From a virus, in IMG/VR virus record IMGVR_UViG_3300002334_000196, positions 1 through 55,459 of that record: a stretch of 55,459 nucleotides of DNA. One strand, 5' to 3'. Shown piece after piece: positions 1 through 55,459 of the stretch. The notes under the pieces were generated by a model. The model made no database searches. It saw nothing but the letters and a program-made list of their open reading frames with translations, and had not been told where the DNA came from. Position 1 is the first letter of the stretch, and each line of letters starts with the position of its first letter. Made by a program: the position numbers and the translations under genes.

Positions 1-849
1 TTCACCATATTCGGTGCGAGGTTTTTCATATGTCTTCTTGGCGTTCTTTCCGTCAGGATCGTCCCAGAGCATTTCAATTATGTGTTTTCTGCCCGGGGCA
101 AACCATCTTCCATAAAATTCTTTTGCTTGCTCAACAAGTACGTCAGAATCAGCAATCAATTCCTCTGCCAAGACTTTGGCACGCGCAATGTCAAATGGGA
201 AACCGTCAGCAGATAGCTTACACGCAAATTCGTGAAACTCATGCTCAAAATCAATTGGTCCTTGTGGGAATCTTTGCGCAAGACAATGCGTCCATAGTTT
301 CGTATTGACATCAATGTCGCCGAGGCAATAATCGTCCATATTCTGATTCCACTCACCCCAAACAAAGAAACTGATTTCCTCTTTGTCAGTGAGCCCAAGA
401 GCTTTAGCTTTTGCTTCCATCTCTTTTTTGTAATCACCTTTGTGCAGCCCAAGGCGATGGCCCCATGCATCCAACGACTGGTGACCAATTAAGTTGCCGG
501 GGTGTTTACCTCTGCGCCATGGTTCAAAATCTTTGTCTTTCTGATTGGCAAAAAGCAACCGTACATAAACCAGTGTGTCTTCGATTAATCCAACAGGATC
601 AAAGTCTGGAAAAACTAATTGAATGGCTGGGATATCAAAATCAATGATGTTCTGCCCAACAAGCACTTTGGCTTTCTGGAGCATGGTGATACCTTTTGCG
701 ATGGTATCTTCTTTTTTGTTTTTACGAAAACGCCACACCTGTCCAGTCTCATACTCGCGGATAGCTAAGCAGTGGATTTTCGTCATTGTCGGGAGCAGAC
801 CATCACTTTCGATATCGAAGATCAGAGTCTGCAGTTCGCGTTTTGCCAT
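1..849 (-). CDS. Family A (T7-like) DNA polymerase, N-terminal exonuclease part; truncated by window edge
   Basis: This is the replicative DNA polymerase of the phage, cut by the window: only the first 283 codons are visible. They hold the 3'-5' proofreading exonuclease domain. Motif Exo I is FDIESDGLL (near residue 11), Exo II is VGQNIIDFD (near 64) and Exo III resembles DYCLGDIDVNT (near 174). This arrangement is typical of T7 gp5-type family A enzymes. The polymerase palm and fingers lie outside the window, so their presence is inferred. The start ATG at 849 overlaps the stop of the upstream gene as TAATG, which suggests translational coupling. A phage-encoded thioredoxin-like protein lies at 10482-10841 and could be relevant because T7 polymerase uses thioredoxin as a processivity factor. 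Confidence 0.85.
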   Translation of the reverse strand, partial: MAKRELQTLIFDIESDGLLPTMTKIHCLAIREYETGQVWRFRKNKKEDTIAKGITMLQKAKVLVGQNIIDFDIPAIQLVFPDFDPVGLIEDTLVYVRLLFANQKDKDFEPWRRGKHPGNLIGHQSLDAWGHRLGLHKGDYKKEMEAKAKALGLTDKEEISFFVWGEWNQNMDDYCLGDIDVNTKLWTHCLAQRFPQGPIDFEHEFHEFACKLSADGFPFDIARAKVLAEELIADSDVLVEQAKEFYGRWFAPGRKHIIEMLWDDPDGKNAKKTYEKPRTEYGE

Positions 850-1154
850 TATGCTAGGTCCAAAAATAATCCATTAGGGGCAAGTCTCGTTGCTAGATCA
901 TAGCGAAACCAGTCTTTGTTTCTTTCAGTTTTCTGAGCCAGATTGATTATTACATCTGCTCTCAATCCAATCACTGATGTGCGAGGAGTTACAACACGGA
1001 AAAAACCTCTGTTGTTACCGTTGCTTTTCCAAAAACGTGCGGCTGTACTAACCATAGAATAGTTAGGGATTACCAGAATAACACCGAGCCTTCTAACGAA
1101 AACTTCTGGTTCTGGCTTCTTTTCGAAAGAGAATAATTTAAATAATCTATCCAT
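849..1154 (-). CDS. Hypothetical protein, 101 aa
   Basis: Unrecognised basic protein lying between the metallophosphoesterase and the DNA polymerase. The start at 1154 is chosen because it overlaps the upstream stop by 8 nt and the stop overlaps the polymerase start as TAATG. It therefore belongs to the same coupled operon and may serve replication; that is inference from position only. No motif, signal peptide or membrane segment is obvious. Confidence 0.65.
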   Translation of the reverse strand: MDRLFKLFSFEKKPEPEVFVRRLGVILVIPNYSMVSTAARFWKSNGNNRGFFRVVTPRTSVIGLRADVIINLAQKTERNKDWFRYDLATRLAPNGLFLDLA

Positions 1155-2793
1155 ACTGAGGCCAATCTGTTTGTAATGCGTCTTGCAGTGCATCGGCGCA
1201 CCAAAGACCGTCTGGATACTGTGTAACCATTTGCCGCTTACCTGTTTGCAAAGTAATAATGTGAGAATGAGACCAGCTAGATAAACCTTTGTTATAACCC
1301 ATATCTAAAGAGCCAGATACACCGGCTACCCATGCGCCATCTCTAACAGTAGCTGAGTGGGTATGTGCAGTATTACTTCGGCGGCCAGTACGAGAGAACT
1401 GCATAGGGTTACCTCTAGAACCATTGGTTCCAAGATGTCCATGGCAACCACATTGGATGCCATTGGCAATGGTGAATGATTCATCTTCGACCAACCATTT
1501 TACATTCAGATCAGCACAAGACCGGTAGAATGCCCAAGCCAATACTTGGAAATCTTTGTTGTTGGCTTTGATGGCAGAATACACCTCTGCTTGGGTGCGC
1601 AAGAAGAACTCGGCATTCTCTGGATCGATCCGGTAGTCGGCAGTTTTCAGCCAGGTCATCAGTGCCAGATCGTGATTTGATTGGACAACAACGGTCTTCG
1701 TATCTGGGTGACAAATGCTGTGGAGGAAATCCGCTGCCTCTGCCAGAGTATCTTCGACGTTCGCTTCACCCCTGATGTGCATCTCGTACATGAAATGAGG
1801 GTCTTTGATGTTGTGGTGGTTGCGCGGTTTGAAGTCGATGATGTCGTGAATGAAACTGAATTCAGGGCGCAGTTCGTCTGCCATGGTGAGGTAAGGAGAA
1901 CCAATATCAGGTCCTACGCCCCAACATGCATAATTGATCACATCGTCTTTCTTCTCGTGGTGAATGTCACCCCAAGTGACCGCCATAACGCGATGCCCTT
2001 CGGTGACCTTGCCAGATTCAACTTTGTAGCCAAGGTCTTGGAAATCACCGTTCTTGCCAGCAGCAATGTGGCGCACGAAGAAACGACCATCAGGAAGTAG
2101 CTCGACAACCGAGGCACCAATTTCGTGATAGTGTTCGGCTTTCTGACCGGCTTTCTTCTGCACATAATTCGGGTACGTCATGGTGCCGGTGGTCTGGATG
2201 ATCTTGGTATTAGATTCTTTGTCAACGGGGATTGAATCCAGATGATACTTTGCATGTGGGAACACTCCAGATGCCTGACCGGTATATGTAGCCATGCCAG
2301 ATAGTGGATTGACAGCCGTTGGCAGCGTGTTCACCTCGGCGCAGAACATCAGGTCTTCACCGAACATCACGCGATCTGAAATCAGGTATGGTCCAAGGCA
2401 GCTTTCATAAACGCCAGCAGCTTTTGAATGATCCTCGAACATTGATTTGTTGTAGGTGTAACCAGCGATCATGATTTCAGCGTTGCGGTGCTGGGCATAC
2501 GCTTCGATGTTTTTCAAGAAACCTTTGTGGACTTTTGAAGAGTCTTGCGCGGCGGAGAGGATAAAAACCTGGACCTGATCGGTCGGCAAGATGATTGTGG
2601 CATCTTCCATGCGCTGTGCCGTGAACATTCTTTTGTATGCTGATTTTTTATAGTTCTGGAGAGTGGTGCGTTTGATGCCGAGGGCTTTCACCGTCTTGCG
2701 CTCCGAACCATATTTTTCATAGAGGTCTTGAAACTCTCCGTATGTCATGTTGGCAAAATCGTACTGTGGTGTCTTTTTGTTTTTCTTGGTCAT
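1147..2793 (-). CDS. Calcineurin-like metallophosphoesterase, possibly T5 A1-like
   Basis: A 548-residue protein with an N-terminal helix-turn-helix-like segment (about residues 15-50) and a metallophosphoesterase core. Metal-binding signatures are visible in order: WGDIHHE, VQSNHD (the GNHD equivalent), CGCHGHLG and AHTHSA. Established knowledge: this superfamily hydrolyses phosphodiesters with two metal ions and includes SbcD/Mre11 nucleases. The length and the HTH-plus-phosphoesterase layout recall the T5 pre-early A1 protein, which is required for host DNA degradation; that link is my inference. The start at 2793 avoids overlap with the upstream gene. A longer reading frame begins at 2874 but would overlap the methyltransferase gene. 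Confidence 0.75.
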   Translation of the reverse strand: MTKKNKKTPQYDFANMTYGEFQDLYEKYGSERKTVKALGIKRTTLQNYKKSAYKRMFTAQRMEDATIILPTDQVQVFILSAAQDSSKVHKGFLKNIEAYAQHRNAEIMIAGYTYNKSMFEDHSKAAGVYESCLGPYLISDRVMFGEDLMFCAEVNTLPTAVNPLSGMATYTGQASGVFPHAKYHLDSIPVDKESNTKIIQTTGTMTYPNYVQKKAGQKAEHYHEIGASVVELLPDGRFFVRHIAAGKNGDFQDLGYKVESGKVTEGHRVMAVTWGDIHHEKKDDVINYACWGVGPDIGSPYLTMADELRPEFSFIHDIIDFKPRNHHNIKDPHFMYEMHIRGEANVEDTLAEAADFLHSICHPDTKTVVVQSNHDLALMTWLKTADYRIDPENAEFFLRTQAEVYSAIKANNKDFQVLAWAFYRSCADLNVKWLVEDESFTIANGIQCGCHGHLGTNGSRGNPMQFSRTGRRSNTAHTHSATVRDGAWVAGVSGSLDMGYNKGLSSWSHSHIITLQTGKRQMVTQYPDGLWCADALQDALQTDWPQYG

Positions 2794-2807
2794 TGGGGAG
2801 AGTCCTG

Positions 2808-3413
2808 CTAGTTTAAGTCTGAATTTTTGTTCATGTAAAATAATTCTGCTGGGCCTGTGTGCGCCCAATCCCAAATGAATATTGAGAAGTTGTGGCGAGG
2901 GCTACCTGTAGTGCCTTCGATCCATCTTGGGCGAGTCGTGAGAACTATTTTAGCACGAAATGCCGGATGATGCGAGAAAATATCCATACGGTTTTTGCCA
3001 CAATCAAATTCATTCCTGAGTATCATTCCCACTTTACCTTGACAGCCCTTCATCAATTTCAACGCATGCCGGATGAATTCCTCCGCAAGCGGTCCGTAGG
3101 GTGGATTGGTAAAAATCATGCCTGAGTGATACGTCTTATATTCTTTCAGAAAGTCAGAAGTAGCAACGCCTTCTAATTGAGGGTTTAAGTCTGTTTGAAG
3201 CACATTGTATCCGTGCTTCTTAAACACATCGGATATATGCCCTTGACCGTCTGCACATTCCCAAATCAAATCATCGGAGCGCAGGATCATTTCATCTTCC
3301 ATGATCATAATAGCATTCTTAGTTATCCAACTTGGCGTTGGATAAAAGTCATTGTCGATGCGGTCGAAATTGGACTTCGACATTGCTGGGTCTGTATTAG
3401 GAATTTGTGACAT
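2808..3413 (-). CDS. N6-adenine DNA methyltransferase-like protein
   Basis: A 201-residue protein with a TNPPYGP catalytic motif (near residue 102), characteristic of N6-adenine methyltransferases. A degenerate SAM-binding region (WECADGQG near residue 52) and the opening segment DFYPTPSW are both typical of small phage DNA adenine methyltransferases. It could modify phage DNA against restriction. No specificity domain is visible. The gene starts at a TAATG overlap with the HD-domain gene and is followed by the metallophosphoesterase 14 nt downstream. Confidence 0.75.
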   Translation of the reverse strand: MSQIPNTDPAMSKSNFDRIDNDFYPTPSWITKNAIMIMEDEMILRSDDLIWECADGQGHISDVFKKHGYNVLQTDLNPQLEGVATSDFLKEYKTYHSGMIFTNPPYGPLAEEFIRHALKLMKGCQGKVGMILRNEFDCGKNRMDIFSHHPAFRAKIVLTTRPRWIEGTTGSPRHNFSIFIWDWAHTGPAELFYMNKNSDLN

Positions 3414-4075
3414 TATGCTGCGTCCGCCAGAATGTTTAAACGGTTTGATAGATCAACATACCGTTCGAGAAATCTGGTGCGAGCGAGCGGGATATCCCAC
3501 CAGGCAACACGATGACCGAAAGTTGTTTCGAATGTTTCACCGGCGAACATTGTTCCAATGATGTTTTGATCATCAACGCACGGACGCATGAGCGCACGGC
3601 ACTCCATATTAAACACTCGGAAATCATACAACTTGAGAAGATTTTCTTCTTCCTCAGTCAGCACCTTGCCGAGATATCTTTCGTAGATTGCGTTTTGAAA
3701 TTGTTCTTCAATGATTTGAAAGTCCGGCATTTTCTTTTTGAAAGGCGTTGCCATGTCGCCCATGTAAGCTTCGGACCCATCGTGGATCAAGCCCATCATC
3801 GCCATGCAGTCGATGTGTTTACGTTCGTAATCGGCGGTATGGAAAGACCCAGCGCGTGGATCGGACATCTCCTGCTCGATCATCATAGAGACATGAACGG
3901 AATGTTGTGCGACAGAACACATATGGTCGCCTTCATATTGACCTGAGTATCGGTTGGCTTTGCAGAGGCCTTCTGCTATGTCTAAAATACTGACCTTTGT
4001 GACATCAAATTCATCTAATTCGATGAGTTGCGTTACTGTGCGAAAATTCAATCTTGTGTCGATACTCTTTGTCAT
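3413..4075 (-). CDS. HD-domain phosphohydrolase (YfbR-like nucleotidase)
   Basis: A 220-residue HD-superfamily protein. Visible motifs are HSVHVS (first metal-ligand histidines, near residue 58), LIHDGSEAYMGD (the HD pair) and the following TPFKKKMP segment, which resembles the YfbR/5'-deoxynucleotidase group. The expected role is hydrolysis of deoxynucleoside monophosphates in phage nucleotide metabolism. The substrate is inferred from family resemblance. It is the first gene behind the predicted promoter at 4108-4136 and ends in a TAATG overlap with the methyltransferase. Confidence 0.75.
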   Translation of the reverse strand: MTKSIDTRLNFRTVTQLIELDEFDVTKVSILDIAEGLCKANRYSGQYEGDHMCSVAQHSVHVSMMIEQEMSDPRAGSFHTADYERKHIDCMAMMGLIHDGSEAYMGDMATPFKKKMPDFQIIEEQFQNAIYERYLGKVLTEEEENLLKLYDFRVFNMECRALMRPCVDDQNIIGTMFAGETFETTFGHRVAWWDIPLARTRFLERYVDLSNRLNILADAA

Positions 4076-4107
4076 TTGAAAACCTTCCGTCTGACATTAA
4101 TCATCTC

Positions 4108-4136
4108 TATTTACTATTTCTGTTAACCAGTGTCAA
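4108..4136 (-). promoter_or_regulatory. Sigma70-like promoter with GGTTAAC in the spacer
   Basis: On the minus strand the sequence reads TTGACA, a 17-nt spacer containing CTGGTTAACAG, then TAAATA. It lies just upstream of the HD phosphohydrolase gene (start 4075) and overlaps the 3' end of the helicase gene. The palindromic GTTAAC core between -35 and -10 is shared with other promoters here and may be an operator. Confidence 0.6.
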
Positions 4137-5908
4137 CCCTTCTTAGCTTTTTTAGCTGACAACGCTCTCTCGATAATATCCATGCGTTCTACTAGTAATT
4201 CCATGAACCTTGCGTCGAGCGAACCATTCACTACAAGGTATTGAGCAACAACATTATTATCCTGTCCCCAGCGCCATGCCCTATCCTCTGCTTGCTCCAT
4301 TTGTGTAGGGAGCCAAGTCATTTCTGAGAACACCACATAACGCGCGGCGGTCATTGTAAACCCTACGCCACCGGAGCCAATTGTGCAGATTATGCCCGGG
4401 CAATCTGGATCGTCTTGAAGTCTGTCCACTTGTGCTTGGCGTTTCATTGCTGGTACTTTGCCGGAAATAAATGCGAAGTCAGGGAAGTGTTTTCTCAATG
4501 CATCGGCCACATCATTGTGATGCGCAAAGACGATTACTTTCTCGCCGAACTCAACCAATTTGCTCACATGCTCCTTGACCATCGGTACTTTCGCGACAGC
4601 CAGGGCTTTTCTAACAAGTGATATTTCGTCAAACGCTGCAGCTTGCTTGTTGGTCATAAGCCCAGCTATTTCGGCGTAGCTTTTACCTTCCAAGTCTTCC
4701 GGGAATAATGTCAGCATAGCGTCAAGTGTCTCTTGCTGATCATCTAAATCGATTGCTCCAACCATCTCCTTGAACTCATCAAGAAGGTCGGCAATTTTAT
4801 TCACTTCTCGGTTGACCTTATCAAGAATGCCATCATCGGCTAACATGATAATCTCTCTGCGCTTCGGTGGCAGCTCATGCATGATGTCGATTTTGTCCCG
4901 GCGCACCATGAAGGCTTCTCTCATCTTGAAGTTCAATTCTTCAAGATTTGATGATCCAGTTACGTCAAGGCCAAAGTCACTTTCGTAGGCATCGCAATAT
5001 CTGAACATATATGTGCGCCAGTTCGAACCGAGGCCTCTCGGATCAAAATGCTTGCAGTATACCCACATGTCTAAAGGATTTTTATTAAGTGGTGTGCCGG
5101 TCAAAAATGTGCGCCGCTTGGATGCAACTGGAGGTATGCGCTTCTTTCCATAACCTCCACCCCATACCTGCTGCGATCTTGCTGCTTTTGGATTTTTGTA
5201 TGCCTCGCACTCATCTGCGATAAATGAATCCCACATCTTATTCTTGATGTATTGCTGGCATCGTTCCATGAGAGCATCATTGATTATCACAACGTCAGTA
5301 TCTGGATACACCAGAACAGTCTCTTTTATTTTTGCACCAAGACGCCCTTTAATCTTGGACTCTTTGCGCATGACATTGCCATCTTTGTCTAGCTTATCCT
5401 GCTGAACTGTCGTGACGATCCCCACGGAGCGCCCATGCGTATCCCATCTTTCGTATTCTCTTTTCCAATTGAGTTTTAAGTATGCAGGGCAGAGGACAAG
5501 GACATTGCGCGCGCCAATTGCGTTGTTGATCCCGATTGCTTGTATGGTCTTGCCGGTGCCCGGTGGATCAGCAATTAGTGTGTCTTTACGCTGCAGGGCA
5601 TATGAAATACCGGCTCGTTGGAATGGGGCGTAATCTAAACCTTCGGGTGAAGGCACACCTATATCGGCATCGTGCGCCATGGAGTCAGCGACAGCGCCGG
5701 ACAGTCCGTCTTTATATGCTTGGAGAAGTGGACGCGCATCTCCAACAGCAAAATCAGCCCACTCTGCAGCAAGGCTGATTTTTACTGTTGTCCATTTTTT
5801 GATAACGCTATCCCAAATCCAGCCAGCGCGTTTAAATTCGTGTCGCTGTTCTAGGGATATGTAGGCAATATATCTTCCGCCACCGGCGTGTTCAATTCTC
5901 ACCACCAT
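4133..5908 (-). CDS. SNF2-family DNA helicase/translocase
   Basis: A 591-residue superfamily 2 ATPase. Walker A is DPPGTGKT (residues 114-121). The Walker B position reads ADECE instead of DEAH or DEGH (near 228). Motif III is LTGTPLNKN, and motif VI is contained in EQAEDRAWRWGQ near the C terminus. The QAxxRxxRxGQ form is typical of the SNF2/SMARCAL1-like branch. The N-terminal 90 residues carry a short domain that may bind DNA. Such phage proteins usually act in replication, recombination or transcription remodelling. The start at 5908 overlaps the upstream stop by 10 nt. Confidence 0.85.
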   Translation of the reverse strand: MVVRIEHAGGGRYIAYISLEQRHEFKRAGWIWDSVIKKWTTVKISLAAEWADFAVGDARPLLQAYKDGLSGAVADSMAHDADIGVPSPEGLDYAPFQRAGISYALQRKDTLIADPPGTGKTIQAIGINNAIGARNVLVLCPAYLKLNWKREYERWDTHGRSVGIVTTVQQDKLDKDGNVMRKESKIKGRLGAKIKETVLVYPDTDVVIINDALMERCQQYIKNKMWDSFIADECEAYKNPKAARSQQVWGGGYGKKRIPPVASKRRTFLTGTPLNKNPLDMWVYCKHFDPRGLGSNWRTYMFRYCDAYESDFGLDVTGSSNLEELNFKMREAFMVRRDKIDIMHELPPKRREIIMLADDGILDKVNREVNKIADLLDEFKEMVGAIDLDDQQETLDAMLTLFPEDLEGKSYAEIAGLMTNKQAAAFDEISLVRKALAVAKVPMVKEHVSKLVEFGEKVIVFAHHNDVADALRKHFPDFAFISGKVPAMKRQAQVDRLQDDPDCPGIICTIGSGGVGFTMTAARYVVFSEMTWLPTQMEQAEDRAWRWGQDNNVVAQYLVVNGSLDARFMELLVERMDIIERALSAKKAKKG

Positions 5909-6390
5909 TTCACGTCAGTTAGTTTCAGGAGATTTTCGTTGTGGCGCATTACGCTCAAATAAGCATAATCATGGCATACCAATTGCCCATCGAGAAGGCC
6001 AAAGTTTCCTCGCTTAGTATCGGCGTTTATAAATTTGGGAATTTTCTTAGGCCATTTATCAACTGGCGTAGTCATTTTCTGGATGAGCCATTTACCGCAT
6101 GGTGATATCCGCATGCATGGAGCCAACCATTTTGCATATCTCGGCGCGTCTCGTAATTCTTCCCATATAGCCCATTCACGCACATTCGCATGTTGATCAT
6201 CATGGTCGTATTTTAGAACACAGTTGCTATCTAAGAAATCATGAAAGACAGTGCGGGAAACTCCATAGCCAATGACTGGTCCAATATACAGATCAAGTAA
6301 ATCTCTTACCGCAATTCGATCATCTGCTATGTGATTCAATAGTTTGGCATTGTGTAGGTCGTCTGCTATGTGCATGTCTTCTAAATTCAT
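5899..6390 (-). CDS. Very small protein-kinase-like fold protein
   Basis: A 163-residue protein in which a shortened kinase fold can be traced. There is a glycine-rich loop GYGVSRTVF (near residue 42), a candidate ATP-binding lysine in CVLKYD, a helix-C-like NVREWAIWEEL and a hinge-like WLIQKM. Near the C terminus a catalytic-loop-like KRGNFG is followed by a HDYA that may stand for the DFG metal-binding motif. Similar short 'protein kinase-like' genes occur in other phages, but their substrates are unknown to me. Whether it is active cannot be judged. The ATG at 6390 lies behind GGAG. Confidence 0.55.
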   Translation of the reverse strand: MNLEDMHIADDLHNAKLLNHIADDRIAVRDLLDLYIGPVIGYGVSRTVFHDFLDSNCVLKYDHDDQHANVREWAIWEELRDAPRYAKWLAPCMRISPCGKWLIQKMTTPVDKWPKKIPKFINADTKRGNFGLLDGQLVCHDYAYLSVMRHNENLLKLTDVKWW

Positions 6391-6470
6391 GATAGACTCC
6401 TAATCGGTTGCGCGCATATTGCACACAACCAACCATTAAGTCAAGCATGTTAACTATTTTTGTTTACCAA

Positions 6471-7058
6471 TTATATTGCGGCAATCATCTTCTTCTGCGT
6501 GTCACTAGAATCAACATATGCTCGTGTCGTTCGAATGTCTTTGTGGCGGAGTAAATCTTTCACATCCACGAAAGAGCCTCCTTGCTTGTTGGCAATACGC
6601 GCCAACTTTGTGCCAAACGTGCGCCGCCCGGAGTGGCTGGAGCAGCCAACATAACCGAGCTTCTTGAACACGGCATGCATATAAACTGTCACGTTGTTTG
6701 TGGACATGCGCCCAGAAGGTGAGCGTGGCGCTGGCATAAGAAATTCAGACAAATTTGCTTTGCGCAGATTCTTCAATGTGTTATATACCAACTTGTGCAT
6801 GATGATTTTACCCTCTGTCACGGAGCCTTTCGTAATTGAGTGGGGCAACTCGATCATTGTATCCGGCTTGTAGATGTTCCCCTCGGCGTCCGTCACGTCA
6901 ATCCAGTTCAACCCGGCAATCTCCTGTGCGCGCAGTCCGCACTTAAATGAGAGAGCAAACATCACATGGTCGCGCTCTGGGTTTAATCCCTCCGCGAGGT
7001 GCTTCATCAGTTTGCTGAATTGTTTGTCTGTCAAAACTTTTGCACGTTTGATTGTCAT
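6471..7058 (-). CDS. Minimal tyrosine recombinase (integrase-like), catalytic domain only
   Basis: A 195-residue protein containing the complete catalytic set of tyrosine recombinases: R43 (GLRAQE), K77 (SITKGS), H142-x-x-R145 (SHSGRR), H172 (LRHKD) and Y181 (AYVDSS). It lacks the usual N-terminal core-binding and arm-binding domains, so it is about half the normal integrase length. It could integrate or excise the phage genome or resolve multimers. No attachment site was identified. The start has AGGAGTTACTA upstream. Two TTCTAAGAA-type sites lie at 7109-7138 just in front. Confidence 0.8.
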   Translation of the reverse strand: MTIKRAKVLTDKQFSKLMKHLAEGLNPERDHVMFALSFKCGLRAQEIAGLNWIDVTDAEGNIYKPDTMIELPHSITKGSVTEGKIIMHKLVYNTLKNLRKANLSEFLMPAPRSPSGRMSTNNVTVYMHAVFKKLGYVGCSSHSGRRTFGTKLARIANKQGGSFVDVKDLLRHKDIRTTRAYVDSSDTQKKMIAAI

Positions 7059-7108
7059 TAGTAACTCCTAGTAAGTGGTAGTAACTCCCTCTCAATCTAG
7101 GATTAATG

Positions 7109-7138
7109 TTCTAAGAATACAACGTTATTTTCTTAGAA
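7109..7138 (-). promoter_or_regulatory. Pair of TTCT(A/T)AGAA operator-like palindromes
   Basis: Two 9-bp palindromes, at 7109-7117 and 7130-7138, are centred 21 bp apart, that is two helical turns. On the minus strand the upstream copy continues as TTCTAAGAAAATAACG, a 16-bp block repeated before other genes at 25480-25507, 26056-26084 and 39650-39682. The position in front of the recombinase gene suggests a repressed or cooperatively regulated promoter. Confidence 0.5.
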
Positions 7139-7141
7139 TGG

Positions 7142-7318
7142 TTAACGGACGATGACGACCGCATTCTTAGGGATTGTTTCTTTCCAGCCATGTTCCGGGC
7201 AATCTTTATGGAACGCTGCAACGAGGCGGCGTTCTTTGGTAACAATCAGCATCGACTTGTCTATTGGGACGCGCGCGCATAGGCATTCTAAGTTGGGGTT
7301 AGTAAATGCTTTAGCCAT
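7142..7318 (-). CDS. Small hypothetical protein, 58 aa
   Basis: A short gene with a good AAGGA ribosome binding site 7 nt before its ATG at 7318. The product holds CLC near residue 13 and FHKDCPEHGW near residue 36. This could form a small zinc site, but no family is recognised. It lies upstream of the recombinase, separated by the operator pair. Confidence 0.6.
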   Translation of the reverse strand: MAKAFTNPNLECLCARVPIDKSMLIVTKERRLVAAFHKDCPEHGWKETIPKNAVVIVR

Positions 7319-7380
7319 AATAAATCCTTAATTTCAGCTTACTTTATAGCAAGAAAGTTGAAACCGTTGCAAGTTTTTTC

Positions 7381-7409
7381 TTGTCATAGTTAATTTTGCG
7401 TGGTATATC
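7381..7409 (+). promoter_or_regulatory. Sigma70-like promoter for the primase-helicase gene
   Basis: TTGTCA, a 17-nt spacer containing AGTTAATTTTGCG, then TATATC. It lies 34 nt before the ATG at 7443. The spacer word GTTAATTTTGCG also occurs in the promoter at 35881-35909. Confidence 0.5.
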
Positions 7410-7442
7410 CCAGTATCAGATTTTGAACGTAAGTAGGTTTTT

Positions 7443-10400
7443 ATGACATCAGGTATTGATCACGCAATCTTTCACGGCTTCGGCAAAAATTCAAATGAGT
7501 TCCCAGAATGGATGCAGGATAAAGTCACCATTTCTATCGGGCGAAATTCCAAAGACAAAAATTGGCGTACACAAGAATTCACCTTCTTCGAATTCCTTGC
7601 TGGCAACCTTGTGCATGAAGTAGGGACGAAGGATGGCCTGTCATTTCTACAGGGGTGTTTAGCCGAAGATCGCATCCAGCGTTTGAAAAAAGCAATGGTC
7701 GAAATGAACTTCATATCTCTCGACATCGACAACGGATTTCCCATCGACAAAATGATTGAACGGATCAAAGAAAATGATCTATTTGCTCTCGTATACACTT
7801 CCAACTCGCATGGCAATACCGAGGAAAATATTCTTCTCAAGACTATCAAAATGAAATTGAAGTTGGACAAAGATGAGAATGATATCGACGCTGATGATGT
7901 GCGTAAATATCTGCTTGAAGAGAAAAAATATCACCCCGGGGTTCTTGACAAATTCGAAGTCTCGCTGGAGTCGACTCGCTATGGGCGCGTGGCTGTTGTG
8001 AGTCATAGTCCTATGGATAAATACCGAGCGGTGTTCCCTTTGTATGAGCCCTTTCTCCCGGGAGAGGTCGCTGGCTCACAAGATGAGGGCTTTGCTATTT
8101 GGGCTAAGAAGTACGCCGGGGTAGCGCAGCAGCTGAAAATTGAATTTGATGCTTCTTGCACCGATGTCTCTCGGTTGTTTTATCGTGGACGCCACAAAGA
8201 AGATGCTCCATTTGAATCCCATTTGATTAATGGCGAGTTGCTGGACTTGATGTCTATCAAAGATGGCAACCCATCTGGCTACATAAAAATGACCGGCAAT
8301 GAATGGCTGGATCAAGAAGCGATGAGTTCTGGCGGCGATGAAGAGGGTGATTATTTCGATTACGATTTTCATGACAAGCGCGTAGAAGGCTTCCTCAAAA
8401 AGCATGGCAAAAACTTTCTTGCCTATGAATTTTGGGAAACCTACGGTGTCAAGCATTCCGAGGAAAAGGCTGGCAAAGGTACATTTGAATGCACCTTCAT
8501 TGGTGGGCATTCCGATCCGAATGACAAGACTGGATTCTGTGTAGCTGACGCCGGGGAACAATACGACACAGCCTTTATCCACTGCATGCATACCAGCTGC
8601 AAAGGATACAAGTATTCCATGCATTTGGATTCATTCCTGCATGACGAGGGCATAGAGTTTGACGAGCTTATGGAATTCGTCCCCGGCTTGGATGGCTCTG
8701 GCTCGGCAAATAGTTTGTCTGATTTGCTCGACGAAGAAACAGAGATTGAAGACTCAGGTCTCTACACAGAAAAAATTGGTAATCTGAATGTATCAAAAGA
8801 CGAATTCGACAACCTATCCGAGGACTATCAGGATTTTCTATCACTTATTTCTGACATGCCTGAAAAGAAAGAAGCTGCCCTGATCGACGCTATTAAGCGC
8901 TTGATTGGATTGGAGTTATCTTCTGCCATGAATGATCTGCATGTGTCTCAAATCTCCGATAATAGTGGCTTCGGTAAGCGGACTGTTGCGAAGCAGGTAA
9001 AGGATGTGATTAAGCAGTTGGCCGAGGAAGAATTTGGCACCGCTGATAAGCGTTACGACAAAGAAGTCAAACAGAATTTGCGCATCATGAATGAACGTCA
9101 TGCAATGGTCACTATGAACGGGCGCACGATCATAATGTACGACAAAGCCTATCGGCGCGATCCTGCAAAAAACTCTATCACCACAATGGTGCCATACGAT
9201 TTTAATATCCGTCACCGCAATAAAATGCTTGACGTATTTGATGTTGCTCAAGGCAATACAATACAAAAGAATGCTGCAGATGTGTGGCTTGACTGGGCAG
9301 ATCGGCGCGAATATTCGTCTCTGGTTTTTGATCCAAGCGGAGGAAATATTATGAAAGATGATGTTGACGGTCTGGGAAAGACCTATAATCTTTGGAACGG
9401 ATTTGCCGTTGAAGAAAAAGAAGATGGCAATTGTGACATGCTGCTTGATCACATCTATGAAAATATGTGTCACTCAAATGATGTATGGTATGACTTCTTT
9501 ATGTCTTGGTTTGCCCATATCATTCAGGTGCCGGAGGGTATCCCGGGTTGCGCAATCGTAATTCACGGAGATAAAGGTTGTGGTAAATCTATTGTCATGG
9601 AAGAAATATTTGCAAATATTTTACTACATCCATATGGAATGAAAACCGCCGATATGAAAACAGTGTTTGGTCACTTCAATGCGCGCGTCGAAAACAAATT
9701 GCTCGTTGTCATGACAGAAGCATTCTGGGGTGGCGACCGCACAGTAGAAGCAAACCTCAAAGATGCAATCACCAGCAATTCATTCACTCTCAAATTGAAG
9801 GGTGTCGATGATATGGAAATTCCAAACTATCGACGTTTTGCTTGCACGGCAAATGCTGGCTTCGTTGTTCCAGCGACCAAAGATGAACGCCGCTTCTTTG
9901 TGCTGAAATGCCTCTCAACTCTTTGTGGTAATCCAGAACATTTCGGAGCCCTAATGGATCAAATGTTGAATGAAGATGGGTACGGTAAACTCATGCACAT
10001 TTTAACAAATTGGCCTGAGCCGAAAGAAGGGTGGAAAGCTTATTTCTTCAAGCCGCCAGTCACTCCTTGGCTCCACGAACAGATTTCTCAGAACAAGCCT
10101 CACTGGGAAAAATGGTTGGACGATGCGCTTTATCAAGGAGAGGCCCTTCCTTCTTCGCAGTACGCCGATGATTTGGATGAGATTGTTTTCTCAGAAGACG
10201 AGGAAACTCTGGTGCCCCACAGTGTTATGCATGCGTGGTGGAAACATAATACTCGATCTAATCCACATACTTCTTTCATTAAAGAGTGCAAGAAATATAT
10301 GAATCAGACTTTCGAAGATGTTGTCACTTCTCGAAGGCGCGTAGCATCATATGCCAATCCGATCTGGTGCTACGTCTTTCCTCCACTCTCTGAAATGAGA

Positions 10401-10460
10401 GTTAACCATCCTTCAATCTTTGCTGAAACATGGCTTGACGACGAGCAAGAAGTGGCTTAG
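7443..10460 (+). CDS. Primase-polymerase / SF3 helicase fusion (NrS-1-like replication protein)
   Basis: A 1005-residue replication protein. The N-terminal third has a primase-polymerase-like metal site SLDIDNG (D94, D96) and a later SRLFYRGR segment. The C-terminal part, from about residue 700, is a superfamily 3 helicase: Walker A GDKGCGKS (near 709), Walker B LLVVMTEAFW, and a sensor/arginine region around ATKDERRFF. This resembles the DUF5906/NrS-1 polymerase helicase type. It should synthesise primers and unwind the origin for the family A polymerase. It is the only large plus-strand gene inside a minus-strand arm and has its own promoter at 7381-7409. Confidence 0.85.
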   Translation: MTSGIDHAIFHGFGKNSNEFPEWMQDKVTISIGRNSKDKNWRTQEFTFFEFLAGNLVHEVGTKDGLSFLQGCLAEDRIQRLKKAMVEMNFISLDIDNGFPIDKMIERIKENDLFALVYTSNSHGNTEENILLKTIKMKLKLDKDENDIDADDVRKYLLEEKKYHPGVLDKFEVSLESTRYGRVAVVSHSPMDKYRAVFPLYEPFLPGEVAGSQDEGFAIWAKKYAGVAQQLKIEFDASCTDVSRLFYRGRHKEDAPFESHLINGELLDLMSIKDGNPSGYIKMTGNEWLDQEAMSSGGDEEGDYFDYDFHDKRVEGFLKKHGKNFLAYEFWETYGVKHSEEKAGKGTFECTFIGGHSDPNDKTGFCVADAGEQYDTAFIHCMHTSCKGYKYSMHLDSFLHDEGIEFDELMEFVPGLDGSGSANSLSDLLDEETEIEDSGLYTEKIGNLNVSKDEFDNLSEDYQDFLSLISDMPEKKEAALIDAIKRLIGLELSSAMNDLHVSQISDNSGFGKRTVAKQVKDVIKQLAEEEFGTADKRYDKEVKQNLRIMNERHAMVTMNGRTIIMYDKAYRRDPAKNSITTMVPYDFNIRHRNKMLDVFDVAQGNTIQKNAADVWLDWADRREYSSLVFDPSGGNIMKDDVDGLGKTYNLWNGFAVEEKEDGNCDMLLDHIYENMCHSNDVWYDFFMSWFAHIIQVPEGIPGCAIVIHGDKGCGKSIVMEEIFANILLHPYGMKTADMKTVFGHFNARVENKLLVVMTEAFWGGDRTVEANLKDAITSNSFTLKLKGVDDMEIPNYRRFACTANAGFVVPATKDERRFFVLKCLSTLCGNPEHFGALMDQMLNEDGYGKLMHILTNWPEPKEGWKAYFFKPPVTPWLHEQISQNKPHWEKWLDDALYQGEALPSSQYADDLDEIVFSEDEETLVPHSVMHAWWKHNTRSNPHTSFIKECKKYMNQTFEDVVTSRRRVASYANPIWCYVFPPLSEMRVNHPSIFAETWLDDEQEVA

Positions 10461-10481
10461 ATATAGGGCACGGAGAATTTA

Positions 10482-10841
10482 ATGCAGAAACCAGATCAAC
10501 TCTCATTCGTCCTTTGCGATGAATTTGCAAAATTACTCCAGGCTCAGAAGGCAGATGATTTAATTCTTCTGACTTTTGTGACTGAATGGGCTGGTCCCTG
10601 CAACAAATTTGATATCATTCTTGATAACGCCGAAAAGAAGATTGGCGATAAGTGTTTGTTTTTATACTCCGATTTGGATGAAGACAAAGACCTTGGGATC
10701 ACATATGATTGCAAATTTGCTCCCAGTTTCGTTCTATTTAGGGGCGGAGAAATTGTCGCTGGCGGTGCCGGTTGCATAACTCTTCCACAATTAATGGAGT
10801 GGATCGACATACGTTTGAAGATATTAGCAAAGAATTCTTGA
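10482..10841 (+). CDS. Thioredoxin-like protein with a WAGPC active site
   Basis: A 119-residue thioredoxin-fold protein. The active-site motif is WAGPC (W36-C40), so the first catalytic cysteine of WCGPC is replaced by alanine. The cis-proline segment FAPSFVLFRGG and a C-terminal helix are present. With one cysteine it should not act as a normal dithiol reductant. It could be a monothiol protein or a purely structural partner. Because the phage has a T7-type polymerase, a processivity-factor role is an attractive but unproven idea. The gene follows the primase-helicase gene by 21 nt. Confidence 0.8.
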   Translation: MQKPDQLSFVLCDEFAKLLQAQKADDLILLTFVTEWAGPCNKFDIILDNAEKKIGDKCLFLYSDLDEDKDLGITYDCKFAPSFVLFRGGEIVAGGAGCITLPQLMEWIDIRLKILAKNS

Positions 10842-10869
10842 AGATTCTTTGAAAAAATGTTACCTTATT

Positions 10870-10939
10870 AGCGGAGTTCATTCCCCTGTGACTTCGCTAT
10901 AGGTTGAGCCGGAGGCGGGTTTGTTGTTGTTCCTGCCTC
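10870..10939 (+). other. Two hairpins in the leader of the lipoprotein hydrolase operon
   Basis: AGCGGAG (10870-10876) pairs with CTTCGCT (10892-10898), and GAGGCGGG (10912-10919) pairs with CCTGCCTC (10932-10939) with one mismatch. Neither has a clear T-run, so they may be attenuator or leader structures rather than a terminator. Confidence 0.35.
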
Positions 10940-10964
10940 TGCGCTCCCATAAAAAGGTGACGAT

Positions 10965-11489
10965 ATGCGTAAACTACTTCTCATTTTTATTCTCATATTC
11001 ATGGCTGGTTGCACAACCACGTCAGAATATAATCCTGCAAAACCATCATATGCAATCATGGGGCTTGGCGGCTCTTCTTTTGGTCATGGGTTAAAATCTC
11101 TTTCATCAAAAGTTGGCGCGAAGGTTTACACACGGCATGCCGGTAATCGCATCTACAATGACATCATAAAAAGAAGTGAAGCCGGTATACTCCATCGCCC
11201 ACTCATAATCATTGGTCACTCGCTCGGTGGTACCGCTGCAGCGAAGCTCTCGCGCCGGTTGGCAGCAGAGGGAATCAAGATCGACTATCTCGCCATCATC
11301 GACGCGCCGAAATCCCCTGTGGTTTCCAGGGTGCCTCGCTTCGTAGACAATTTTATCACCGACGATCCCATTGGTAGACCACTAAATCGTGGTACCGTTA
11401 TCGTAGTGAAGAACGCAAATCACATCAGCATTGCTGGTAAACCGAAAGTTCTGGCTCGTGTCAGGGCGATGATAAGGAGATCGAAATGA
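10965..11489 (+). CDS. Lipoprotein alpha/beta hydrolase
   Basis: A 174-residue protein with a lipoprotein signal peptide ending in the lipobox MAGC (C16), so it should be anchored to a membrane. The mature part has the nucleophile elbow GHSLGG (S86), a likely acid in LAIIDAP (D113) and a likely catalytic histidine in NANHIS (H153). This matches a small serine esterase or lipase-like fold. A phage-encoded lipoprotein hydrolase could act on the host envelope, for example in lysis or superinfection exclusion; that is inference. It overlaps the next gene by ATGA. Confidence 0.75.
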   Translation: MRKLLLIFILIFMAGCTTTSEYNPAKPSYAIMGLGGSSFGHGLKSLSSKVGAKVYTRHAGNRIYNDIIKRSEAGILHRPLIIIGHSLGGTAAAKLSRRLAAEGIKIDYLAIIDAPKSPVVSRVPRFVDNFITDDPIGRPLNRGTVIVVKNANHISIAGKPKVLARVRAMIRRSK

Positions 11490-11716
11490 CAGGCGTAACA
11501 ATGACAGTCTTTGTACTGGTCGGCATGATTTATGGCGAAGCTGGGCTAATGCTCAACGACAAATATCAGCAGGATTTCAGTCCACGCAATTTTCCTTCTA
11601 TGGATATATGTCGGAGGGTGGCTGCAGAAGTGATTCGCTTCAAGCCACCATTTATCAATGAAGTGAATATCACTTGCATCCCATTCGATAGCAACCTTGA
11701 CAGAAAGAGTGATTAA
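11486..11716 (+). CDS. Hypothetical protein, 76 aa, hydrophobic N terminus
   Basis: It starts inside an ATGA overlap with the hydrolase gene. The first 22 residues are hydrophobic and may be a signal peptide or membrane anchor. Two cysteines follow (C41, C64). Coupling to the hydrolase suggests a role at the envelope, but no family is recognised. Confidence 0.6.
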   Translation: MTGVTMTVFVLVGMIYGEAGLMLNDKYQQDFSPRNFPSMDICRRVAAEVIRFKPPFINEVNITCIPFDSNLDRKSD

Positions 11717-11756
11717 CTCTATGTTCGGGTAATATTAACCTCGACAGGAGAAATAA

Positions 11757-12140
11757 ATGTCACTACTGAAATCCCTCAAAAACGCTGTTATGTCATCCGG
11801 CGCAGCAGCTGCACTTGGCGTACCTCAACGCACAAATCCATATTCAAATGGCTTCCTCGCCGCAATGATGGACGCCGTGAATACCTCTCGCGTTTCAGTT
11901 CAGAAGCGCAAAGGTTTTCGAGATAGATTTCTGCCAGTCTTTGCAGATCATCTGAAAAAGATTGCTCGCTGGGGCGGACCTCCAATCATTTATGCTCACC
12001 CCACCTGTTTGTCTCCGGCGCAAAATGCCGAGCTGCATCAGGGACGCATCAATGCGGCACATGCCAAGCGCGCTCGCAAGAATGCAAAACGTCTTAGTGA
12101 CTTTGCTTCATGCGCCGATCCTATGGTCCGCGCAGCGTAA
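11757..12140 (+). CDS. Hypothetical protein, 127 aa
   Basis: An unrecognised basic protein preceded by AGGAGAAATAA, a strong ribosome binding site. It ends in a TAATG overlap with the GGQ protein gene, so the two are probably translated together. The C-terminal third is rich in alanine, arginine and lysine. Confidence 0.6.
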   Translation: MSLLKSLKNAVMSSGAAAALGVPQRTNPYSNGFLAAMMDAVNTSRVSVQKRKGFRDRFLPVFADHLKKIARWGGPPIIYAHPTCLSPAQNAELHQGRINAAHAKRARKNAKRLSDFASCADPMVRAA

Positions 12141-12493
12141 TGGCTAAAGAACTTCTATTTTCTGTAACTGCTAAAGACTGCCGCTGGGACTTCTATCGAG
12201 GTTCCGGCAAAGGTGGTCAAAAGCGTAACAAAACTGATAGCGCAGTTCGGTGTACTCACATCGATTCTGGTGCTGTTGGTAATTGTGAAGAGCATCGGTC
12301 TCAGCTCAGAAACAAAATGGAAGCGTTCAGGCGCATGTCTGCCACAGGCATATTCAAGGCATGGCATAAGATCGAGACAGCCAAGAGACTTGGGTTGTAC
12401 GATGGACTGGATGCAAAAGTTGATAAACAGCTGCGCCAGACAAAAGTCGAGATTATCGATCCTGACACAGGTAACTGGACAGAAACAATATGA
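12140..12493 (+). CDS. GGQ-domain release-factor-like protein
   Basis: A 117-residue protein with the peptidyl-tRNA hydrolysis motif GKGGQKRNK (GGQ at residues 25-27), followed by a segment typical of class I release factor domain 3. It lacks the codon-recognition domains of RF1/RF2, so it resembles short rescue factors such as ArfB, or the catalytic core of RF-like phage proteins. It may release peptides from stalled ribosomes. Its stop codon (12491-12493) overlaps the 5' end of the tRNA-Cys gene, so transcript processing could affect both. The start at 12140 is fixed by the TAATG overlap. Confidence 0.8.
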   Translation: MAKELLFSVTAKDCRWDFYRGSGKGGQKRNKTDSAVRCTHIDSGAVGNCEEHRSQLRNKMEAFRRMSATGIFKAWHKIETAKRLGLYDGLDAKVDKQLRQTKVEIIDPDTGNWTETI

Positions 12494-12567
12494 CATAGTG
12501 GCGGAAACGGTAAGCGCAGTTGACTGCAAATCTTCACATGTGGGTTCGATTCCCACCTATGTCTCCA
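12492..12567 (+). tRNA. tRNA-Cys (GCA)
   Basis: The acceptor stem GACATAG/CTATGTC is a perfect 7 bp. The T arm GTGGG-TTCGATT-CCCAC is perfect. The anticodon loop is CTGCAAA, the discriminator is T and CCA is encoded. The anticodon stem has two mismatches. It overlaps the stop codon of the GGQ protein gene by two bases and lies far from the main tRNA array. Confidence 0.8.
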
Positions 12568-12573
12568 AAATCC

Positions 12574-12750
12574 TCAATCATCAGTATTTGAATAGTGCCA
12601 GCATCTACCGCCACGCCAGAACTCTTGTTTCCGGCAGACAAAGGATAGCCATGTAATAGTATTCTGTCGAGTGATCACAGGATGCCATGCAAACCATCGG
12701 TGCCATATTTTTGTGTTTAGTGGCTCTTTTTTCTTCATAGTATATTTCAT
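12574..12750 (-). CDS. Small tryptophan-rich phage protein, 58 aa
   Basis: Short gene with AGGAG upstream of its ATG at 12750. The product contains TKIWHRWFAWHPV (near residue 13) followed by a W-rich tail. This reminds me of a small protein family common in phages with an HRWFAWxPV core, whose function is unknown. It follows the zinc-site gene by only about 10 nt. Confidence 0.65.
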   Translation of the reverse strand: MKYTMKKKEPLNTKIWHRWFAWHPVITRQNTITWLSFVCRKQEFWRGGRCWHYSNTDD

Positions 12751-12759
12751 GGCATGCTC

Positions 12760-13449
12760 CTAATCAGTGTACGCGATAAATTTAAATTTGCCGTTGCCAA
12801 AACTTTCCCATCTTCCCCCAAAAGTGCCATCAACTTTTTTTAAGACTTCGGCTCGTGTTGTCCCTTTAGGATATACGCCTTCGCATATCTGAGATGAATT
12901 ACTGTGGGAGTTGATATAATAATCGATTTTTGTGTTATCCAGCTTGCGCCGACCATGGCTGGTAAGCACACCGGTGTCTTTATTAACTGACACTACATGA
13001 TCATTTATAATGTGAATAATTGACTCTTCTTTCCATCCACATTTCGGGCATTCTAAATGCTGATCGGTGCAGTAAGAGCAAGGTGGGTTTATGTGGCATG
13101 AACATCCCATCTCTGGATGATCAGGATAATATTCCAATAAACCTTTGCATATGTTTCCTTCGCCATCGGTTCGTGTACATGCATAGCCTTCTTCACTGCC
13201 GTAAAGTGCTTCTTCAATAAGTTCGTTTGTGGTATTACACAAATCAATAAGTTTCTCAATCGTCATTTTGGCAGTTGTCGGCTGTACAGATTTCTCTTGC
13301 TCTAACTGATCCAGTACACCGCCAAGGCGTTCTTTGTCACCTCCGCTCCGAACATACTCCATCAAGGAAGATGGATTGCTCTGGCGCGTTGGGCGTCCTT
13401 CGATCATATCACGAGCGAGTCCATCAGCTCTTGTCGATGGTTTTTTCAT
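12760..13449 (-). CDS. Hypothetical protein with zinc-binding cysteines, 229 aa
   Basis: No known family recognised. The middle (residues about 90-140) has a cysteine cluster including CSCH, CSYC and CPKCGW, which suggests one or two zinc ribbons. The C-terminal 40 residues, ending GGRWESFGNGKF, look like a small separate domain. GGAG precedes the ATG at 13449. It lies downstream of rtcB in the same direction with an 18-nt gap, so a role in RNA metabolism is possible. Confidence 0.6.
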   Translation of the reverse strand: MKKPSTRADGLARDMIEGRPTRQSNPSSLMEYVRSGGDKERLGGVLDQLEQEKSVQPTTAKMTIEKLIDLCNTTNELIEEALYGSEEGYACTRTDGEGNICKGLLEYYPDHPEMGCSCHINPPCSYCTDQHLECPKCGWKEESIIHIINDHVVSVNKDTGVLTSHGRRKLDNTKIDYYINSHSNSSQICEGVYPKGTTRAEVLKKVDGTFGGRWESFGNGKFKFIAYTD

Positions 13450-13467
13450 TTATAAACTCCAATTTGT

Positions 13468-14883
13468 TTAGCTGAATTGCTCGTTAGCATAATTTCGCCA
13501 ATCGAACACACCACCCATGATGCATCCATACGGCAACACTTGGTCTACGATCTGTGCAAGCTCATACTTTTTGATACCTTCACGGATCATCGACGCATTT
13601 TTATAGGCGGATGGTAGCTCAGTCACGTCAGCTTCGCCGGACCAGAACCTCATATCGATATCACGAGTTTCTTCTTCGAAAGCCTGCGCGTCAGAGATAC
13701 CAACGGCTACTAGGTCTCTTTTGTGCTGGGCGCGTGAAATCAGCCTGCCTGCGCCGTGTGGAGCGAATCCAAGGGCATCAGGGTTGTCGCTGCCACGAGT
13801 GATTAGAATCGGCTCAGCGGCGTTTAATGGTATGATGGTGAACATTTTAGCATCATCTGCCCAACCGTCGAAGGCTGGAGTCGCACCTTTGCCATGCAGA
13901 AACATGCCATTGCGCTTGAATACGAAATTGTGTTCGTTCCAGAAGCGGTTAACAGTACGTATATTATTAGCCTTAGCCATAGCGCGATAACTAGAACTTG
14001 CATGAATCAAAGTATGATTCAATTTAGTCCAGTCGCGCATGATCTGCAGAGCTTTCCAGTATTCAATACCTTCTGCGCTTTCAGAGTCAATCCAAGCATT
14101 TGATTTATGGGTAGCCGGAGAAATAGACTTGGTGTATTTCTGAGCTGCCTTCATGCCAATTTTATATAGGCGAGCGCCAGGGCCGCGAGAACCAGAGTGA
14201 GTTACAAGAGTAGTGTTGCCGCTAGATTGCATAGTGCCAACCGAGGCAAAATGGTTTCCATCGCCAGAACTGCCAAGATGGCGGTTTGCAAGGTCCAACA
14301 TATGTGGATCATTCAGGAATGAATTCCCCATGAACGCTTCCAACAATTCATCAGTCATGCGATATCTGTCTGGACCACCGGGGCCGAAATGCACAGCATC
14401 ACTCACCGCATCCAATAGGATAGCAGGGGTTACGTTTTTGTACTCAGTCAAGAACATAGAGCAGCAGATATCGGCACTGTGCCAACCGGGATGAATGTGT
14501 GGGCTTTCCACAACAGTGCCAACCGGCATTGAATTAGGTCCAGTAGGACAGGCGTCAGGTAATACAGTTGCGCGAGTGGCGACCGGAGTACGCATGAGTT
14601 TGCCCATGATTTTTTCTACAGCCAAGAGGTTATCTAGGTCGTATTCGCATCCAGCAGTTGTTAGGATGTTGAAAGTCACATTGGCAAGGGGATCAAGGCT
14701 GAGAGGTTTCAGCTCAAGTTTTGGTACAGGAATGAATTCATCCTGTGCCAAAAGTAAGTTTTTGATGCCTTCAAGACTGCGCTCGTCAATGTACGTCTGC
14801 TGATTGGCATATGCCAACATAACAGGAAACAATGGACCGGGGTTGAAACCCCATTCGATTAAATGTCTGCCGGTGATGTTCAT
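13468..14883 (-). CDS. rtcB: RtcB-type RNA ligase
   Basis: A 471-residue RtcB homologue. RtcB joins 2',3'-cyclic phosphate or 3'-phosphate RNA ends to 5'-OH ends with Mn2+ and GTP, mainly in tRNA repair and splicing. Visible conserved elements are the DxxC metal ligands (D138, C141), SSGDGNHF (H211), THSGSRG (H229), NEHNFVF (H318), GKGATPAF, and the guanylylated histidine motif APHGAGR (H376). All key ligands seem present, so it is probably active. The start overlaps the upstream gene by ATGA. The phage also carries tRNAs and a PNKP-like 3'-phosphatase. Confidence 0.92.
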   Translation of the reverse strand: MNITGRHLIEWGFNPGPLFPVMLAYANQQTYIDERSLEGIKNLLLAQDEFIPVPKLELKPLSLDPLANVTFNILTTAGCEYDLDNLLAVEKIMGKLMRTPVATRATVLPDACPTGPNSMPVGTVVESPHIHPGWHSADICCSMFLTEYKNVTPAILLDAVSDAVHFGPGGPDRYRMTDELLEAFMGNSFLNDPHMLDLANRHLGSSGDGNHFASVGTMQSSGNTTLVTHSGSRGPGARLYKIGMKAAQKYTKSISPATHKSNAWIDSESAEGIEYWKALQIMRDWTKLNHTLIHASSSYRAMAKANNIRTVNRFWNEHNFVFKRNGMFLHGKGATPAFDGWADDAKMFTIIPLNAAEPILITRGSDNPDALGFAPHGAGRLISRAQHKRDLVAVGISDAQAFEEETRDIDMRFWSGEADVTELPSAYKNASMIREGIKKYELAQIVDQVLPYGCIMGGVFDWRNYANEQFS

Positions 14884-15173
14884 CCATTGCCTCCAAAAAT
14901 TTTGATGATGTCTGCGTCGATATATTCTTTACTGTCAACAGTATTATTGACTGGCTCCAGTTTGCTCATGTAATCAAGAAACTTAGTAGCTTCATCATCA
15001 TACATCCACTCATTAACTGAGATTGTGGTGGTGTCGATTGCAGACCAATATGCAGCCCAGATGATTCCAAAATCTTCCAAGCCTACACGGTGGCCTGATG
15101 TCAGACTGACGCTGTACCCATTTGAAAACGTCATAGTGACGTTTGTTCTTGATCCTTGCTGAGTTATTTTCAT
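14880..15173 (-). CDS. Hypothetical protein, 97 aa, upstream of rtcB
   Basis: Unrecognised acidic protein with AAGGA before its ATG at 15173. It is coupled to rtcB by an ATGA overlap. It could be an accessory factor for the ligase, but no motif supports this beyond position. Confidence 0.55.
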   Translation of the reverse strand: MKITQQGSRTNVTMTFSNGYSVSLTSGHRVGLEDFGIIWAAYWSAIDTTTISVNEWMYDDEATKFLDYMSKLEPVNNTVDSKEYIDADIIKIFGGNG

Positions 15174-15220
15174 ATTGATTCCTTTTCTTCTGCATACACC
15201 TTTATGGACGTTAAGTCAAA

Positions 15221-15254
15221 CAAAAACCCCGATGCGATTTCTCGTACCGAGGTT
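15221..15254 (-). terminator. Rho-independent terminator (minus strand)
   Basis: On the minus strand AACCTCG pairs with CGGGGTT (one G-T pair), with an inner CGA-GAAA-TCG hairpin, followed by a T-run. It lies between the exonuclease gene and the rtcB operon and should end transcripts from the exonuclease gene. Confidence 0.55.
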
Positions 15255-15381
15255 CTGTCAATTTATTAATTCGTATTATTTGCTACTGTGTGTTTTGTTT
15301 CTCATTGGGATTGGATTAGCTCTTCATCAGGGCGTCTCCTTTGTTGGTGTGAAGTTTTCTCACTGTTTGAAGTGCCTATTG

Positions 15382-15924
15382 CTAGGCGAGTACGACAGTC
15401 TTACCGCATTTTTCGTAAGCTGTCAACACTCCTATGATTTGAGCCTCACAATCGGACACGGCGTCATGTGGAGTCACTGCCGGTGGCTGTGTTACATCTG
15501 CCATTTCAAGCACAGTTCGCACATCCATTCTATTCTTGTATGTCCAAGGCGTTGATGTGTAATACTTTCCATAAAAATAACCCAGAAGACCCATGTCGAA
15601 GTCTGGTGACTTAGCCCAAAAATGAGTGCAACCGGAACAATATTCAGAAAGACCACGCATGCCATTGACAATATTATGAGTGCCGGACATGACTTTAGCC
15701 AGAACTTTAGGGTCTTGCTGCAGCCACCATTTCAAAGTCTCTGCATCAATAATAGCGTTGAGCGATGGTGGGTAATTTGGATCAATGCCCATCTCGAAAT
15801 CTCTAACAAAAACATAGCCGGTGCGAGGATCAAAGCGCTTGGCCCCAATTTGAATGATAACCGAGCCAGGTTGTGTCCCAAGCGTTTCGATGTCGATCAT
15901 TACATGTCTGGTTTCGTGTGTCAT
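15382..15924 (-). CDS. DEDDh 3'-5' exonuclease (RNase T-like)
   Basis: A 180-residue exonuclease with all three DEDD motifs: MIDIETLGT (Exo I), SPDFDMGLL (Exo II) and HDAVSDCEAQ (Exo III, histidine type). The sequence resembles the RNase T/Rv2179c-like 3'-5' exoribonuclease group used by many phages. It may trim tRNA 3' ends or degrade RNA or DNA. The start at 15924 is preferred over 15936 because GGAG lies between the two ATGs. It stands alone between a terminator and a repeat-containing promoter region. Confidence 0.85.
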   Translation of the reverse strand: MTHETRHVMIDIETLGTQPGSVIIQIGAKRFDPRTGYVFVRDFEMGIDPNYPPSLNAIIDAETLKWWLQQDPKVLAKVMSGTHNIVNGMRGLSEYCSGCTHFWAKSPDFDMGLLGYFYGKYYTSTPWTYKNRMDVRTVLEMADVTQPPAVTPHDAVSDCEAQIIGVLTAYEKCGKTVVLA

Positions 15925-15944
15925 TATCGTCTCCATTTGTATAA

Positions 15945-15992
15945 CTATAGGTTTACTTTTAGGCGTGGAATGTCAACCTATAGGTTTACTTT
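15945..15992 (-). promoter_or_regulatory. Direct repeat CTATAGGTTTACTTT, probable promoter/operator region
   Basis: Two exact 15-bp copies at 15945-15959 and 15978-15992 are 33 bp apart, that is three helical turns. A TTGACA box on the minus strand lies between them. The region precedes the exonuclease gene. The upstream copy overlaps the 3' end of the preceding gene. Confidence 0.45.
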
Positions 15993-16543
15993 CCGGTCGG
16001 CGATACGCTTTTATCAGCCAAGCGTTTCTTCTCTGCGAAGTATTCAGCTTTGCTCTGTTTTTTCTGCGGTACTTGCGCTTCTTCACCTTCATAACCTGGA
16101 TTAGGATCGTCGTCATAATCTTGATCATCTGCTAATTCGGGCTCCACAGCCTCTGCTCGGTAATCAAGATAGTCAACGTCGAGAAGTTCTCTCAGACCTT
16201 CGCGCGCCAGTGTTACGGGTACAGCCGCTGTCCTACTTACATCTGGGCAACTAATTTCAATCAGTAGGTTTTTCAAATGCCGGATTTTATCATCCAGAGC
16301 ATCGTTATCGTTTGCCAATTTTGTATGAGTTTTATCTGTGTCAGCGACCATGCGCTTAGACATCTCATCAAACTCTTGCCCCCTGACCTGCATCTCGTTG
16401 TTGTGATTGTCTTTTAGAATTTGCATGCAAGCCTTGAAGTCATTGATTTGATTTGTCTTGTTTTCCAAGCCAGCTTGAAGCCGCGCTTTATTTACGCCAT
16501 AGTTGAATACTGTGTCCATCATTTGAGTTATTTCATTTTTCAT
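15986..16543 (-). CDS. Hypothetical coiled-coil protein, 185 aa
   Basis: Residues about 10-95 are predicted by eye to be helical and coiled-coil-like. The C-terminal part is acidic (DDQDYDDDP) and then lysine-rich. The start at 16543 is preferred because GGAG lies 7 nt upstream. No family recognised. Confidence 0.55.
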   Translation of the reverse strand: MKNEITQMMDTVFNYGVNKARLQAGLENKTNQINDFKACMQILKDNHNNEMQVRGQEFDEMSKRMVADTDKTHTKLANDNDALDDKIRHLKNLLIEISCPDVSRTAAVPVTLAREGLRELLDVDYLDYRAEAVEPELADDQDYDDDPNPGYEGEEAQVPQKKQSKAEYFAEKKRLADKSVSPTGK

Positions 16544-17057
16544 TTTCATTCTCCAATTTTAGTAAGAAGGTGAACAGGCTTGACATAAGCGCCAGACCCA
16601 TGGTTGATCCATATCTCGTTTGACCATCTTCGGCATGCGCTCTAATTACGCATTGCCAGTTGCATCCATAATCGCCTTCCGGCCACATGCTGCGCTGTAA
16701 AATTATGCGATGGTGTCTGGATTTGTCTGGGAGCATCCGCTCGACCAGTGCCAGCGCTGCATCGGCATCAGTTGTGAATTTTGGTGCCGGTACAATAAAA
16801 GTGCCTTGGTTACTGCATGTCCAAAACTCACCCTCGTAGCACCCATCATTTGTCTCGCGATCTTTTGGGTTCTCTCTGGTCTTAGCATACATGTCTGGAT
16901 CGTTAGTCATTTCTGATGCGTAATTAGGATCAGATCGCAGCACCGATGCAGCAATATGGGCGTCGAGTTCTCGGCTTGGTGAGTCTGCACAGTGTGCTAA
17001 TAATTCTGGCATGTATTTCGTGTGCAGGTATTGTCCAAGAGAAGCAAACTTAAACAT
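16533..17057 (-). CDS. Phage ABA-sandwich-like domain protein, 174 aa
   Basis: Unassigned protein whose middle segment DADAALALVERMLPDK, followed by a tryptophan-rich strand region, resembles the phage ABA-sandwich domain found in many small phage proteins. That domain has no known function. The start at 17057 overlaps the upstream stop by 8 nt. Confidence 0.5.
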   Translation of the reverse strand: MFKFASLGQYLHTKYMPELLAHCADSPSRELDAHIAASVLRSDPNYASEMTNDPDMYAKTRENPKDRETNDGCYEGEFWTCSNQGTFIVPAPKFTTDADAALALVERMLPDKSRHHRIILQRSMWPEGDYGCNWQCVIRAHAEDGQTRYGSTMGLALMSSLFTFLLKLENENEK

Positions 17058-17328
17058 GTGGTTCATCCAATTCAAGGATGTACAGAGCCAGAGCTTCCAA
17101 GCCTTCGCCGTTCACACGATACATCGTGCGGTCGTCAAGGAGATTGTAGGAAGCAAACCAGTACGGCGATTTCTCCAGTGCATCTTTCTCGGCTTGATCG
17201 CCGGTGATGAAATGGTTTCTACCGGTAAACTGATTGGTAGTTGCAGGGCGACCGATCGAATCATACATGCGATCCATCTCTGCGTCTGGCAAGATTCTTT
17301 CGGTCGATCCAGGTGTAATTTTTGACAT
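17050..17328 (-). CDS. Hypothetical protein, 92 aa
   Basis: Lies directly behind the MazG-like gene (one-base gap) and overlaps the next gene. The product contains NxFTGRNHFITGDQ near residue 30. Not recognised. A longer reading frame upstream to 17517 overlaps the MazG gene and is rejected. Confidence 0.55.
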   Translation of the reverse strand: MSKITPGSTERILPDAEMDRMYDSIGRPATTNQFTGRNHFITGDQAEKDALEKSPYWFASYNLLDDRTMYRVNGEGLEALALYILELDEPHV

Positions 17329-17329
17329 A

Positions 17330-17773
17330 TCAGTAGCTCTTTCCACCGGCCTTGTCCCGGTTTTCTTTTTTGTGATCGGCACGATCCATATTGTACCGGT
17401 TTTTCTCGACAACCGTAGCGCCAAGATTGTATCCTTGTTTACCTCCAGCAGCCAGCATGCGGATAAACGCATCTGCCCATTCTCCTTCAATGCCGTGACG
17501 GTGCGGGAGTTTATCATCCATGAGATTTTTACGATCTGCCTCCAGCGCCTCAGACAGTTCTGAATGGATCAAAGCCGTGGTTTCAGGGAAGCTGAATTCC
17601 TTGCCATCATACCAGCCAGCTTCTCTTTGCGTTTTCTCAGCCAGCATCTGCGCATATGCGAAACCTCTGACGGTTTGAGTTTCCATTACAGTTATGTTTG
17701 CAACATGAACAACTATTTCGTGTGGGAATCCTTCGAAATCCACCACATGTACTTTTGATGTTTTATCTGACAT
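17330..17773 (-). CDS. MazG-like nucleotide pyrophosphohydrolase
   Basis: A 147-residue protein. The C-terminal half contains HSELSEALE and EWADAFIRMLA, the two helices that supply the ExxE and ExxD metal ligands of the all-alpha NTP pyrophosphatase fold. The N-terminal 50 residues are unassigned. Expected activity is hydrolysis of (d)NTPs or nucleotide alarmones to monophosphates. The start at 17773 overlaps the end of the NAMPT gene. It is therefore linked to the NAD+ module. Confidence 0.7.
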   Translation of the reverse strand: MSDKTSKVHVVDFEGFPHEIVVHVANITVMETQTVRGFAYAQMLAEKTQREAGWYDGKEFSFPETTALIHSELSEALEADRKNLMDDKLPHRHGIEGEWADAFIRMLAAGGKQGYNLGATVVEKNRYNMDRADHKKENRDKAGGKSY

Positions 17774-19169
17774 CTTGAGCAACCCTTTCACGAATAGCTT
17801 CCATGTCACCGTCGATGGTTGTGAAGCCATTGACATAATGAGTGATGAGCGCATTAGGAAAGACCGGATTTGTATCTTCCTCAAAACTTAATAGCTGATG
17901 TCTGCTGGAATACCAGACATGATTTTCTTGGCTCACCCAGGCTCTGCCTTTTGCAGACGCTTTGCCTGGATCAGATTTTGGTTCTTTGTTGACTCCATGC
18001 CAGACCTCATCACCATATGAGATAGCATTACATTTCATCGCCCATTTATAATCATCACGATTGTGCTTCTGCAGCAGACCGCCACCCATACCAAATGCAG
18101 TATTATCGAGTGACCACAATGCATCAGCAATAGCACCAATCAGGAGGGGTAAAGAAGTATCGTCAAGTCCATCACCTTGGATCAACCGCACTTTATCGTG
18201 CAGCATTTTGAAGCCATCATTGTTGAAGGTAATACCAAACTGGACACCGAGGCGATCCAAACAATCTAGCACCATTGGGATTACTGCGCCAGAGTCGGGG
18301 CGGACGACAAGCTGACCAAGAATTGCAATAACTTCATCTCTGAGCGTGTTGCCCCAAACATTTGTACAGGCGTTTTCAATATCCCATGTGTCTGAGACGG
18401 TGCCAAACATCGTGTGACCAAAAGTCTCCAGCATGTGACGGTATGCTTCGACCTCTCGCCCTTCACCCCAACAGGCCATTGTTGAGTGTTCGGACGCCGG
18501 TATGGAAAATCCAGCCATATCACAATTGTAATATTGGCGAGCATGTAGCAGCGCCATCATTGTATCCGTACCTTGAAAACTGGTGAGATGCGCCCAGCCG
18601 CCGATGGCAGAAGATTCACGAGATGATACGCCGCGCGCACCGAAATCGTGGAGCTTGAATACAGCGGAGTCAACATCGCCACCTGTTTTGCGGAGAGCTT
18701 CTTCGATCAATCTCCTGTAGCCACGAGATTTGGTACCAACCGTAGATGGATACCAGATCGAACGGAGCATACGAGTTTCCTGATGCCCACAGAGCCAAGG
18801 AAAACGAGGATCGGTGTTGTGCGTCTGCAACATCGGTGTACCACGTTCGACAACAGTTCCTTCCGGCAGCGCATCAATGGCGATAGGAAGAAAGCCATCG
18901 AATTCATTGAGGATTGTTTGCCAGCCATCGAAATTGAATTCCAGCCCGGGGATGTGCTTCGGAATAACGTCTTGCGCTTCTTCAATATTCTGTGCGTTGA
19001 TGCGCATATTTTCGATGTACGGCTGCAGCCCCAGAAATGCAACTTCACAATCAGTGTCCGGGTTTCCCCGCGCCGTGATGTAGAACGATTTGTGCGTGGT
19101 ACCGGGTGGGTCCTGCAGATGGTGACTTTGCTTGTAGCTGTCGGTGTCGAGAATAATATTGGCTGTCAT
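17763..19169 (-). CDS. nadV: Nicotinamide phosphoribosyltransferase (NAMPT)
   Basis: A 468-residue NAMPT/NadV homologue, which makes nicotinamide mononucleotide from nicotinamide and PRPP. Recognisable segments are DTDSYKQSHH at the N terminus, HDFGARGVSSRES, HSTMACWGE, VVRPDSG and GMGGGLLQK, all conserved in the family. The start at 19169 is set by GGAGC six bases upstream. Together with the adenylyltransferase at 19578-20585 it can rebuild NAD+ in two steps. Established knowledge: phage NAMPT plus NMN adenylyltransferase forms the NARP2 pathway, which counters NAD+-depleting defences. Confidence 0.93.
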   Translation of the reverse strand: MTANIILDTDSYKQSHHLQDPPGTTHKSFYITARGNPDTDCEVAFLGLQPYIENMRINAQNIEEAQDVIPKHIPGLEFNFDGWQTILNEFDGFLPIAIDALPEGTVVERGTPMLQTHNTDPRFPWLCGHQETRMLRSIWYPSTVGTKSRGYRRLIEEALRKTGGDVDSAVFKLHDFGARGVSSRESSAIGGWAHLTSFQGTDTMMALLHARQYYNCDMAGFSIPASEHSTMACWGEGREVEAYRHMLETFGHTMFGTVSDTWDIENACTNVWGNTLRDEVIAILGQLVVRPDSGAVIPMVLDCLDRLGVQFGITFNNDGFKMLHDKVRLIQGDGLDDTSLPLLIGAIADALWSLDNTAFGMGGGLLQKHNRDDYKWAMKCNAISYGDEVWHGVNKEPKSDPGKASAKGRAWVSQENHVWYSSRHQLLSFEEDTNPVFPNALITHYVNGFTTIDGDMEAIRERVAQDVR

Positions 19170-19170
19170 G

Positions 19171-19569
19171 TTATGCTCCGATTTTTTGATTAGCATCAGA
19201 CCAGTTAACTTCGCCAGTCTCTTTAAGATGCAGTAATGTATTTATCGCCAGTTTTCTTTGAAGTGAAAGATCGCCGCCATATATGTCTGGCATGACCTTC
19301 TCTTCCGGTAAAAATAACAGCCTACCTTCGCTGTCCGAGATTCCCAAGAACTTATTTGCTGTACTATGTCTACCCCAATCCTGAGGTTCCATTTTACCTC
19401 CGTTCAATATATAATTAATATGCCCACATAGGCAGGAAGCTGTTCCGCATGAAGCTGTTCCGCATGAAGATGGCGATGTATAGATTTGATAATCTGCCAT
19501 ATCAAAAAATACTTCTTCATCTTTTAGGATGTCTATCAAGATATCAATATTCTGTTTATTGACTGGCAT
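19171..19569 (-). CDS. Hypothetical protein with a tandem CGTAS cysteine repeat, 132 aa
   Basis: It lies between the two NAD+ genes in the same operon. A 15-bp tandem duplication (about 19436-19467) encodes CGTAS twice, followed by CLCGH. The CGTxxCxxGH-like element occurs in other hypothetical proteins I cannot name. Zinc or redox binding is possible. The duplication may be recent. Confidence 0.6.
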   Translation of the reverse strand: MPVNKQNIDILIDILKDEEVFFDMADYQIYTSPSSCGTASCGTASCLCGHINYILNGGKMEPQDWGRHSTANKFLGISDSEGRLLFLPEEKVMPDIYGGDLSLQRKLAINTLLHLKETGEVNWSDANQKIGA

Positions 19570-19577
19570 GTTATTTC

Positions 19578-20585
19578 CTAAACGTTTAGAAGTTTCTGAA
19601 TAATTCGATAGTGGTCCGCAAAGAATAATTTTCCTTTACCATGCATCATGGTGATTGGATACCAGCTTGTTTTTGCCGCATCGTCTGCTGGGTGTACGTC
19701 TGGTAAAGTCGTAGCCGTAATTTTGAAATGTGTCAACCCAGAGATATTCCAACTGCGCGGATCGCGATTTTTGGCATCGAACACAATTGGAAGTGAAGCA
19801 GAGTCAATTAGTTCACTTTTTGTGATACCAATATTAGTCTCTTCCATCAATTCTCGGATAGAAGCATCAATTAATCTCTCGCCTTTTTCCAGAAAGCCTC
19901 CGGGAAACGCCAGAAGACCTTTGCCGGGCGCTTGGCCGCGTTCAATCAGTAGGATATGACCGTTGCACTCGACAAGCGCGTCAGCGGTCCTGTGAGGCCC
20001 TTTACCCCAAATGCTCTCATATTCGTGAATTAGGCACCATTCCGGTCTGAGAATATCTGCCAGTGGCGTCATCCGATCAAACACTTCTGCCCGATGTTTT
20101 TCGTTGCAGAAGAAATTCGGAGAAATAAATTGTGAACTGCCATTGAAAAACTGATCACGGATTGTCGTAGCACCCATGCCATCGAAATTTTCAGACTCGT
20201 AGAAGTTCCAATTTGGAAACCAGTCCAGATAAGATGAAGATTCATCTTTGTGATGTCCTACCAGCGTGATGTCCCACTGGTCGGGTGAATGAGTCCACTC
20301 TACCAGAATTTTGATCTGTTCAATCCAGCGCCCTGGCTGGTAGTCATGGTCGTCTGCGCGGGTGATGTGGATACGTGCTAATTCCTCAGTGGTGAATGCT
20401 GCTGTAATAATTGCTGAGCGCGCCTCTATATCCAAAGGATTTTTAGTTGTTGCCGGTACGTCCGCCGAGCCAATAATGATAATCACTTTATCAAAAAGCT
20501 CCAGCGCCTGTCTGGTTGTTTCCAGATGACCGGCGTGAAATGGTTGGAAGCGTCCGATGAAGACGCCGAGAGTTTGCTTGCTCAT
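19578..20585 (-). CDS. nadM: Bifunctional NMN adenylyltransferase / Nudix hydrolase
   Basis: A 335-residue fusion. The N-terminal domain has the nucleotidyltransferase motif GRFQPFHAGH and a later ATTIRDQF that stands for the ISxTxxR signature. It converts NMN and ATP to NAD+. The C-terminal domain has a full Nudix box pattern (GX5EX7REUXEEXGU) starting at GGFLEKGE and may cleave ADP-ribose-type compounds. The same fusion is known from other phages. It is the second step after NAMPT. The start at 20585 has AGGA upstream and an ATGA overlap with the gene before it. Confidence 0.92.
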   Translation of the reverse strand: MSKQTLGVFIGRFQPFHAGHLETTRQALELFDKVIIIIGSADVPATTKNPLDIEARSAIITAAFTTEELARIHITRADDHDYQPGRWIEQIKILVEWTHSPDQWDITLVGHHKDESSSYLDWFPNWNFYESENFDGMGATTIRDQFFNGSSQFISPNFFCNEKHRAEVFDRMTPLADILRPEWCLIHEYESIWGKGPHRTADALVECNGHILLIERGQAPGKGLLAFPGGFLEKGERLIDASIRELMEETNIGITKSELIDSASLPIVFDAKNRDPRSWNISGLTHFKITATTLPDVHPADDAAKTSWYPITMMHGKGKLFFADHYRIIQKLLNV

Positions 20586-20839
20586 TTTATTTCCTGACAT
20601 TTGTAATCTTTTCTTCGTTGTGCTTTTTTTATTTTTGCGTCTGCAACTGCCTCATCAATTACTGCGTCTTGTTTGCGCTGAGTTTTAAGATATATTTCTG
20701 CTGTAGCAAAACTGTCATATTGCCGTGGATAGTACCAGCCATCCATAATAGACTTTTTCCAGAACGGTCCCCACACATGATAAGAAACAAAGAAATTTCC
20801 ACTAGAAGTTGGTCCACATATTTTGTACCGTCTACTCAT
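20582..20839 (-). CDS. Hypothetical protein, 85 aa
   Basis: Basic protein that overlaps its neighbours on both sides (8 nt upstream, ATGA downstream), so it belongs to the NAD+ operon. The product has several tryptophans and tyrosines in the middle and a charged C-terminal helix. No family recognised. Confidence 0.6.
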   Translation of the reverse strand: MSRRYKICGPTSSGNFFVSYHVWGPFWKKSIMDGWYYPRQYDSFATAEIYLKTQRKQDAVIDEAVADAKIKKAQRRKDYKCQEIK

Positions 20840-21350
20840 TGCTTGTACCTCTGATGGATTCATCTTTGTAAGGGAAGCCGGATTTAGCCAAGGGCTCCCA
20901 GCCATTTTCGAATGTGATTTCGCCATCGTACACAGCGTATGCATGCTTTAGATCGGCGAAAGAATAAAGTGCATTTCCCTCAAAATGTGGGATTAGCGGT
21001 ACATGTTCCGGTCTTCCAAAAGGTGAGCAGCATGCTGTTGCTAAATATGATTTTGCACACGATACTAGAATGTGCCCGCGCGCGAATGGTTTAAGCGCCT
21101 TGCACAAATCTTTGTTATGCTGATAGAGTCGTCTTCCTTTATCAAGGGCGATCTCTTTTTCTTGATTCATTTCAGCAAGAATACATTTTGTTTCCGCTAA
21201 CTCTTCTTCCAAAGCTTCGTTGATTCCATTTGCGGAATCAATTTCCACTTCTTGCCGGGCAAGGTCTTCGCGCAACCCGGCAATAATTCCGTCACGGCGA
21301 GTGATTGCATTTGCTTGACGATGGATGGTGGCTTTGTCGGTGATGTTCAT
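20832..21350 (-). CDS. Hypothetical coiled-coil protein, 172 aa
   Basis: Residues about 10-90 form a likely coiled coil. The C-terminal half is compact and has GWEPLAKSGFPYKD near the end. AAGG precedes the ATG at 21350. Unknown function. First gene of the overlapping block that leads into the NAD+ genes. Confidence 0.55.
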   Translation of the reverse strand: MNITDKATIHRQANAITRRDGIIAGLREDLARQEVEIDSANGINEALEEELAETKCILAEMNQEKEIALDKGRRLYQHNKDLCKALKPFARGHILVSCAKSYLATACCSPFGRPEHVPLIPHFEGNALYSFADLKHAYAVYDGEITFENGWEPLAKSGFPYKDESIRGTSNE

Positions 21351-21406
21351 GCTGTTGCCTTTGAATGAGGACATGCCCAAACCATTTTGATCTAGGCATG
21401 TTGTGT

Positions 21407-21736
21407 TTAATTTTTGCCGGTCGAGTCATACTCTTCGGCATTACGCTCTTCGCGCTGTGCATCTGTTGGACGAGACGGAGCGAGGCTCTTGATCTCGCCT
21501 TGGCTCTGCAATTGCATCACCGGTGATGGGCGAACTCCATCGTCGATTACAATACGCACATTATTTTTGGCTGTAAAGCCTACAATCAATACGATCAAAG
21601 CAATCACGCACAATACAGCGTTCAGTTTCGTCGCGCGCGCCATCGCCATTAAGAAGAGGGTAATCACTACCCCTATCAGCCCAAATATTTTCATGAGGGC
21701 TAATAGGAAGTTGAGTCCGAGAAATTCAATGCTCAT
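21407..21736 (-). CDS. Small membrane protein, 109 aa
   Basis: Two hydrophobic segments (about residues 8-30 and 38-54) followed by a soluble, charged C-terminal tail. It overlaps the SPFH-like lipoprotein gene by ATGA, so the two are probably partners at the membrane. Confidence 0.6.
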   Translation of the reverse strand: MSIEFLGLNFLLALMKIFGLIGVVITLFLMAMARATKLNAVLCVIALIVLIVGFTAKNNVRIVIDDGVRPSPVMQLQSQGEIKSLAPSRPTDAQREERNAEEYDSTGKN

Positions 21737-22629
21737 CGGTTCAGAACCTTATTGGAAAGACCAACCGTGCCAAGTGCTTCAAACGGTACGAACGTAGTAG
21801 CACCGGATTTAGCCAACTCGTGAAGAACTTCCAACCGCTTATACTGCAAATACTTTTCAGTAATGGATTTAGCAGCGATTTCATTTTCTTCGGCAGCAGC
21901 CTGAGCTTTCTCGCGACGAATTGCGCGACTGGCTTTTGCGGCTTCCAGTTTTGTCTGGAGTTTGATCAGCATGATCTGCTTGGTAGCAGCTTCCTGCTCG
22001 ATTTCGATCCGACGATTTTCCGCTTCTTCTTTTTTCTTGAGAATAATAGCGGGGTAGTTGACCTTTCCTAAACCGGCAGTTTTGAAACCGATTGGAGTAT
22101 TCGCCAATACTTTTGTAAGACGTTCACGGATTTTTTCGTTGACAGCATCACGAGACGAAGCAACTTCATCAATAGTATACTTAGCAACGACTGCCCGAAC
22201 AGCATCGCGGATGATCGGCTTGGCATATGTGTTATAAACTTGTTCGAAGGTTACGGTTTTTCGTCCGTCAACAAGCGATGTTTTAACTCGCGCCAGAATA
22301 GCATCGGTTTTGCCATCGACGATTGATGCAGTCATGCGCAGATCGAAAGTCATTTCAAGCTGGTTACGCGGCATGAATACCGTAAAGGATTCTTTGATGC
22401 CGGTGTCGCTTTTTTCGATCAACACAAGCTCATCGCATACACCACCGAACATAGTCCAGCAATTTGCCAGACGAAATGTCGAAGGAGGGTAAGCCTCAGG
22501 CAGATAACCATTTTGAGTAAGCACCTTGCCTTCAAAGGCTGGTGGTACTTGCACCTTCTCTCCGAAGAAGCAGCCAGAGAGCATACTGCCCATAGCCATG
22601 ACGAGAGCAATTTTGATAATGTTCTTCAT
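21733..22629 (-). CDS. SPFH/band-7-like lipoprotein
   Basis: A 298-residue protein with a lipobox LSGC (C20). The region of residues 50-180 fits an SPFH/prohibitin-like domain. After it comes a long helix (about 190-260) rich in E, K, A and R, as in flotillin-type proteins. The C terminus is short and hydrophobic. SPFH proteins oligomerise into rings on membranes. A phage copy could guard or reorganise the inner membrane or modulate host proteases such as FtsH; that is inference. It has AAGGA at the start and is coupled to the two-TM protein downstream. Confidence 0.65.
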   Translation of the reverse strand: MKNIIKIALVMAMGSMLSGCFFGEKVQVPPAFEGKVLTQNGYLPEAYPPSTFRLANCWTMFGGVCDELVLIEKSDTGIKESFTVFMPRNQLEMTFDLRMTASIVDGKTDAILARVKTSLVDGRKTVTFEQVYNTYAKPIIRDAVRAVVAKYTIDEVASSRDAVNEKIRERLTKVLANTPIGFKTAGLGKVNYPAIILKKKEEAENRRIEIEQEAATKQIMLIKLQTKLEAAKASRAIRREKAQAAAEENEIAAKSITEKYLQYKRLEVLHELAKSGATTFVPFEALGTVGLSNKVLNR

Positions 22630-22667
22630 AAAAATTCCTTGGTTAGATTTTAGTTTCAGTGTGTCCG

Positions 22668-22696
22668 GTATTAGCCGGTATTAGTCCTGATGTAAA
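22668..22696 (-). promoter_or_regulatory. Sigma70-like promoter before the SPFH-like lipoprotein gene
   Basis: On the minus strand TTTACA, a 17-nt spacer, then TAATAC. A GTTAAC palindrome lies 19 bp upstream (22715-22720). A short direct repeat (TAATACCGG, then TAATACCGG) spans the -10 area. Confidence 0.5.
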
Positions 22697-22731
22697 GGAT
22701 TAGCTGATTTTATAGTTAACCTAGATTGCAA

Positions 22732-22950
22732 TCAGGTGTAGTGAAAATAGATGCAGTCAATATCATCATTGAGTTCAGCTATTTCTTTTTTCGCTGCATT
22801 CAGTCTCACCATGCGACTCTTACTGACACGCTGCACGTTCTGCAATTTATGTAGAAGGGCACTTTGAGAAAGTTCAGTCAGTCCCAAAAGAGTTTTAAGT
22901 CTCTTGTTCTCTTTTACCAAATCGTCTATTTTGGCTTTGTAATTACCCAT
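22732..22950 (-). CDS. Small coiled-coil protein, 72 aa
   Basis: It has a strong GGAGG ribosome binding site and overlaps the upstream coiled-coil gene by 8 nt. The protein is almost wholly helical with heptad-like leucines. It may pair with the larger upstream protein. Confidence 0.6.
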   Translation of the reverse strand: MGNYKAKIDDLVKENKRLKTLLGLTELSQSALLHKLQNVQRVSKSRMVRLNAAKKEIAELNDDIDCIYFHYT

Positions 22951-24130
22951 ACTTTTCCTCCAACCATTTGAATGCAGGATCGTCAAGAAAACGATAATGA
23001 TTATAGCCCTGCATTGCGAGACTGTTCTTCATTTGATGTATTGCTAGCTTGATGCTCATCGGTTTGTTGTTATTAAGATGAGTGCTTGATCCATAAGTGC
23101 TAAGACTTGGCGAAGCACTTTCATTTTTGATCGTATGATCCGATCTTCCGGTGACAAATCCTGTGTTTCTTGTAAACTGTTCGTGTTTACGATCCAAAGA
23201 ATATATCTGCTGACTCATTTTTTTCTTAGTTTGATTCAGCGTTTCAATTCTTATATTCTGACCCTCAATTTCCTCTTTTTGAGTGTAAATTATGTCTTCC
23301 TGACGTGCCACGGTGTCAAGGGCATGCTCTCTCGTTTTCACGGCGGCGGAGTACGCATCATTTGATTTTGCATAACTATCTTTGTAGGAGGAGGCATCGC
23401 GCGCTTCCTCTACCAGAGCTAGTCTGAGATTGGCAGCAACTAGCTCCGCCGTCTCCATCTTCTTCTCATGTTCATCGGCTCGTTCCCGCATTAGTGCAAT
23501 AGTGTGACCTTGATTGGTCCGGCACTTTTCCAACTCATCATGTTGGCGCAATAGTGTATCGTACTGATCTGATTTTCGCATCAGATCAGCCAGATCGGGA
23601 TTAGCTTTGCCAAACATCAAAATATGATCTTGGAGATTTTGCTTATCTGCGATCAGATGACGGATTCTTTCGGCATCGTCAGCAGCTTGCTTACGTAGTG
23701 CAATCAGTTCATTTGCGTCTTCGATATCTTCGCTCTGCTGCTCTTCGGCGTATTCCATAAGGGTGCCGTTAAGCACCTCTTTTTCTTCGAGCAATTTTTG
23801 CATGTCTCTGATCTGAGCATCTTTACCGGATAATTCTGAAATGCGTTTGCTGTCCAGCGTATCCTGCTCTTCAATCCAGTTGAAGGCATTATTGTAAGAC
23901 AGTAGTTTACCGGCATCATCGCTGAAAGTGGTTTTCCTGATTTCGTCTAAAGCTGAATGAAGATCGTATTTCATGGTTTTCTCCGGGTTTAAATAATGCG
24001 CAAGTATTCGGGATTCAATATCAGATAAGTCAACGTAGGTTAATGGTGGCTTAACGCCGCGTCGACATAATCTATTGACTTCCTGTATTGCCGGTGGGCT
24101 GTAGGAGTGTCTGCCGGAAGGTGTAGTCAT
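22943..24130 (-). CDS. Long coiled-coil protein with a DNA polymerase A motif-A-like N terminus, 395 aa
   Basis: Residues about 60-330 form a long coiled coil. Near residue 35 the sequence VDLSDIESRILAHYL matches the family A polymerase motif A pattern DxSx(I/L)ExRxLAH, yet no other polymerase motif follows. The start at 24130 is supported by an ATGA overlap with the small membrane gene upstream. A second in-frame ATG at 23974 has GGAGAAAACC before it, so a shorter form lacking the motif may also be made. Function unknown; the coiled coil suggests a structural or scaffold role. Confidence 0.6.
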   Translation of the reverse strand: MTTPSGRHSYSPPAIQEVNRLCRRGVKPPLTYVDLSDIESRILAHYLNPEKTMKYDLHSALDEIRKTTFSDDAGKLLSYNNAFNWIEEQDTLDSKRISELSGKDAQIRDMQKLLEEKEVLNGTLMEYAEEQQSEDIEDANELIALRKQAADDAERIRHLIADKQNLQDHILMFGKANPDLADLMRKSDQYDTLLRQHDELEKCRTNQGHTIALMRERADEHEKKMETAELVAANLRLALVEEARDASSYKDSYAKSNDAYSAAVKTREHALDTVARQEDIIYTQKEEIEGQNIRIETLNQTKKKMSQQIYSLDRKHEQFTRNTGFVTGRSDHTIKNESASPSLSTYGSSTHLNNNKPMSIKLAIHQMKNSLAMQGYNHYRFLDDPAFKWLEEKYG

Positions 24131-24246
24131 AGCCATACCGCCGTTGCATATCCTGCACCAAAAGCAATGCCAAAGACAACTAAACCAATGGCGATACCAA
24201 ACGTCCAGAGCATCTTATCTATATCTTTACCTAAGCCCTGAAACAT
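24127..24246 (-). CDS. Small membrane protein, 39 aa
   Basis: A single hydrophobic segment with GxxxG-like spacing (residues about 13-37). It starts in a TAATG overlap and ends in an ATGA overlap, so both boundaries are fixed by neighbours. Unknown function. Confidence 0.6.
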   Translation of the reverse strand: MFQGLGKDIDKMLWTFGIAIGLVVFGIAFGAGYATAVWL

Positions 24247-24431
24247 TACCAGACCCTCTGTCTTGGCATCGGGCGAGCGCTGATGCATTTAACTTCTTCA
24301 CCGGCGTAGGTGTAATAACCAGCGCCTTCGCTGATGAGTTCTTTCACCTCTTTGCGAGCAAAGGCAGCAGTGCGCCCAACCGGTACGGATACTGTGACAA
24401 GCATGGTCACTCTTTTTCTAGTCTTCGCCAT
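24246..24431 (-). CDS. Hypothetical protein, 61 aa
   Basis: Small basic protein with AGGAGG before its ATG at 24431 and TAATG overlaps at both ends. It has the layout of a compact alpha-beta domain. Not recognised. Confidence 0.6.
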   Translation of the reverse strand: MAKTRKRVTMLVTVSVPVGRTAAFARKEVKELISEGAGYYTYAGEEVKCISARPMPRQRVW

Positions 24432-24532
24432 TAGTTTACGCCTCCTAGCGTCTGCACTGCAGTGGGTATTGCATATAAACAACCCCAAATTGTGAATGAA
24501 ATAACGATGGCATAAGTTGTCCATTTAAACAT
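24431..24532 (-). CDS. Small membrane protein, 33 aa
   Basis: One hydrophobic helix (residues about 6-26) with GAGGA upstream. It overlaps the preceding gene by 8 nt and the next by TAATG. The tight arrangement supports a real gene despite its size. Confidence 0.5.
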   Translation of the reverse strand: MFKWTTYAIVISFTIWGCLYAIPTAVQTLGGVN

Positions 24533-24872
24533 CAGTTTTTTCCTCTCGAAGTTTTGCGCTCTCGGCGCGTGAAATATGACCCATTGCTTTGCGGATAAAA
24601 TCGGGTACGCAATCGGGTATGTCTTCATCATCGGTGTGCTTGGGTTCAAACGTTCCACCGAGCGGAGATTGAATGCCAGCGCTGAATGGTGCAGGTTCGG
24701 CCTTCGTATGCCGCATGCAAATGTAATTGAGAAGAGCCACGATTTCTTCGCGATTCTTGATCGACATCATATGCAATTTTTCGTCGTACTTTTCGTTGTG
24801 CGTTTTTAGACTGGCGAGAACGCCAGCCTTCATGGTGAAAAAGTCGGATCGCCCATTATGGTAGAAGATCAT
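24525..24872 (-). CDS. Hypothetical protein, 115 aa
   Basis: It starts in a TAATG overlap with the upstream gene. The sequence is mixed helical with an acidic patch (TDDEDIPDCVPDF) in the C-terminal third. No family recognised. Confidence 0.6.
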   Translation of the reverse strand: MIFYHNGRSDFFTMKAGVLASLKTHNEKYDEKLHMMSIKNREEIVALLNYICMRHTKAEPAPFSAGIQSPLGGTFEPKHTDDEDIPDCVPDFIRKAMGHISRAESAKLREEKTDV

Positions 24873-25213
24873 TAAACATTACCTGCTGCAAGCTTCTCCA
24901 GAAATGTTTGCATAAGACTGATATCTGCGCAACGCCTTTCAAAAGCTTTTGCGAATTCTAACGTGTCCCGATCAGCATATTTTTCAATGATGTGAGCATG
25001 TGTTGTGTGCCACCCCTGCCAATTTTTCTCTTTTTCAAAAATATCATCATGGTTGACACCGGCTTTTTCCGCGTTCTCATATGCAGAAATCTCGGCTTGA
25101 GTAAACAATTCATCGGCTGTTTTACACGCTTGGTTGGCGGTTGCTTCCAAAGCCATGTACATGTCTGTCACTGATACTTCTTGAAGCAGTGCGATAAGTA
25201 ATTTGTCGTTCAT
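24872..25213 (-). CDS. Hypothetical helical protein, 113 aa
   Basis: Predominantly helical, acidic, with WQGWHTTHAH near residue 65. It overlaps the next gene by TAATG. No family recognised. Confidence 0.6.
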   Translation of the reverse strand: MNDKLLIALLQEVSVTDMYMALEATANQACKTADELFTQAEISAYENAEKAGVNHDDIFEKEKNWQGWHTTHAHIIEKYADRDTLEFAKAFERRCADISLMQTFLEKLAAGNV

Positions 25214-25222
25214 GTGGGTTTT

Positions 25223-25450
25223 TTACCCTCCCTGAGCTTTTCTGATACGTTCTGGTTTCGGTGTTTCAAGGACCTTGGCTGATACCTCGTGTCCTCCAGC
25301 CCAACAAAGTTCGGTGAGCATCATTTCGGTCGCGCGGTCGTCGGTCATATCAAAACCGTCAGCAACCCAAATCTCATCAACAGAAATTTCGATAGTCCAT
25401 TTAAACCGTTTGCCTTTTCCGCCTGATTCGTTTGTTGTAACGTTTGTCAT
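25223..25450 (-). CDS. Hypothetical protein, 75 aa
   Basis: Preceded by AAGGAG. The middle part, KWTIEISVDEIWVADGFD, looks like a beta-strand-rich core. It is the first gene behind the TTCTAAGAA promoter at 25480-25507, so it may be part of a specially regulated transcript. Confidence 0.6.
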   Translation of the reverse strand: MTNVTTNESGGKGKRFKWTIEISVDEIWVADGFDMTDDRATEMMLTELCWAGGHEVSAKVLETPKPERIRKAQGG

Positions 25451-25479
25451 TTTTGAATTCTCCTTGTTTCGATGAACTC

Positions 25480-25507
25480 AATATAACCGTTATTTTCTTA
25501 GAAGCAA
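25480..25507 (-). promoter_or_regulatory. Promoter with TTCTAAGAA operator in the spacer
   Basis: On the minus strand TTGCTT, a 16-nt spacer containing CTAAGAAAATAACG, then TATATT. The palindrome TTCTAAGAA is at 25495-25503. It is the same 16-bp core as at 7109-7138, 26056-26084 and 39650-39682. Confidence 0.55.
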
Positions 25508-25526
25508 GCGGAAGTGGCTGGTATGG

Positions 25527-25796
25527 TTAACCAGCGAACATCGTGGTGATGATGATCTTGGTAGCCACTTCGTCAGTTAGCCCAAGTTTTTCATTAAGCC
25601 GGTCGGCTTCTGTAGATGCCGTGTCGTACCGATCATCGTCGGCAAGATACATGTTCTTGCCGATAGGACTGTAGCCTTTCTCATTGGCAACAGCTACTCC
25701 GAGAGAGCCATCAAAAACAGGTGTGAATGCAATCATTTTTCCGTTGAACGCCGATTCAATATCGGCTAGGTCAAAATCTGAAAGTTGGTTTGTCAT
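25527..25796 (-). CDS. Hypothetical protein, 89 aa
   Basis: AAGGAA precedes the ATG at 25796. Small alpha-beta protein with no recognised family. It lies between two TTCTAAGAA promoters. Confidence 0.6.
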   Translation of the reverse strand: MTNQLSDFDLADIESAFNGKMIAFTPVFDGSLGVAVANEKGYSPIGKNMYLADDDRYDTASTEADRLNEKLGLTDEVATKIIITTMFAG

Positions 25797-25820
25797 AGGG
25801 ATTCCTTATTGTTGTTTGAA

Positions 25821-26024
25821 TTAACCCGCCATCTGCAGACCGGATTCTGTCATGCGCTCAGATGCATATTTATGCAACCGGCTGACAAGACCATGAGAGA
25901 TTTTCTCGCTGGTTAGATGTAAAGACATTGGCATTGTCTTGCCACACATGTCGGTGCGATATGGTCCGGTCTCATAAATTACGCTTTCAATTCTACGTCC
26001 GGGTTGATGTGTCACAGCGTTCAT
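25821..26024 (-). CDS. Hypothetical protein, 67 aa
   Basis: The start at 26024 is chosen for its AAGGA site, instead of a longer frame that would run through the promoter at 26056-26084. The product is small, with arginines and methionines. Not recognised. Confidence 0.55.
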   Translation of the reverse strand: MNAVTHQPGRRIESVIYETGPYRTDMCGKTMPMSLHLTSEKISHGLVSRLHKYASERMTESGLQMAG

Positions 26025-26055
26025 ATGCGTTTCCTTGTGTTTGTTTCTTACATAC

Positions 26056-26084
26056 CATATAGACGTTATTTTCTTAGAACACAA
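26056..26084 (-). promoter_or_regulatory. Promoter with TTCTAAGAA operator in the spacer
   Basis: On the minus strand TTGTGT, a 17-nt spacer TCTAAGAAAATAACGTC, then TATATG. The block GCTTGTGTTCTAAG plus AAAATAACG is shared with the promoter at 39650-39682. Confidence 0.6.
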
Positions 26085-26103
26085 GCAAAACACTGGAACG
26101 TGG

Positions 26104-26250
26104 TTAATCGGAAGGTAGGAAATATTCATACCGATATTTGCCGGTTCGTAGATCGGCGTAGTCAAGGAAACCATATGGCTTTTCACCGTTGTCTCGGCAG
26201 TCCTTGATCGCCTTGTCTATTTCTTCGACTGAGTATTCGCGGCGCCACAT
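26104..26250 (-). CDS. Small hypothetical protein, 48 aa
   Basis: AGGAGG lies 7 nt before the ATG at 26250, and the start overlaps the upstream stop as TGATG. Charged and aromatic-rich, without a membrane segment. Not recognised. Confidence 0.6.
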   Translation of the reverse strand: MWRREYSVEEIDKAIKDCRDNGEKPYGFLDYADLRTGKYRYEYFLPSD

Positions 26251-26633
26251 CACATGCCTCCTATTGGACCATCAGGTCCCATAACAAAATCCGAAGGTTG
26301 TAGATTATCGTCCTCATCATCTATTTCTTCTTCGTCTCCGTGTGCTTCATCTTTGACGTATTCTACGCCCAGTGAATCAAGTTCAATAATGCGAGCGCGC
26401 TTCAAGTCATAGAGGTATTCATTGAACAGGCAATCGACGCGCCGGAACATGTCGTCATGGTCATTATTTCCGCCGCCAAAATGATTGAAGGCGAAAGCTG
26501 GATTAAATTCATATCCGCCATACCTGATACTATAACCATTTGGTGTGGCATCACGTATCTGCAGCAGCGCTTTTTCTAGCTGCTCGATGTTGTGAATGAG
26601 TTTGGCTACTGTTTTTATGTCAATGGATTTCAT
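26250..26633 (-). CDS. Hypothetical protein, 127 aa, acidic C terminus
   Basis: The start at 26633 has GAGGG upstream and lies two bases past the stop of the small coiled-coil gene. The N-terminal two thirds are helical. The C-terminal third is strongly acidic and ends in MGPDGPIGGM. Not recognised. Confidence 0.6.
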   Translation of the reverse strand: MKSIDIKTVAKLIHNIEQLEKALLQIRDATPNGYSIRYGGYEFNPAFAFNHFGGGNNDHDDMFRRVDCLFNEYLYDLKRARIIELDSLGVEYVKDEAHGDEEEIDDEDDNLQPSDFVMGPDGPIGGM

Positions 26634-26634
26634 G

Positions 26635-26742
26635 TCAGCCCTCTCTGGCTTTTTTGCGAAGATCATTATGTAGTTGAACGGCGCGAGCAAGTTTTTCATA
26701 TAATTCGGTATGTAACTTTTCATAATCAGCCAGAAGTTTCAT
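26635..26742 (-). CDS. Small coiled-coil protein, 35 aa
   Basis: A short amphipathic helix protein with GGAGA before its ATG, packed between two overlapping genes. The spacing supports it being real. Unknown role. Confidence 0.5.
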   Translation of the reverse strand: MKLLADYEKLHTELYEKLARAVQLHNDLRKKAREG

Positions 26743-26941
26743 CTCGGTCTCCATATTGATTCGTTTGTTTGACCTGCGCCGCCGAGCATTCGATGCCACA
26801 AAGATACAGGTCTATTCCCTCTACATAGAGGTTTCTCCACACTCCGTCAACCATTTGGGTCTTAGAAACCTGGACCCAATAAAGAGGATCGGTTTCGTCG
26901 GTGGGTCGCGGAGTGCCACAGATGATGCATTTTGTGTTCAT
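26726..26941 (-). CDS. Small zinc-finger-like protein, 71 aa
   Basis: CIICG at residue 5 and CGIEC near residue 48 can form a four-cysteine zinc site. It starts in an ATGA overlap. It resembles small zinc-ribbon proteins of phages with unknown partners. Confidence 0.6.
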   Translation of the reverse strand: MNTKCIICGTPRPTDETDPLYWVQVSKTQMVDGVWRNLYVEGIDLYLCGIECSAAQVKQTNQYGDRDETSG

Positions 26942-27393
26942 AGATGGAAGTTGAATTTCTTCTTGAAGCGCTCTTTCTGCCCTTCAATAGACATTTCAGC
27001 AAATCGTCTGTAGAGGGCATCCACTTCCTCTTTGTAATTCACTTTTCTCTGCATGTGTACTTTGCCTACAAGGGATGGGCTGCGCATGGCAGCAATGTTG
27101 GCGTTCAAGCTGTAGACCTGCATTGCGCCTTCTCTTATTTCCGTTTTCTTCCACTCCGGCAGTCCATTTTTAAGCAGATATTTCTGAACCAATTTTGAAA
27201 TACTGAATCGTTCAGTGAATGGTAGAGAATCTGATCCGAGGGATTCGGCGAAACCATTACCAACAAAAACTCTGGATGTGAGTCCTCGCTGATTGATGCC
27301 AGCCAATTTCTTAGCAGCGTCTTCTGCAGCGGTCTTGGCTATCAATGGCGCAGCCGCCATCATGCCAAAGAATGAGCGTCTATTAGGATTCAT
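26938..27393 (-). CDS. Hypothetical exported protein with Tat-like leader, 151 aa
   Basis: The N terminus NRRSFFGMMAAAPLIA has a twin-arginine motif and a hydrophobic stretch, as in Tat signal peptides. The rest is soluble and basic. Folded export would be unusual for a phage protein. No enzyme motif is seen. It overlaps both neighbours. Confidence 0.6.
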   Translation of the reverse strand: MNPNRRSFFGMMAAAPLIAKTAAEDAAKKLAGINQRGLTSRVFVGNGFAESLGSDSLPFTERFSISKLVQKYLLKNGLPEWKKTEIREGAMQVYSLNANIAAMRSPSLVGKVHMQRKVNYKEEVDALYRRFAEMSIEGQKERFKKKFNFHL

Positions 27394-27652
27394 TGTCTAC
27401 ATCTCTCGGCGGTATAATGAAGTGCAGTACAGGTCGGCTCAGATTATTGACAACAATCTGAAATTCTTCTGGTGTTGCTACCCTGCAAACGTCTCTTGTT
27501 TTGAGAATTCTTTTATCCCCTCCTGATCTTCGAACAGCCTGCACTTGATAGCCACCATCATGTTGTGGCACTAAGCGGAAATTGCTATCCATTTTAGCGC
27601 GGGTGGTTTCTTTTACAGGATACCGTTTTAGTGGTGTTTCCATTTTTGTCAT
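27383..27652 (-). CDS. Hypothetical protein, 89 aa
   Basis: Basic N-terminal half and a compact C-terminal part (PVLHFIIPPRD). It starts in an ATGA overlap with the membrane protein gene. Not recognised. Confidence 0.55.
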   Translation of the reverse strand: MTKMETPLKRYPVKETTRAKMDSNFRLVPQHDGGYQVQAVRRSGGDKRILKTRDVCRVATPEEFQIVVNNLSRPVLHFIIPPRDVDNES

Positions 27653-27927
27653 GAGCTTTCTTTCTTATACATTTTGTTGTGAAATTTTACAGCGAAGACC
27701 ATGCCAAATGCTGCGCCGGTGCCCGAGGTCAGAGCGATAGGCCAGCCTCCTAATACGATTAAGCTAACTGCCCACACATCGAACGCCGCCATCAAATAGG
27801 ACGTGAAGAAGATCGACTTCATGTGGTCGCCAATCACGTTCTTGTGCTGGAATCCTTTCAGCGCCACGGCAACAAAGCTGACGAATACTGACAGAGAATA
27901 CAGCAGATAGTCTGGCAGATCGATCAT
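27649..27927 (-). CDS. Integral membrane protein, 92 aa
   Basis: Three hydrophobic segments can be seen (about residues 6-22, 38-60 and 64-80), with a lysine-rich tail. The size and topology could fit a holin, but no lysin gene lies nearby, so this is only a possibility. Confidence 0.6.
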   Translation of the reverse strand: MIDLPDYLLYSLSVFVSFVAVALKGFQHKNVIGDHMKSIFFTSYLMAAFDVWAVSLIVLGGWPIALTSGTGAAFGMVFAVKFHNKMYKKESS

Positions 27928-28214
27928 TAGCTATTCATTTTTTGGAACAGAACAAGCAAGTTCTGCGCGGCAAAAATATGATTGCGCCACTCATAGCAGA
28001 TCGTGTCACCATTGTAAAAATCGTCCGGTGGATACTTCGAATCATTTGGGTCTTTATTGAACTCTGATTCGTAGTCGGCGTTCAAATACTTTTTCTCATC
28101 CATGCCTGGATAGACAGGACAATTTCCGGGCTCGCCGTGGTTGGGGTCTTTACCAGCGGATTCGCAAAGGTTGCGCGCCATCATTTCAACAAGTGTTGGG
28201 AATTCAATGTCCAT
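27927..28214 (-). CDS. Hypothetical acidic protein, 95 aa
   Basis: Acidic protein with PNHGEPGNCPVYPG near residue 24 and a helical C terminus. It overlaps the membrane protein gene by TAATG. Not recognised. Confidence 0.55.
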   Translation of the reverse strand: MDIEFPTLVEMMARNLCESAGKDPNHGEPGNCPVYPGMDEKKYLNADYESEFNKDPNDSKYPPDDFYNGDTICYEWRNHIFAAQNLLVLFQKMNS

Positions 28215-28222
28215 GTTTGTTC

Positions 28223-28522
28223 CTAAAGGTTGCAGTGAAAGTGGTTGATTGCTCGGTCGTGTGGGCAGCGGATCGGCATGTCGCCATCTGTCCGGTAAGT
28301 TCCAAACACATAGCTGTCCTGTCCAAAAGGCATTCGTATTTCCAAATACTGTGGGATCAGGGATATCGTTTTTAGTAAAAAGTCACTCGGAAATCCCCAG
28401 CCAGACAAGATGTATATACTTTCTTTGTCGTCCCAAACAGCACGTTGTTGGATAATACGGTGGTGAGTTTTGATATACGATTTGTGAGGAACGCCGAGGC
28501 GCATTGTCCATTTGATGTGCAT
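28223..28522 (-). CDS. Hypothetical protein, 99 aa
   Basis: It starts in a TGATG overlap with the phosphatase gene, which supports 28522 over a longer frame. Basic, with histidines. No family recognised. Coupling to the phosphatase may hint at RNA end processing. Confidence 0.5.
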   Translation of the reverse strand: MHIKWTMRLGVPHKSYIKTHHRIIQQRAVWDDKESIYILSGWGFPSDFLLKTISLIPQYLEIRMPFGQDSYVFGTYRTDGDMPIRCPHDRAINHFHCNL

Positions 28523-28947
28523 CAGAAATTCCCCGGTGCCACTTGGCAGCAGACAATACCGTTCGCACGCCACATTGCGACGACAGAATCTCGATCATCA
28601 AACGCCATTGTTATATTGAGTGATGCTTCATCGATCCAGCGCTGCTTGAGTTCAGTGTCCGGGCAGTGCTCACCCTCTGGGCGCATCCGAAGTGGAACAC
28701 GTCCGAGACCTTGATTGCGCAACCAGATTTTTGTCTTCACCTTCACTCTTTCAATGCGCCCTGTCCAGATTTCAACGTGATGGTTTTCAATCAATATTTT
28801 CAAGGTATCAATGATAGGCGCATTAGGTTCATCTTGACCACAGGCGTCGAAGAAGCCATCCCAATCACGGTCGCCCTTCGGTCCTTTGACAAAGTGTTGT
28901 CGATGTTCGTTTAAGGCAAGTGTGCCATCTAAATCAAAAATTATCAT
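28522..28947 (-). CDS. HAD-family polynucleotide 3'-phosphatase (T4 Pnkp C-terminal-like)
   Basis: A 141-residue HAD phosphatase. Motif I is FDLDGTLA (D5 nucleophile, D7), motif II lies in EIWTGR, and motif III is the AFDDRDSVV segment. The C-terminal stretch DDRxxVVxMWRxxGIxCxQVAxGxF is very like the 3'-phosphatase domain of T4 polynucleotide kinase-phosphatase. It should remove 3'-phosphates or 2',3'-cyclic phosphates from RNA ends. The kinase half of T4 Pnkp is absent. With RtcB and tRNAs in the same genome, a tRNA-repair role is likely. Confidence 0.82.
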   Translation of the reverse strand: MIIFDLDGTLALNEHRQHFVKGPKGDRDWDGFFDACGQDEPNAPIIDTLKILIENHHVEIWTGRIERVKVKTKIWLRNQGLGRVPLRMRPEGEHCPDTELKQRWIDEASLNITMAFDDRDSVVAMWRANGIVCCQVAPGNF

Positions 28948-29129
28948 TATGTCTGCCTCTTGATTGCCGAGCGTACTTTGCTCATGAGGGCGCGCAGATC
29001 GTCAAGGCTCATGCCTTCGTTCAGCTTGTGCCGGATAGCATGCGCCATGCGGTCACCGGCGAGTTTTTTCACTCGCTCTACCGATGCGTCTTCATATAGA
29101 TCGCGAATTCCGTCTTCAATCATTCCCAT
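28947..29129 (-). CDS. Small helical protein, 60 aa
   Basis: AAGGAG precedes its ATG, and its stop overlaps the phosphatase start as TAATG. Charged and helical; could bind nucleic acid, but no family is recognised. Confidence 0.6.
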   Translation of the reverse strand: MGMIEDGIRDLYEDASVERVKKLAGDRMAHAIRHKLNEGMSLDDLRALMSKVRSAIKRQT

Positions 29130-29334
29130 TGGATTCTCCTTTGCCTAAGGCGTCAATGTAAATGTTCATTGAGCGCTCGGCATTCTGCATAAGCTGAGCA
29201 TCATAATTTGCTTGGCGCTCGGCATTTTTCTGGTCGATCACAGCCCACCAGATACCACCGGCTATGAGCGAGCCCACAACGATAAACACATTCAGAAAGT
29301 TGTTTATCAGGTTTTCTGTTTTTGGTAGCTTCAT
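29116..29334 (-). CDS. Single-pass membrane protein, 72 aa
   Basis: One hydrophobic segment (residues 14-33) followed by a charged cytoplasmic or periplasmic tail. AGGAG precedes the ATG. Unknown function. An Rz-like spanin role is conceivable but not supported by motifs. Confidence 0.6.
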   Translation of the reverse strand: MKLPKTENLINNFLNVFIVVGSLIAGGIWWAVIDQKNAERQANYDAQLMQNAERSMNIYIDALGKGESNGND

Positions 29335-29400
29335 GTTGACTCCTAATAAACGTCGAAATGATTGTATTGTTTTACTAAGTTTGGCGTGGTGAATTGCCTC

Positions 29401-29760
29401 TTATACTGTAATCCAATCCATAAATGTTCTATATGGTACGAAAGAAATGAACGCCACAAACATTGCAGCGCAGATCGTCAAATATAGCAGGAGATAATAC
29501 GACAACCCTTTTGTATTTGGTGGGAGTCTTCTGTAGGCATCTTGATATACATCGGCCCTATCTTCTGCTTGCTTTAACCGGCGCTCCAGATCAGAGATGT
29601 AATCCTGATAGGCGTTGCGCTGATGCACCAGAATATTTGTTGCCACTTTGCGGATGGTCAAAATCTGTGCGCCTTTGAGTGAGTTCTCACCATATGGGGT
29701 GGAAACAATTGATGTCACTCTGGATTCAATTTCGTCGTCGGTCATGATTTGCTTGGTCAT
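29401..29760 (-). CDS. Coiled-coil protein with C-terminal membrane anchor, 119 aa
   Basis: Residues about 45-80 look like a coiled coil, and residues 90-110 are hydrophobic, so this is a tail-anchored membrane protein. The start at 29760 has GGAG upstream. Confidence 0.6.
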   Translation of the reverse strand: MTKQIMTDDEIESRVTSIVSTPYGENSLKGAQILTIRKVATNILVHQRNAYQDYISDLERRLKQAEDRADVYQDAYRRLPPNTKGLSYYLLLYLTICAAMFVAFISFVPYRTFMDWITV

Positions 29761-29762
29761 TC

Positions 29763-30005
29763 TTACTCCGTATCTGAATTGTCTTCGCACTCATGGCAGA
29801 ATTGCCGGTCGGAGATTTCATGGGTGTCCACCCACCACTCGCATTCCTCGCAGCACATCACCAAGGCGTCGAATGCCTCAGGTAAGCCTTTCACTTGCAT
29901 CAGCTCTTCCCCGGCATCATCAAAGTCTTTGCTTTCAACTTGATACAGGGCTTTGCATGTGCCTCGCACAGCATCAGCTATTTCTGCAGCTCTGGCAGGA
30001 ATCAT
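29763..30005 (-). CDS. Hypothetical protein with C-terminal zinc ribbon, 80 aa
   Basis: CCEEC near residue 51 and CHEC near residue 70 may bind zinc. The N-terminal half is helical. It overlaps the upstream gene by ATGA. Confidence 0.6.
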   Translation of the reverse strand: MIPARAAEIADAVRGTCKALYQVESKDFDDAGEELMQVKGLPEAFDALVMCCEECEWWVDTHEISDRQFCHECEDNSDTE

Positions 30006-30289
30006 TTGCGGTCTCCAATTTTTATTATTGTTTTAGTAACATTCTCAACGGCGATTGTCACCTGTCTACCTTCTCGTATGGTTAATTTAAGAAAGCAACG
30101 CTCAGTGCTAACTGCACACCATACATCTTCGACCACGCCCAGTTCATTGAACGGTTTGTATTCTATCATGTCACCCATGCGATATGGCACCGAAGCTTCC
30201 AATGCTAGTTCGGTCTGGCGTATGTTGAAAATAACGAGACCACCGACCAATGCAATAATGCACAAAATTATTTTTACCTTCGAAGTCAT
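30002..30289 (-). CDS. Membrane-anchored protein with KPFNELG domain, 95 aa
   Basis: One N-terminal membrane segment, then a small beta-rich domain with YKPFNELGVVE. The same domain follows a membrane segment in the next upstream gene (30296-30658), so the two are tandem paralogues. Confidence 0.6.
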   Translation of the reverse strand: MTSKVKIILCIIALVGGLVIFNIRQTELALEASVPYRMGDMIEYKPFNELGVVEDVWCAVSTERCFLKLTIREGRQVTIAVENVTKTIIKIGDRK

Positions 30290-30295
30290 TGATTC

Positions 30296-30658
30296 TCAAC
30301 CTGCGTTTCTGATTATTTCGTCCCCGGTAATTGCGCGCTCCACTCCACCTTTCATCAAGATGTAATAGAGGCAGGGCCTCACAGAGCATTCAATTCTTTC
30401 CACTCTGCCCAGTTCATTGAACGGTTTGATGATCAATATCTGCCCAACTTGAGGTCCGGCACGTTCGCGCGCTTTCTGTTGTTCGATACTTTCCTCAAAC
30501 ACGCTCCATAGCCACATGACGACTGCTCCAATGGCTAATGCTTTAGCCCAGAACCAGACGAAGCGCCAAACTTGGCGTAGTGTGATCTCACGCCAGTTGC
30601 GGAATGGATTTCGGAATGGGTTACCCACTGCTCGGATGCGTTTTAGGAATTGAATCAT
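30296..30658 (-). CDS. Membrane-anchored paralogue with KPFNELG domain, 120 aa
   Basis: A longer basic N-terminal region, one membrane segment (about residues 38-54), then IKPFNELGRVERIEC. It is a paralogue of the protein at 30002-30289. It starts in an ATGA overlap. Confidence 0.6.
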   Translation of the reverse strand: MIQFLKRIRAVGNPFRNPFRNWREITLRQVWRFVWFWAKALAIGAVVMWLWSVFEESIEQQKARERAGPQVGQILIIKPFNELGRVERIECSVRPCLYYILMKGGVERAITGDEIIRNAG

Positions 30659-31521
30659 ATCGATGATCCTCCATCCGTTTTACGTCCATTCATGATGATC
30701 GTATTCTTGTCCACCGTCTCTGTGATGATGTGCGTGGTGCCGCTGGATTCAGTCACTTTTGCTGGTGGCACGACTCCGGTAGTGAGATCGTCTCTCTGCT
30801 CAGCCAGGTATTTGAGTCGCTTGGCAATCCCGTTTACAGATACATCGGTGATCTGCAGATATGAGATCAGTCGCGCCTGTTTTAGATAGACAGACCAATC
30901 TTCTTTGCGGTGTATGTCGAGTGTTTCTTTGCAGCGTTGTGTGATGCTTTTACTTTCCTCGACTGCCTGAAATTTGACCATGGGATTGAATGTTTCAGCC
31001 ATCTCTTTTTGAATAACCTCAAAATCATTGGGCTCACGATCCGGGAGATAATGCTCGCGGTTGTGCGATGATTGCTGATCAAGCAATGCGTCATAGTTTT
31101 CTTCCATCACAGCAATGTATTTGCAGATCATCATGAAGTTGATTGACGTATGCAGGGCGTTGCCGGTCTCGCTGGTATAGTTCGAATCTTTAATGCCAAG
31201 GAGACTTGCAATGCTGTCAAAATTTTTCAAGCTGGGTAGAGCAACCGAGTCAATATCCCGGGCGAATTTTGCTCGGCGCGCGACAATCTTATCAGCTTTG
31301 CGATCTACATCTTCGGTAGCTAATCTTTCAAAAGCAGCAGCGTCTTCGTGCATCGGCGGGGCACATTTTTTGTATGTCTCCAGCGCTTGCCGGGCGGCTA
31401 CCAATTTTGTAGCTGCGTCAAGCTTCTCTTTGTACGGCGCGTTGCCTTTTATCTTATGCTCAACATTGGATAGCCCATCGTGTACCTGAGATTTTAAATT
31501 TTCATATTCTGTTGTGGTCAT
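30655..31521 (-). CDS. Hypothetical helical protein, 288 aa
   Basis: Mostly helical and charged, with one longer coiled-coil-like stretch near residues 30-95. Its start overlaps the upstream gene by ATGA. No family recognised. Confidence 0.6.
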   Translation of the reverse strand: MTTTEYENLKSQVHDGLSNVEHKIKGNAPYKEKLDAATKLVAARQALETYKKCAPPMHEDAAAFERLATEDVDRKADKIVARRAKFARDIDSVALPSLKNFDSIASLLGIKDSNYTSETGNALHTSINFMMICKYIAVMEENYDALLDQQSSHNREHYLPDREPNDFEVIQKEMAETFNPMVKFQAVEESKSITQRCKETLDIHRKEDWSVYLKQARLISYLQITDVSVNGIAKRLKYLAEQRDDLTTGVVPPAKVTESSGTTHIITETVDKNTIIMNGRKTDGGSSI

Positions 31522-31949
31522 GCTTTTTCCTTAGCGTGTGCCGCTTTGAGTTTCGATGCTATATCTCGCACAGACATGTTACCTATGTCAAGGTCAGCAA
31601 TTTTTTGAGCTTCTGTCATGAAGGGTTGCAGGTCATGCATATCATCCATGGCGGCAACTGTTTCTTCTCTAACAGCGCCTAAAGCATTGGCGATATACTC
31701 GATCAAAAGATCGCGGCGATTAGCTTGAGTGTACATTGAATTCCGGCTGTCTTCTTGTACTTTATCCAAGATGTCTGATGCCGTCGAGCAGTCTTTTTCA
31801 ACCTCTACGTCCAGCGCATCTTCATAATGATCGCGTTCATGCTTGGCTTCATTCAGCTGAGCGCGTATGTTGTCGATCATTTCTACGCCGATTGCCTGTG
31901 ACAACTCATATTCCAAGGCGTCTACCTTTGCTCTGAGTTTCTTGATCAT
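31518..31949 (-). CDS. Hypothetical coiled-coil protein, 143 aa
   Basis: N-terminal coiled coil (about residues 1-55) and a helical C-terminal part. The start at 31949 is an ATGA overlap with the previous gene. Not recognised. Confidence 0.6.
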   Translation of the reverse strand: MIKKLRAKVDALEYELSQAIGVEMIDNIRAQLNEAKHERDHYEDALDVEVEKDCSTASDILDKVQEDSRNSMYTQANRRDLLIEYIANALGAVREETVAAMDDMHDLQPFMTEAQKIADLDIGNMSVRDIASKLKAAHAKEKA

Positions 31950-32566
31950 TGTACATCTTTCTGGGTGCAATCGAATTGCATTGTTCCATTCAGCTGCTCG
32001 GAGGTAATTTCTTCGAGTTGCATATTTATGATCTTATCGACAAAAGCCTCATCTTTGCGAGCAAGCAGATATGCGGCAAACTGATCCGGTCGGCAGTGAA
32101 TTACGATATCGTTTTGCTCTTCTTCAATGTCAATTTTGAATACATTCTTAACCATATTAATCATTATCGGCGCATGATGTGCCTCGGTGCCATTGAAGTT
32201 TTGTGCTGGCGCTCGCAATAAGAATGACAGATAGGATGGCGTTGATCGGCTACTGCAACCCCTAATACCTTTATTTCTATATTTGGTCGCATTGCAGATT
32301 TTTCTTTGCCTTGGCATGTCATCTCTGTTACGCACCTGGACGAGCCACTTGGGAATTAAATCATAGATGTCGTTCATCAACATCAGGAAGTGGGTGTACT
32401 GCTCCGGCGTGATTGTGAAAACCAAATCTCGTTTCCAATTGCAGCGTCCAATTGTTTCCCCGAACGCCCGGGAGATTGCCGCGCGCATTTTGCTTTCCTT
32501 GGTGGCTTCTTTATGCACTTCCTTATATGGAATGGTGAGTACGAGATGAGTGAGTGAGTGAGTCAT
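31946..32566 (-). CDS. Hypothetical protein, 206 aa
   Basis: AGGAAA precedes the ATG at 32566. The two halves may be related: both contain a short beta-helix pattern ending in ITPEQYTHFL and CRPDQFAAYL. No family recognised. Confidence 0.6.
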   Translation of the reverse strand: MTHSLTHLVLTIPYKEVHKEATKESKMRAAISRAFGETIGRCNWKRDLVFTITPEQYTHFLMLMNDIYDLIPKWLVQVRNRDDMPRQRKICNATKYRNKGIRGCSSRSTPSYLSFLLRAPAQNFNGTEAHHAPIMINMVKNVFKIDIEEEQNDIVIHCRPDQFAAYLLARKDEAFVDKIINMQLEEITSEQLNGTMQFDCTQKDVQ

Positions 32567-32585
32567 ATTGTTTCCTGTCGTTTGT

Positions 32586-33581
32586 TTAGAAGTTTTCAGA
32601 TACGAAATCCAACACAGCCTGTGCGTTGTCGCTGATCTTGGCAAGCATCTCACGGTTCTCACGCTCAATCTCACCGGCTGCATTCCATGCTTCGAAGTCG
32701 ATGAAGCTTTTGATTTCAGATGAGATCAGATCGCTAATGACGGATGGAGTCAGTGCGTCGAGTTCCCAAGAGGTATCACCAAATTCTCGCATGTAGGCTT
32801 TCGCACGACTATCGGTTACTTTTGTTGGGTTGGGTGGCGGACTGTACTTCTCAATCTGATCCATGTTCATGGCGATGCGGCGGATTTCAACCTCACATTC
32901 GGAAAACATGGAGACGCGCACTTGGTTGTCTCTTGTCATGTCGATGCCAGATGGATCGTGATCGCCAAGGTGAATCAAGACGGTACGCTTGCCTTCTGCT
33001 TCGGCAGCTTTAAATCGGTTGCCAGCGTCCCACTGCGCAGAGGCAGACATGTATCCTTTACAGGCCATGTACGGAACATCCCAAGTGTTGCATGGTCGCT
33101 CGATCACATTTGACAGAGCATCTTTCTCAACCCAGACTTCCACGTAGGTGTCTTGAGTTGCCCAGCGATCTTCGGAATAGGCATATTCAATACCATCGAG
33201 AACACTGGCTGGCTCGTCATTGTTGTATGGTAATTTACATTTGCGTCCACGATCTTCGATACGGTCGAACGGAATTTCACCTGCAAGGCGCGCGTCCGTA
33301 ATGATGCTGCCAAGGCGTTTGTATGATTGCTCAGTGTTTGGCAACCAAGCTTTCGCAATGAAGCGGTAATACAGCTGGCGCAGAGACAATTTGTAACCCT
33401 GCTTGCGATACTCTTCGATGAATACGTTTGCCCGGCTGATGATGTGCTGGTGGTCTTTGTTGAATTTCTTTGCAACGTAGACTTTGTTTGCAGGACCTAC
33501 CGGCTCGCCGCAATACCCACATTCAGATTCCATCGTCGGATCGTTCTCGTTACCACATTCACATTGGATGTATGTTGTCAT
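32586..33581 (-). CDS. Topoisomerase VI-A / Spo11-like protein with zinc ribbon
   Basis: A 331-residue protein. The first 25 residues hold a zinc ribbon (CECGN and CGYCGE). A winged-helix segment carries LSLRQLYYRF (Y71/Y72), which is where Spo11 and TopoVI-A have their catalytic tyrosine motif (RDxYY). A TOPRIM domain follows with VEKDAL (E152) and GDHDPSG (D207, D209). The ATPase partner (TopoVI-B) is not seen. Related phage proteins and the JetD nuclease of Wadjet share this layout. It may nick or cleave DNA. AGGA precedes the ATG. Confidence 0.7.
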   Translation of the reverse strand: MTTYIQCECGNENDPTMESECGYCGEPVGPANKVYVAKKFNKDHQHIISRANVFIEEYRKQGYKLSLRQLYYRFIAKAWLPNTEQSYKRLGSIITDARLAGEIPFDRIEDRGRKCKLPYNNDEPASVLDGIEYAYSEDRWATQDTYVEVWVEKDALSNVIERPCNTWDVPYMACKGYMSASAQWDAGNRFKAAEAEGKRTVLIHLGDHDPSGIDMTRDNQVRVSMFSECEVEIRRIAMNMDQIEKYSPPPNPTKVTDSRAKAYMREFGDTSWELDALTPSVISDLISSEIKSFIDFEAWNAAGEIERENREMLAKISDNAQAVLDFVSENF

Positions 33582-33597
33582 ATTTTTATTCCTGTGT

Positions 33598-33801
33598 TTA
33601 TGATTTGTTGATGTCTTTTAGGTTTTCCAATTCTGGGATGAATTGTTTTATGCATTCGCCGCCTTCGCCATACAATTCGTAGAACCGCTCGGCAAGTGGG
33701 CAACCCATAACGCCGTGTTCGCCAGTCATTGCTTCATTAGCATCGGTGCGGTCGTCGGTGACAAAGCCTTCGGTTTTATTTGCGTTCCATACGATGAACA
33801 T
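33598..33801 (-). CDS. Hypothetical protein, 67 aa
   Basis: The start at 33801 is a TAATG overlap with the upstream gene, with AAGGA just before. The N terminus is strand-like and the C terminus helical. Not recognised. Confidence 0.55.
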   Translation of the reverse strand: MFIVWNANKTEGFVTDDRTDANEAMTGEHGVMGCPLAERFYELYGEGGECIKQFIPELENLKDINKS

Positions 33802-34097
33802 TATTCTGATCCTTTTGCAAAGTTTCGATTGTTTTCTCGCCATTGCCTTGACCATGGAGTAAGAGATGTATGGCGGTGCGGGTATTGGGCTGGCTCCAGA
33901 TCGGTTGAGTGTCCACATTCAGGACAACCTACAACCACTTGTTCAGAGGGAATATGAAACGTGGTCTCTCGTGGTGAGAAATAACGCAGATCATCCCGGT
34001 CGACGAGCAGTAGCGCGCCACAACCTGATTTCTCGTTACCTTTGCCAGTGCAGTGCACTTCGACTTGGAAGGGGAGTGGTTTCTTTAGGACTTTCAT
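33801..34097 (-). CDS. Hypothetical protein with zinc-binding cysteines, 98 aa
   Basis: C16 and C26 together with CPEC near residue 58 suggest a zinc ribbon. It overlaps both neighbours (ATGA and TAATG). Confidence 0.6.
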   Translation of the reverse strand: MKVLKKPLPFQVEVHCTGKGNEKSGCGALLLVDRDDLRYFSPRETTFHIPSEQVVVGCPECGHSTDLEPAQYPHRHTSLTPWSRQWRENNRNFAKGSE

Positions 34098-34630
34098 GCT
34101 TTGCTCGCTTTGTGTTTTTCACGGATCGTGTGTTTTCGCCATTCCTCGGCGTTGGTAATCAGCAGGTCAAAATCTTTGAGTGTGCCGTTGGGAACGCGCT
34201 GCTGCATGTACTCACCAATGCGCGCTTGCTCCACGAGATTGTCGAAAGCTTTTAGTTTCGGTGCCGGGATGTGTTTTTGGATCGCAGAAATTACAGTGTC
34301 CACATAAGAGTTGTTCGAGAGGTTGTATCGGTTGGTGCCATCATAATGTTTACGCAATGAAACAATGTCTATGAACGCAACGTGACTGCTGCGCGGTTTA
34401 TTGGCTGAATGAAGACGCTTGTTTAATTGAGTGACTGATCTATTATAGCGCTTGAGCACGGTCTCCAAATCATTCTTTCCCTGAACCAATTGTAATGAAT
34501 CTTTCAGGTGTTGTGGGCCGTGTTGTGGCATATATAAGAGTTCGGGTTTAACCAACGCAACCTGATCGTAAGCAGAAACGATGCTGAGATACTCTTTGAT
34601 TAGCTGGTCAATTATCTCTTTGTCAGTCAT
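34094..34630 (-). CDS. Hypothetical protein, 178 aa
   Basis: First gene of the long minus-strand operon that runs left from the divergent control region. AAAAGG precedes the ATG at 34630. Largely helical. No family recognised. Confidence 0.6.
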   Translation of the reverse strand: MTDKEIIDQLIKEYLSIVSAYDQVALVKPELLYMPQHGPQHLKDSLQLVQGKNDLETVLKRYNRSVTQLNKRLHSANKPRSSHVAFIDIVSLRKHYDGTNRYNLSNNSYVDTVISAIQKHIPAPKLKAFDNLVEQARIGEYMQQRVPNGTLKDFDLLITNAEEWRKHTIREKHKASKA

Positions 34631-35329
34631 ATTTGTAGCCTTTTGTAAACAGTCATTGCATCTCATGTAACATTGGTTTGAGTGGATGTAAAACTGAAAT
34701 GATTGTTATGGTTAATTTTTCTTTGAGCCGTTCGTAAATAATCCTTGACGAGGGGCTGTCTATGTGTCAGGCTGATTGTTAGGACGAATCCGTTAAGCAA
34801 CCCTAATGTGTTGTGATTTGTCCTCTTCTCCTGGATTGAGCGATTGCTCTCCGATTGAGGTTTTAGGCACTGCTTAGAGCATTATGTGCCTGAAATAAAC
34901 AAGGCGTACATCGAAAAACACAGATTTGTGTCAGATATTCAGCCTTATTTGAGAGAAGAAACCTTACTGAGCCCCAAAGAGGGCGTTAAAAACCAAATAA
35001 TCAAATATCGACCCAAAACGCCTATATAGAGAGTAATTTTATTTACTTGTCTGTCTACGTTTGTCTTAAATAATATTATTCCCTAATAGCAATGTAGTAC
35101 ATTACCATCATTATTATGTATTCTTTATATATAAATTAAAAAAGGTATAAGAAAGGGGAGTTTTCTCCCGATCCCCTTGATAAATTTCTCAGAAAATCGT
35201 GTTAGAAATCGTGTTTTTTCTTGACACACGGCACTGATAATTGACACAACTCTTTCGAAATGGGAGTTTTCAGCCATTTATCTGTGTCAAATATGATTCT
35301 GAGTAAATTGTTGCTTTATTTCCCTCATC
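34631..35329. other. Divergent AT-rich control region without genes
   Basis: No convincing ORF in about 700 bp between the leftward operon and the rightward packaging genes. It holds a hairpin AGGCAC/GTGCCT (34865-34891) with an inner TGCT/AGCA stem, and an inverted repeat AAGGGGA/TCCCCTT (35153-35178) around GGGAG-TTTT-CTCCC. A short direct repeat AAATCGTGTT occurs near 35193-35216, and TTGACACA motifs lie at 35221-35290. It probably contains divergent promoters and perhaps regulatory sites. Confidence 0.55.
35221..35290. promoter_or_regulatory. Three TTGACACA motifs (two direct, one inverted)
   Basis: Copies at 35221-35228 and 35241-35248 (direct, 20 bp apart) and TGTGTCAA at 35283-35290. 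They lie in front of the RuvC-like gene and could be -35 boxes or protein-binding sites. Confidence 0.4.
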
Positions 35330-35863
35330 ATGGTTAACTACAACATGGAAACAAAACCCACATTCATTGGTATCGATCCGGGAGCACACGGTGCGCTGGC
35401 GTTCATCAATCCAAATACATTAGTGATGGATATTCATGACATGCCCATGATCCCGGTAGGAAAGTCAAAGAAGAGAAATGAAGTGGATGGTCGAGCGATC
35501 TATAATATGCTCCCTCCAGAAGGCGATGTCGTTGCTTACATTGAGGATGTCTGGTCGATGCCACATGATGGACACGTAGGCGCATTCAATTTTGGCGACC
35601 GGTACGGATTGGTGCGGGGGGTGATGATGGCGTCAGATGTCGAACTCTTTAGAACGCGCCCACAGTCATGGAAGTCGAAGATGGGATGCCCAGCGAGTAA
35701 GACAGGGGCCCGAAATCTAGCAATGAAGCTCTTCCCTGACTTTGAAGAGACGTTCAAACGGGTAAAAGATGATGGTAGGGCGGAAGCGGCTATGATCGCG
35801 CTCTTTGGTCTCTTATCACATGGAATACGGCTTAGAGGGCCTTTAAAACGCTTTGAGAGCTGA
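35330..35863 (+). CDS. RuvC-like Holliday junction resolvase
   Basis: A 177-residue RuvC-fold nuclease. Motifs are IGIDPGAHGALA (D in strand 1), YIEDVW (E in strand 4) and VKDDGRAEAAMIA (C-terminal aspartate pair). It should cut branched DNA before packaging. Two starts are possible, ATG at 35330 or at 35345; neither has a clear ribosome binding site. It leads the terminase genes, which fits a role in resolving replicative DNA. Confidence 0.85.
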   Translation: MVNYNMETKPTFIGIDPGAHGALAFINPNTLVMDIHDMPMIPVGKSKKRNEVDGRAIYNMLPPEGDVVAYIEDVWSMPHDGHVGAFNFGDRYGLVRGVMMASDVELFRTRPQSWKSKMGCPASKTGARNLAMKLFPDFEETFKRVKDDGRAEAAMIALFGLLSHGIRLRGPLKRFES

Positions 35864-35880
35864 GCCATTCCAACAAAATC

Positions 35881-35909
35881 TTTACAAACATGGTTAATTT
35901 TGCGATAAT
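35881..35909 (+). promoter_or_regulatory. Sigma70-like promoter before the terminase genes, with GGTTAAT in the spacer
   Basis: TTTACA, a 17-nt spacer containing ATGGTTAATTTTGC, then GATAAT. It lies 31 nt before the small terminase ATG. Confidence 0.6.
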
Positions 35910-35940
35910 CCATCGGTAACAACCCGGCACTGGATATCTC

Positions 35941-36540
35941 ATGAGTAATGCTAAAACACCAAATAGACCGAAACAACTCCCTTTACCAGAGGTACCATTA
36001 GCGAACGCACGCCACGAAATGTATGCGCAGAATTTATCTGTGGGTATGGAGCAGGCTCCAGCATACATCGGTGCCGGATTTTCACAGACAGGTTCAGGGG
36101 CATCTCGTACAGCAAATTATCCAGAAGTAAAACAGCGCATAGTGTGGTTGCAAAAGTCAATGGCACAGAACCGCCATGCTCTGATCATGCACCAAGCGAA
36201 TGAAATTGGTGACGTGGATACAATCACAGCGATCCAAGAACTCAAAATCACAAAAACATATCTTCTCGCCCACCTGATGCACAACGTTGTGCTGGCTCAA
36301 GAAGTTGGACAGATATCTGCATCGAACAAAGCGATTGCTATGCTCTGGGCTGTGCTGGAAGAAGGAACAACTCGGGACCCTGATGGAAGACGAAACGACA
36401 ACAAACTACCAGATACCACATCCATTGGAATGATATTAGATTTCGCGAGAGAGATGAGTCAGAAACCAAAAGTAAACATCGTAGCTGCAGACGACATTGG
36501 TTTTACTGAGGATGCAGATTTGAAAGATGCAACTGAATAA
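35941..36540 (+). CDS. terS: Terminase small subunit
   Basis: A 199-residue protein with an N-terminal HTH-like region RHEMYAQNLSVGMEQAPAYI, as common in small terminases (recognition of phage DNA for packaging). A helical oligomerisation region follows. It is directly coupled to the large subunit by TAATG. The assignment rests on both sequence character and this position. Confidence 0.75.
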   Translation: MSNAKTPNRPKQLPLPEVPLANARHEMYAQNLSVGMEQAPAYIGAGFSQTGSGASRTANYPEVKQRIVWLQKSMAQNRHALIMHQANEIGDVDTITAIQELKITKTYLLAHLMHNVVLAQEVGQISASNKAIAMLWAVLEEGTTRDPDGRRNDNKLPDTTSIGMILDFAREMSQKPKVNIVAADDIGFTEDADLKDATE

Positions 36541-38270
36541 TGGTACAACCACTTCCCCATGATCAGAGAAAGATCATTCGAGGCGCGATCAAAACGCTCG
36601 CAGATCAAAAAGATCACCTTGAAGATTGTCTCTACAAAAAATTGAAACCAGATGCGTACTTAACAGAAAAGTTAACTACACTCCTGGGTACGTCTTCTGT
36701 TACAGGGCAGTTGAAAGCTCTCGAACAAATGCATGCCACAACTGAGAAAGGCTACATGGACCATCTAAAATTGCTGGCACCAAACGATCTCACTGCCTAT
36801 GCTGAATATATGGTACCGGATGAACCACCAGCCGACCACCACGTCTGGCTATGTGAACAGCTTATGAAGATGGAGCGCCGGGAAGAAGGCTTCATGAGAA
36901 TGTCAATTTCCATGGCTCCGGGACATGCAAAGTCAGAGTACGGATCACGGCGCTTTCCATCGTGGTATATAGGAAGAAACCCAAGACATAAATATCTTCA
37001 AGGGGGACACACCCAGGCATTCTGCGAAAGCGAATTTGGTAAACCAACCAGAGCGATGGTGGATAGTCAAAGGTACAGAGATGTATTTCCAGATGTCGAA
37101 CTGACAAAAGATACCAAAGCTGCTGGAACATGGGCGGTCACAACCGGTGCTAAATATTATACAAAAGGCGTGGGCGTGGGCATCGCTGGCTTCCGTGCTA
37201 GTTGTGCCGGTATTGATGATCCATTCGCATTGAGAAAAGATGCAGAGAGCCCTACAACACGTCAAGAAGTATGGGACTGGTTCTCTGCTGATTTCACAAC
37301 CAGACTACTCCCACATGCTCCGCTATTTTTGATTATGACGCGGTGGAACAATGATGATCTTGCAGCACGTATTGAAGATATGAATAAAGAGGGTAGAGGC
37401 CTTCCTTGGAATATCATCAACGTGCCAGCAATATGTATCGATGAAGAAAATGATCCAATGGGAAGGAAATTGAACGAACCGCTATGGCCTGATTTCTACA
37501 CATACGAAATTTTGATGAACTTGAAAGCTACTCTCGAATCACGAGATTGGAATTCTCTGTACATGGGCAACCCTGTGGATGAAGAAGGCAACGTGATAAA
37601 TCTTTCTTGGTTCGGTCGATACGAAAGATTGCCAGATAGAAGAGAATGGAAGAAAATATTGCTGTCAGTAGATACAGCCAACAAGAAAAATGAGCGTGCG
37701 GATTTCACATCAATTGGTGTGTGGATTGAGACCAAGGATGGACAGCATTACCTCGCCTACATCAAGAGAGAAAAATTAGAATTCAATGAGCTTGTCAAAA
37801 CAATAAACACTGTTGGTACGGCATGGAATGTTGATGCTGTGTTGGTGGAAGACAAAGGATCAGGGACCCAATACATTCAGACACAAGGCAAGGGTCAAGG
37901 ACCACATCCAGTGATTGCAATCAGTACCAACAACAACTCCAAAGAGTTCCGTATGGATGGTGCCACCCCAATGATTGAGGGAGGGTTAGTGAACCTACCG
38001 GTGCGTGCTGAGTGGTTACCTGACTATGAATTAGAACTTGTTTCATTTCCTTTCGGGAAAAATGACGACTCAGTAGACATGACAAGTCAATACCTAAATC
38101 ATGTTAAGGTTAAGATTTCTGGCACCACCAAGAAAATGAAGCGCGGAGGCGCTGACACATCTGGGGTAAAAAAAGATATCATCAAGAGAATTGGAGAAGA
38201 TATCCTGGCCAAGAGAGAGGGAAAAGAGCTCCATCCCGTAGCACAAGCGATCCTCGACGCCTCTAAATAG
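36540..38270 (+). CDS. terL: Terminase large subunit
   Basis: A 576-residue packaging motor. The ATPase part has a variant Walker A in MAPGHAKSE (near residue 125), a Walker B-like CAGIDDP and a coupling segment LIMTRWNNDD. The C-terminal RNase H-fold nuclease shows LSVDTANK and ADFTSIGVW, plus a late acidic DSVDM. It cleaves concatemers and pumps DNA into the procapsid. The gene is followed by a strong terminator. Confidence 0.93.
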   Translation: MVQPLPHDQRKIIRGAIKTLADQKDHLEDCLYKKLKPDAYLTEKLTTLLGTSSVTGQLKALEQMHATTEKGYMDHLKLLAPNDLTAYAEYMVPDEPPADHHVWLCEQLMKMERREEGFMRMSISMAPGHAKSEYGSRRFPSWYIGRNPRHKYLQGGHTQAFCESEFGKPTRAMVDSQRYRDVFPDVELTKDTKAAGTWAVTTGAKYYTKGVGVGIAGFRASCAGIDDPFALRKDAESPTTRQEVWDWFSADFTTRLLPHAPLFLIMTRWNNDDLAARIEDMNKEGRGLPWNIINVPAICIDEENDPMGRKLNEPLWPDFYTYEILMNLKATLESRDWNSLYMGNPVDEEGNVINLSWFGRYERLPDRREWKKILLSVDTANKKNERADFTSIGVWIETKDGQHYLAYIKREKLEFNELVKTINTVGTAWNVDAVLVEDKGSGTQYIQTQGKGQGPHPVIAISTNNNSKEFRMDGATPMIEGGLVNLPVRAEWLPDYELELVSFPFGKNDDSVDMTSQYLNHVKVKISGTTKKMKRGGADTSGVKKDIIKRIGEDILAKREGKELHPVAQAILDASK

Positions 38271-38285
38271 CAGCGAGATTTTCGT

Positions 38286-38326
38286 GTTTGTTAACCTTAA
38301 TTAGTAGGGTTAACAAACGATTTTTT
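38286..38326 (+). terminator. Terminator behind terL, overlapping a GTTAAC palindrome
   Basis: GTTTGTTAACC (38286-38296) pairs perfectly with GGTTAACAAAC (38308-38318) around an 11-nt loop and is followed by TTTTTT (38321-38326). The stem contains the palindromic element GTTAACCTTA-N5-TAGGGTTAAC. Confidence 0.75.
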
Positions 38327-38443
38327 CCCCGGCGAAAATCTACTATTAACCTTAACAAACGATTTTACTTGACATGAAAATTAACCACAAATCCAATTGT
38401 ATATCTCTGTGGTAACTGACATACCACACAAAATCCCGTGATT

Positions 38444-38544
38444 TCCTTAGAACAAGCACTGTCATTTTCTTAGAACTAATCCTCTAAGTTACTGATTTTG
38501 CTTGTCTTTATTTTTGATCTAAGAGTTTGCACATTTTCTTAGAA
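38444..38544 (-). promoter_or_regulatory. Three TTCTTAGAA-type operator sites
   Basis: Sites at 38444-38452 (TCCTTAGAA, one mismatch), 38467-38475 and 38536-38544. All have the T-rich flank on the same side, so in promoter terms they point leftward. No leftward gene follows within reach, so they may only bind a regulator. The rest of 38327-38732 has no gene. Confidence 0.45.
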
Positions 38545-38732
38545 CTCCTTAACAAAACGGTTAAATACAAATGAGAACTCAAAACACATGTGTGTTATGC
38601 CCACACCACACATTTTAGGAGGCAGTAGGGACCCTGCGAGTTTCAAACATGGGGTGGGTCTATTGATCGAAAACCAGAATTAGGAATCGGTTCACGCTTG
38701 CTCCCAGGGGGCATATATGCTATTTAAAATTC

Positions 38733-39032
38733 ATGCAAATCTTAGGTAAATCAATTGAAGAATATGATCGAATGCAAACCATCGACGCAAAGAAACAGCA
38801 CTGGTGGAAAAAGCTGTGGCATGTCAAAAATAGAAAAGTGATGCCACTCTATGGGTACAGATTAAAGCAGCAAGAAATCGCCAAGGAATTATTTGACAGA
38901 TCAAATTATATTCAGGACGCTTCAAGGCATTTCGATCAGGAGAATTTTGAGTTTGTTTTGGGTCAATGCTGTACGGCTGCACTGGATAGCTCAGCAGTGA
39001 TAGAGGATGAGTTGAGGAGTAATCCGGCTTGA
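38733..39032 (+). CDS. Hypothetical protein, 99 aa
   Basis: Uncertain gene in an otherwise non-coding stretch. No ribosome binding site is visible at the first ATG. The product has HWWKKLWH near residue 23 and a helical C terminus. Codon pattern is plausible but not conclusive. Confidence 0.4.
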   Translation: MQILGKSIEEYDRMQTIDAKKQHWWKKLWHVKNRKVMPLYGYRLKQQEIAKELFDRSNYIQDASRHFDQENFEFVLGQCCTAALDSSAVIEDELRSNPA

Positions 39033-39156
39033 GCTGAAAGAAAGAAAAAAGATTTCATGCTTGCTTGCTTGGCGAGCTCTCGGCGCGCAGCGCGGAAGAA
39101 GAAATTTTTCTGCTTGACGGCTTTTTGCGGCTCGCCGTGTTTCTGCGTGCAGCATG

Positions 39157-39408
39157 GTTAACGGACTTGGTGAAAAAAGATGGTTAACAAATCGTTAAAA
39201 AACGTGGTTAACAAAATCTTAACGTTAACCAGTTAACGATTCGTTAAGGTTAACGAAATGTGAATTTCATCTTTTGTTAACTTAGTCTGGAAACGATTTG
39301 TTGTCAATCGTTAACCAATGTTCATCATAATTATTAAGGTTAACGTTTTGCAAAATTAAACATTTGTTAACCTTACGAATTAAGGTTAACGTGTGAAATT
39401 ACGTTAAC
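39157..39408. repeat. Cluster of twelve GTTAAC palindromes, candidate origin or binding array
   Basis: Exact GTTAAC occurs at 39157, 39183, 39207, 39224, 39232, 39249, 39276, 39310, 39339, 39366, 39385 and 39403. Twelve copies in 252 bp compares with about one per 4 kb by chance. The last pair-wise element is GTTAACCTTA-N5-TAAGGTTAAC (39366-39390). No ORF lies here. Directly adjacent are three 31-bp iterons. Confidence 0.75.
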
Positions 39409-39503
39409 GGAAAATTAACCATACCAAAATTTTGTTGGTCGAAAAATTGACAGACCGATTTTTATGTGAGTGGAAAATTTCCACACGAAAATTTTGAACC
39501 GGC

Positions 39504-39596
39504 AAAAAATTCACACGCAACTTTTATGTATTCGAAAAAATTCACACGCAACTTTTATGCACTCGAAAAAATTCACACGCAACTTTTATGTGCTAG
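39504..39596 (+). repeat. Three tandem 31-bp iterons
   Basis: Copies at 39504-39534, 39535-39565 and 39566-39596 share AAAAAATTCACACGCAAC followed by TTTTATG and differ only in the last bases. Degenerate copies seem to precede them (about 39440-39503). Period of 31 bp is close to three helical turns. AT-rich iterons next to a palindrome array resemble replication origins or partition sites of phages and plasmids. Confidence 0.8.
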
Positions 39597-39649
39597 GTAA
39601 AATTTTTTCTGAACATTAACGCTCTATAAACCAACTAAAACGAATCGGC

Positions 39650-39682
39650 TTGTGTTCTAAGAAAATAACGACTATGTATAAT
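39650..39682 (+). promoter_or_regulatory. Promoter with TTCTAAGAA core before the accessory gene cluster
   Basis: TTGTGT (39650-39655), the TTCTAAGAAAATAACG block (39655-39670), then either TATGTA at 17 bp or a perfect TATAAT at 39677-39682. Shares its upstream half with the promoter at 26056-26084. Confidence 0.55.
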
Positions 39683-39709
39683 GCAACGAAACAAAACCTG
39701 GATGTGAAC

Positions 39710-39898
39710 ATGAAACGACGAATTAGACCAGCAGAAGAATGCATGAACCCAGATTATTGCGATAGCCGTTTCTATATGGAAGGCTTTAACAAGGGCTATG
39801 CATGGGATAAACTTTCAAGCCCGAGTCATTTATACAACCCGGAGGAAAAAACGCTTTACCGTTTAGGTTTTGCTGATGCAAGGGAGTCAAGGGTATGA
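39710..39898 (+). CDS. Small protein, 62 aa, paralogue of the next gene
   Basis: The start at 39710 is chosen because GGATG lies upstream and earlier ATGs overlap the promoter. The product has RF-YMEGFNKGY and ends LYRLGFADAR, similar to the neighbour at 39895. First gene behind the TTCTAAGAA promoter. Confidence 0.5.
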   Translation: MKRRIRPAEECMNPDYCDSRFYMEGFNKGYAWDKLSSPSHLYNPEEKTLYRLGFADARESRV

Positions 39899-40098
39899 AT
39901 GACTCCTGCAAATTATCAAGAGATTTTGATCCTGCAAATGTGGGAAATAAATTATATATGCGAGGCTATAAACTAGCCTTAAAAACATCGTGGTATGACA
40001 TTCCAGACACTTGGAACAAATACCAGATTGCAGACTACGAATCCGGTTTCATTGCCGGGCGTCTATTTAGAAACCCAAACCTAAAGAAAACAACATGA
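39895..40098 (+). CDS. Small protein, 67 aa, paralogue of the previous gene
   Basis: ATGA overlap with the upstream gene. LYMRGYKLALK and YESGFIAGR align with the previous protein, which suggests a tandem duplication. Function unknown. Confidence 0.6.
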   Translation: MNDSCKLSRDFDPANVGNKLYMRGYKLALKTSWYDIPDTWNKYQIADYESGFIAGRLFRNPNLKKTT

Positions 40099-40295
40099 GA
40101 AATCTTTTAATTGCACTACTAGTAATTGCGCCAAGTGTTGCGCTTGCCGATTCGTCTATCAATTCGCATAAATGTGTATTTCACTTCAAGACAATTGAAG
40201 GCTATACAATTTGTATCACTGGCGCGCCTTCGGGAGGCGAGAAAACAAAGTCAGATGCGCAAGAACCGAAACAGCATTTTAAAGTAGAAGGCTAA
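40095..40295 (+). CDS. Small exported protein, 66 aa
   Basis: A classical signal peptide (about residues 1-19, cleavage after VALA). The mature part has two cysteines (C27, C39) that might form a disulphide. It overlaps the gene upstream by ATGA. Unknown function. Confidence 0.6.
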   Translation: MRNLLIALLVIAPSVALADSSINSHKCVFHFKTIEGYTICITGAPSGGEKTKSDAQEPKQHFKVEG

Positions 40296-40298
40296 TTC

Positions 40299-40478
40299 AT
40301 GTTAAATGAAGTACAATGTCACGAATTTGATCAACTAATGTTTAAACGTGGTTATGGCATGAGTCATAATTCGTTTATGGATATTGTTGTCGAATTCAAA
40401 GGAAAAGTGATTCATATAGCTGAATCAATTGAGGCGGCAAGGCCATGGGTAAAAGCGCATTATTGGGCTAATCATTAG
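40299..40478 (+). CDS. Small hypothetical protein, 59 aa
   Basis: GAAGG precedes the ATG, and the gene lies three bases behind its neighbour. The product ends in PWVKAHYWANH. Alpha-beta pattern. Not recognised. Confidence 0.55.
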   Translation: MLNEVQCHEFDQLMFKRGYGMSHNSFMDIVVEFKGKVIHIAESIEAARPWVKAHYWANH

Positions 40479-40483
40479 CCTTT

Positions 40484-40525
40484 TGTTAATACCTCAATGC
40501 TAAATTCTAACCATCGAAACAACAA
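40484..40525 (+). promoter_or_regulatory. Diverged copy of the 42-bp promoter-like block
   Basis: Aligns with the blocks at 40890-40931 and 41794-41835: TCAATGCTAAATTC then ATCGAAACAACAA. It is less conserved but in the same position before a gene. Confidence 0.4.
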
Positions 40526-40539
40526 CAGGAAACAACATT

Positions 40540-40884
40540 ATGATTTTGACACCAGAACAACAGGACGCCAAGCGCGCCGAAATTCTTTCTTTTATCGATA
40601 AGCAAGGCGCAAAATTTGTGAGCGTATTCTTCAAAAAGAAGAATGGCGATATGCGCACAATGGTTTTCAATCCAAAGGCTGTCAAGAATGCAGCCAAGGG
40701 CGACAAAGCAACAGAGAAAGGCAAACGCCAGATTGCAACACGCAAGGCGAACAACCCACAACTGTACAACTTGTATGAACACAACAACGAAACAGGCTTG
40801 ACTGATTTTAACCGCATGCGTTGCTTTGATATGCATAAAGTTCATCGTATCAAAGGCGGTGGTGAAGAAATATTATTTTCTTAA
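40540..40884 (+). CDS. Hypothetical protein, SH3-like fold suspected, 114 aa
   Basis: AGGAAA precedes the ATG. The sequence KKKNGDMRTMVFNP and the later RMRCFDMHKVHRIK resemble small phage proteins said to have an SH3-like barrel. The function of that family is unknown. Basic, so possibly nucleic-acid binding. Confidence 0.6.
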   Translation: MILTPEQQDAKRAEILSFIDKQGAKFVSVFFKKKNGDMRTMVFNPKAVKNAAKGDKATEKGKRQIATRKANNPQLYNLYEHNNETGLTDFNRMRCFDMHKVHRIKGGGEEILFS

Positions 40885-40889
40885 CCCTT

Positions 40890-40931
40890 TGGTAAGATTT
40901 GAATGCTATATTCATCTTATCGGAACAACAA
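40890..40931 (+). promoter_or_regulatory. 42-bp promoter-like block, copy A
   Basis: Starts TGGTAAGATTTGAATGC, has TATATTCATC, and ends CGGAACAACAA. It differs from copy B (41794-41835) at only two of 42 positions. A TATATT resembles a -10 box, but no good -35 is seen. Confidence 0.55.
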
Positions 40932-40945
40932 AACGAGGCAAGATT

Positions 40946-41128
40946 ATGGAACTAGCAATTTTACTATTTATCGCTTTTGGTGTACTGGTAGCAGTGCATG
41001 AATTAGCGCCAAGCTTTAAACCGTTAGTTGTGATTCTTGCCTTTTTGGTAATCGTGGCAATAGGCCCGAATAATTCAATGGATGGTGTTCTTGCAACACT
41101 GGTTTATCTTGTAAACAAATCATTTTAA
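40946..41128 (+). CDS. Small membrane protein, 60 aa
   Basis: Two hydrophobic segments. The start at 40946 has GAGGC upstream and lies directly behind the repeat block. Unknown function. Confidence 0.6.
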   Translation: MELAILLFIAFGVLVAVHELAPSFKPLVVILAFLVIVAIGPNNSMDGVLATLVYLVNKSF

Positions 41129-41141
41129 GGGAACTAAACAA

Positions 41142-41765
41142 ATGACAGATTCAAGACTCGAAACATTCGCAACGGACAATCTTGCTAAAACTTCTTTTTG
41201 GAATCGTGGTGAGCATGTTGACTGGACGGATATCTGGCAACGCCATAGCGTCAACGTGATCATGCCAAATATCACAACTGATATTTTAGGCGACCATTTC
41301 AGCGATTATGAGTCAAACATGACGCTAGAGGATGCAACAGAACGTTTTATGAACACATCCGCCTATGACGAATGGCTAGACGGTTACTATCCAGCAACAT
41401 ACTGGAGCTATAAAATTGAGCTACCGGGCAACCATCGTGACCTTGAAGAAATTGCAACCGAGCTTGCAAATGAAGTAGGTTGCGTTTCATTGGTGCAAGT
41501 AGGCGATGATTATTACCTTGCGCTTTCTGGCGGTGGTATGGATTTATCATGGGAAATTGCAGCGGCATTTATTATTTGCGGCTTGATTCCGCCTTTGGTT
41601 ATTCTGGACCAATTGCCGTGCATGTCCAGCGATAACAAGAAATTCAATTCACCACTTGGCGCAACATTCTCGCAATTGGTTATGGATTGCGTATATCAAG
41701 GGACGTTTCTTTTAGATATGAGAAAAGATGCATTGAATCGCACTTTGGAAGTTTTGACAAAATAA
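41142..41765 (+). CDS. Hypothetical protein, 207 aa
   Basis: Mixed alpha-beta protein, acidic in its first 90 residues. AGGGA precedes the ATG. The segment LSWEIAAAFIICGLIPP is hydrophobic but is probably a buried helix. No family recognised. Confidence 0.6.
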   Translation: MTDSRLETFATDNLAKTSFWNRGEHVDWTDIWQRHSVNVIMPNITTDILGDHFSDYESNMTLEDATERFMNTSAYDEWLDGYYPATYWSYKIELPGNHRDLEEIATELANEVGCVSLVQVGDDYYLALSGGGMDLSWEIAAAFIICGLIPPLVILDQLPCMSSDNKKFNSPLGATFSQLVMDCVYQGTFLLDMRKDALNRTLEVLTK

Positions 41766-41793
41766 AATAAAAAACCTGGCTTTGTTAACGTTC

Positions 41794-41835
41794 TGGTAAG
41801 GTTTGAATGTTATATTCATCTTATCGGAACAACAA
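41794..41835 (+). promoter_or_regulatory. 42-bp promoter-like block, copy B
   Basis: Near-identical to copy A, and preceded by a GTTAAC at 41784-41789. It lies 15 nt before the ATG of the next gene, so it includes most of the leader as well as the possible promoter. Confidence 0.55.
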
Positions 41836-41849
41836 CAGGGAATAAAAAA

Positions 41850-42053
41850 ATGTTTGGAACTAAAAAAATCGTAGCGCATACAACAACAACAGACAAGAAC
41901 CAGAAAATCGATTATGTTTCTGCAAAGTTTAATGTTGTTGAACACAACGCCGAAATGGATGCTTTTGTTAGCGATGCTGCAAGACGTGTTGCAACTAAAC
42001 GCAACATGCAATCAAACCGCGCGCTTACTCGCAATTTTCGCTGGACTAAGTAA
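41850..42053 (+). CDS. Small basic protein, 67 aa
   Basis: AGGGAA precedes the ATG. The C-terminal third is arginine-rich. Unknown function. Confidence 0.6.
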   Translation: MFGTKKIVAHTTTTDKNQKIDYVSAKFNVVEHNAEMDAFVSDAARRVATKRNMQSNRALTRNFRWTK

Positions 42054-42077
42054 GTCGATCAATAGGGAGTTTATCAC

Positions 42078-42632
42078 ATGCCACAATTTCAATTGAATGG
42101 TGTAATGGAATCAAAATATACTGATTTGTCAGAATTCGCACAAGGTTATATTGAATGCGCTTTCTTCACTGCTCCGCGACCAGATGAAGCAGGTAACGGC
42201 GAAGGCGATCCATGCCCTAATTGTGAGACTGAACTAGAGTCGGGCGATGATGATTTGCCTTATTGCCCTCAATGGGGTTGTGACTGGTCATGTGGCGAAA
42301 TTCCAGAATCGTTTGGAATTGATAATTTGTCTGATAATGCGCTGCAAGATATTATCAAAGAAACTGACAAATTTTGGAAAGAAAACCAAATCAATCTGGA
42401 TAGGGTTTTAGGTTCAAAATGGAATGGTTCAGACAATTGGGGCGATTATGACGAAGCGCAAGCAGGGCGTGACTTTTGGTTTACCCGTTGCGGTCATGGC
42501 GTAGGCTTTTGGGATCGTGGTTTTATTGAAACATATGCCAGTGATGCCGCCGACTCGCTTAGTGAAGCGGCTAATAAGTCGGGCAATGTGGATATGTATT
42601 TGGGCGATGATAGCCAAATCTATTTTATGTAG
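42078..42632 (+). CDS. Hypothetical acidic protein with zinc site, 184 aa
   Basis: CPNCETE and YCPQWGCDW (residues about 46-72) form a likely zinc ribbon. The remainder is acidic and tryptophan-rich, with RDFWFTRCGHGVGFWDRG. AGGGAG precedes the ATG. A family with this RDFW...GHGxGFWDR pattern occurs in other phages, with no function known to me. Confidence 0.65.
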   Translation: MPQFQLNGVMESKYTDLSEFAQGYIECAFFTAPRPDEAGNGEGDPCPNCETELESGDDDLPYCPQWGCDWSCGEIPESFGIDNLSDNALQDIIKETDKFWKENQINLDRVLGSKWNGSDNWGDYDEAQAGRDFWFTRCGHGVGFWDRGFIETYASDAADSLSEAANKSGNVDMYLGDDSQIYFM

Positions 42633-42643
42633 GAGTAGAGCTA

Positions 42644-42841
42644 ATGCAAAAATCAACTTTCACAAGAGGCAGCTTACATCGTTTTCACAATACCGTTGCT
42701 ATTTATTTGGGCGATGGTGAAACGATTTACTTGACGCCAAAAGAGGCGCGAAAAATTGCGGCTGGATTATTTAAGTTTGCCCGGGACATTGAAACAAAAG
42801 ATTTCAGTGATTCACAAGTTCACACAATTGATCTAAAATAA
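42644..42841 (+). CDS. Small hypothetical protein, 65 aa
   Basis: AGGAG precedes the ATG, 12 nt behind the zinc-site gene. The pattern IYLTPKEARKIAAGL is a helix-forming element common in small phage proteins. Unknown function. Confidence 0.6.
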   Translation: MQKSTFTRGSLHRFHNTVAIYLGDGETIYLTPKEARKIAAGLFKFARDIETKDFSDSQVHTIDLK

Positions 42842-42853
42842 GGGAGTCAAAAA

Positions 42854-43513
42854 ATGGCACAATTAAAATCAAAATGGGTTTACAAATATCATGAATTGTC
42901 AGACGCTGCAAAGCAAAAGGCGATTGACTGGTATAGAGCTGCATGCGCTGGCGATATGTACTACAGTGAGTATGTTCTAGAGGATGCGGCGCGCATGGCC
43001 TTTCTATTGGGAATTGAATTATCGACTCACACTATTCCGCTAATGAGTGGCGAAACGAGACAAGAACCAATTATTTACTTTTCCGGTTTTGCCAGCCAAG
43101 GCGATGGTGCATGTTTTGAGGGCGAATATTCCTATAAAAAAGGCGCTATCAAAGCGATAACAGATGAGACTGGCGGAACTGATTCCGAACTAATCCGAAT
43201 CGCAACTGAATTGCAGGAAGTCCAAAAAGAGTTTTTCTATTCGCTCAATGCGACCATGCGCCATAGCTCGAATCATTATTATCATTCTGGTTGCATGACA
43301 GTCGAAACTGATTTGTCAGATTCTGTTGACCTTTGGGGAAATCGCGATTTAGAAGATGCCGCCGAATCAGTCGGGCAACTAATGCGCGATTTTGCCGATT
43401 GGATTTATAAACGCCTTGAAGATGCCTATGATTACGAAAATTCCGACGAACAAATCATAGAGTCGATTATTGCGAACGCTTATGAATTCGACGATACAGG
43501 GGAGCGCGCATAA
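42854..43513 (+). CDS. Hypothetical protein, 219 aa, 'LSDAAKQKAIDWY' family
   Basis: The N terminus YKYHELSDAAKQKAIDWYR matches a phage protein type that is sometimes annotated as an antitoxin-like protein, without solid evidence. The rest is acidic and helical. AGGGAG precedes the ATG. Last gene of the accessory cluster. Its stop overlaps the first 25-bp repeat by one base. Confidence 0.6.
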   Translation: MAQLKSKWVYKYHELSDAAKQKAIDWYRAACAGDMYYSEYVLEDAARMAFLLGIELSTHTIPLMSGETRQEPIIYFSGFASQGDGACFEGEYSYKKGAIKAITDETGGTDSELIRIATELQEVQKEFFYSLNATMRHSSNHYYHSGCMTVETDLSDSVDLWGNRDLEDAAESVGQLMRDFADWIYKRLEDAYDYENSDEQIIESIIANAYEFDDTGERA

Positions 43514-43558
43514 GCACCCCTCTATATAGGCCCATATAGCACCCCTCTATATAGGCCC
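43513..43558. repeat. Tandem 25-bp repeat
   Basis: AGCACCCCTCTATATAGG plus CCC at 43513-43533 and again at 43538-43558, exact over 21 bp. Confidence 0.7.
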
Positions 43559-43564
43559 TCCCGG

Positions 43565-43601
43565 CAGGCCCGCATATGGACTCTCACCATATGCGGGCCT
43601 G
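43565..43601. other. Perfect 15-bp hairpin
   Basis: CAGGCCCGCATATGG (43565-43579) and CCATATGCGGGCCTG (43587-43601) pair perfectly around ACTCTCA. No T-run follows, so it is not a standard intrinsic terminator. It may stabilise the accessory mRNA 3' end or form a cruciform. Confidence 0.7.
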
Positions 43602-44045
43602 TCCCATTGCACATGTGATATATGGAATAGTGCGAGCCTTGGCTATGAGCCACACATTCACCTGATACCCTGCATATATGATATCGCATTAGCATAGAGC
43701 TATTGTCTATCACATGCACATGCCTGCCCCTGCTACCCTGCCCATATGAGCCCCGTTGTATGAGCCCATATATGAGCCCTCTATTAGGGGGCATGGCTGC
43801 ACATACACATGTGCATGCACATCATGTGTAGATGAGCGCCATACTGCATGCGTGTACATGGGCAGAGCCTGGAACACATCAACATATTGATGAGCCACGC
43901 CTTAACCATATGATTATTTTTATATAAGGGAGTACCCCCACCCCCTCCAAAATATTAATAAAAAATTAGGAATGAATCTTAACTAATACACGCAGCATCC
44001 GTCCTCAAATTAACACAAAATTAACCATGTTTGTTGACCACATTT

Positions 44046-44070
44046 GTTAACCTTATTTATTAAGGTTAAC
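44046..44070. repeat. 25-bp palindrome GTTAACCTTA-N5-TAAGGTTAAC
   Basis: Both 10-bp arms are identical to those of the copy at 39366-39390; a copy with one mismatch is at 38290-38314. Only the 5-bp centre varies. Confidence 0.7.
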
Positions 44071-44261
44071 GGGGGACCCAAGCGGGGGTACCCCCTGGGG
44101 TATGGTTAACGCGCCCCTCACTGTAAAACAAATGAATCAGTTTTTAAAGTTTCACTTCTCATGTAGCTACAGGGGGGGAGTACCCCTTTAAAAACGCCGA
44201 CCCCTTACCTCTAAAATTAAATATTTTGCATAAAAATTGTTTGAGCCACTATATTAAAAAC

Positions 44262-44290
44262 TTGACTTTTCGCTATGGTTAATGGACAAT
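44262..44290 (+). promoter_or_regulatory. Sigma70-like promoter before the portal gene, GGTTAAT in the spacer
   Basis: TTGACT, a 17-nt spacer TTTCGCTATGGTTAATG, then GACAAT. It lies 35 nt before the portal ATG. Confidence 0.6.
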
Positions 44291-44325
44291 TCGCCTAACT
44301 CATTCATAGACATGGATTCGCACAA

Positions 44326-46056
44326 ATGGCGCTATACTCACCCTCAGGCAACAAAAAAGCTAAAATTGAAGCACTCATCACGTCTTATCCGACTTGGGCC
44401 CATCCAGACGTGCACTACTACGAAGATGATTGGCGCATGATCCGCAATGCCTACGAAGGCGAGCGCGCAGTGAAAGAACGTGGTATCGAGCTTCTACCGG
44501 CAATGGCTGGCATGGATAGCGAGCAATACACCCTCTACAACGAGAACGCCACATACTTCAATATGGTCGCGCGTACCGTTGGAGCCTTATCGGGTACAAT
44601 TTTTCGCAGAAATCCAGTAATCGACGATCTACCAAAGACATTTAAAGAAAAAATCAATGTAATCACCAAAAAAGGTCAGAGCCTGCGCTCCTTCACACAA
44701 GAAGTAGCTCGGGAGGTCCTTCAAATGGGACGTGTAGGCGTTTTGATTGATGCCAGCGATGGTGGAGACCCATATCTCTGCATGTACGTTGCTGAATCAA
44801 TCATCGACTGGGAATCTGAGGTGGTGAATGGACGAGAACAGCTGACAAAAGTCGTGTTGATGGAGATGGAAGAAATCGAAACTACTTCTGAAATCAATAC
44901 GCGCACATATCAGGTGGTATTCCGCGTGTTGATGCTTTCAAACGGCACTTACAGGCAGGAAGTTTATCGCACGCTCGCAGAAGGAGCCACATATCCAAAT
45001 ATCGACGGTGACCCTGATGAAGTGAAGGTCCCAACGAAACGAGGCGTGAAGTTTAAAAGAATTCCATTCAAAATCATCGGACCAACAGCCGGTCCATGGG
45101 ATATGCAGCGCTCTCCGATGCTTGATATCGCAGCGATGAACATTTCCCACTACCGCTCATACGCTCAGCTGGAGCATGGGCGCTATTACACTGGCTTCCC
45201 TATATTTTGGGCGTCAAAAGCCTCTGCTGACCAAACAAACACATATGAACTGGGGCCTGACCGTGTTTGGGAGCTTCCATCCGGTGAAAAAGCTGGATTA
45301 ATGGAATTTAATGGGCATGGACTGAAATTCTTGGAGAGTGCGATCCAAACGAAGCAAGGGCACATCGCCAGCCTCGGGGGACGCATGATTGGTGTGGAAG
45401 TGCAGGCAACGGCTGAATCTGACAACCAGGTCAACATGAAAGACCGGAACGAACAAGCCCTTCTATTCGAAGTGACTTTGAGCCTTGACGAAGCGTTCAC
45501 TGACATCCTACGCCTCTGGGCTGAATGGGATAGCATGAACAAGACAGCGGCTATGAAGATTTCGATTGAATTCAACAAAGACTTCATGCTAAAAGAGGTT
45601 GCCGCCCGGGAATTCCGTGCGATCCAAAGCATGTACGCCGATGGCATCCTTCCAATCGAAGTGCTCTTTGATTACATGAAGAAAGCCGAAGTTATCCCTG
45701 ACTGGCTGGAAATTGCCGAGTTTAAGAAACTTCTTAAATCAACCGCGTCCTTCCCGAACAACCCTGATGTTGATGCAAAAGCAAAAGGTTTCCCTGATGC
45801 CAAGTCACAGCAACAGGTAGAAGAAGCTGAAAAATCTCGCGAACATGAGACCGATGAAGCCAAGCTTGATCGCGAGGCGGAGGAAGAAAAAGCCAAAGAA
45901 GCGGCCAAAGAAGCGGAGAAAACCGCCGTAATCGCTGCAGCAAATGCGGAGAAAATGCAATTGACCAAAAGCCCGAACGACCCTAACTCCAATGATTCCG
46001 GGGTAAATCTACAGGGAAAACTCGTGAGAGATCAGCAAGATAAAAACCGGACATAA
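44326..46056 (+). CDS. Portal protein (DUF4055-type)
   Basis: A 576-residue protein with the character of DUF4055 phage portal-like proteins: an early DWRMIRNAYEGE, then GTIFRRNP, a long core with ISHYRSYAQLEHGRYYTG and LGGRMIGVEVQATAESDNQ, and a charged helical C-terminal tail (about residues 490-576) rich in K, E and A. The portal forms the dodecameric DNA channel at one capsid vertex. It lies downstream of the terminase genes, separated by the accessory cluster, which is an unusual gap. The ATG at 44326 has only a weak ribosome binding site. Confidence 0.8.
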   Translation: MALYSPSGNKKAKIEALITSYPTWAHPDVHYYEDDWRMIRNAYEGERAVKERGIELLPAMAGMDSEQYTLYNENATYFNMVARTVGALSGTIFRRNPVIDDLPKTFKEKINVITKKGQSLRSFTQEVAREVLQMGRVGVLIDASDGGDPYLCMYVAESIIDWESEVVNGREQLTKVVLMEMEEIETTSEINTRTYQVVFRVLMLSNGTYRQEVYRTLAEGATYPNIDGDPDEVKVPTKRGVKFKRIPFKIIGPTAGPWDMQRSPMLDIAAMNISHYRSYAQLEHGRYYTGFPIFWASKASADQTNTYELGPDRVWELPSGEKAGLMEFNGHGLKFLESAIQTKQGHIASLGGRMIGVEVQATAESDNQVNMKDRNEQALLFEVTLSLDEAFTDILRLWAEWDSMNKTAAMKISIEFNKDFMLKEVAAREFRAIQSMYADGILPIEVLFDYMKKAEVIPDWLEIAEFKKLLKSTASFPNNPDVDAKAKGFPDAKSQQQVEEAEKSREHETDEAKLDREAEEEKAKEAAKEAEKTAVIAAANAEKMQLTKSPNDPNSNDSGVNLQGKLVRDQQDKNRT

Positions 46057-46168
46057 TACCGGACACCTTGGCTTGATTAAAGTCTACGAAATGCGCGAGA
46101 GGGAAACTGTAACCTCCACCTCCCGCGCGAAACGTGACCTTAGTCGAGCCTTTTTCTTTTAAATTGTA

Positions 46169-46197
46169 TTGACACATCTGACACAATATCCTACATA
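46169..46197 (+). promoter_or_regulatory. Sigma70-like promoter behind the portal gene
   Basis: TTGACA, a 17-nt spacer, then TACATA. It lies 32 nt before the small membrane protein gene at 46230. An imperfect GC-rich hairpin at about 46093-46134 precedes it. Confidence 0.5.
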
Positions 46198-46229
46198 GGG
46201 TCCAATGAACGTTTTCCTATGGAGCCACA

Positions 46230-46349
46230 ATGACGCCACAACATGATCGACCACCTGAGAGCCCTTGGTATTTTCTATTTAAGGGACTGTTGGCTTTTAC
46301 TATAATTGCCGTAGCCGCACACTTCCTTTCTGCACGAGGCGTAATCTGA
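46230..46349 (+). CDS. Small membrane protein, 39 aa
   Basis: GGAG lies 5 nt before the ATG, and the stop overlaps the next start as TGATG. One hydrophobic segment (about residues 17-33). Unknown function. Confidence 0.6.
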   Translation: MTPQHDRPPESPWYFLFKGLLAFTIIAVAAHFLSARGVI

Positions 46350-49036
46350 TGGCGCTGCTCCCACCACATCTATGGCATATTTACATGCCCTCAATTCTCG
46401 AACAGATGAAAACCCAAAGCGTATTGACGCCGTTTGCCGAGAACTCTCTGTACAAATACGTTATGCATAGGCGAGACGAATTTCCTTCCATTTACATCAA
46501 CGCACCTGAGTCGAAAGAAGGTAAAGACATGAATCACATTATCAACAAATACCTCAACATCATTTCGCCAAAACGTAATCCGCTTACAATGGTAACGGCA
46601 AAACAGAAGGCAATGTATGCAACAAAAATGATGACAGATATCTATTTGATTATGCGCCAACTGACGCCGAATGCTGAAAATCTCTCTTTGGGTGAATTTG
46701 CCGCTCGTTGGTTTACTGGATCAAGAGCCTACAATCACCTATTGGAAAATATCCAACCGTTTACCGGGCCTAAACAACAGGAAATGTTTCTGACGCGCTT
46801 CGTCGATCAGGTAATTGCCGACCTGCGAAACAATAACGATCTCGCCGATCTCGATAACTGGGACCAAGCACTCGATCTGCTTGAAGACCTCGAAGCTTTT
46901 GCAGCGGATGATATTGATCCAATGGGCTTTGAAATCCTGGCACAAATCTGGCAGATCAAAAAAGCACTCACTCCATACGAACCACACTTTGGCCTTCACC
47001 CAGCAGACGGTAAAGACTGGGAAAAATTTGTCGCCAGTGATCTCTATGACAAAGCCGGTGTACTCGGATACGGCGAGTTCGAAGTTGATGGTGAAAAGAG
47101 CATGTACTTCTACGGCTTCCAAACTATGCAGGACTTATTCGACGCCGGTGGCACAGTTGCCCGAACTGAATTGAAAAGCAAAAGCAACTTGAATTTTGAT
47201 GAGCCGAGCAAAGGCTTCTCTTCCGACCAGCGTCATGCAATTGAAATGTTCGCTGACTATTTCCCACAACATGTTCTCGATTGCGGCTGGTTCTTTGATG
47301 CGAAGAAGGCGAAAAATCCTTGCCTTGATATCGATGCATCTCTGCTGTGTGGATGGATGTTTGATTGGCAGAAACCTTCTATCGATCCAAGCGAATACAA
47401 AACAGTCTCACTACTTGATATTGAACTCCCACCAATCAAATGTCTCTCCGACATAGTTGGATCGTCAGTGAGTTGTACGTTAGAAGAGGCACTAAGGACT
47501 GATCCGTCCAGGTGTGCGATATTTTCATCTGTTACGCCCGATCTGATTTTCGAACTGACCATTGAGACAAAATGTGGCGTCACAGTTTCGTGCCCTATCA
47601 CTGCCGAGCAGTTTCGTGCTTATAATGAAGACTCAGATGCTTGGCTAACAAAGATGCTAAACATAAAACCGACTAAGCTTGAGGTCGGACACTTCTGCGC
47701 CGGAGAGATGGATTATGTGCGTGAAGGCATCAGCTGGAACGCTGTTACATTTCCAGATTTTGCGCGCTACCCTAAGCCAATGAAAAATTTCTCGCAGCAG
47801 ACACTCAATAGTGATATGGCGACTTGCTGCCTATCTGCCGAAGAAGCCGAGCGCCAGCGGAGCGATCCTAATTGGCCTCAGGAACTCTTCACCGAGATGT
47901 ATGAAGGATTCGTCGCCGACCACGCCCGGCAGATTATTGACGCAATGATCAGCGATAAAACATGCACCACAATCCTATCTGACAAAACCTACCAGTTTCT
48001 GGACAGCAAAGGAAACTGGCTGGAGGGCATCCGCCCACACGTAACCATCACCGATGAAGTCAAATCAATCAAAGTTGGTCTGGGCAAAGAAGGCGGTGGC
48101 GGCGACCTCTATGAACTGCGCCAAGAACTGATCGACTCCATCAATGAGACGCTGCAGAAAACTATGGCAGCAGACATTGATGCTGATGATGCAGAGGTAT
48201 GGGTGACCAAATCAGTAATCAAAAGCAAGATTTTGGGTAATATTACAGTGAAGGATTATCACGACACCCAAGATGATGCTTTGGGTTTTGCACGATCAAT
48301 TACGCAAAATGGTTATGACCTTGAACAGCAAGAAGTTGTTGAAATTGATGTCACACCAGCAAGCGAGAAATATGCAGGATTCTGCATGACGTTTATTGAG
48401 CCGGTCGAAACTGGTCAAGTAGGCATCAGTGATAAATCAAAATCAGCTGCTCTGGATAAAGAAACTGAATTTTTTCTAAAAAAGGGAGACTCGACTGTCC
48501 GGGCTCTCGTTGATACTGGCGGAGATGAACCAAAAGATTATCTGCGCTCCTTCGAAACGCGCGAGCAAGCAGACAATTTTGCACATGGCATCATCGACAA
48601 TGGCTGGATGGTCGGTGAATATATCAATGGACCTGACAACAATGTCGGTGAAGACTACTGCCGTGTTTGTTCGGTGCATGTTAGATATGGCGATGCGCCA
48701 GACACTTTCGAAATCACTGGAAAGATCGAAGTTTACTTCGGTGGCATTGATGATGGCTGGCATAAGGTCAAAACATTCATCAGCGGTGGCGAAGACAAAG
48801 TGTTCACCGATCTGTTTCGCATCGATGCTGCTGCCATGGATCATGTTGAACATATTCTTGAATGTGGGTACATCGACGTTGAAGATGATGTCGATACCTT
48901 TTATCCAAAACACACCGTGCAGAAAATTGAACTGCATACTCCCGGCGACGAATCTGCCCTGTACAACGAATGGGTATTCGACTTCGAAACATTTGACGCC
49001 AATGGCGTCCCAACAATCACAGCAAGGAAAGTTTAA
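46349..49036 (+). CDS. Large protein of unknown function with three C-terminal repeats, 895 aa
   Basis: I do not recognise this protein. It is acidic, soluble, and without signal peptide. The C-terminal third seems to contain three copies of a domain that begins with a D/E-rich strand followed by a helix ending in nGy or nGW: near residues 633 (DALGFARSITQNGYD), 734 (QADNFAHGIIDNGWM) and 822 (AMDHVEHILECGYI). It stands between the portal and a DNA ligase, where a capsid or scaffold gene might be expected, yet its sequence does not look like a major capsid protein. It is coupled to both neighbours (TGATG and TAATG). Confidence 0.7.
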   Translation: MALLPPHLWHIYMPSILEQMKTQSVLTPFAENSLYKYVMHRRDEFPSIYINAPESKEGKDMNHIINKYLNIISPKRNPLTMVTAKQKAMYATKMMTDIYLIMRQLTPNAENLSLGEFAARWFTGSRAYNHLLENIQPFTGPKQQEMFLTRFVDQVIADLRNNNDLADLDNWDQALDLLEDLEAFAADDIDPMGFEILAQIWQIKKALTPYEPHFGLHPADGKDWEKFVASDLYDKAGVLGYGEFEVDGEKSMYFYGFQTMQDLFDAGGTVARTELKSKSNLNFDEPSKGFSSDQRHAIEMFADYFPQHVLDCGWFFDAKKAKNPCLDIDASLLCGWMFDWQKPSIDPSEYKTVSLLDIELPPIKCLSDIVGSSVSCTLEEALRTDPSRCAIFSSVTPDLIFELTIETKCGVTVSCPITAEQFRAYNEDSDAWLTKMLNIKPTKLEVGHFCAGEMDYVREGISWNAVTFPDFARYPKPMKNFSQQTLNSDMATCCLSAEEAERQRSDPNWPQELFTEMYEGFVADHARQIIDAMISDKTCTTILSDKTYQFLDSKGNWLEGIRPHVTITDEVKSIKVGLGKEGGGGDLYELRQELIDSINETLQKTMAADIDADDAEVWVTKSVIKSKILGNITVKDYHDTQDDALGFARSITQNGYDLEQQEVVEIDVTPASEKYAGFCMTFIEPVETGQVGISDKSKSAALDKETEFFLKKGDSTVRALVDTGGDEPKDYLRSFETREQADNFAHGIIDNGWMVGEYINGPDNNVGEDYCRVCSVHVRYGDAPDTFEITGKIEVYFGGIDDGWHKVKTFISGGEDKVFTDLFRIDAAAMDHVEHILECGYIDVEDDVDTFYPKHTVQKIELHTPGDESALYNEWVFDFETFDANGVPTITARKV

Positions 49037-50256
49037 TGTCACAGCACGAAGGTAAACTCCTATACAAGCGCGACACCAAGGGCAAGACCCGCATCTGGCT
49101 CATGGAAATTCGCGCCGATGGCAAAGCCCACCGCACCGTATCCGGTCTGGCAGATGGCAAGCAAATCACAACCGGTTGGACTGAATGCGAGCCGAAGAAT
49201 GTCGGCAAAGCAAACGCCACGACTGAGGTCACGCAAACCGCTGCCGAAGTTGATGCCAAGTACGAAGTCAACCTCGATAAAGGTTACGTCTGGGATGAGA
49301 ACGATCTCGATACTGTGACGATCTTCAAACCGATGCTGGCGCAGAAGTATTCTGACTTTGTGAAGAATCCGAAGAAGACTTTGGATTTTGAAGCTGGGGT
49401 ATTCTCTCAACCGAAACTCGATGGTATTCGTTGTATCGCAAAGATGGTTGATGGCGAAGTCACCCTTTGGACACGCACCGGCAAAGCACTGGTCGGTGTT
49501 CCGCATATTGCTGAATCTCTAAAACCTCTGTTCAAAACATCTGAAATGGTATTGGATGGTGAGCTATACAATCACGAACTGAAAGATGACTTCAATCAAA
49601 TCACATCAATGGTTAAAAAATTGAAGCCAACCGAAGACGATCTGGCAAAATCAAAAGCGCTGGTTCAGTATCACATTTATGATATCTTCACACCGGTAGC
49701 TCCAGATGTGGGTACCTATACTCGCGTTATGAGCATTGGTATTATGATGGATACAGTATTCGGAAAAGGGTTACCACATCCACATATCAAACAGGTTGTA
49801 ACAAAGCAGATGCGCCGTGAGTCCGATATTGACGCCGCGTACATCACATACCTCGACGCAGGTTACGAAGGACAGATGGTTCGTACTAATATGCCATATG
49901 CAAATACCCGCTCTTGGTCACTAATGAAGCGTAAGGAATTCATCGACGGTGAGTTCATCTTAGTTGGATTTGAAGAAGGTAAAGGTAACTGGGCTGGACA
50001 TGCGAAGCGCGTGCTCTTCACGATGGACCCTGATCTGTATTTCGACGAAAAATTGAAAGGTTTTGATGGTGAAGGCAACTTGACTGTCTTCAAAGGAGGC
50101 GTTGTTGGTAGCATGCCAGTCTGCAAGGACCTTCTGGAAAATGCAGACGATTACATCGGCGGCGAGATCACCGTCAATTACTTCCACCCAACCCCAGATG
50201 GAATGCCCCGGTTTCCGCGCGGCACCAAATTCCACAAAGGAAAGAGAGACGACTGA
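49036..50256 (+). CDS. ATP-dependent DNA ligase with WGR-like N terminus
   Basis: A 406-residue ligase. The nucleotidyltransferase motifs are visible: QPKLDGIR (K127 carries AMP), VLDGELYN (motif III), EGQMVR (motif IV) and SLMKRKEF (motif V). The first 80 residues, with KRDTKGKTRIW and WTECEPKN, look like a WGR-type nucleic-acid-binding domain. It seals nicks in replication or recombination. AAGGAAAG precedes the ATG and the start is a TAATG overlap. Placing it in the late arm, not with the replication genes, is unusual. Confidence 0.9.
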   Translation: MSQHEGKLLYKRDTKGKTRIWLMEIRADGKAHRTVSGLADGKQITTGWTECEPKNVGKANATTEVTQTAAEVDAKYEVNLDKGYVWDENDLDTVTIFKPMLAQKYSDFVKNPKKTLDFEAGVFSQPKLDGIRCIAKMVDGEVTLWTRTGKALVGVPHIAESLKPLFKTSEMVLDGELYNHELKDDFNQITSMVKKLKPTEDDLAKSKALVQYHIYDIFTPVAPDVGTYTRVMSIGIMMDTVFGKGLPHPHIKQVVTKQMRRESDIDAAYITYLDAGYEGQMVRTNMPYANTRSWSLMKRKEFIDGEFILVGFEEGKGNWAGHAKRVLFTMDPDLYFDEKLKGFDGEGNLTVFKGGVVGSMPVCKDLLENADDYIGGEITVNYFHPTPDGMPRFPRGTKFHKGKRDD

Positions 50257-50411
50257 TGGATATTGCAAATCAAATCGTAGCCGGAATCGAACTGATGAAT
50301 TCGCAGGTACACATTGCAGTTCAAGATGGTCTTACCCTCTCTGCGATATCAACCGGTGCTATATTGATTGCGTTCGCCGTAATCCTGCGCCAGTCGCGCA
50401 GCCGCATATGA
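50256..50411 (+). CDS. Small membrane protein, 51 aa
   Basis: It starts in a TGATG overlap with the ligase gene and ends in an ATGA overlap. One hydrophobic helix near the C terminus (about residues 28-44), then an arginine-rich end. It could be a small holin or tail-anchored protein. Confidence 0.6.
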   Translation: MDIANQIVAGIELMNSQVHIAVQDGLTLSAISTGAILIAFAVILRQSRSRI

Positions 50412-50554
50412 TCTGGATTTGGTTCAGACGCGGTGCCACGAGTTGGGAAGCGCAATTTGGGCGTGTGTGCATTTGGATTCCTCGTTGGGAATACTGGTGG
50501 TACGGATGTCGTCCAAGAATTAAAATTACAGACAAAGATGGGAATCTCTCATGA
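50408..50554 (+). CDS. Small tryptophan-rich protein, 48 aa
   Basis: Seven tryptophans in 48 residues, with IWIPRWEYWWYG in the middle. ATGA overlaps on both sides. Unknown function. Confidence 0.6.
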   Translation: MIWIWFRRGATSWEAQFGRVCIWIPRWEYWWYGCRPRIKITDKDGNLS

Positions 50555-50898
50555 GACCAATTGAATTTAAACAAGCCAACCGAAAAATTATCGGTGCCGT
50601 ACTTCCAAATTCGGAAGACCCAAAAGATTATGGTGATCTGCATGTGTTCTTCGATAATGTCAGTGGCACCACAACATCACTATGGAAACCGGAAACCGAA
50701 GACATTAAAGCAATCCTTGAAGGTGGGGCAATCGCATTCCGCATGCAGACACCAGGCGGACAACATCCACCAGTCGCAATCATGACTGCTGTCATCAATG
50801 AAGAAATCTCTGTCAGAGATGATTCGGATGAAGAGCCGGAAAGCAATATTATCAAACCAGCCAAGAAGAAAATACATGTCCCTAAAAAATCTGGCTGA
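50551..50898 (+). CDS. Hypothetical protein, 115 aa
   Basis: Beta-rich N-terminal two thirds and a lysine-rich tail. It starts in an ATGA overlap and its end overlaps the next gene. Not recognised. Confidence 0.6.
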   Translation: MRPIEFKQANRKIIGAVLPNSEDPKDYGDLHVFFDNVSGTTTSLWKPETEDIKAILEGGAIAFRMQTPGGQHPPVAIMTAVINEEISVRDDSDEEPESNIIKPAKKKIHVPKKSG

Positions 50899-51238
50899 TA
50901 ATATCAGCATAAATTGGTCCAAGCAGGTCATGACGATCCGCGCGCCGATGTGTCTTCGTGACGTACAAATTGCCATGAAGAATTCCATGTTCTCTCGCAC
51001 AAAACTGAGAGTAGTAATTTTGAATCACAGTTTTGATTATCTTGAGCAGCGGCGGGGCGCGCCTACAATGCCCCGGCTGGTACTGGACGTTGGCTGGAAA
51101 ATAATCGGTGCGGATTACATCACCGATGCCAAGCACACCATCAATTGGTACGACGACGATACGGGTGAAACTATCTGCCAGCATGTCTTCGAACGCATCC
51201 CTTTGGGATTGAGAAAACCAATAAAAATTGAAAATTAG
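50876..51238 (+). CDS. Hypothetical protein, 120 aa
   Basis: The start at 50876 overlaps the previous gene by 23 nt. The sequence is mixed alpha-beta and basic. Not recognised. It is the last protein gene before the long RNA region, and the promoter at 51241 begins two bases after its stop. Confidence 0.5.
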   Translation: MSLKNLADNISINWSKQVMTIRAPMCLRDVQIAMKNSMFSRTKLRVVILNHSFDYLEQRRGAPTMPRLVLDVGWKIIGADYITDAKHTINWYDDDTGETICQHVFERIPLGLRKPIKIEN

Positions 51239-51240
51239 TG

Positions 51241-51269
51241 TTGACTCCCTGATTTCCTTCACGTATAAC
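51241..51269 (+). promoter_or_regulatory. Strong sigma70-like promoter for the large non-coding RNA
   Basis: TTGACT, a 17-nt spacer, then TATAAC. The predicted start site near 51276 is 10 nt before the first tetraloop hairpin. Confidence 0.65.
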
Positions 51270-51275
51270 GGATAA

Positions 51276-52660
51276 ATCAAAGCGCGTTACTTCGGTAACA
51301 AGCTAAGTGTAGATAGCAGACTAGGACCTGGGGGCAGTACCCAGCATCTCCACCACAAACACACTCTAAGCTGGCTGATACCCGCTGACCGGTTTTCGTA
51401 ACTACCCTGTATCAGCAGGATGAGAAAATTGAGTGTGTTTATGATGGGGATGAAATAGGATCGACTGGTTGTGAATGATATTGAGTTGTCTTTGATTATG
51501 GCGAGAACGCACACGTTAAATGCAAATGATAACGTAAAAATTGAAATGGAACTTGCAATTGCCGCGTAAGCGTCAACCATAGTTACCATGGAATGGGTTC
51601 GAAGATGGAAAAGGACCTGGAAACAGAAATCTTCATAAATTATACCGAGTGATCTGCAGATACAGATTACGGACTGAAACAGAACCGACGATCAAAAGTC
51701 GGGTGCTCAGTAAGTCAAGAGAGAGGGTTACGACCTCGCCTCGGTGCCAGTTAACGGGCAAACCCTCCCTGATAGGGCATGCATGCGATGGTAGGAGAAT
51801 CCCCTACTTGTCCGACCAGAATATCAAGGTTTCCTATCATGACAATAGTCTAGGAACGGTAAGCGAACGAAACTTATAGGCGCGCGTCTCTTAACGTGTG
51901 ATAACTAGAGCTGAAAACAACGGCAGAGCGAAAGCTCAGCACCTTGACCACAAAGACCGCTCGACCATCCTCCCACGGATGCCGGACGGAAAAGGATAAA
52001 CGTCCCTCTAAAAAGAAGATATCTGATGGAGATAGCGGCAACTCTGGAAACGGTCGCTTGAATTCGGAGCCGCTAACTCAGCCCGGCAGGGCGTATGCTA
52101 CACGAGAGAGCGTGCGAAGCAGACAAAACTAGCCGGTAATAAGCACACCCTCCGATGCTAATACACGATGCAGCTAAACTTCGTGTGACTTACGTTCGGT
52201 GGAGAGCAACCGGCAAATAGCCTCGTCACCTTAATTGGCGTGACTTGTGGGTGGAAGAGTAACCCTCGATAGACAATTGAACAAATGCCCTTGGTCGCGC
52301 TTGGGCTGACTTCGGGAGGTGGAAAGAACCTCCCTACAAATTCAGTTTGGATTGTTGCTCTTTAAGTTTAGTATAATGGAGAGCGCCGGACGGTAAATTA
52401 GCCACTAGTAAATCGGTGTTCCCTAAGGCTAAACACTTCTGGTAATCACCCAGAGGTGCCGACATAATCGCTTGATACCGATTATCTGTGGAGCCATCGC
52501 GAGGCAATTTTACGTCACGGAGTCCATCATAGGAATAGGAAGGTCCCGCAACTCAAAGAAATGGCGGGTGTATTGTTCTCTTAGGAGTTAATGACCTGAG
52601 GAATAAGCCGGAGCTGAGATTCATTACTTGCTTCCTGGGAGAAACTTGGCTCCCTGCCTA
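51276..52660 (+). ncRNA. Candidate giant structured non-coding RNA (GOLLD/ROOL-like?)
   Basis: About 1.4 kb with no credible ORF but many perfect complementary segments. Examples: GTTAC-TTCG-GTAAC (51286-51299); AAACACACTC (51357-51366) with GAGTGTGTTT (51431-51440), enclosing GCTGATAC (51374-51381) with GTATCAGC (51409-51416); GAGGGTT (51723) with AACCCTC (51761); TGATAGG (51770) with CCTATCA (51833); GAGC-GAAA-GCTC (51926-51937); AGCGGC (52034) with GCCGCT (52069); GCCC-GGCA-GGGC (52081); GGGAGGT (52314) with ACCTCCC (52328); and ATAATCG (52464) with CGATTAT (52479). Nested stems and UUCG or GNRA loops suggest a folded RNA. Giant phage RNAs such as GOLLD and ROOL are known next to tRNA arrays, as here. 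The exact family and 3' end are not known. Confidence 0.7.
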
Positions 52661-52684
52661 TGCGAAACAACAAATGGAGAAGAA

Positions 52685-52909
52685 ATGCGAATTTTTAAAA
52701 CAATTCTGTTGACTATCCTATTAACCGGATGCTATAGTGCAGCCTACGCCAGGTCCAGCATTAATATGGGACCCAATGAACGTGTCGTCGTAATTCACAA
52801 CGGTTCGTCTCATGAAATCATAACTGATCGCTACAACAACGTGACGATCAATATCAAACGTCTTCCGACTCGGAGGACTAAACACAGACGCAAAAGGACA
52901 CGAAAATGA
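52685..52909 (+). CDS. Small lipoprotein, 74 aa
   Basis: GGAGAAG precedes the ATG at 52685. The signal peptide ends in the lipobox LTGC (C16). The mature part is basic, with an R/K-rich tail. It follows directly behind the RNA candidate and overlaps the next gene by ATGA. Confidence 0.6.
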   Translation: MRIFKTILLTILLTGCYSAAYARSSINMGPNERVVVIHNGSSHEIITDRYNNVTINIKRLPTRRTKHRRKRTRK

Positions 52910-53265
52910 AAATTCTATCGATCATAGCTACCATTGCTCTGTCCATGATTATGTTGTCTGTGACTCCAGCAACCGCTGCGCCAACTTGCGGTACTCACGA
53001 TCTGATTGCATCAACTCTCGAAAAACAATATAACGAAGTTGCTGTGCATCGTGGTCTGACTCCCAAAGGCACAATGGTTGAAGTATTTGCTTCGAAAGCT
53101 GGAACGTTCACTGTAGTCGTAACCATACCAACTGGAATGAGTTGCCTTGTAACTGCAGGAACTAATTGGCAAGACGTTGAAGCCAATTACTCGCCGAAGG
53201 CACCTGCTAAACCTAGTTCGAATCCGGGCAATGGTAAGTATAAGGCGGACGAACAAACTTTTTAA
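52906..53265 (+). CDS. Exported protein, 119 aa
   Basis: A signal peptide (about residues 1-25, cleavage after TAA or TAAP) and a mature domain with MVEVFASKAGTFTVVVT and MSCLVTAGTNW. Two cysteines (C28, C80) may form a disulphide. Similar small exported proteins occur in proteobacteria and their phages without known function. Confidence 0.6.
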   Translation: MKILSIIATIALSMIMLSVTPATAAPTCGTHDLIASTLEKQYNEVAVHRGLTPKGTMVEVFASKAGTFTVVVTIPTGMSCLVTAGTNWQDVEANYSPKAPAKPSSNPGNGKYKADEQTF

Positions 53266-53468
53266 GTTGTAGTCTGATTTCGGTAGCTGGTTCGATCTAG
53301 CACTCTCCCAAACAAAATTTGAATCCCCTCTCAGCCGGTCATGCATCTGCTGGAAGGCCCCTACTTATCCCCTGCCTTATCAGGAAAGGTAAGATGATGT
53401 CGAGAACGTGTCGTTAGAGTGCTTGATGCACGAGGGTATTGGATATTATTGGATGTATTTATGGATAT

Positions 53469-53543
53469 AGCTATGTAGGCAAGAGGTAAGTCAACGCACT
53501 GTTAATGCGCGAAGCGCAGGTTCGATTCCTGCCGTAGCTGCCA
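53469..53543 (+). tRNA. tRNA-Asn (GTT)
   Basis: The acceptor AGCTATG/CGTAGCT pairs with one G-T. The anticodon arm is CGCA-CTGTTAA-TGCG with one mismatch above it. The T arm is GCAGG-TTCGATT-CCTGC, with discriminator G and encoded CCA. Confidence 0.8.
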
Positions 53544-53550
53544 AGTTAAC

Positions 53551-53608
53551 ACACCGGGCACATCACCGGTGGATATGAATGGAGCAGCTCAAGCTGCCGG
53601 GTGTGAAT
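53551..53608 (+). other. Short multi-stem RNA-like element between tRNAs
   Basis: CACACC at the 5' end pairs with GGTGTG at the 3' end. It encloses the self-complementary CACCGGTG and a GCAGC-TCAA-GCTGC hairpin. It looks like a three-way junction, not a tRNA. Confidence 0.35.
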
Positions 53609-53612
53609 ATTA

Positions 53613-53687
53613 GCTAGTGTAGCTTAATGGTAGAGCCAGTAGCTCATAACTACTAAAGTCTTGGTTCGAATCCAGGTTCTAGCACCA
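53613..53687 (+). tRNA. tRNA-Met-type (CAT)
   Basis: The acceptor GCTAGTG with TTCTAGC has one mismatch and one G-T. The anticodon arm AGTAG-CTCATAA-CTACT is perfect. The T arm is CTTGG-TTCGAAT-CCAGG, with discriminator A and encoded CCA. It is one of three CAT tRNAs; it could read Met, or Ile if modified by lysidine. Confidence 0.85.
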
Positions 53688-53701
53688 AAAAGGAAATGAA
53701 T

Positions 53702-53821
53702 ATGAAAAACGCACGTTGGCTGATACTTATTTCAATGATACTCATCGCCTCGGCTATACAGCTTGGCGCAATAATTCCGGTAGAAACAGCATCAGCTAAT
53801 CCTGAATTTATTCTACCTTAA
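53702..53821 (+). CDS. Small exported or membrane protein within the tRNA array, 39 aa
   Basis: AGGAA precedes the ATG at 53702. The product is a signal-peptide-like hydrophobic stretch followed by about 15 residues. No ORF-based evidence beyond this. Confidence 0.5.
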   Translation: MKNARWLILISMILIASAIQLGAIIPVETASANPEFILP

Positions 53822-53828
53822 AGACAAC

Positions 53829-53904
53829 GGGTTTGTAGCTCAAATGGGAGAGCGCCGGATTTGCAATTCGGAGGTTAAGGGTTCGATCCCCTTCTTATCC
53901 ACCA
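53829..53904 (+). tRNA. tRNA-Ala (TGC)
   Basis: The acceptor is GGGTTTG with CTTATCC and has the G3-U70 wobble pair that identifies alanine tRNAs, but also two T-T mismatches. The anticodon arm is CCGGA-TTTGCAA-TTCGG. The T arm AAGGG-TTCGATC-CCCTT is perfect, with discriminator A and encoded CCA. Confidence 0.8.
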
Positions 53905-53907
53905 ATA

Positions 53908-53980
53908 TGGGCGAGTAGATCAATTGGAAGATCGCCGAAACACCCCCGGAGACAGTGGTTCAATTCCACTCCGCCCACAA
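53908..53980 (+). tRNA. tRNA-like element, anticodon undetermined
   Basis: The acceptor TGGGCGA/CCGCCCA, the D arm GATC/GATC and the T arm AGTGG-TTCAATT-CCACT are clear. The anticodon region is only about 20 nt, with a CCG/CGG stem around AAACACCCC and no normal U33. CCA is not encoded. It may be degenerate or unusual. Confidence 0.5.
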
Positions 53981-53988
53981 ACAAATAT

Positions 53989-54064
53989 AGGAGTGTAGCT
54001 CAGTGTGTAGAGCAGCGGATTCCAAACCCGCGTGTCGAGGGTTCGATTCCTTCCCCTCCTGCCA
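53989..54064 (+). tRNA. tRNA-Trp (CCA)
   Basis: The acceptor AGGAGTG with CCCTCCT has one mismatch. The anticodon arm is GCGGA-TTCCAAA-CCCGC. The T arm is GAGGG-TTCGATT-CCTTC, with discriminator G and encoded CCA, as in bacterial tRNA-Trp. Confidence 0.88.
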
Positions 54065-54107
54065 ATTAAGAATTACCGGTTAAAGGCCTCAATCTTTGAC
54101 TGGTATA

Positions 54108-54180
54108 GCACCGAAGCTGAAATGATAGCACCCACGCTAATACAAGTGGGAAGTTTGTGGTTAACCAATATCACCGGTGC
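54108..54180 (+). tRNA. Strongly divergent tRNA-like element
   Basis: GCACCG pairs with CGGTGC at the ends. A short GCT/AGC stem, a perfect CCCAC/GTGGG stem with a 10-nt loop, and GTGGT/ATCAC with an 8-nt loop can be drawn as a cloverleaf. The T loop is not TTCRA-like and no CCA follows. It may be a tRNA relic or a mimic. Confidence 0.35.
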
Positions 54181-54191
54181 GCACATAATTT

Positions 54192-54267
54192 TGTAGGTTA
54201 GCTCAGTTGGTAGAGCAGGGAACCGATAATTCTCAGGTCGCTGGTTCGAGTCCAGCACTTACAACCA
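54192..54267 (+). tRNA. tRNA-Ile (GAT)
   Basis: The acceptor TGTAGGT/ACTTACA has one G-T. The D arm is GCTC/GAGC. The anticodon arm is GGGAA-CCGATAA-TTCTC. The T arm GCTGG-TTCGAGT-CCAGC is perfect, with discriminator A and encoded CCA. Confidence 0.88.
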
Positions 54268-54307
54268 AATCAAGTTACTAGACCTTTAAAACTAGACCAT
54301 ATTTAAG

Positions 54308-54336
54308 TTGACAAGTATCTCTTTACAACTTATGAA
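54308..54336 (+). promoter_or_regulatory. Sigma70-like promoter inside the tRNA array
   Basis: TTGACA, a 17-nt spacer, then TATGAA, ending 15 nt before the initiator-like tRNA. Confidence 0.55.
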
Positions 54337-54351
54337 CATGTAAGTAATTAT

Positions 54352-54431
54352 TGCGGGTTGGAGAAGTCTGGTCTAATCTCACCGGTCTCATAAATCGGAA
54401 ATCGTTGGTTCAAATCCAACACCCGCTACCA
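54352..54431 (+). tRNA. Initiator-like tRNA-fMet (CAT)
   Basis: The six inner acceptor pairs GCGGGT/ACCCGC are perfect while the first pair is T-T, unpaired as in bacterial initiators (C-A there). The D stem is GAGA/TCTC, the anticodon arm is CCGGT-CTCATAA-ATCGG, and the T arm is GTTGG-TTCAAAT-CCAAC. CCA is encoded. The run of three G-C pairs typical of fMet anticodon stems is missing. Confidence 0.8.
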
Positions 54432-54436
54432 AGTTT

Positions 54437-54503
54437 TGAGAGTCCTGTTGGTACAGGCTAGCAGGTTGGCCAACCGAGGATGGTTCGATTCCGTCACTCT
54501 CAA
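54437..54503 (+). tRNA. Short tRNA-like element with aberrant anticodon arm
   Basis: The acceptor TGAGAGT/ACTCTCA is perfect, the D stem CCTG/CAGG is perfect, and the T arm is GATGG-TTCGATT-CCGTC. The anticodon region is the palindrome GGTTGGCCAACC, so a normal 7-nt loop cannot form. Residues 8-9 are missing and CCA is not encoded. It is only 67 nt. Confidence 0.5.
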
Positions 54504-54512
54504 ATTGAATAT

Positions 54513-54588
54513 GTCAGTGTAGCTCAGAGTGTAGAGCATGCTCTTCATACGGGTAAGGTCGGAGTCTCAAACACTCCCATTGACACCA
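54513..54588 (+). tRNA. tRNA with CAT anticodon (Met or Ile2)
   Basis: The acceptor GTCAGTG/CATTGAC has one G-T. The D arm is GCTC/GAGC. The anticodon arm is TGCTC-TTCATAC-GGGTA with wobble pairs. The T arm is GGAGT-CTCAAAC-ACTCC, with discriminator A and encoded CCA. It is the third CAT tRNA in the array. Confidence 0.75.
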
Positions 54589-54709
54589 AAATACATGCTT
54601 CCGCGATGATCCGGGTCCACTGTTCTGTGATGGAATACGACAAGCACATGAATTAACATGTGATGGCAGGGTAGCTCCCAACGTCTACGGACTTCTAATT
54701 ATTACATTT
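54589..54709 (+). other. Spacer with a CACATG/CATGTG hairpin
   Basis: A 6-bp hairpin (54645-54662) with loop AATTAA. Nothing else is convincing. Confidence 0.4.
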
Positions 54710-54786
54710 GGACCGGTACTCAAGTGGTCTAAGAGAGCGGACTTTTAATCCGTCATTCGTGGGTTCAAATCCCACCCGGTCTTCCA
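54710..54786 (+). tRNA. tRNA-Lys (TTT), probable
   Basis: The acceptor GGACCGG/CCGGTCT has a G-T first pair. The anticodon arm is GCGGA-CTTTTAA-TCCGT. The T arm GTGGG-TTCAAAT-CCCAC is perfect and CCA is encoded. The discriminator T and the Ser/Leu-like D loop are unusual for Lys. Confidence 0.75.
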
Positions 54787-54791
54787 AATAC

Positions 54792-54879
54792 GGAGAGTTA
54801 ATCGCACGAGGTGTGACTTGGCCTTGAAAACCAAAGGTGCCTTAACGGGTATGGGGGGCGGGACCTCAGCTCTCTTCCA
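54792..54879 (+). tRNA. tRNA-Ser-like (TGA) with abnormal T arm
   Basis: The acceptor GGAGAGT/GCTCTCT has two G-T pairs. The anticodon loop CTTGAAA sits on TTGGC/ACCAA with one mismatch. Long variable region and encoded CCA. The normal TTCRA T loop is missing and the T-arm region is very G-rich. Confidence 0.6.
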
Positions 54880-54926
54880 TTATAACCGGTCAATTTTGAC
54901 CCACTAAGCGCCCACACCCGGCACAA

Positions 54927-54958
54927 AGTGTCAGAAGTGGCAGGTTACTTCTGACACT
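54927..54958. other. Perfect 12-bp hairpin between tRNA genes
   Basis: AGTGTCAGAAGT (54927-54938) pairs with ACTTCTGACACT (54947-54958) around GGCAGGTT. A second hairpin, TTTAATGG with CCATTAAA, follows (about 54968-55004). No clear T-run; it could be a processing or termination signal. Confidence 0.55.
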
Positions 54959-55066
54959 AATTCTGCTTTAATGGTATGGTGCACCACGTAACACTCCATT
55001 AAAGACGATTTATAATGTTGCCTACAGGCGACACAAACCGAGCTAGTGTATTGTGGAGGCAACAAT

Positions 55067-55219
55067 ATGACCGTATTATCAAAATTAGAATTCCTTGCTT
55101 TCGAGCGCCAAGTGGAAACTACGGATGCAACACCAGAAGCAAAAGCTGCAGTAATACGTGGACGCGAACTGGTTGCCGAGCTGAACGAAAAAGGATTCGT
55201 ATCAGTTAAATTGAATTAA
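55067..55219 (+). CDS. Small protein within the tRNA array, 50 aa
   Basis: GGAGG lies 7 nt before the ATG at 55067, and a TATAAT sits at 55011-55016. The product is helical and charged. Its stop codon overlaps the 5' end of the next tRNA gene, just as the GGQ gene overlaps the tRNA-Cys. Not recognised. Confidence 0.65.
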   Translation: MTVLSKLEFLAFERQVETTDATPEAKAAVIRGRELVAELNEKGFVSVKLN

Positions 55220-55308
55220 GATGATTGGCTGAGTCTGGTTTAAAGCACCGGTCAGTAGTGATCGGAGTCCCCTGCGGGGGACCGTAGGTTCAAATCCTAC
55301 ATCATCTT
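55219..55308 (+). tRNA. Class II tRNA, anticodon undetermined
   Basis: The acceptor AGATGAT/ATCATCT is perfect. The D arm is of the serine type (TGGCTGAGT). The variable arm is GTCCCC/GGGGGAC. The T arm GTAGG-TTCAAAT-CCTAC is perfect. The anticodon stem CCGGT/ATCGG leaves an 8-nt loop CAGTAGTG without U33 at the normal place. CCA is not encoded. Confidence 0.65.
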
Positions 55309-55312
55309 ATAT

Positions 55313-55404
55313 GGAGAGTTGGCTGAGTCAGGCTTAAGGCGTCAGGTTGCTACCTTGATAGACCATTGTGTGTCTCATGGGTTCAAATCCCATACTCTCT
55401 TCCA
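55313..55404 (+). tRNA. tRNA-Ser (GCT)
   Basis: The acceptor GGAGAGT/ACTCTCT has one G-T. The anticodon arm is TCAGG-TTGCTAC-CTTGA. The variable arm is AGAC/GTCT. The T arm ATGGG-TTCAAAT-CCCAT is perfect, with discriminator T and encoded CCA. Confidence 0.85.
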
Positions 55405-55459
55405 ATAGGCAAATGGTGAACCATTTAACCGTCAAATGGTGTACACCGGGACCATCTAA

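What the first reader, a model, noticed from the sequence alone, without database searches (positions are those of the whole stretch)
51241..52660. Candidate giant structured non-coding RNA next to the tRNA array
Immediately behind a TTGACT-17-TATAAC promoter lies about 1.4 kb with no credible ORF and at least fifteen perfect complementary segments, including nested long-range stems (10 bp at 51357/51431 enclosing 8 bp at 51374/51409) and UUCG and GNRA tetraloops. GOLLD and ROOL RNAs are large ornate RNAs known in phages beside tRNA genes. This could be a divergent member or a new class, and it is larger than typical ROOL RNAs.
Basis: partly seen in the sequence, partly recalled or inferred. 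Interest (0 to 1): 0.92.

Follow-up and report, generated by a model that had tools for sequence, protein, structure and literature searches.

The report
Phage permuted tmRNA plus orphan RNA stretch
The first 400 bases are a phage copy of a known ribosome-rescue RNA (a permuted, two-piece tmRNA) and not a giant RNA; the 1,000 non-coding bases behind it match no known RNA, although related phages carry the giant RNA GOLLD next to the same gene.

Summary
The finding merges two things. Window 51246-51660 (+) is a circularly permuted tmRNA gene: Rfam alpha_tmRNA 108 bits, tmRNA_permuted 91 bits; ARAGORN tag ANDNVKIEMELAIAA*. The 10-bp stem is the helix closing its excised intervening segment. I found that helix, in one fixed register with many base-pair changes, in 76% of 103 viral permuted tmRNAs, 8% after swapping arms between loci, and 13% of 99 bacterial ones. 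Rfam models no pair there. The remaining 51661-52684 (about 1 kb) has no credible ORF, no match to GOLLD, ROOL or any Rfam family, and no homologue beyond one identical contig. Its fold energy and stem counts do not exceed controls, but true GOLLDs barely do either, so that test is uninformative. Most likely: a tmRNA/tRNA cassette with an orphan non-coding stretch where relatives keep GOLLD. A single 1.4-kb giant RNA, or GOLLD/ROOL membership, is not supported.

The parts
51241..51269 (+). sigma-70-like promoter TTGACT-17-TATAAC ahead of the tmRNA gene
   Evidence: sequence position; consensus match only, not listed by the stricter scan
51246..51660 (+). circularly permuted (two-piece) tmRNA gene, whole
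   Evidence: RF01849 51246-51637, 108.1 bits, E 3.5e-30; RF04321 51294-51569, 90.8 bits; ARAGORN tmRNA* 51260-51660
51286..51299 (+). UUCG hairpin GUUAC-UUCG-GUAAC, the 5' hairpin of the alpha-type permuted tmRNA model
   Evidence: alignment to RF01849, position
51324..51355 (+). T-arm and 3' acceptor strand of the acceptor piece, ending ...CAUCUCCACCA; with GGGGAUG it makes the acceptor stem with a G3-U70 pair, the tRNA-Ala identity element
   Evidence: alignment to RF04321, position, sequence
51356..51445 (+). intervening segment (90 nt) expected to be cut out of the precursor
   Evidence: lies between CCA and the GGGG 5' end of the coding piece
51357..51366 (+). 5' arm of the 10-bp helix closing the intervening segment (AAACACACTC)
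51431..51440 (+). 3' arm of that helix (GAGTGTGTTT), followed by ATGAT and GGGG
51374..51416 (+). inner 8-bp stem GCTGATAC/GTATCAGC of the intervening segment
   Evidence: not tested for covariation
51446..51660 (+). coding piece of tmRNA (GGGGATGAAATAGGATCGAC ...)
51522..51569 (+). tag reading frame ANDNVKIEMELAIAA-stop
   Evidence: ARAGORN; position
51661..52684 (+). orphan non-coding stretch of about 1,020 nt, probable RNA gene or genes of unknown family; not GOLLD or ROOL
   Evidence: no ORF or PHROG match; no Rfam match; no diverged homologue; fold test uninformative
52685..52909 (+). small ORF with a GGAG ribosome-binding site, where the non-coding stretch ends
   Evidence: ORF list, weak phrog_902
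53469..55404 (+). tRNA array (nine tRNA genes)

Best explanation
The locus is a tmRNA/tRNA cassette of a large siphovirus-type phage related to phages of Alphaproteobacteria. 51246-51660 is a circularly permuted tmRNA gene. Its transcript starts with the acceptor piece, runs through a 90-nt intervening segment and ends with the tag-coding piece. In the precursor the seven acceptor-stem pairs, the ACCA end facing UGAU, and a 10-bp helix of the intervening segment stack into one long hairpin (shown by sequence, covariation of the 10-bp helix, and folding). Host RNase P and 3' tRNA-processing enzymes would then cut the segment out, leaving two RNAs held together by base pairing that rescue stalled ribosomes and tag the unfinished protein with ANDNVKIEMELAIAA (inferred from the tmRNA family). 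The 1 kb behind it is a separate, probably transcribed non-coding stretch that occupies the kind of slot beside the tmRNA where relatives keep the cage-forming RNA GOLLD, but it shows no similarity to GOLLD. I hold it most likely to be an unclassified large structured RNA or a row of small RNAs (about 60%), and otherwise non-conserved filler of the array.
For: tmRNA: RF01849 and RF04321 well over cut-off, ARAGORN tag, the same gene in MD18, MAL1, DSS3P8, RcXuper, Lacusarx and CcrPW at 90-119 bits, annotated ssrA in Lacusarx and MAL1. Closing helix: 8 bp or more in 75.7% of 103 distinct viral intervening segments in a single register, 7.8% with 3' arms swapped between loci, 0-3% in eight other registers, each pair 94-99% paired with several pair types; bacterial copies 13% of 99, with shorter segments (median 29 against 86 nt). 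Fold of the precursor shows the continuous helix. Slot: GOLLD at 150-170 bits beside the permuted tmRNA in DSS3P8, MAL1 and MD18, V10 and BL57 by similarity; other unannotated non-coding stretches at the same place in RcXuper and RpAliso.
Against: No transcript data. For 51661-52684 there is no covariation, no homologue, a fold z-score of only -1.6 to -2.0 and a stem count at chance, so that it is one RNA, or RNA at all, is inferred from lack of ORFs and from position. The closing-helix survey used one exact tmRNA motif, so it samples alpha-type permuted tmRNAs only, and many viral rows are related to each other.
Confidence: 0.85

Rival explanations
1. 51661-52684 is a highly diverged GOLLD RNA: it would fold with other copies into a cage, as GOLLD does, and have lost detectable sequence similarity.
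For: Position beside a permuted tmRNA and a tRNA array, length about 1 kb, purine-rich T-poor transcript, GOLLD in the same context in five related phages.
Against: The conserved 3' region defines GOLLD and is not found: no match at E up to 10; a model from the related phages scores 2.1 bits, E 1.8, with filters off against 113-147 bits on its own members. The 3' hallmark GUAAUCUCAGCC is absent from the sequence.
Confidence: 0.08
2. 51661-52684 is a new class of large ornate RNA that fills the same role as GOLLD/ROOL in this phage.
For: 1 kb without ORF in a compact phage genome, no Rfam match, related phages keep large RNAs there.
Against: No covariation or homologues; fold and stem statistics at chance.
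Confidence: 0.27
3. 51661-52684 is a row of several small RNAs, decayed tRNA-like genes and spacer, as in the tRNA arrays of RcXuper and RpAliso.
For: The downstream slots of RcXuper and RpAliso fold strongly (z -6.1 and -3.8) and RcXuper shows repeated short units (read); the window tRNA array also has long spacers.
Against: No tRNA or bacterial small-RNA family reaches even E 10 in the stretch; no repeated unit was seen.
Confidence: 0.35
4. 51661-52684 encodes small or unusual proteins.
For: ORFs of 76 and 62 aa exist.
Against: ORFs are no longer than in shuffled sequence, match no PHROG, and the 76-aa one starts with GTG inside the tmRNA.
Confidence: 0.05

Closest known systems
Permuted (two-piece) tmRNA, alphaproteobacterial type (Rfam RF01849, RF04321)
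   Same: Acceptor piece upstream of coding piece, tRNA-like domain with G-U acceptor pair, tag frame ending AIAA, intervening segment between the pieces. Known in phages: 53 two-piece structures among 133 unique phage tmRNAs, mostly marine or aquatic (PMC9004378).
   Different: The intervening segment is 90 nt and closed by a 10-bp helix, as in most viral copies sampled here; bacterial copies are mostly short and lack it. RF01849 and RF04321 model no pair there.
GOLLD RNA (RF02032)
   Same: Similar length, same genomic neighbourhood in related phages.
   Different: No sequence or covariance similarity; the conserved 3' domain is missing.
ROOL RNA (RF03087)
   Same: Large phage RNA near tRNA genes (PMC12286853).
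   Different: No match.

Membership tests
Permuted tmRNA | covariance match over the curated cut-off | tested here: met
   RF01849 108.1 bits (cut-off 50), RF04321 90.8 bits (cut-off 47)
Permuted tmRNA | acceptor piece with CCA upstream of coding piece, with intervening segment | tested here: met
   CCA ends at 51355, GGGG begins at 51446
Permuted tmRNA | tag reading frame with resume Ala codon and stop | tested here: met
   ANDNVKIEMELAIAA*
Permuted tmRNA | processing to two RNAs, charging with alanine, trans-translation | not testable with these tools
   needs RNA from infected cells
GOLLD | universally conserved 3' domain (RF02032) | tested here: not met
   no match at E up to 10; lineage-specific model 2.1 bits
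GOLLD | phage origin, near tRNA genes, over 800 nt | tested here: met
   about 1,020 nt, tRNA array from 53469; not specific to the family
GOLLD | assembly into an RNA cage | not testable with these tools
   needs cryo-EM
ROOL | covariance match to RF03087 | tested here: not met
   the control genomes gave no positive for this family, so this rests mainly

The most novel reading that the evidence does not exclude
The 1 kb at 51661-52684 is a new class of large structured phage RNA that takes the place of GOLLD beside a permuted tmRNA, which would make this slot a general site for interchangeable giant RNAs.
Probability: 0.27. Interest if true: 0.78.

Novelty: new member of a known kind. Interest (0 to 1): 0.4.

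Why it matters
It corrects a 'giant RNA' to a permuted tmRNA, a recognised but rarely annotated phage gene. It also leaves two testable leads. First, viral permuted-tmRNA precursors carry a conserved helix that extends the acceptor stem and would pair the CCA end until processing; I found no description of it in the papers I could search. Second, GOLLD sits unannotated next to the permuted tmRNA in several cultured phages (DSS3P8, V10, MAL1, MD18, BL57). That gives laboratory systems in which a link between GOLLD cages, tRNAs and ribosome rescue could be tested.

Tried and rejected
GOLLD and ROOL membership. Nucleotide homologues of the 1 kb in phage records, in 202 viral loci, in 20 phage records and viral contigs related by ligase, terminase or tmRNA, and by four 16-18-base pattern scans of IMG/VR: only IMGVR 3300002334_000306, identical over 13,675 bases, plus chance matches such as one in a conserved coding gene. 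Homologues of the neighbouring 146-aa ORF and of the terminase gave no syntenic relative in viral contigs. Fold z-scores and stem counts as proof of structure were rejected: window 1 kb -1.6, true GOLLDs -1.2 to -3.1, coding controls -3.7 to +0.9. ORF-poor gaps beside tmRNAs in other contigs (L152, L147) turned out on reading to hold small ORFs with ribosome-binding sites or tRNAs.

Full report
WHAT IS THERE. The Rfam scan of the whole window finds, inside the reported interval, alpha_tmRNA (RF01849) at 51246-51637 with 108.1 bits and tmRNA_permuted (RF04321) at 51294-51569 with 90.8 bits. ARAGORN independently calls a permuted tmRNA at 51260-51660 with tag ANDNVKIEMELAIAA*. The promoter TTGACT-17-TATAAC (51241-51269) lies directly in front. 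The acceptor piece ends in CCA at 51355, the 90-nt intervening segment is 51356-51445, and the coding piece starts GGGGATGAAATAGGATCGAC at 51446. The acceptor stem GGGGAUG/CAUCUCC carries the G3-U70 pair recognised by alanyl-tRNA synthetase (sequence; general knowledge).

THE REST. From 51661 to 52684, where a small ORF with a ribosome-binding site begins, there is about 1 kb without credible coding content (longest complete ORF 62 aa, shuffled mean 85) and without PHROG matches. No Rfam family reaches even E = 1 there.

CHANCE TEST. Perfect complementary segments in the reported interval are no more numerous than in dinucleotide shuffles. The 1-kb stretch folds with z = -1.6 (+ strand) and -1.3 (- strand). 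Three true GOLLDs from relatives give -2.1, -3.1 and -1.2, and coding stretches of the window -3.7 to +0.9. So folding energy neither supports nor refutes an ornate RNA. The fold tool gave -2.0 and -1.5 for a slightly shorter stretch.

THE CLOSING HELIX. In permuted tmRNAs the intervening segment joins the two ends of the acceptor stem. I extracted it from viral contigs that share the motif GGNNGAAATAGGATCGAC, from cultured relatives, and from bacterial genomes with the same motif. In 103 distinct viral segments of 22 nt or more, 75.7% have an uninterrupted helix of at least 8 bp in one register, in which the first base after CCA faces the fifth base before GGGG. After swapping 3' arms among loci it is 7.8%, and in eight other registers 0-3%. 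Each of the pairs tested is 94-99% paired with several pair types. In 99 bacterial segments the figure is 13%, with median length 29 against 86 nt. The four bases UGAU before GGGG (73 of 112 viral segments) face ACCA and can form three of four pairs, so acceptor stem, CCA and closing helix make one continuous hairpin; RNAfold predicts this for the window. The window's 10-bp stem is this helix. I infer, without test, that it holds the two halves together and hides the CCA end until RNase P and 3' processing enzymes act. RF01849 and RF04321 show no pair in this segment, and I found no description in the papers available (Sharkady and Williams 2004 was not held).

RELATIVES. DNA ligase and terminase place the phage near large siphovirus-type phages of Alphaproteobacteria: DSS3P8, V10, MD18, DSS3_MAL1, RcXuper, RpAliso, Lacusarx. 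Of the records searched, MD18, MAL1, DSS3P8, RcXuper, Lacusarx and CcrPW have a permuted tmRNA; ARAGORN finds one in RpAliso and BL57. It is annotated in Lacusarx and MAL1 but not in DSS3P8, RcXuper or CcrPW. Next to it DSS3P8, MAL1 and MD18 carry GOLLD (RF02032, 150.7, 160.5 and 169.6 bits), unannotated; in MAL1 and MD18 a tRNA-Arg lies inside it. V10 and Caulobacter phage BL57 match by similarity, BL57 with a tRNA-Gly inside. RcXuper and RpAliso have other non-coding stretches there. GOLLD is described as a phage RNA often near tRNA islands, with a universally conserved 3' region, tRNAs sometimes in the linker, and assembly into a 14-mer cage (PMC12286853).

IS THE WINDOW'S 1 KB A GOLLD? Rfam scanning at E up to 10 and a search with RF02032 alone give nothing. 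A covariance model of the last 130 positions, built from the four relatives, scores 113-147 bits on them (by construction) and at most 2.1 bits on the window with filters off. Nucleotide comparison with the relatives' slots shows nothing significant. Membership is therefore not met. That it works like GOLLD is untested.

HOMOLOGUES. None found beyond a contig identical over 13,675 bases, which carries no evolutionary information; see the rejected list for searches.

VERDICT. The core of the finding is a new member of a known kind: a phage permuted tmRNA. The surplus kilobase is a real orphan in a suggestive position but without evidence of structure. Interest is moderate, carried by the closing helix, the GOLLD-tmRNA neighbourhood in cultured phages, and the unexplained kilobase.

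Noticed in passing
L240 1468-1901; L244 2421-2884; L252 5340-5807 (- strand); L251 about 3000-3530: GOLLD RNA, unannotated, next to the permuted tmRNA in phages DSS3P8, DSS3_MAL1, MD18 and Caulobacter BL57; tRNA-Arg or tRNA-Gly embedded in three of them.
   Followed up: partly
L013 9719-10250 and L005 10250-10720, minus strand of the locus: A conserved non-coding stretch of about 500 nt downstream of DNA ligase in contigs of large phages (up to 342 kb), with blocks such as GTTGCCGTCAGA and GGGGATCGCCAACC; no convincing Rfam match. Possible undescribed RNA.
   Followed up: partly
L240 2580-2780 and L244 3540-3740: A second conserved non-coding element of about 200 nt downstream of the permuted tmRNA in DSS3P8 and MAL1 (72% identity), no Rfam match.
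   Followed up: no
L242 3640-4250 (RcXuper) and RpAliso L250 3208-3900: Repeated short units around GGCAGGGCATACTTCTA in RcXuper, with very strong folding in both phages (z -6.1 and -3.8); possibly tRNA-like, one copy weakly matches Y RNA-like YrlA.
   Followed up: no
window 55218-55309: ARAGORN reports a tRNA with a four-base anticodon (gtag) beside a tRNA-Ser at the end of the array; may be a miscalled long-arm tRNA.
   Followed up: no
window 13468-14880 (- strand) and 17763-19193 (- strand): The phage encodes an RtcB-type RNA ligase and a nicotinamide phosphoribosyltransferase, in line with relatives that carry RNA repair and NAD salvage genes.
   Followed up: no
window 39033-39649 and 43795-44325: Two ORF-poor gaps of 500-600 bases that resemble each other in the gap comparison; nature unknown.
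   Followed up: no
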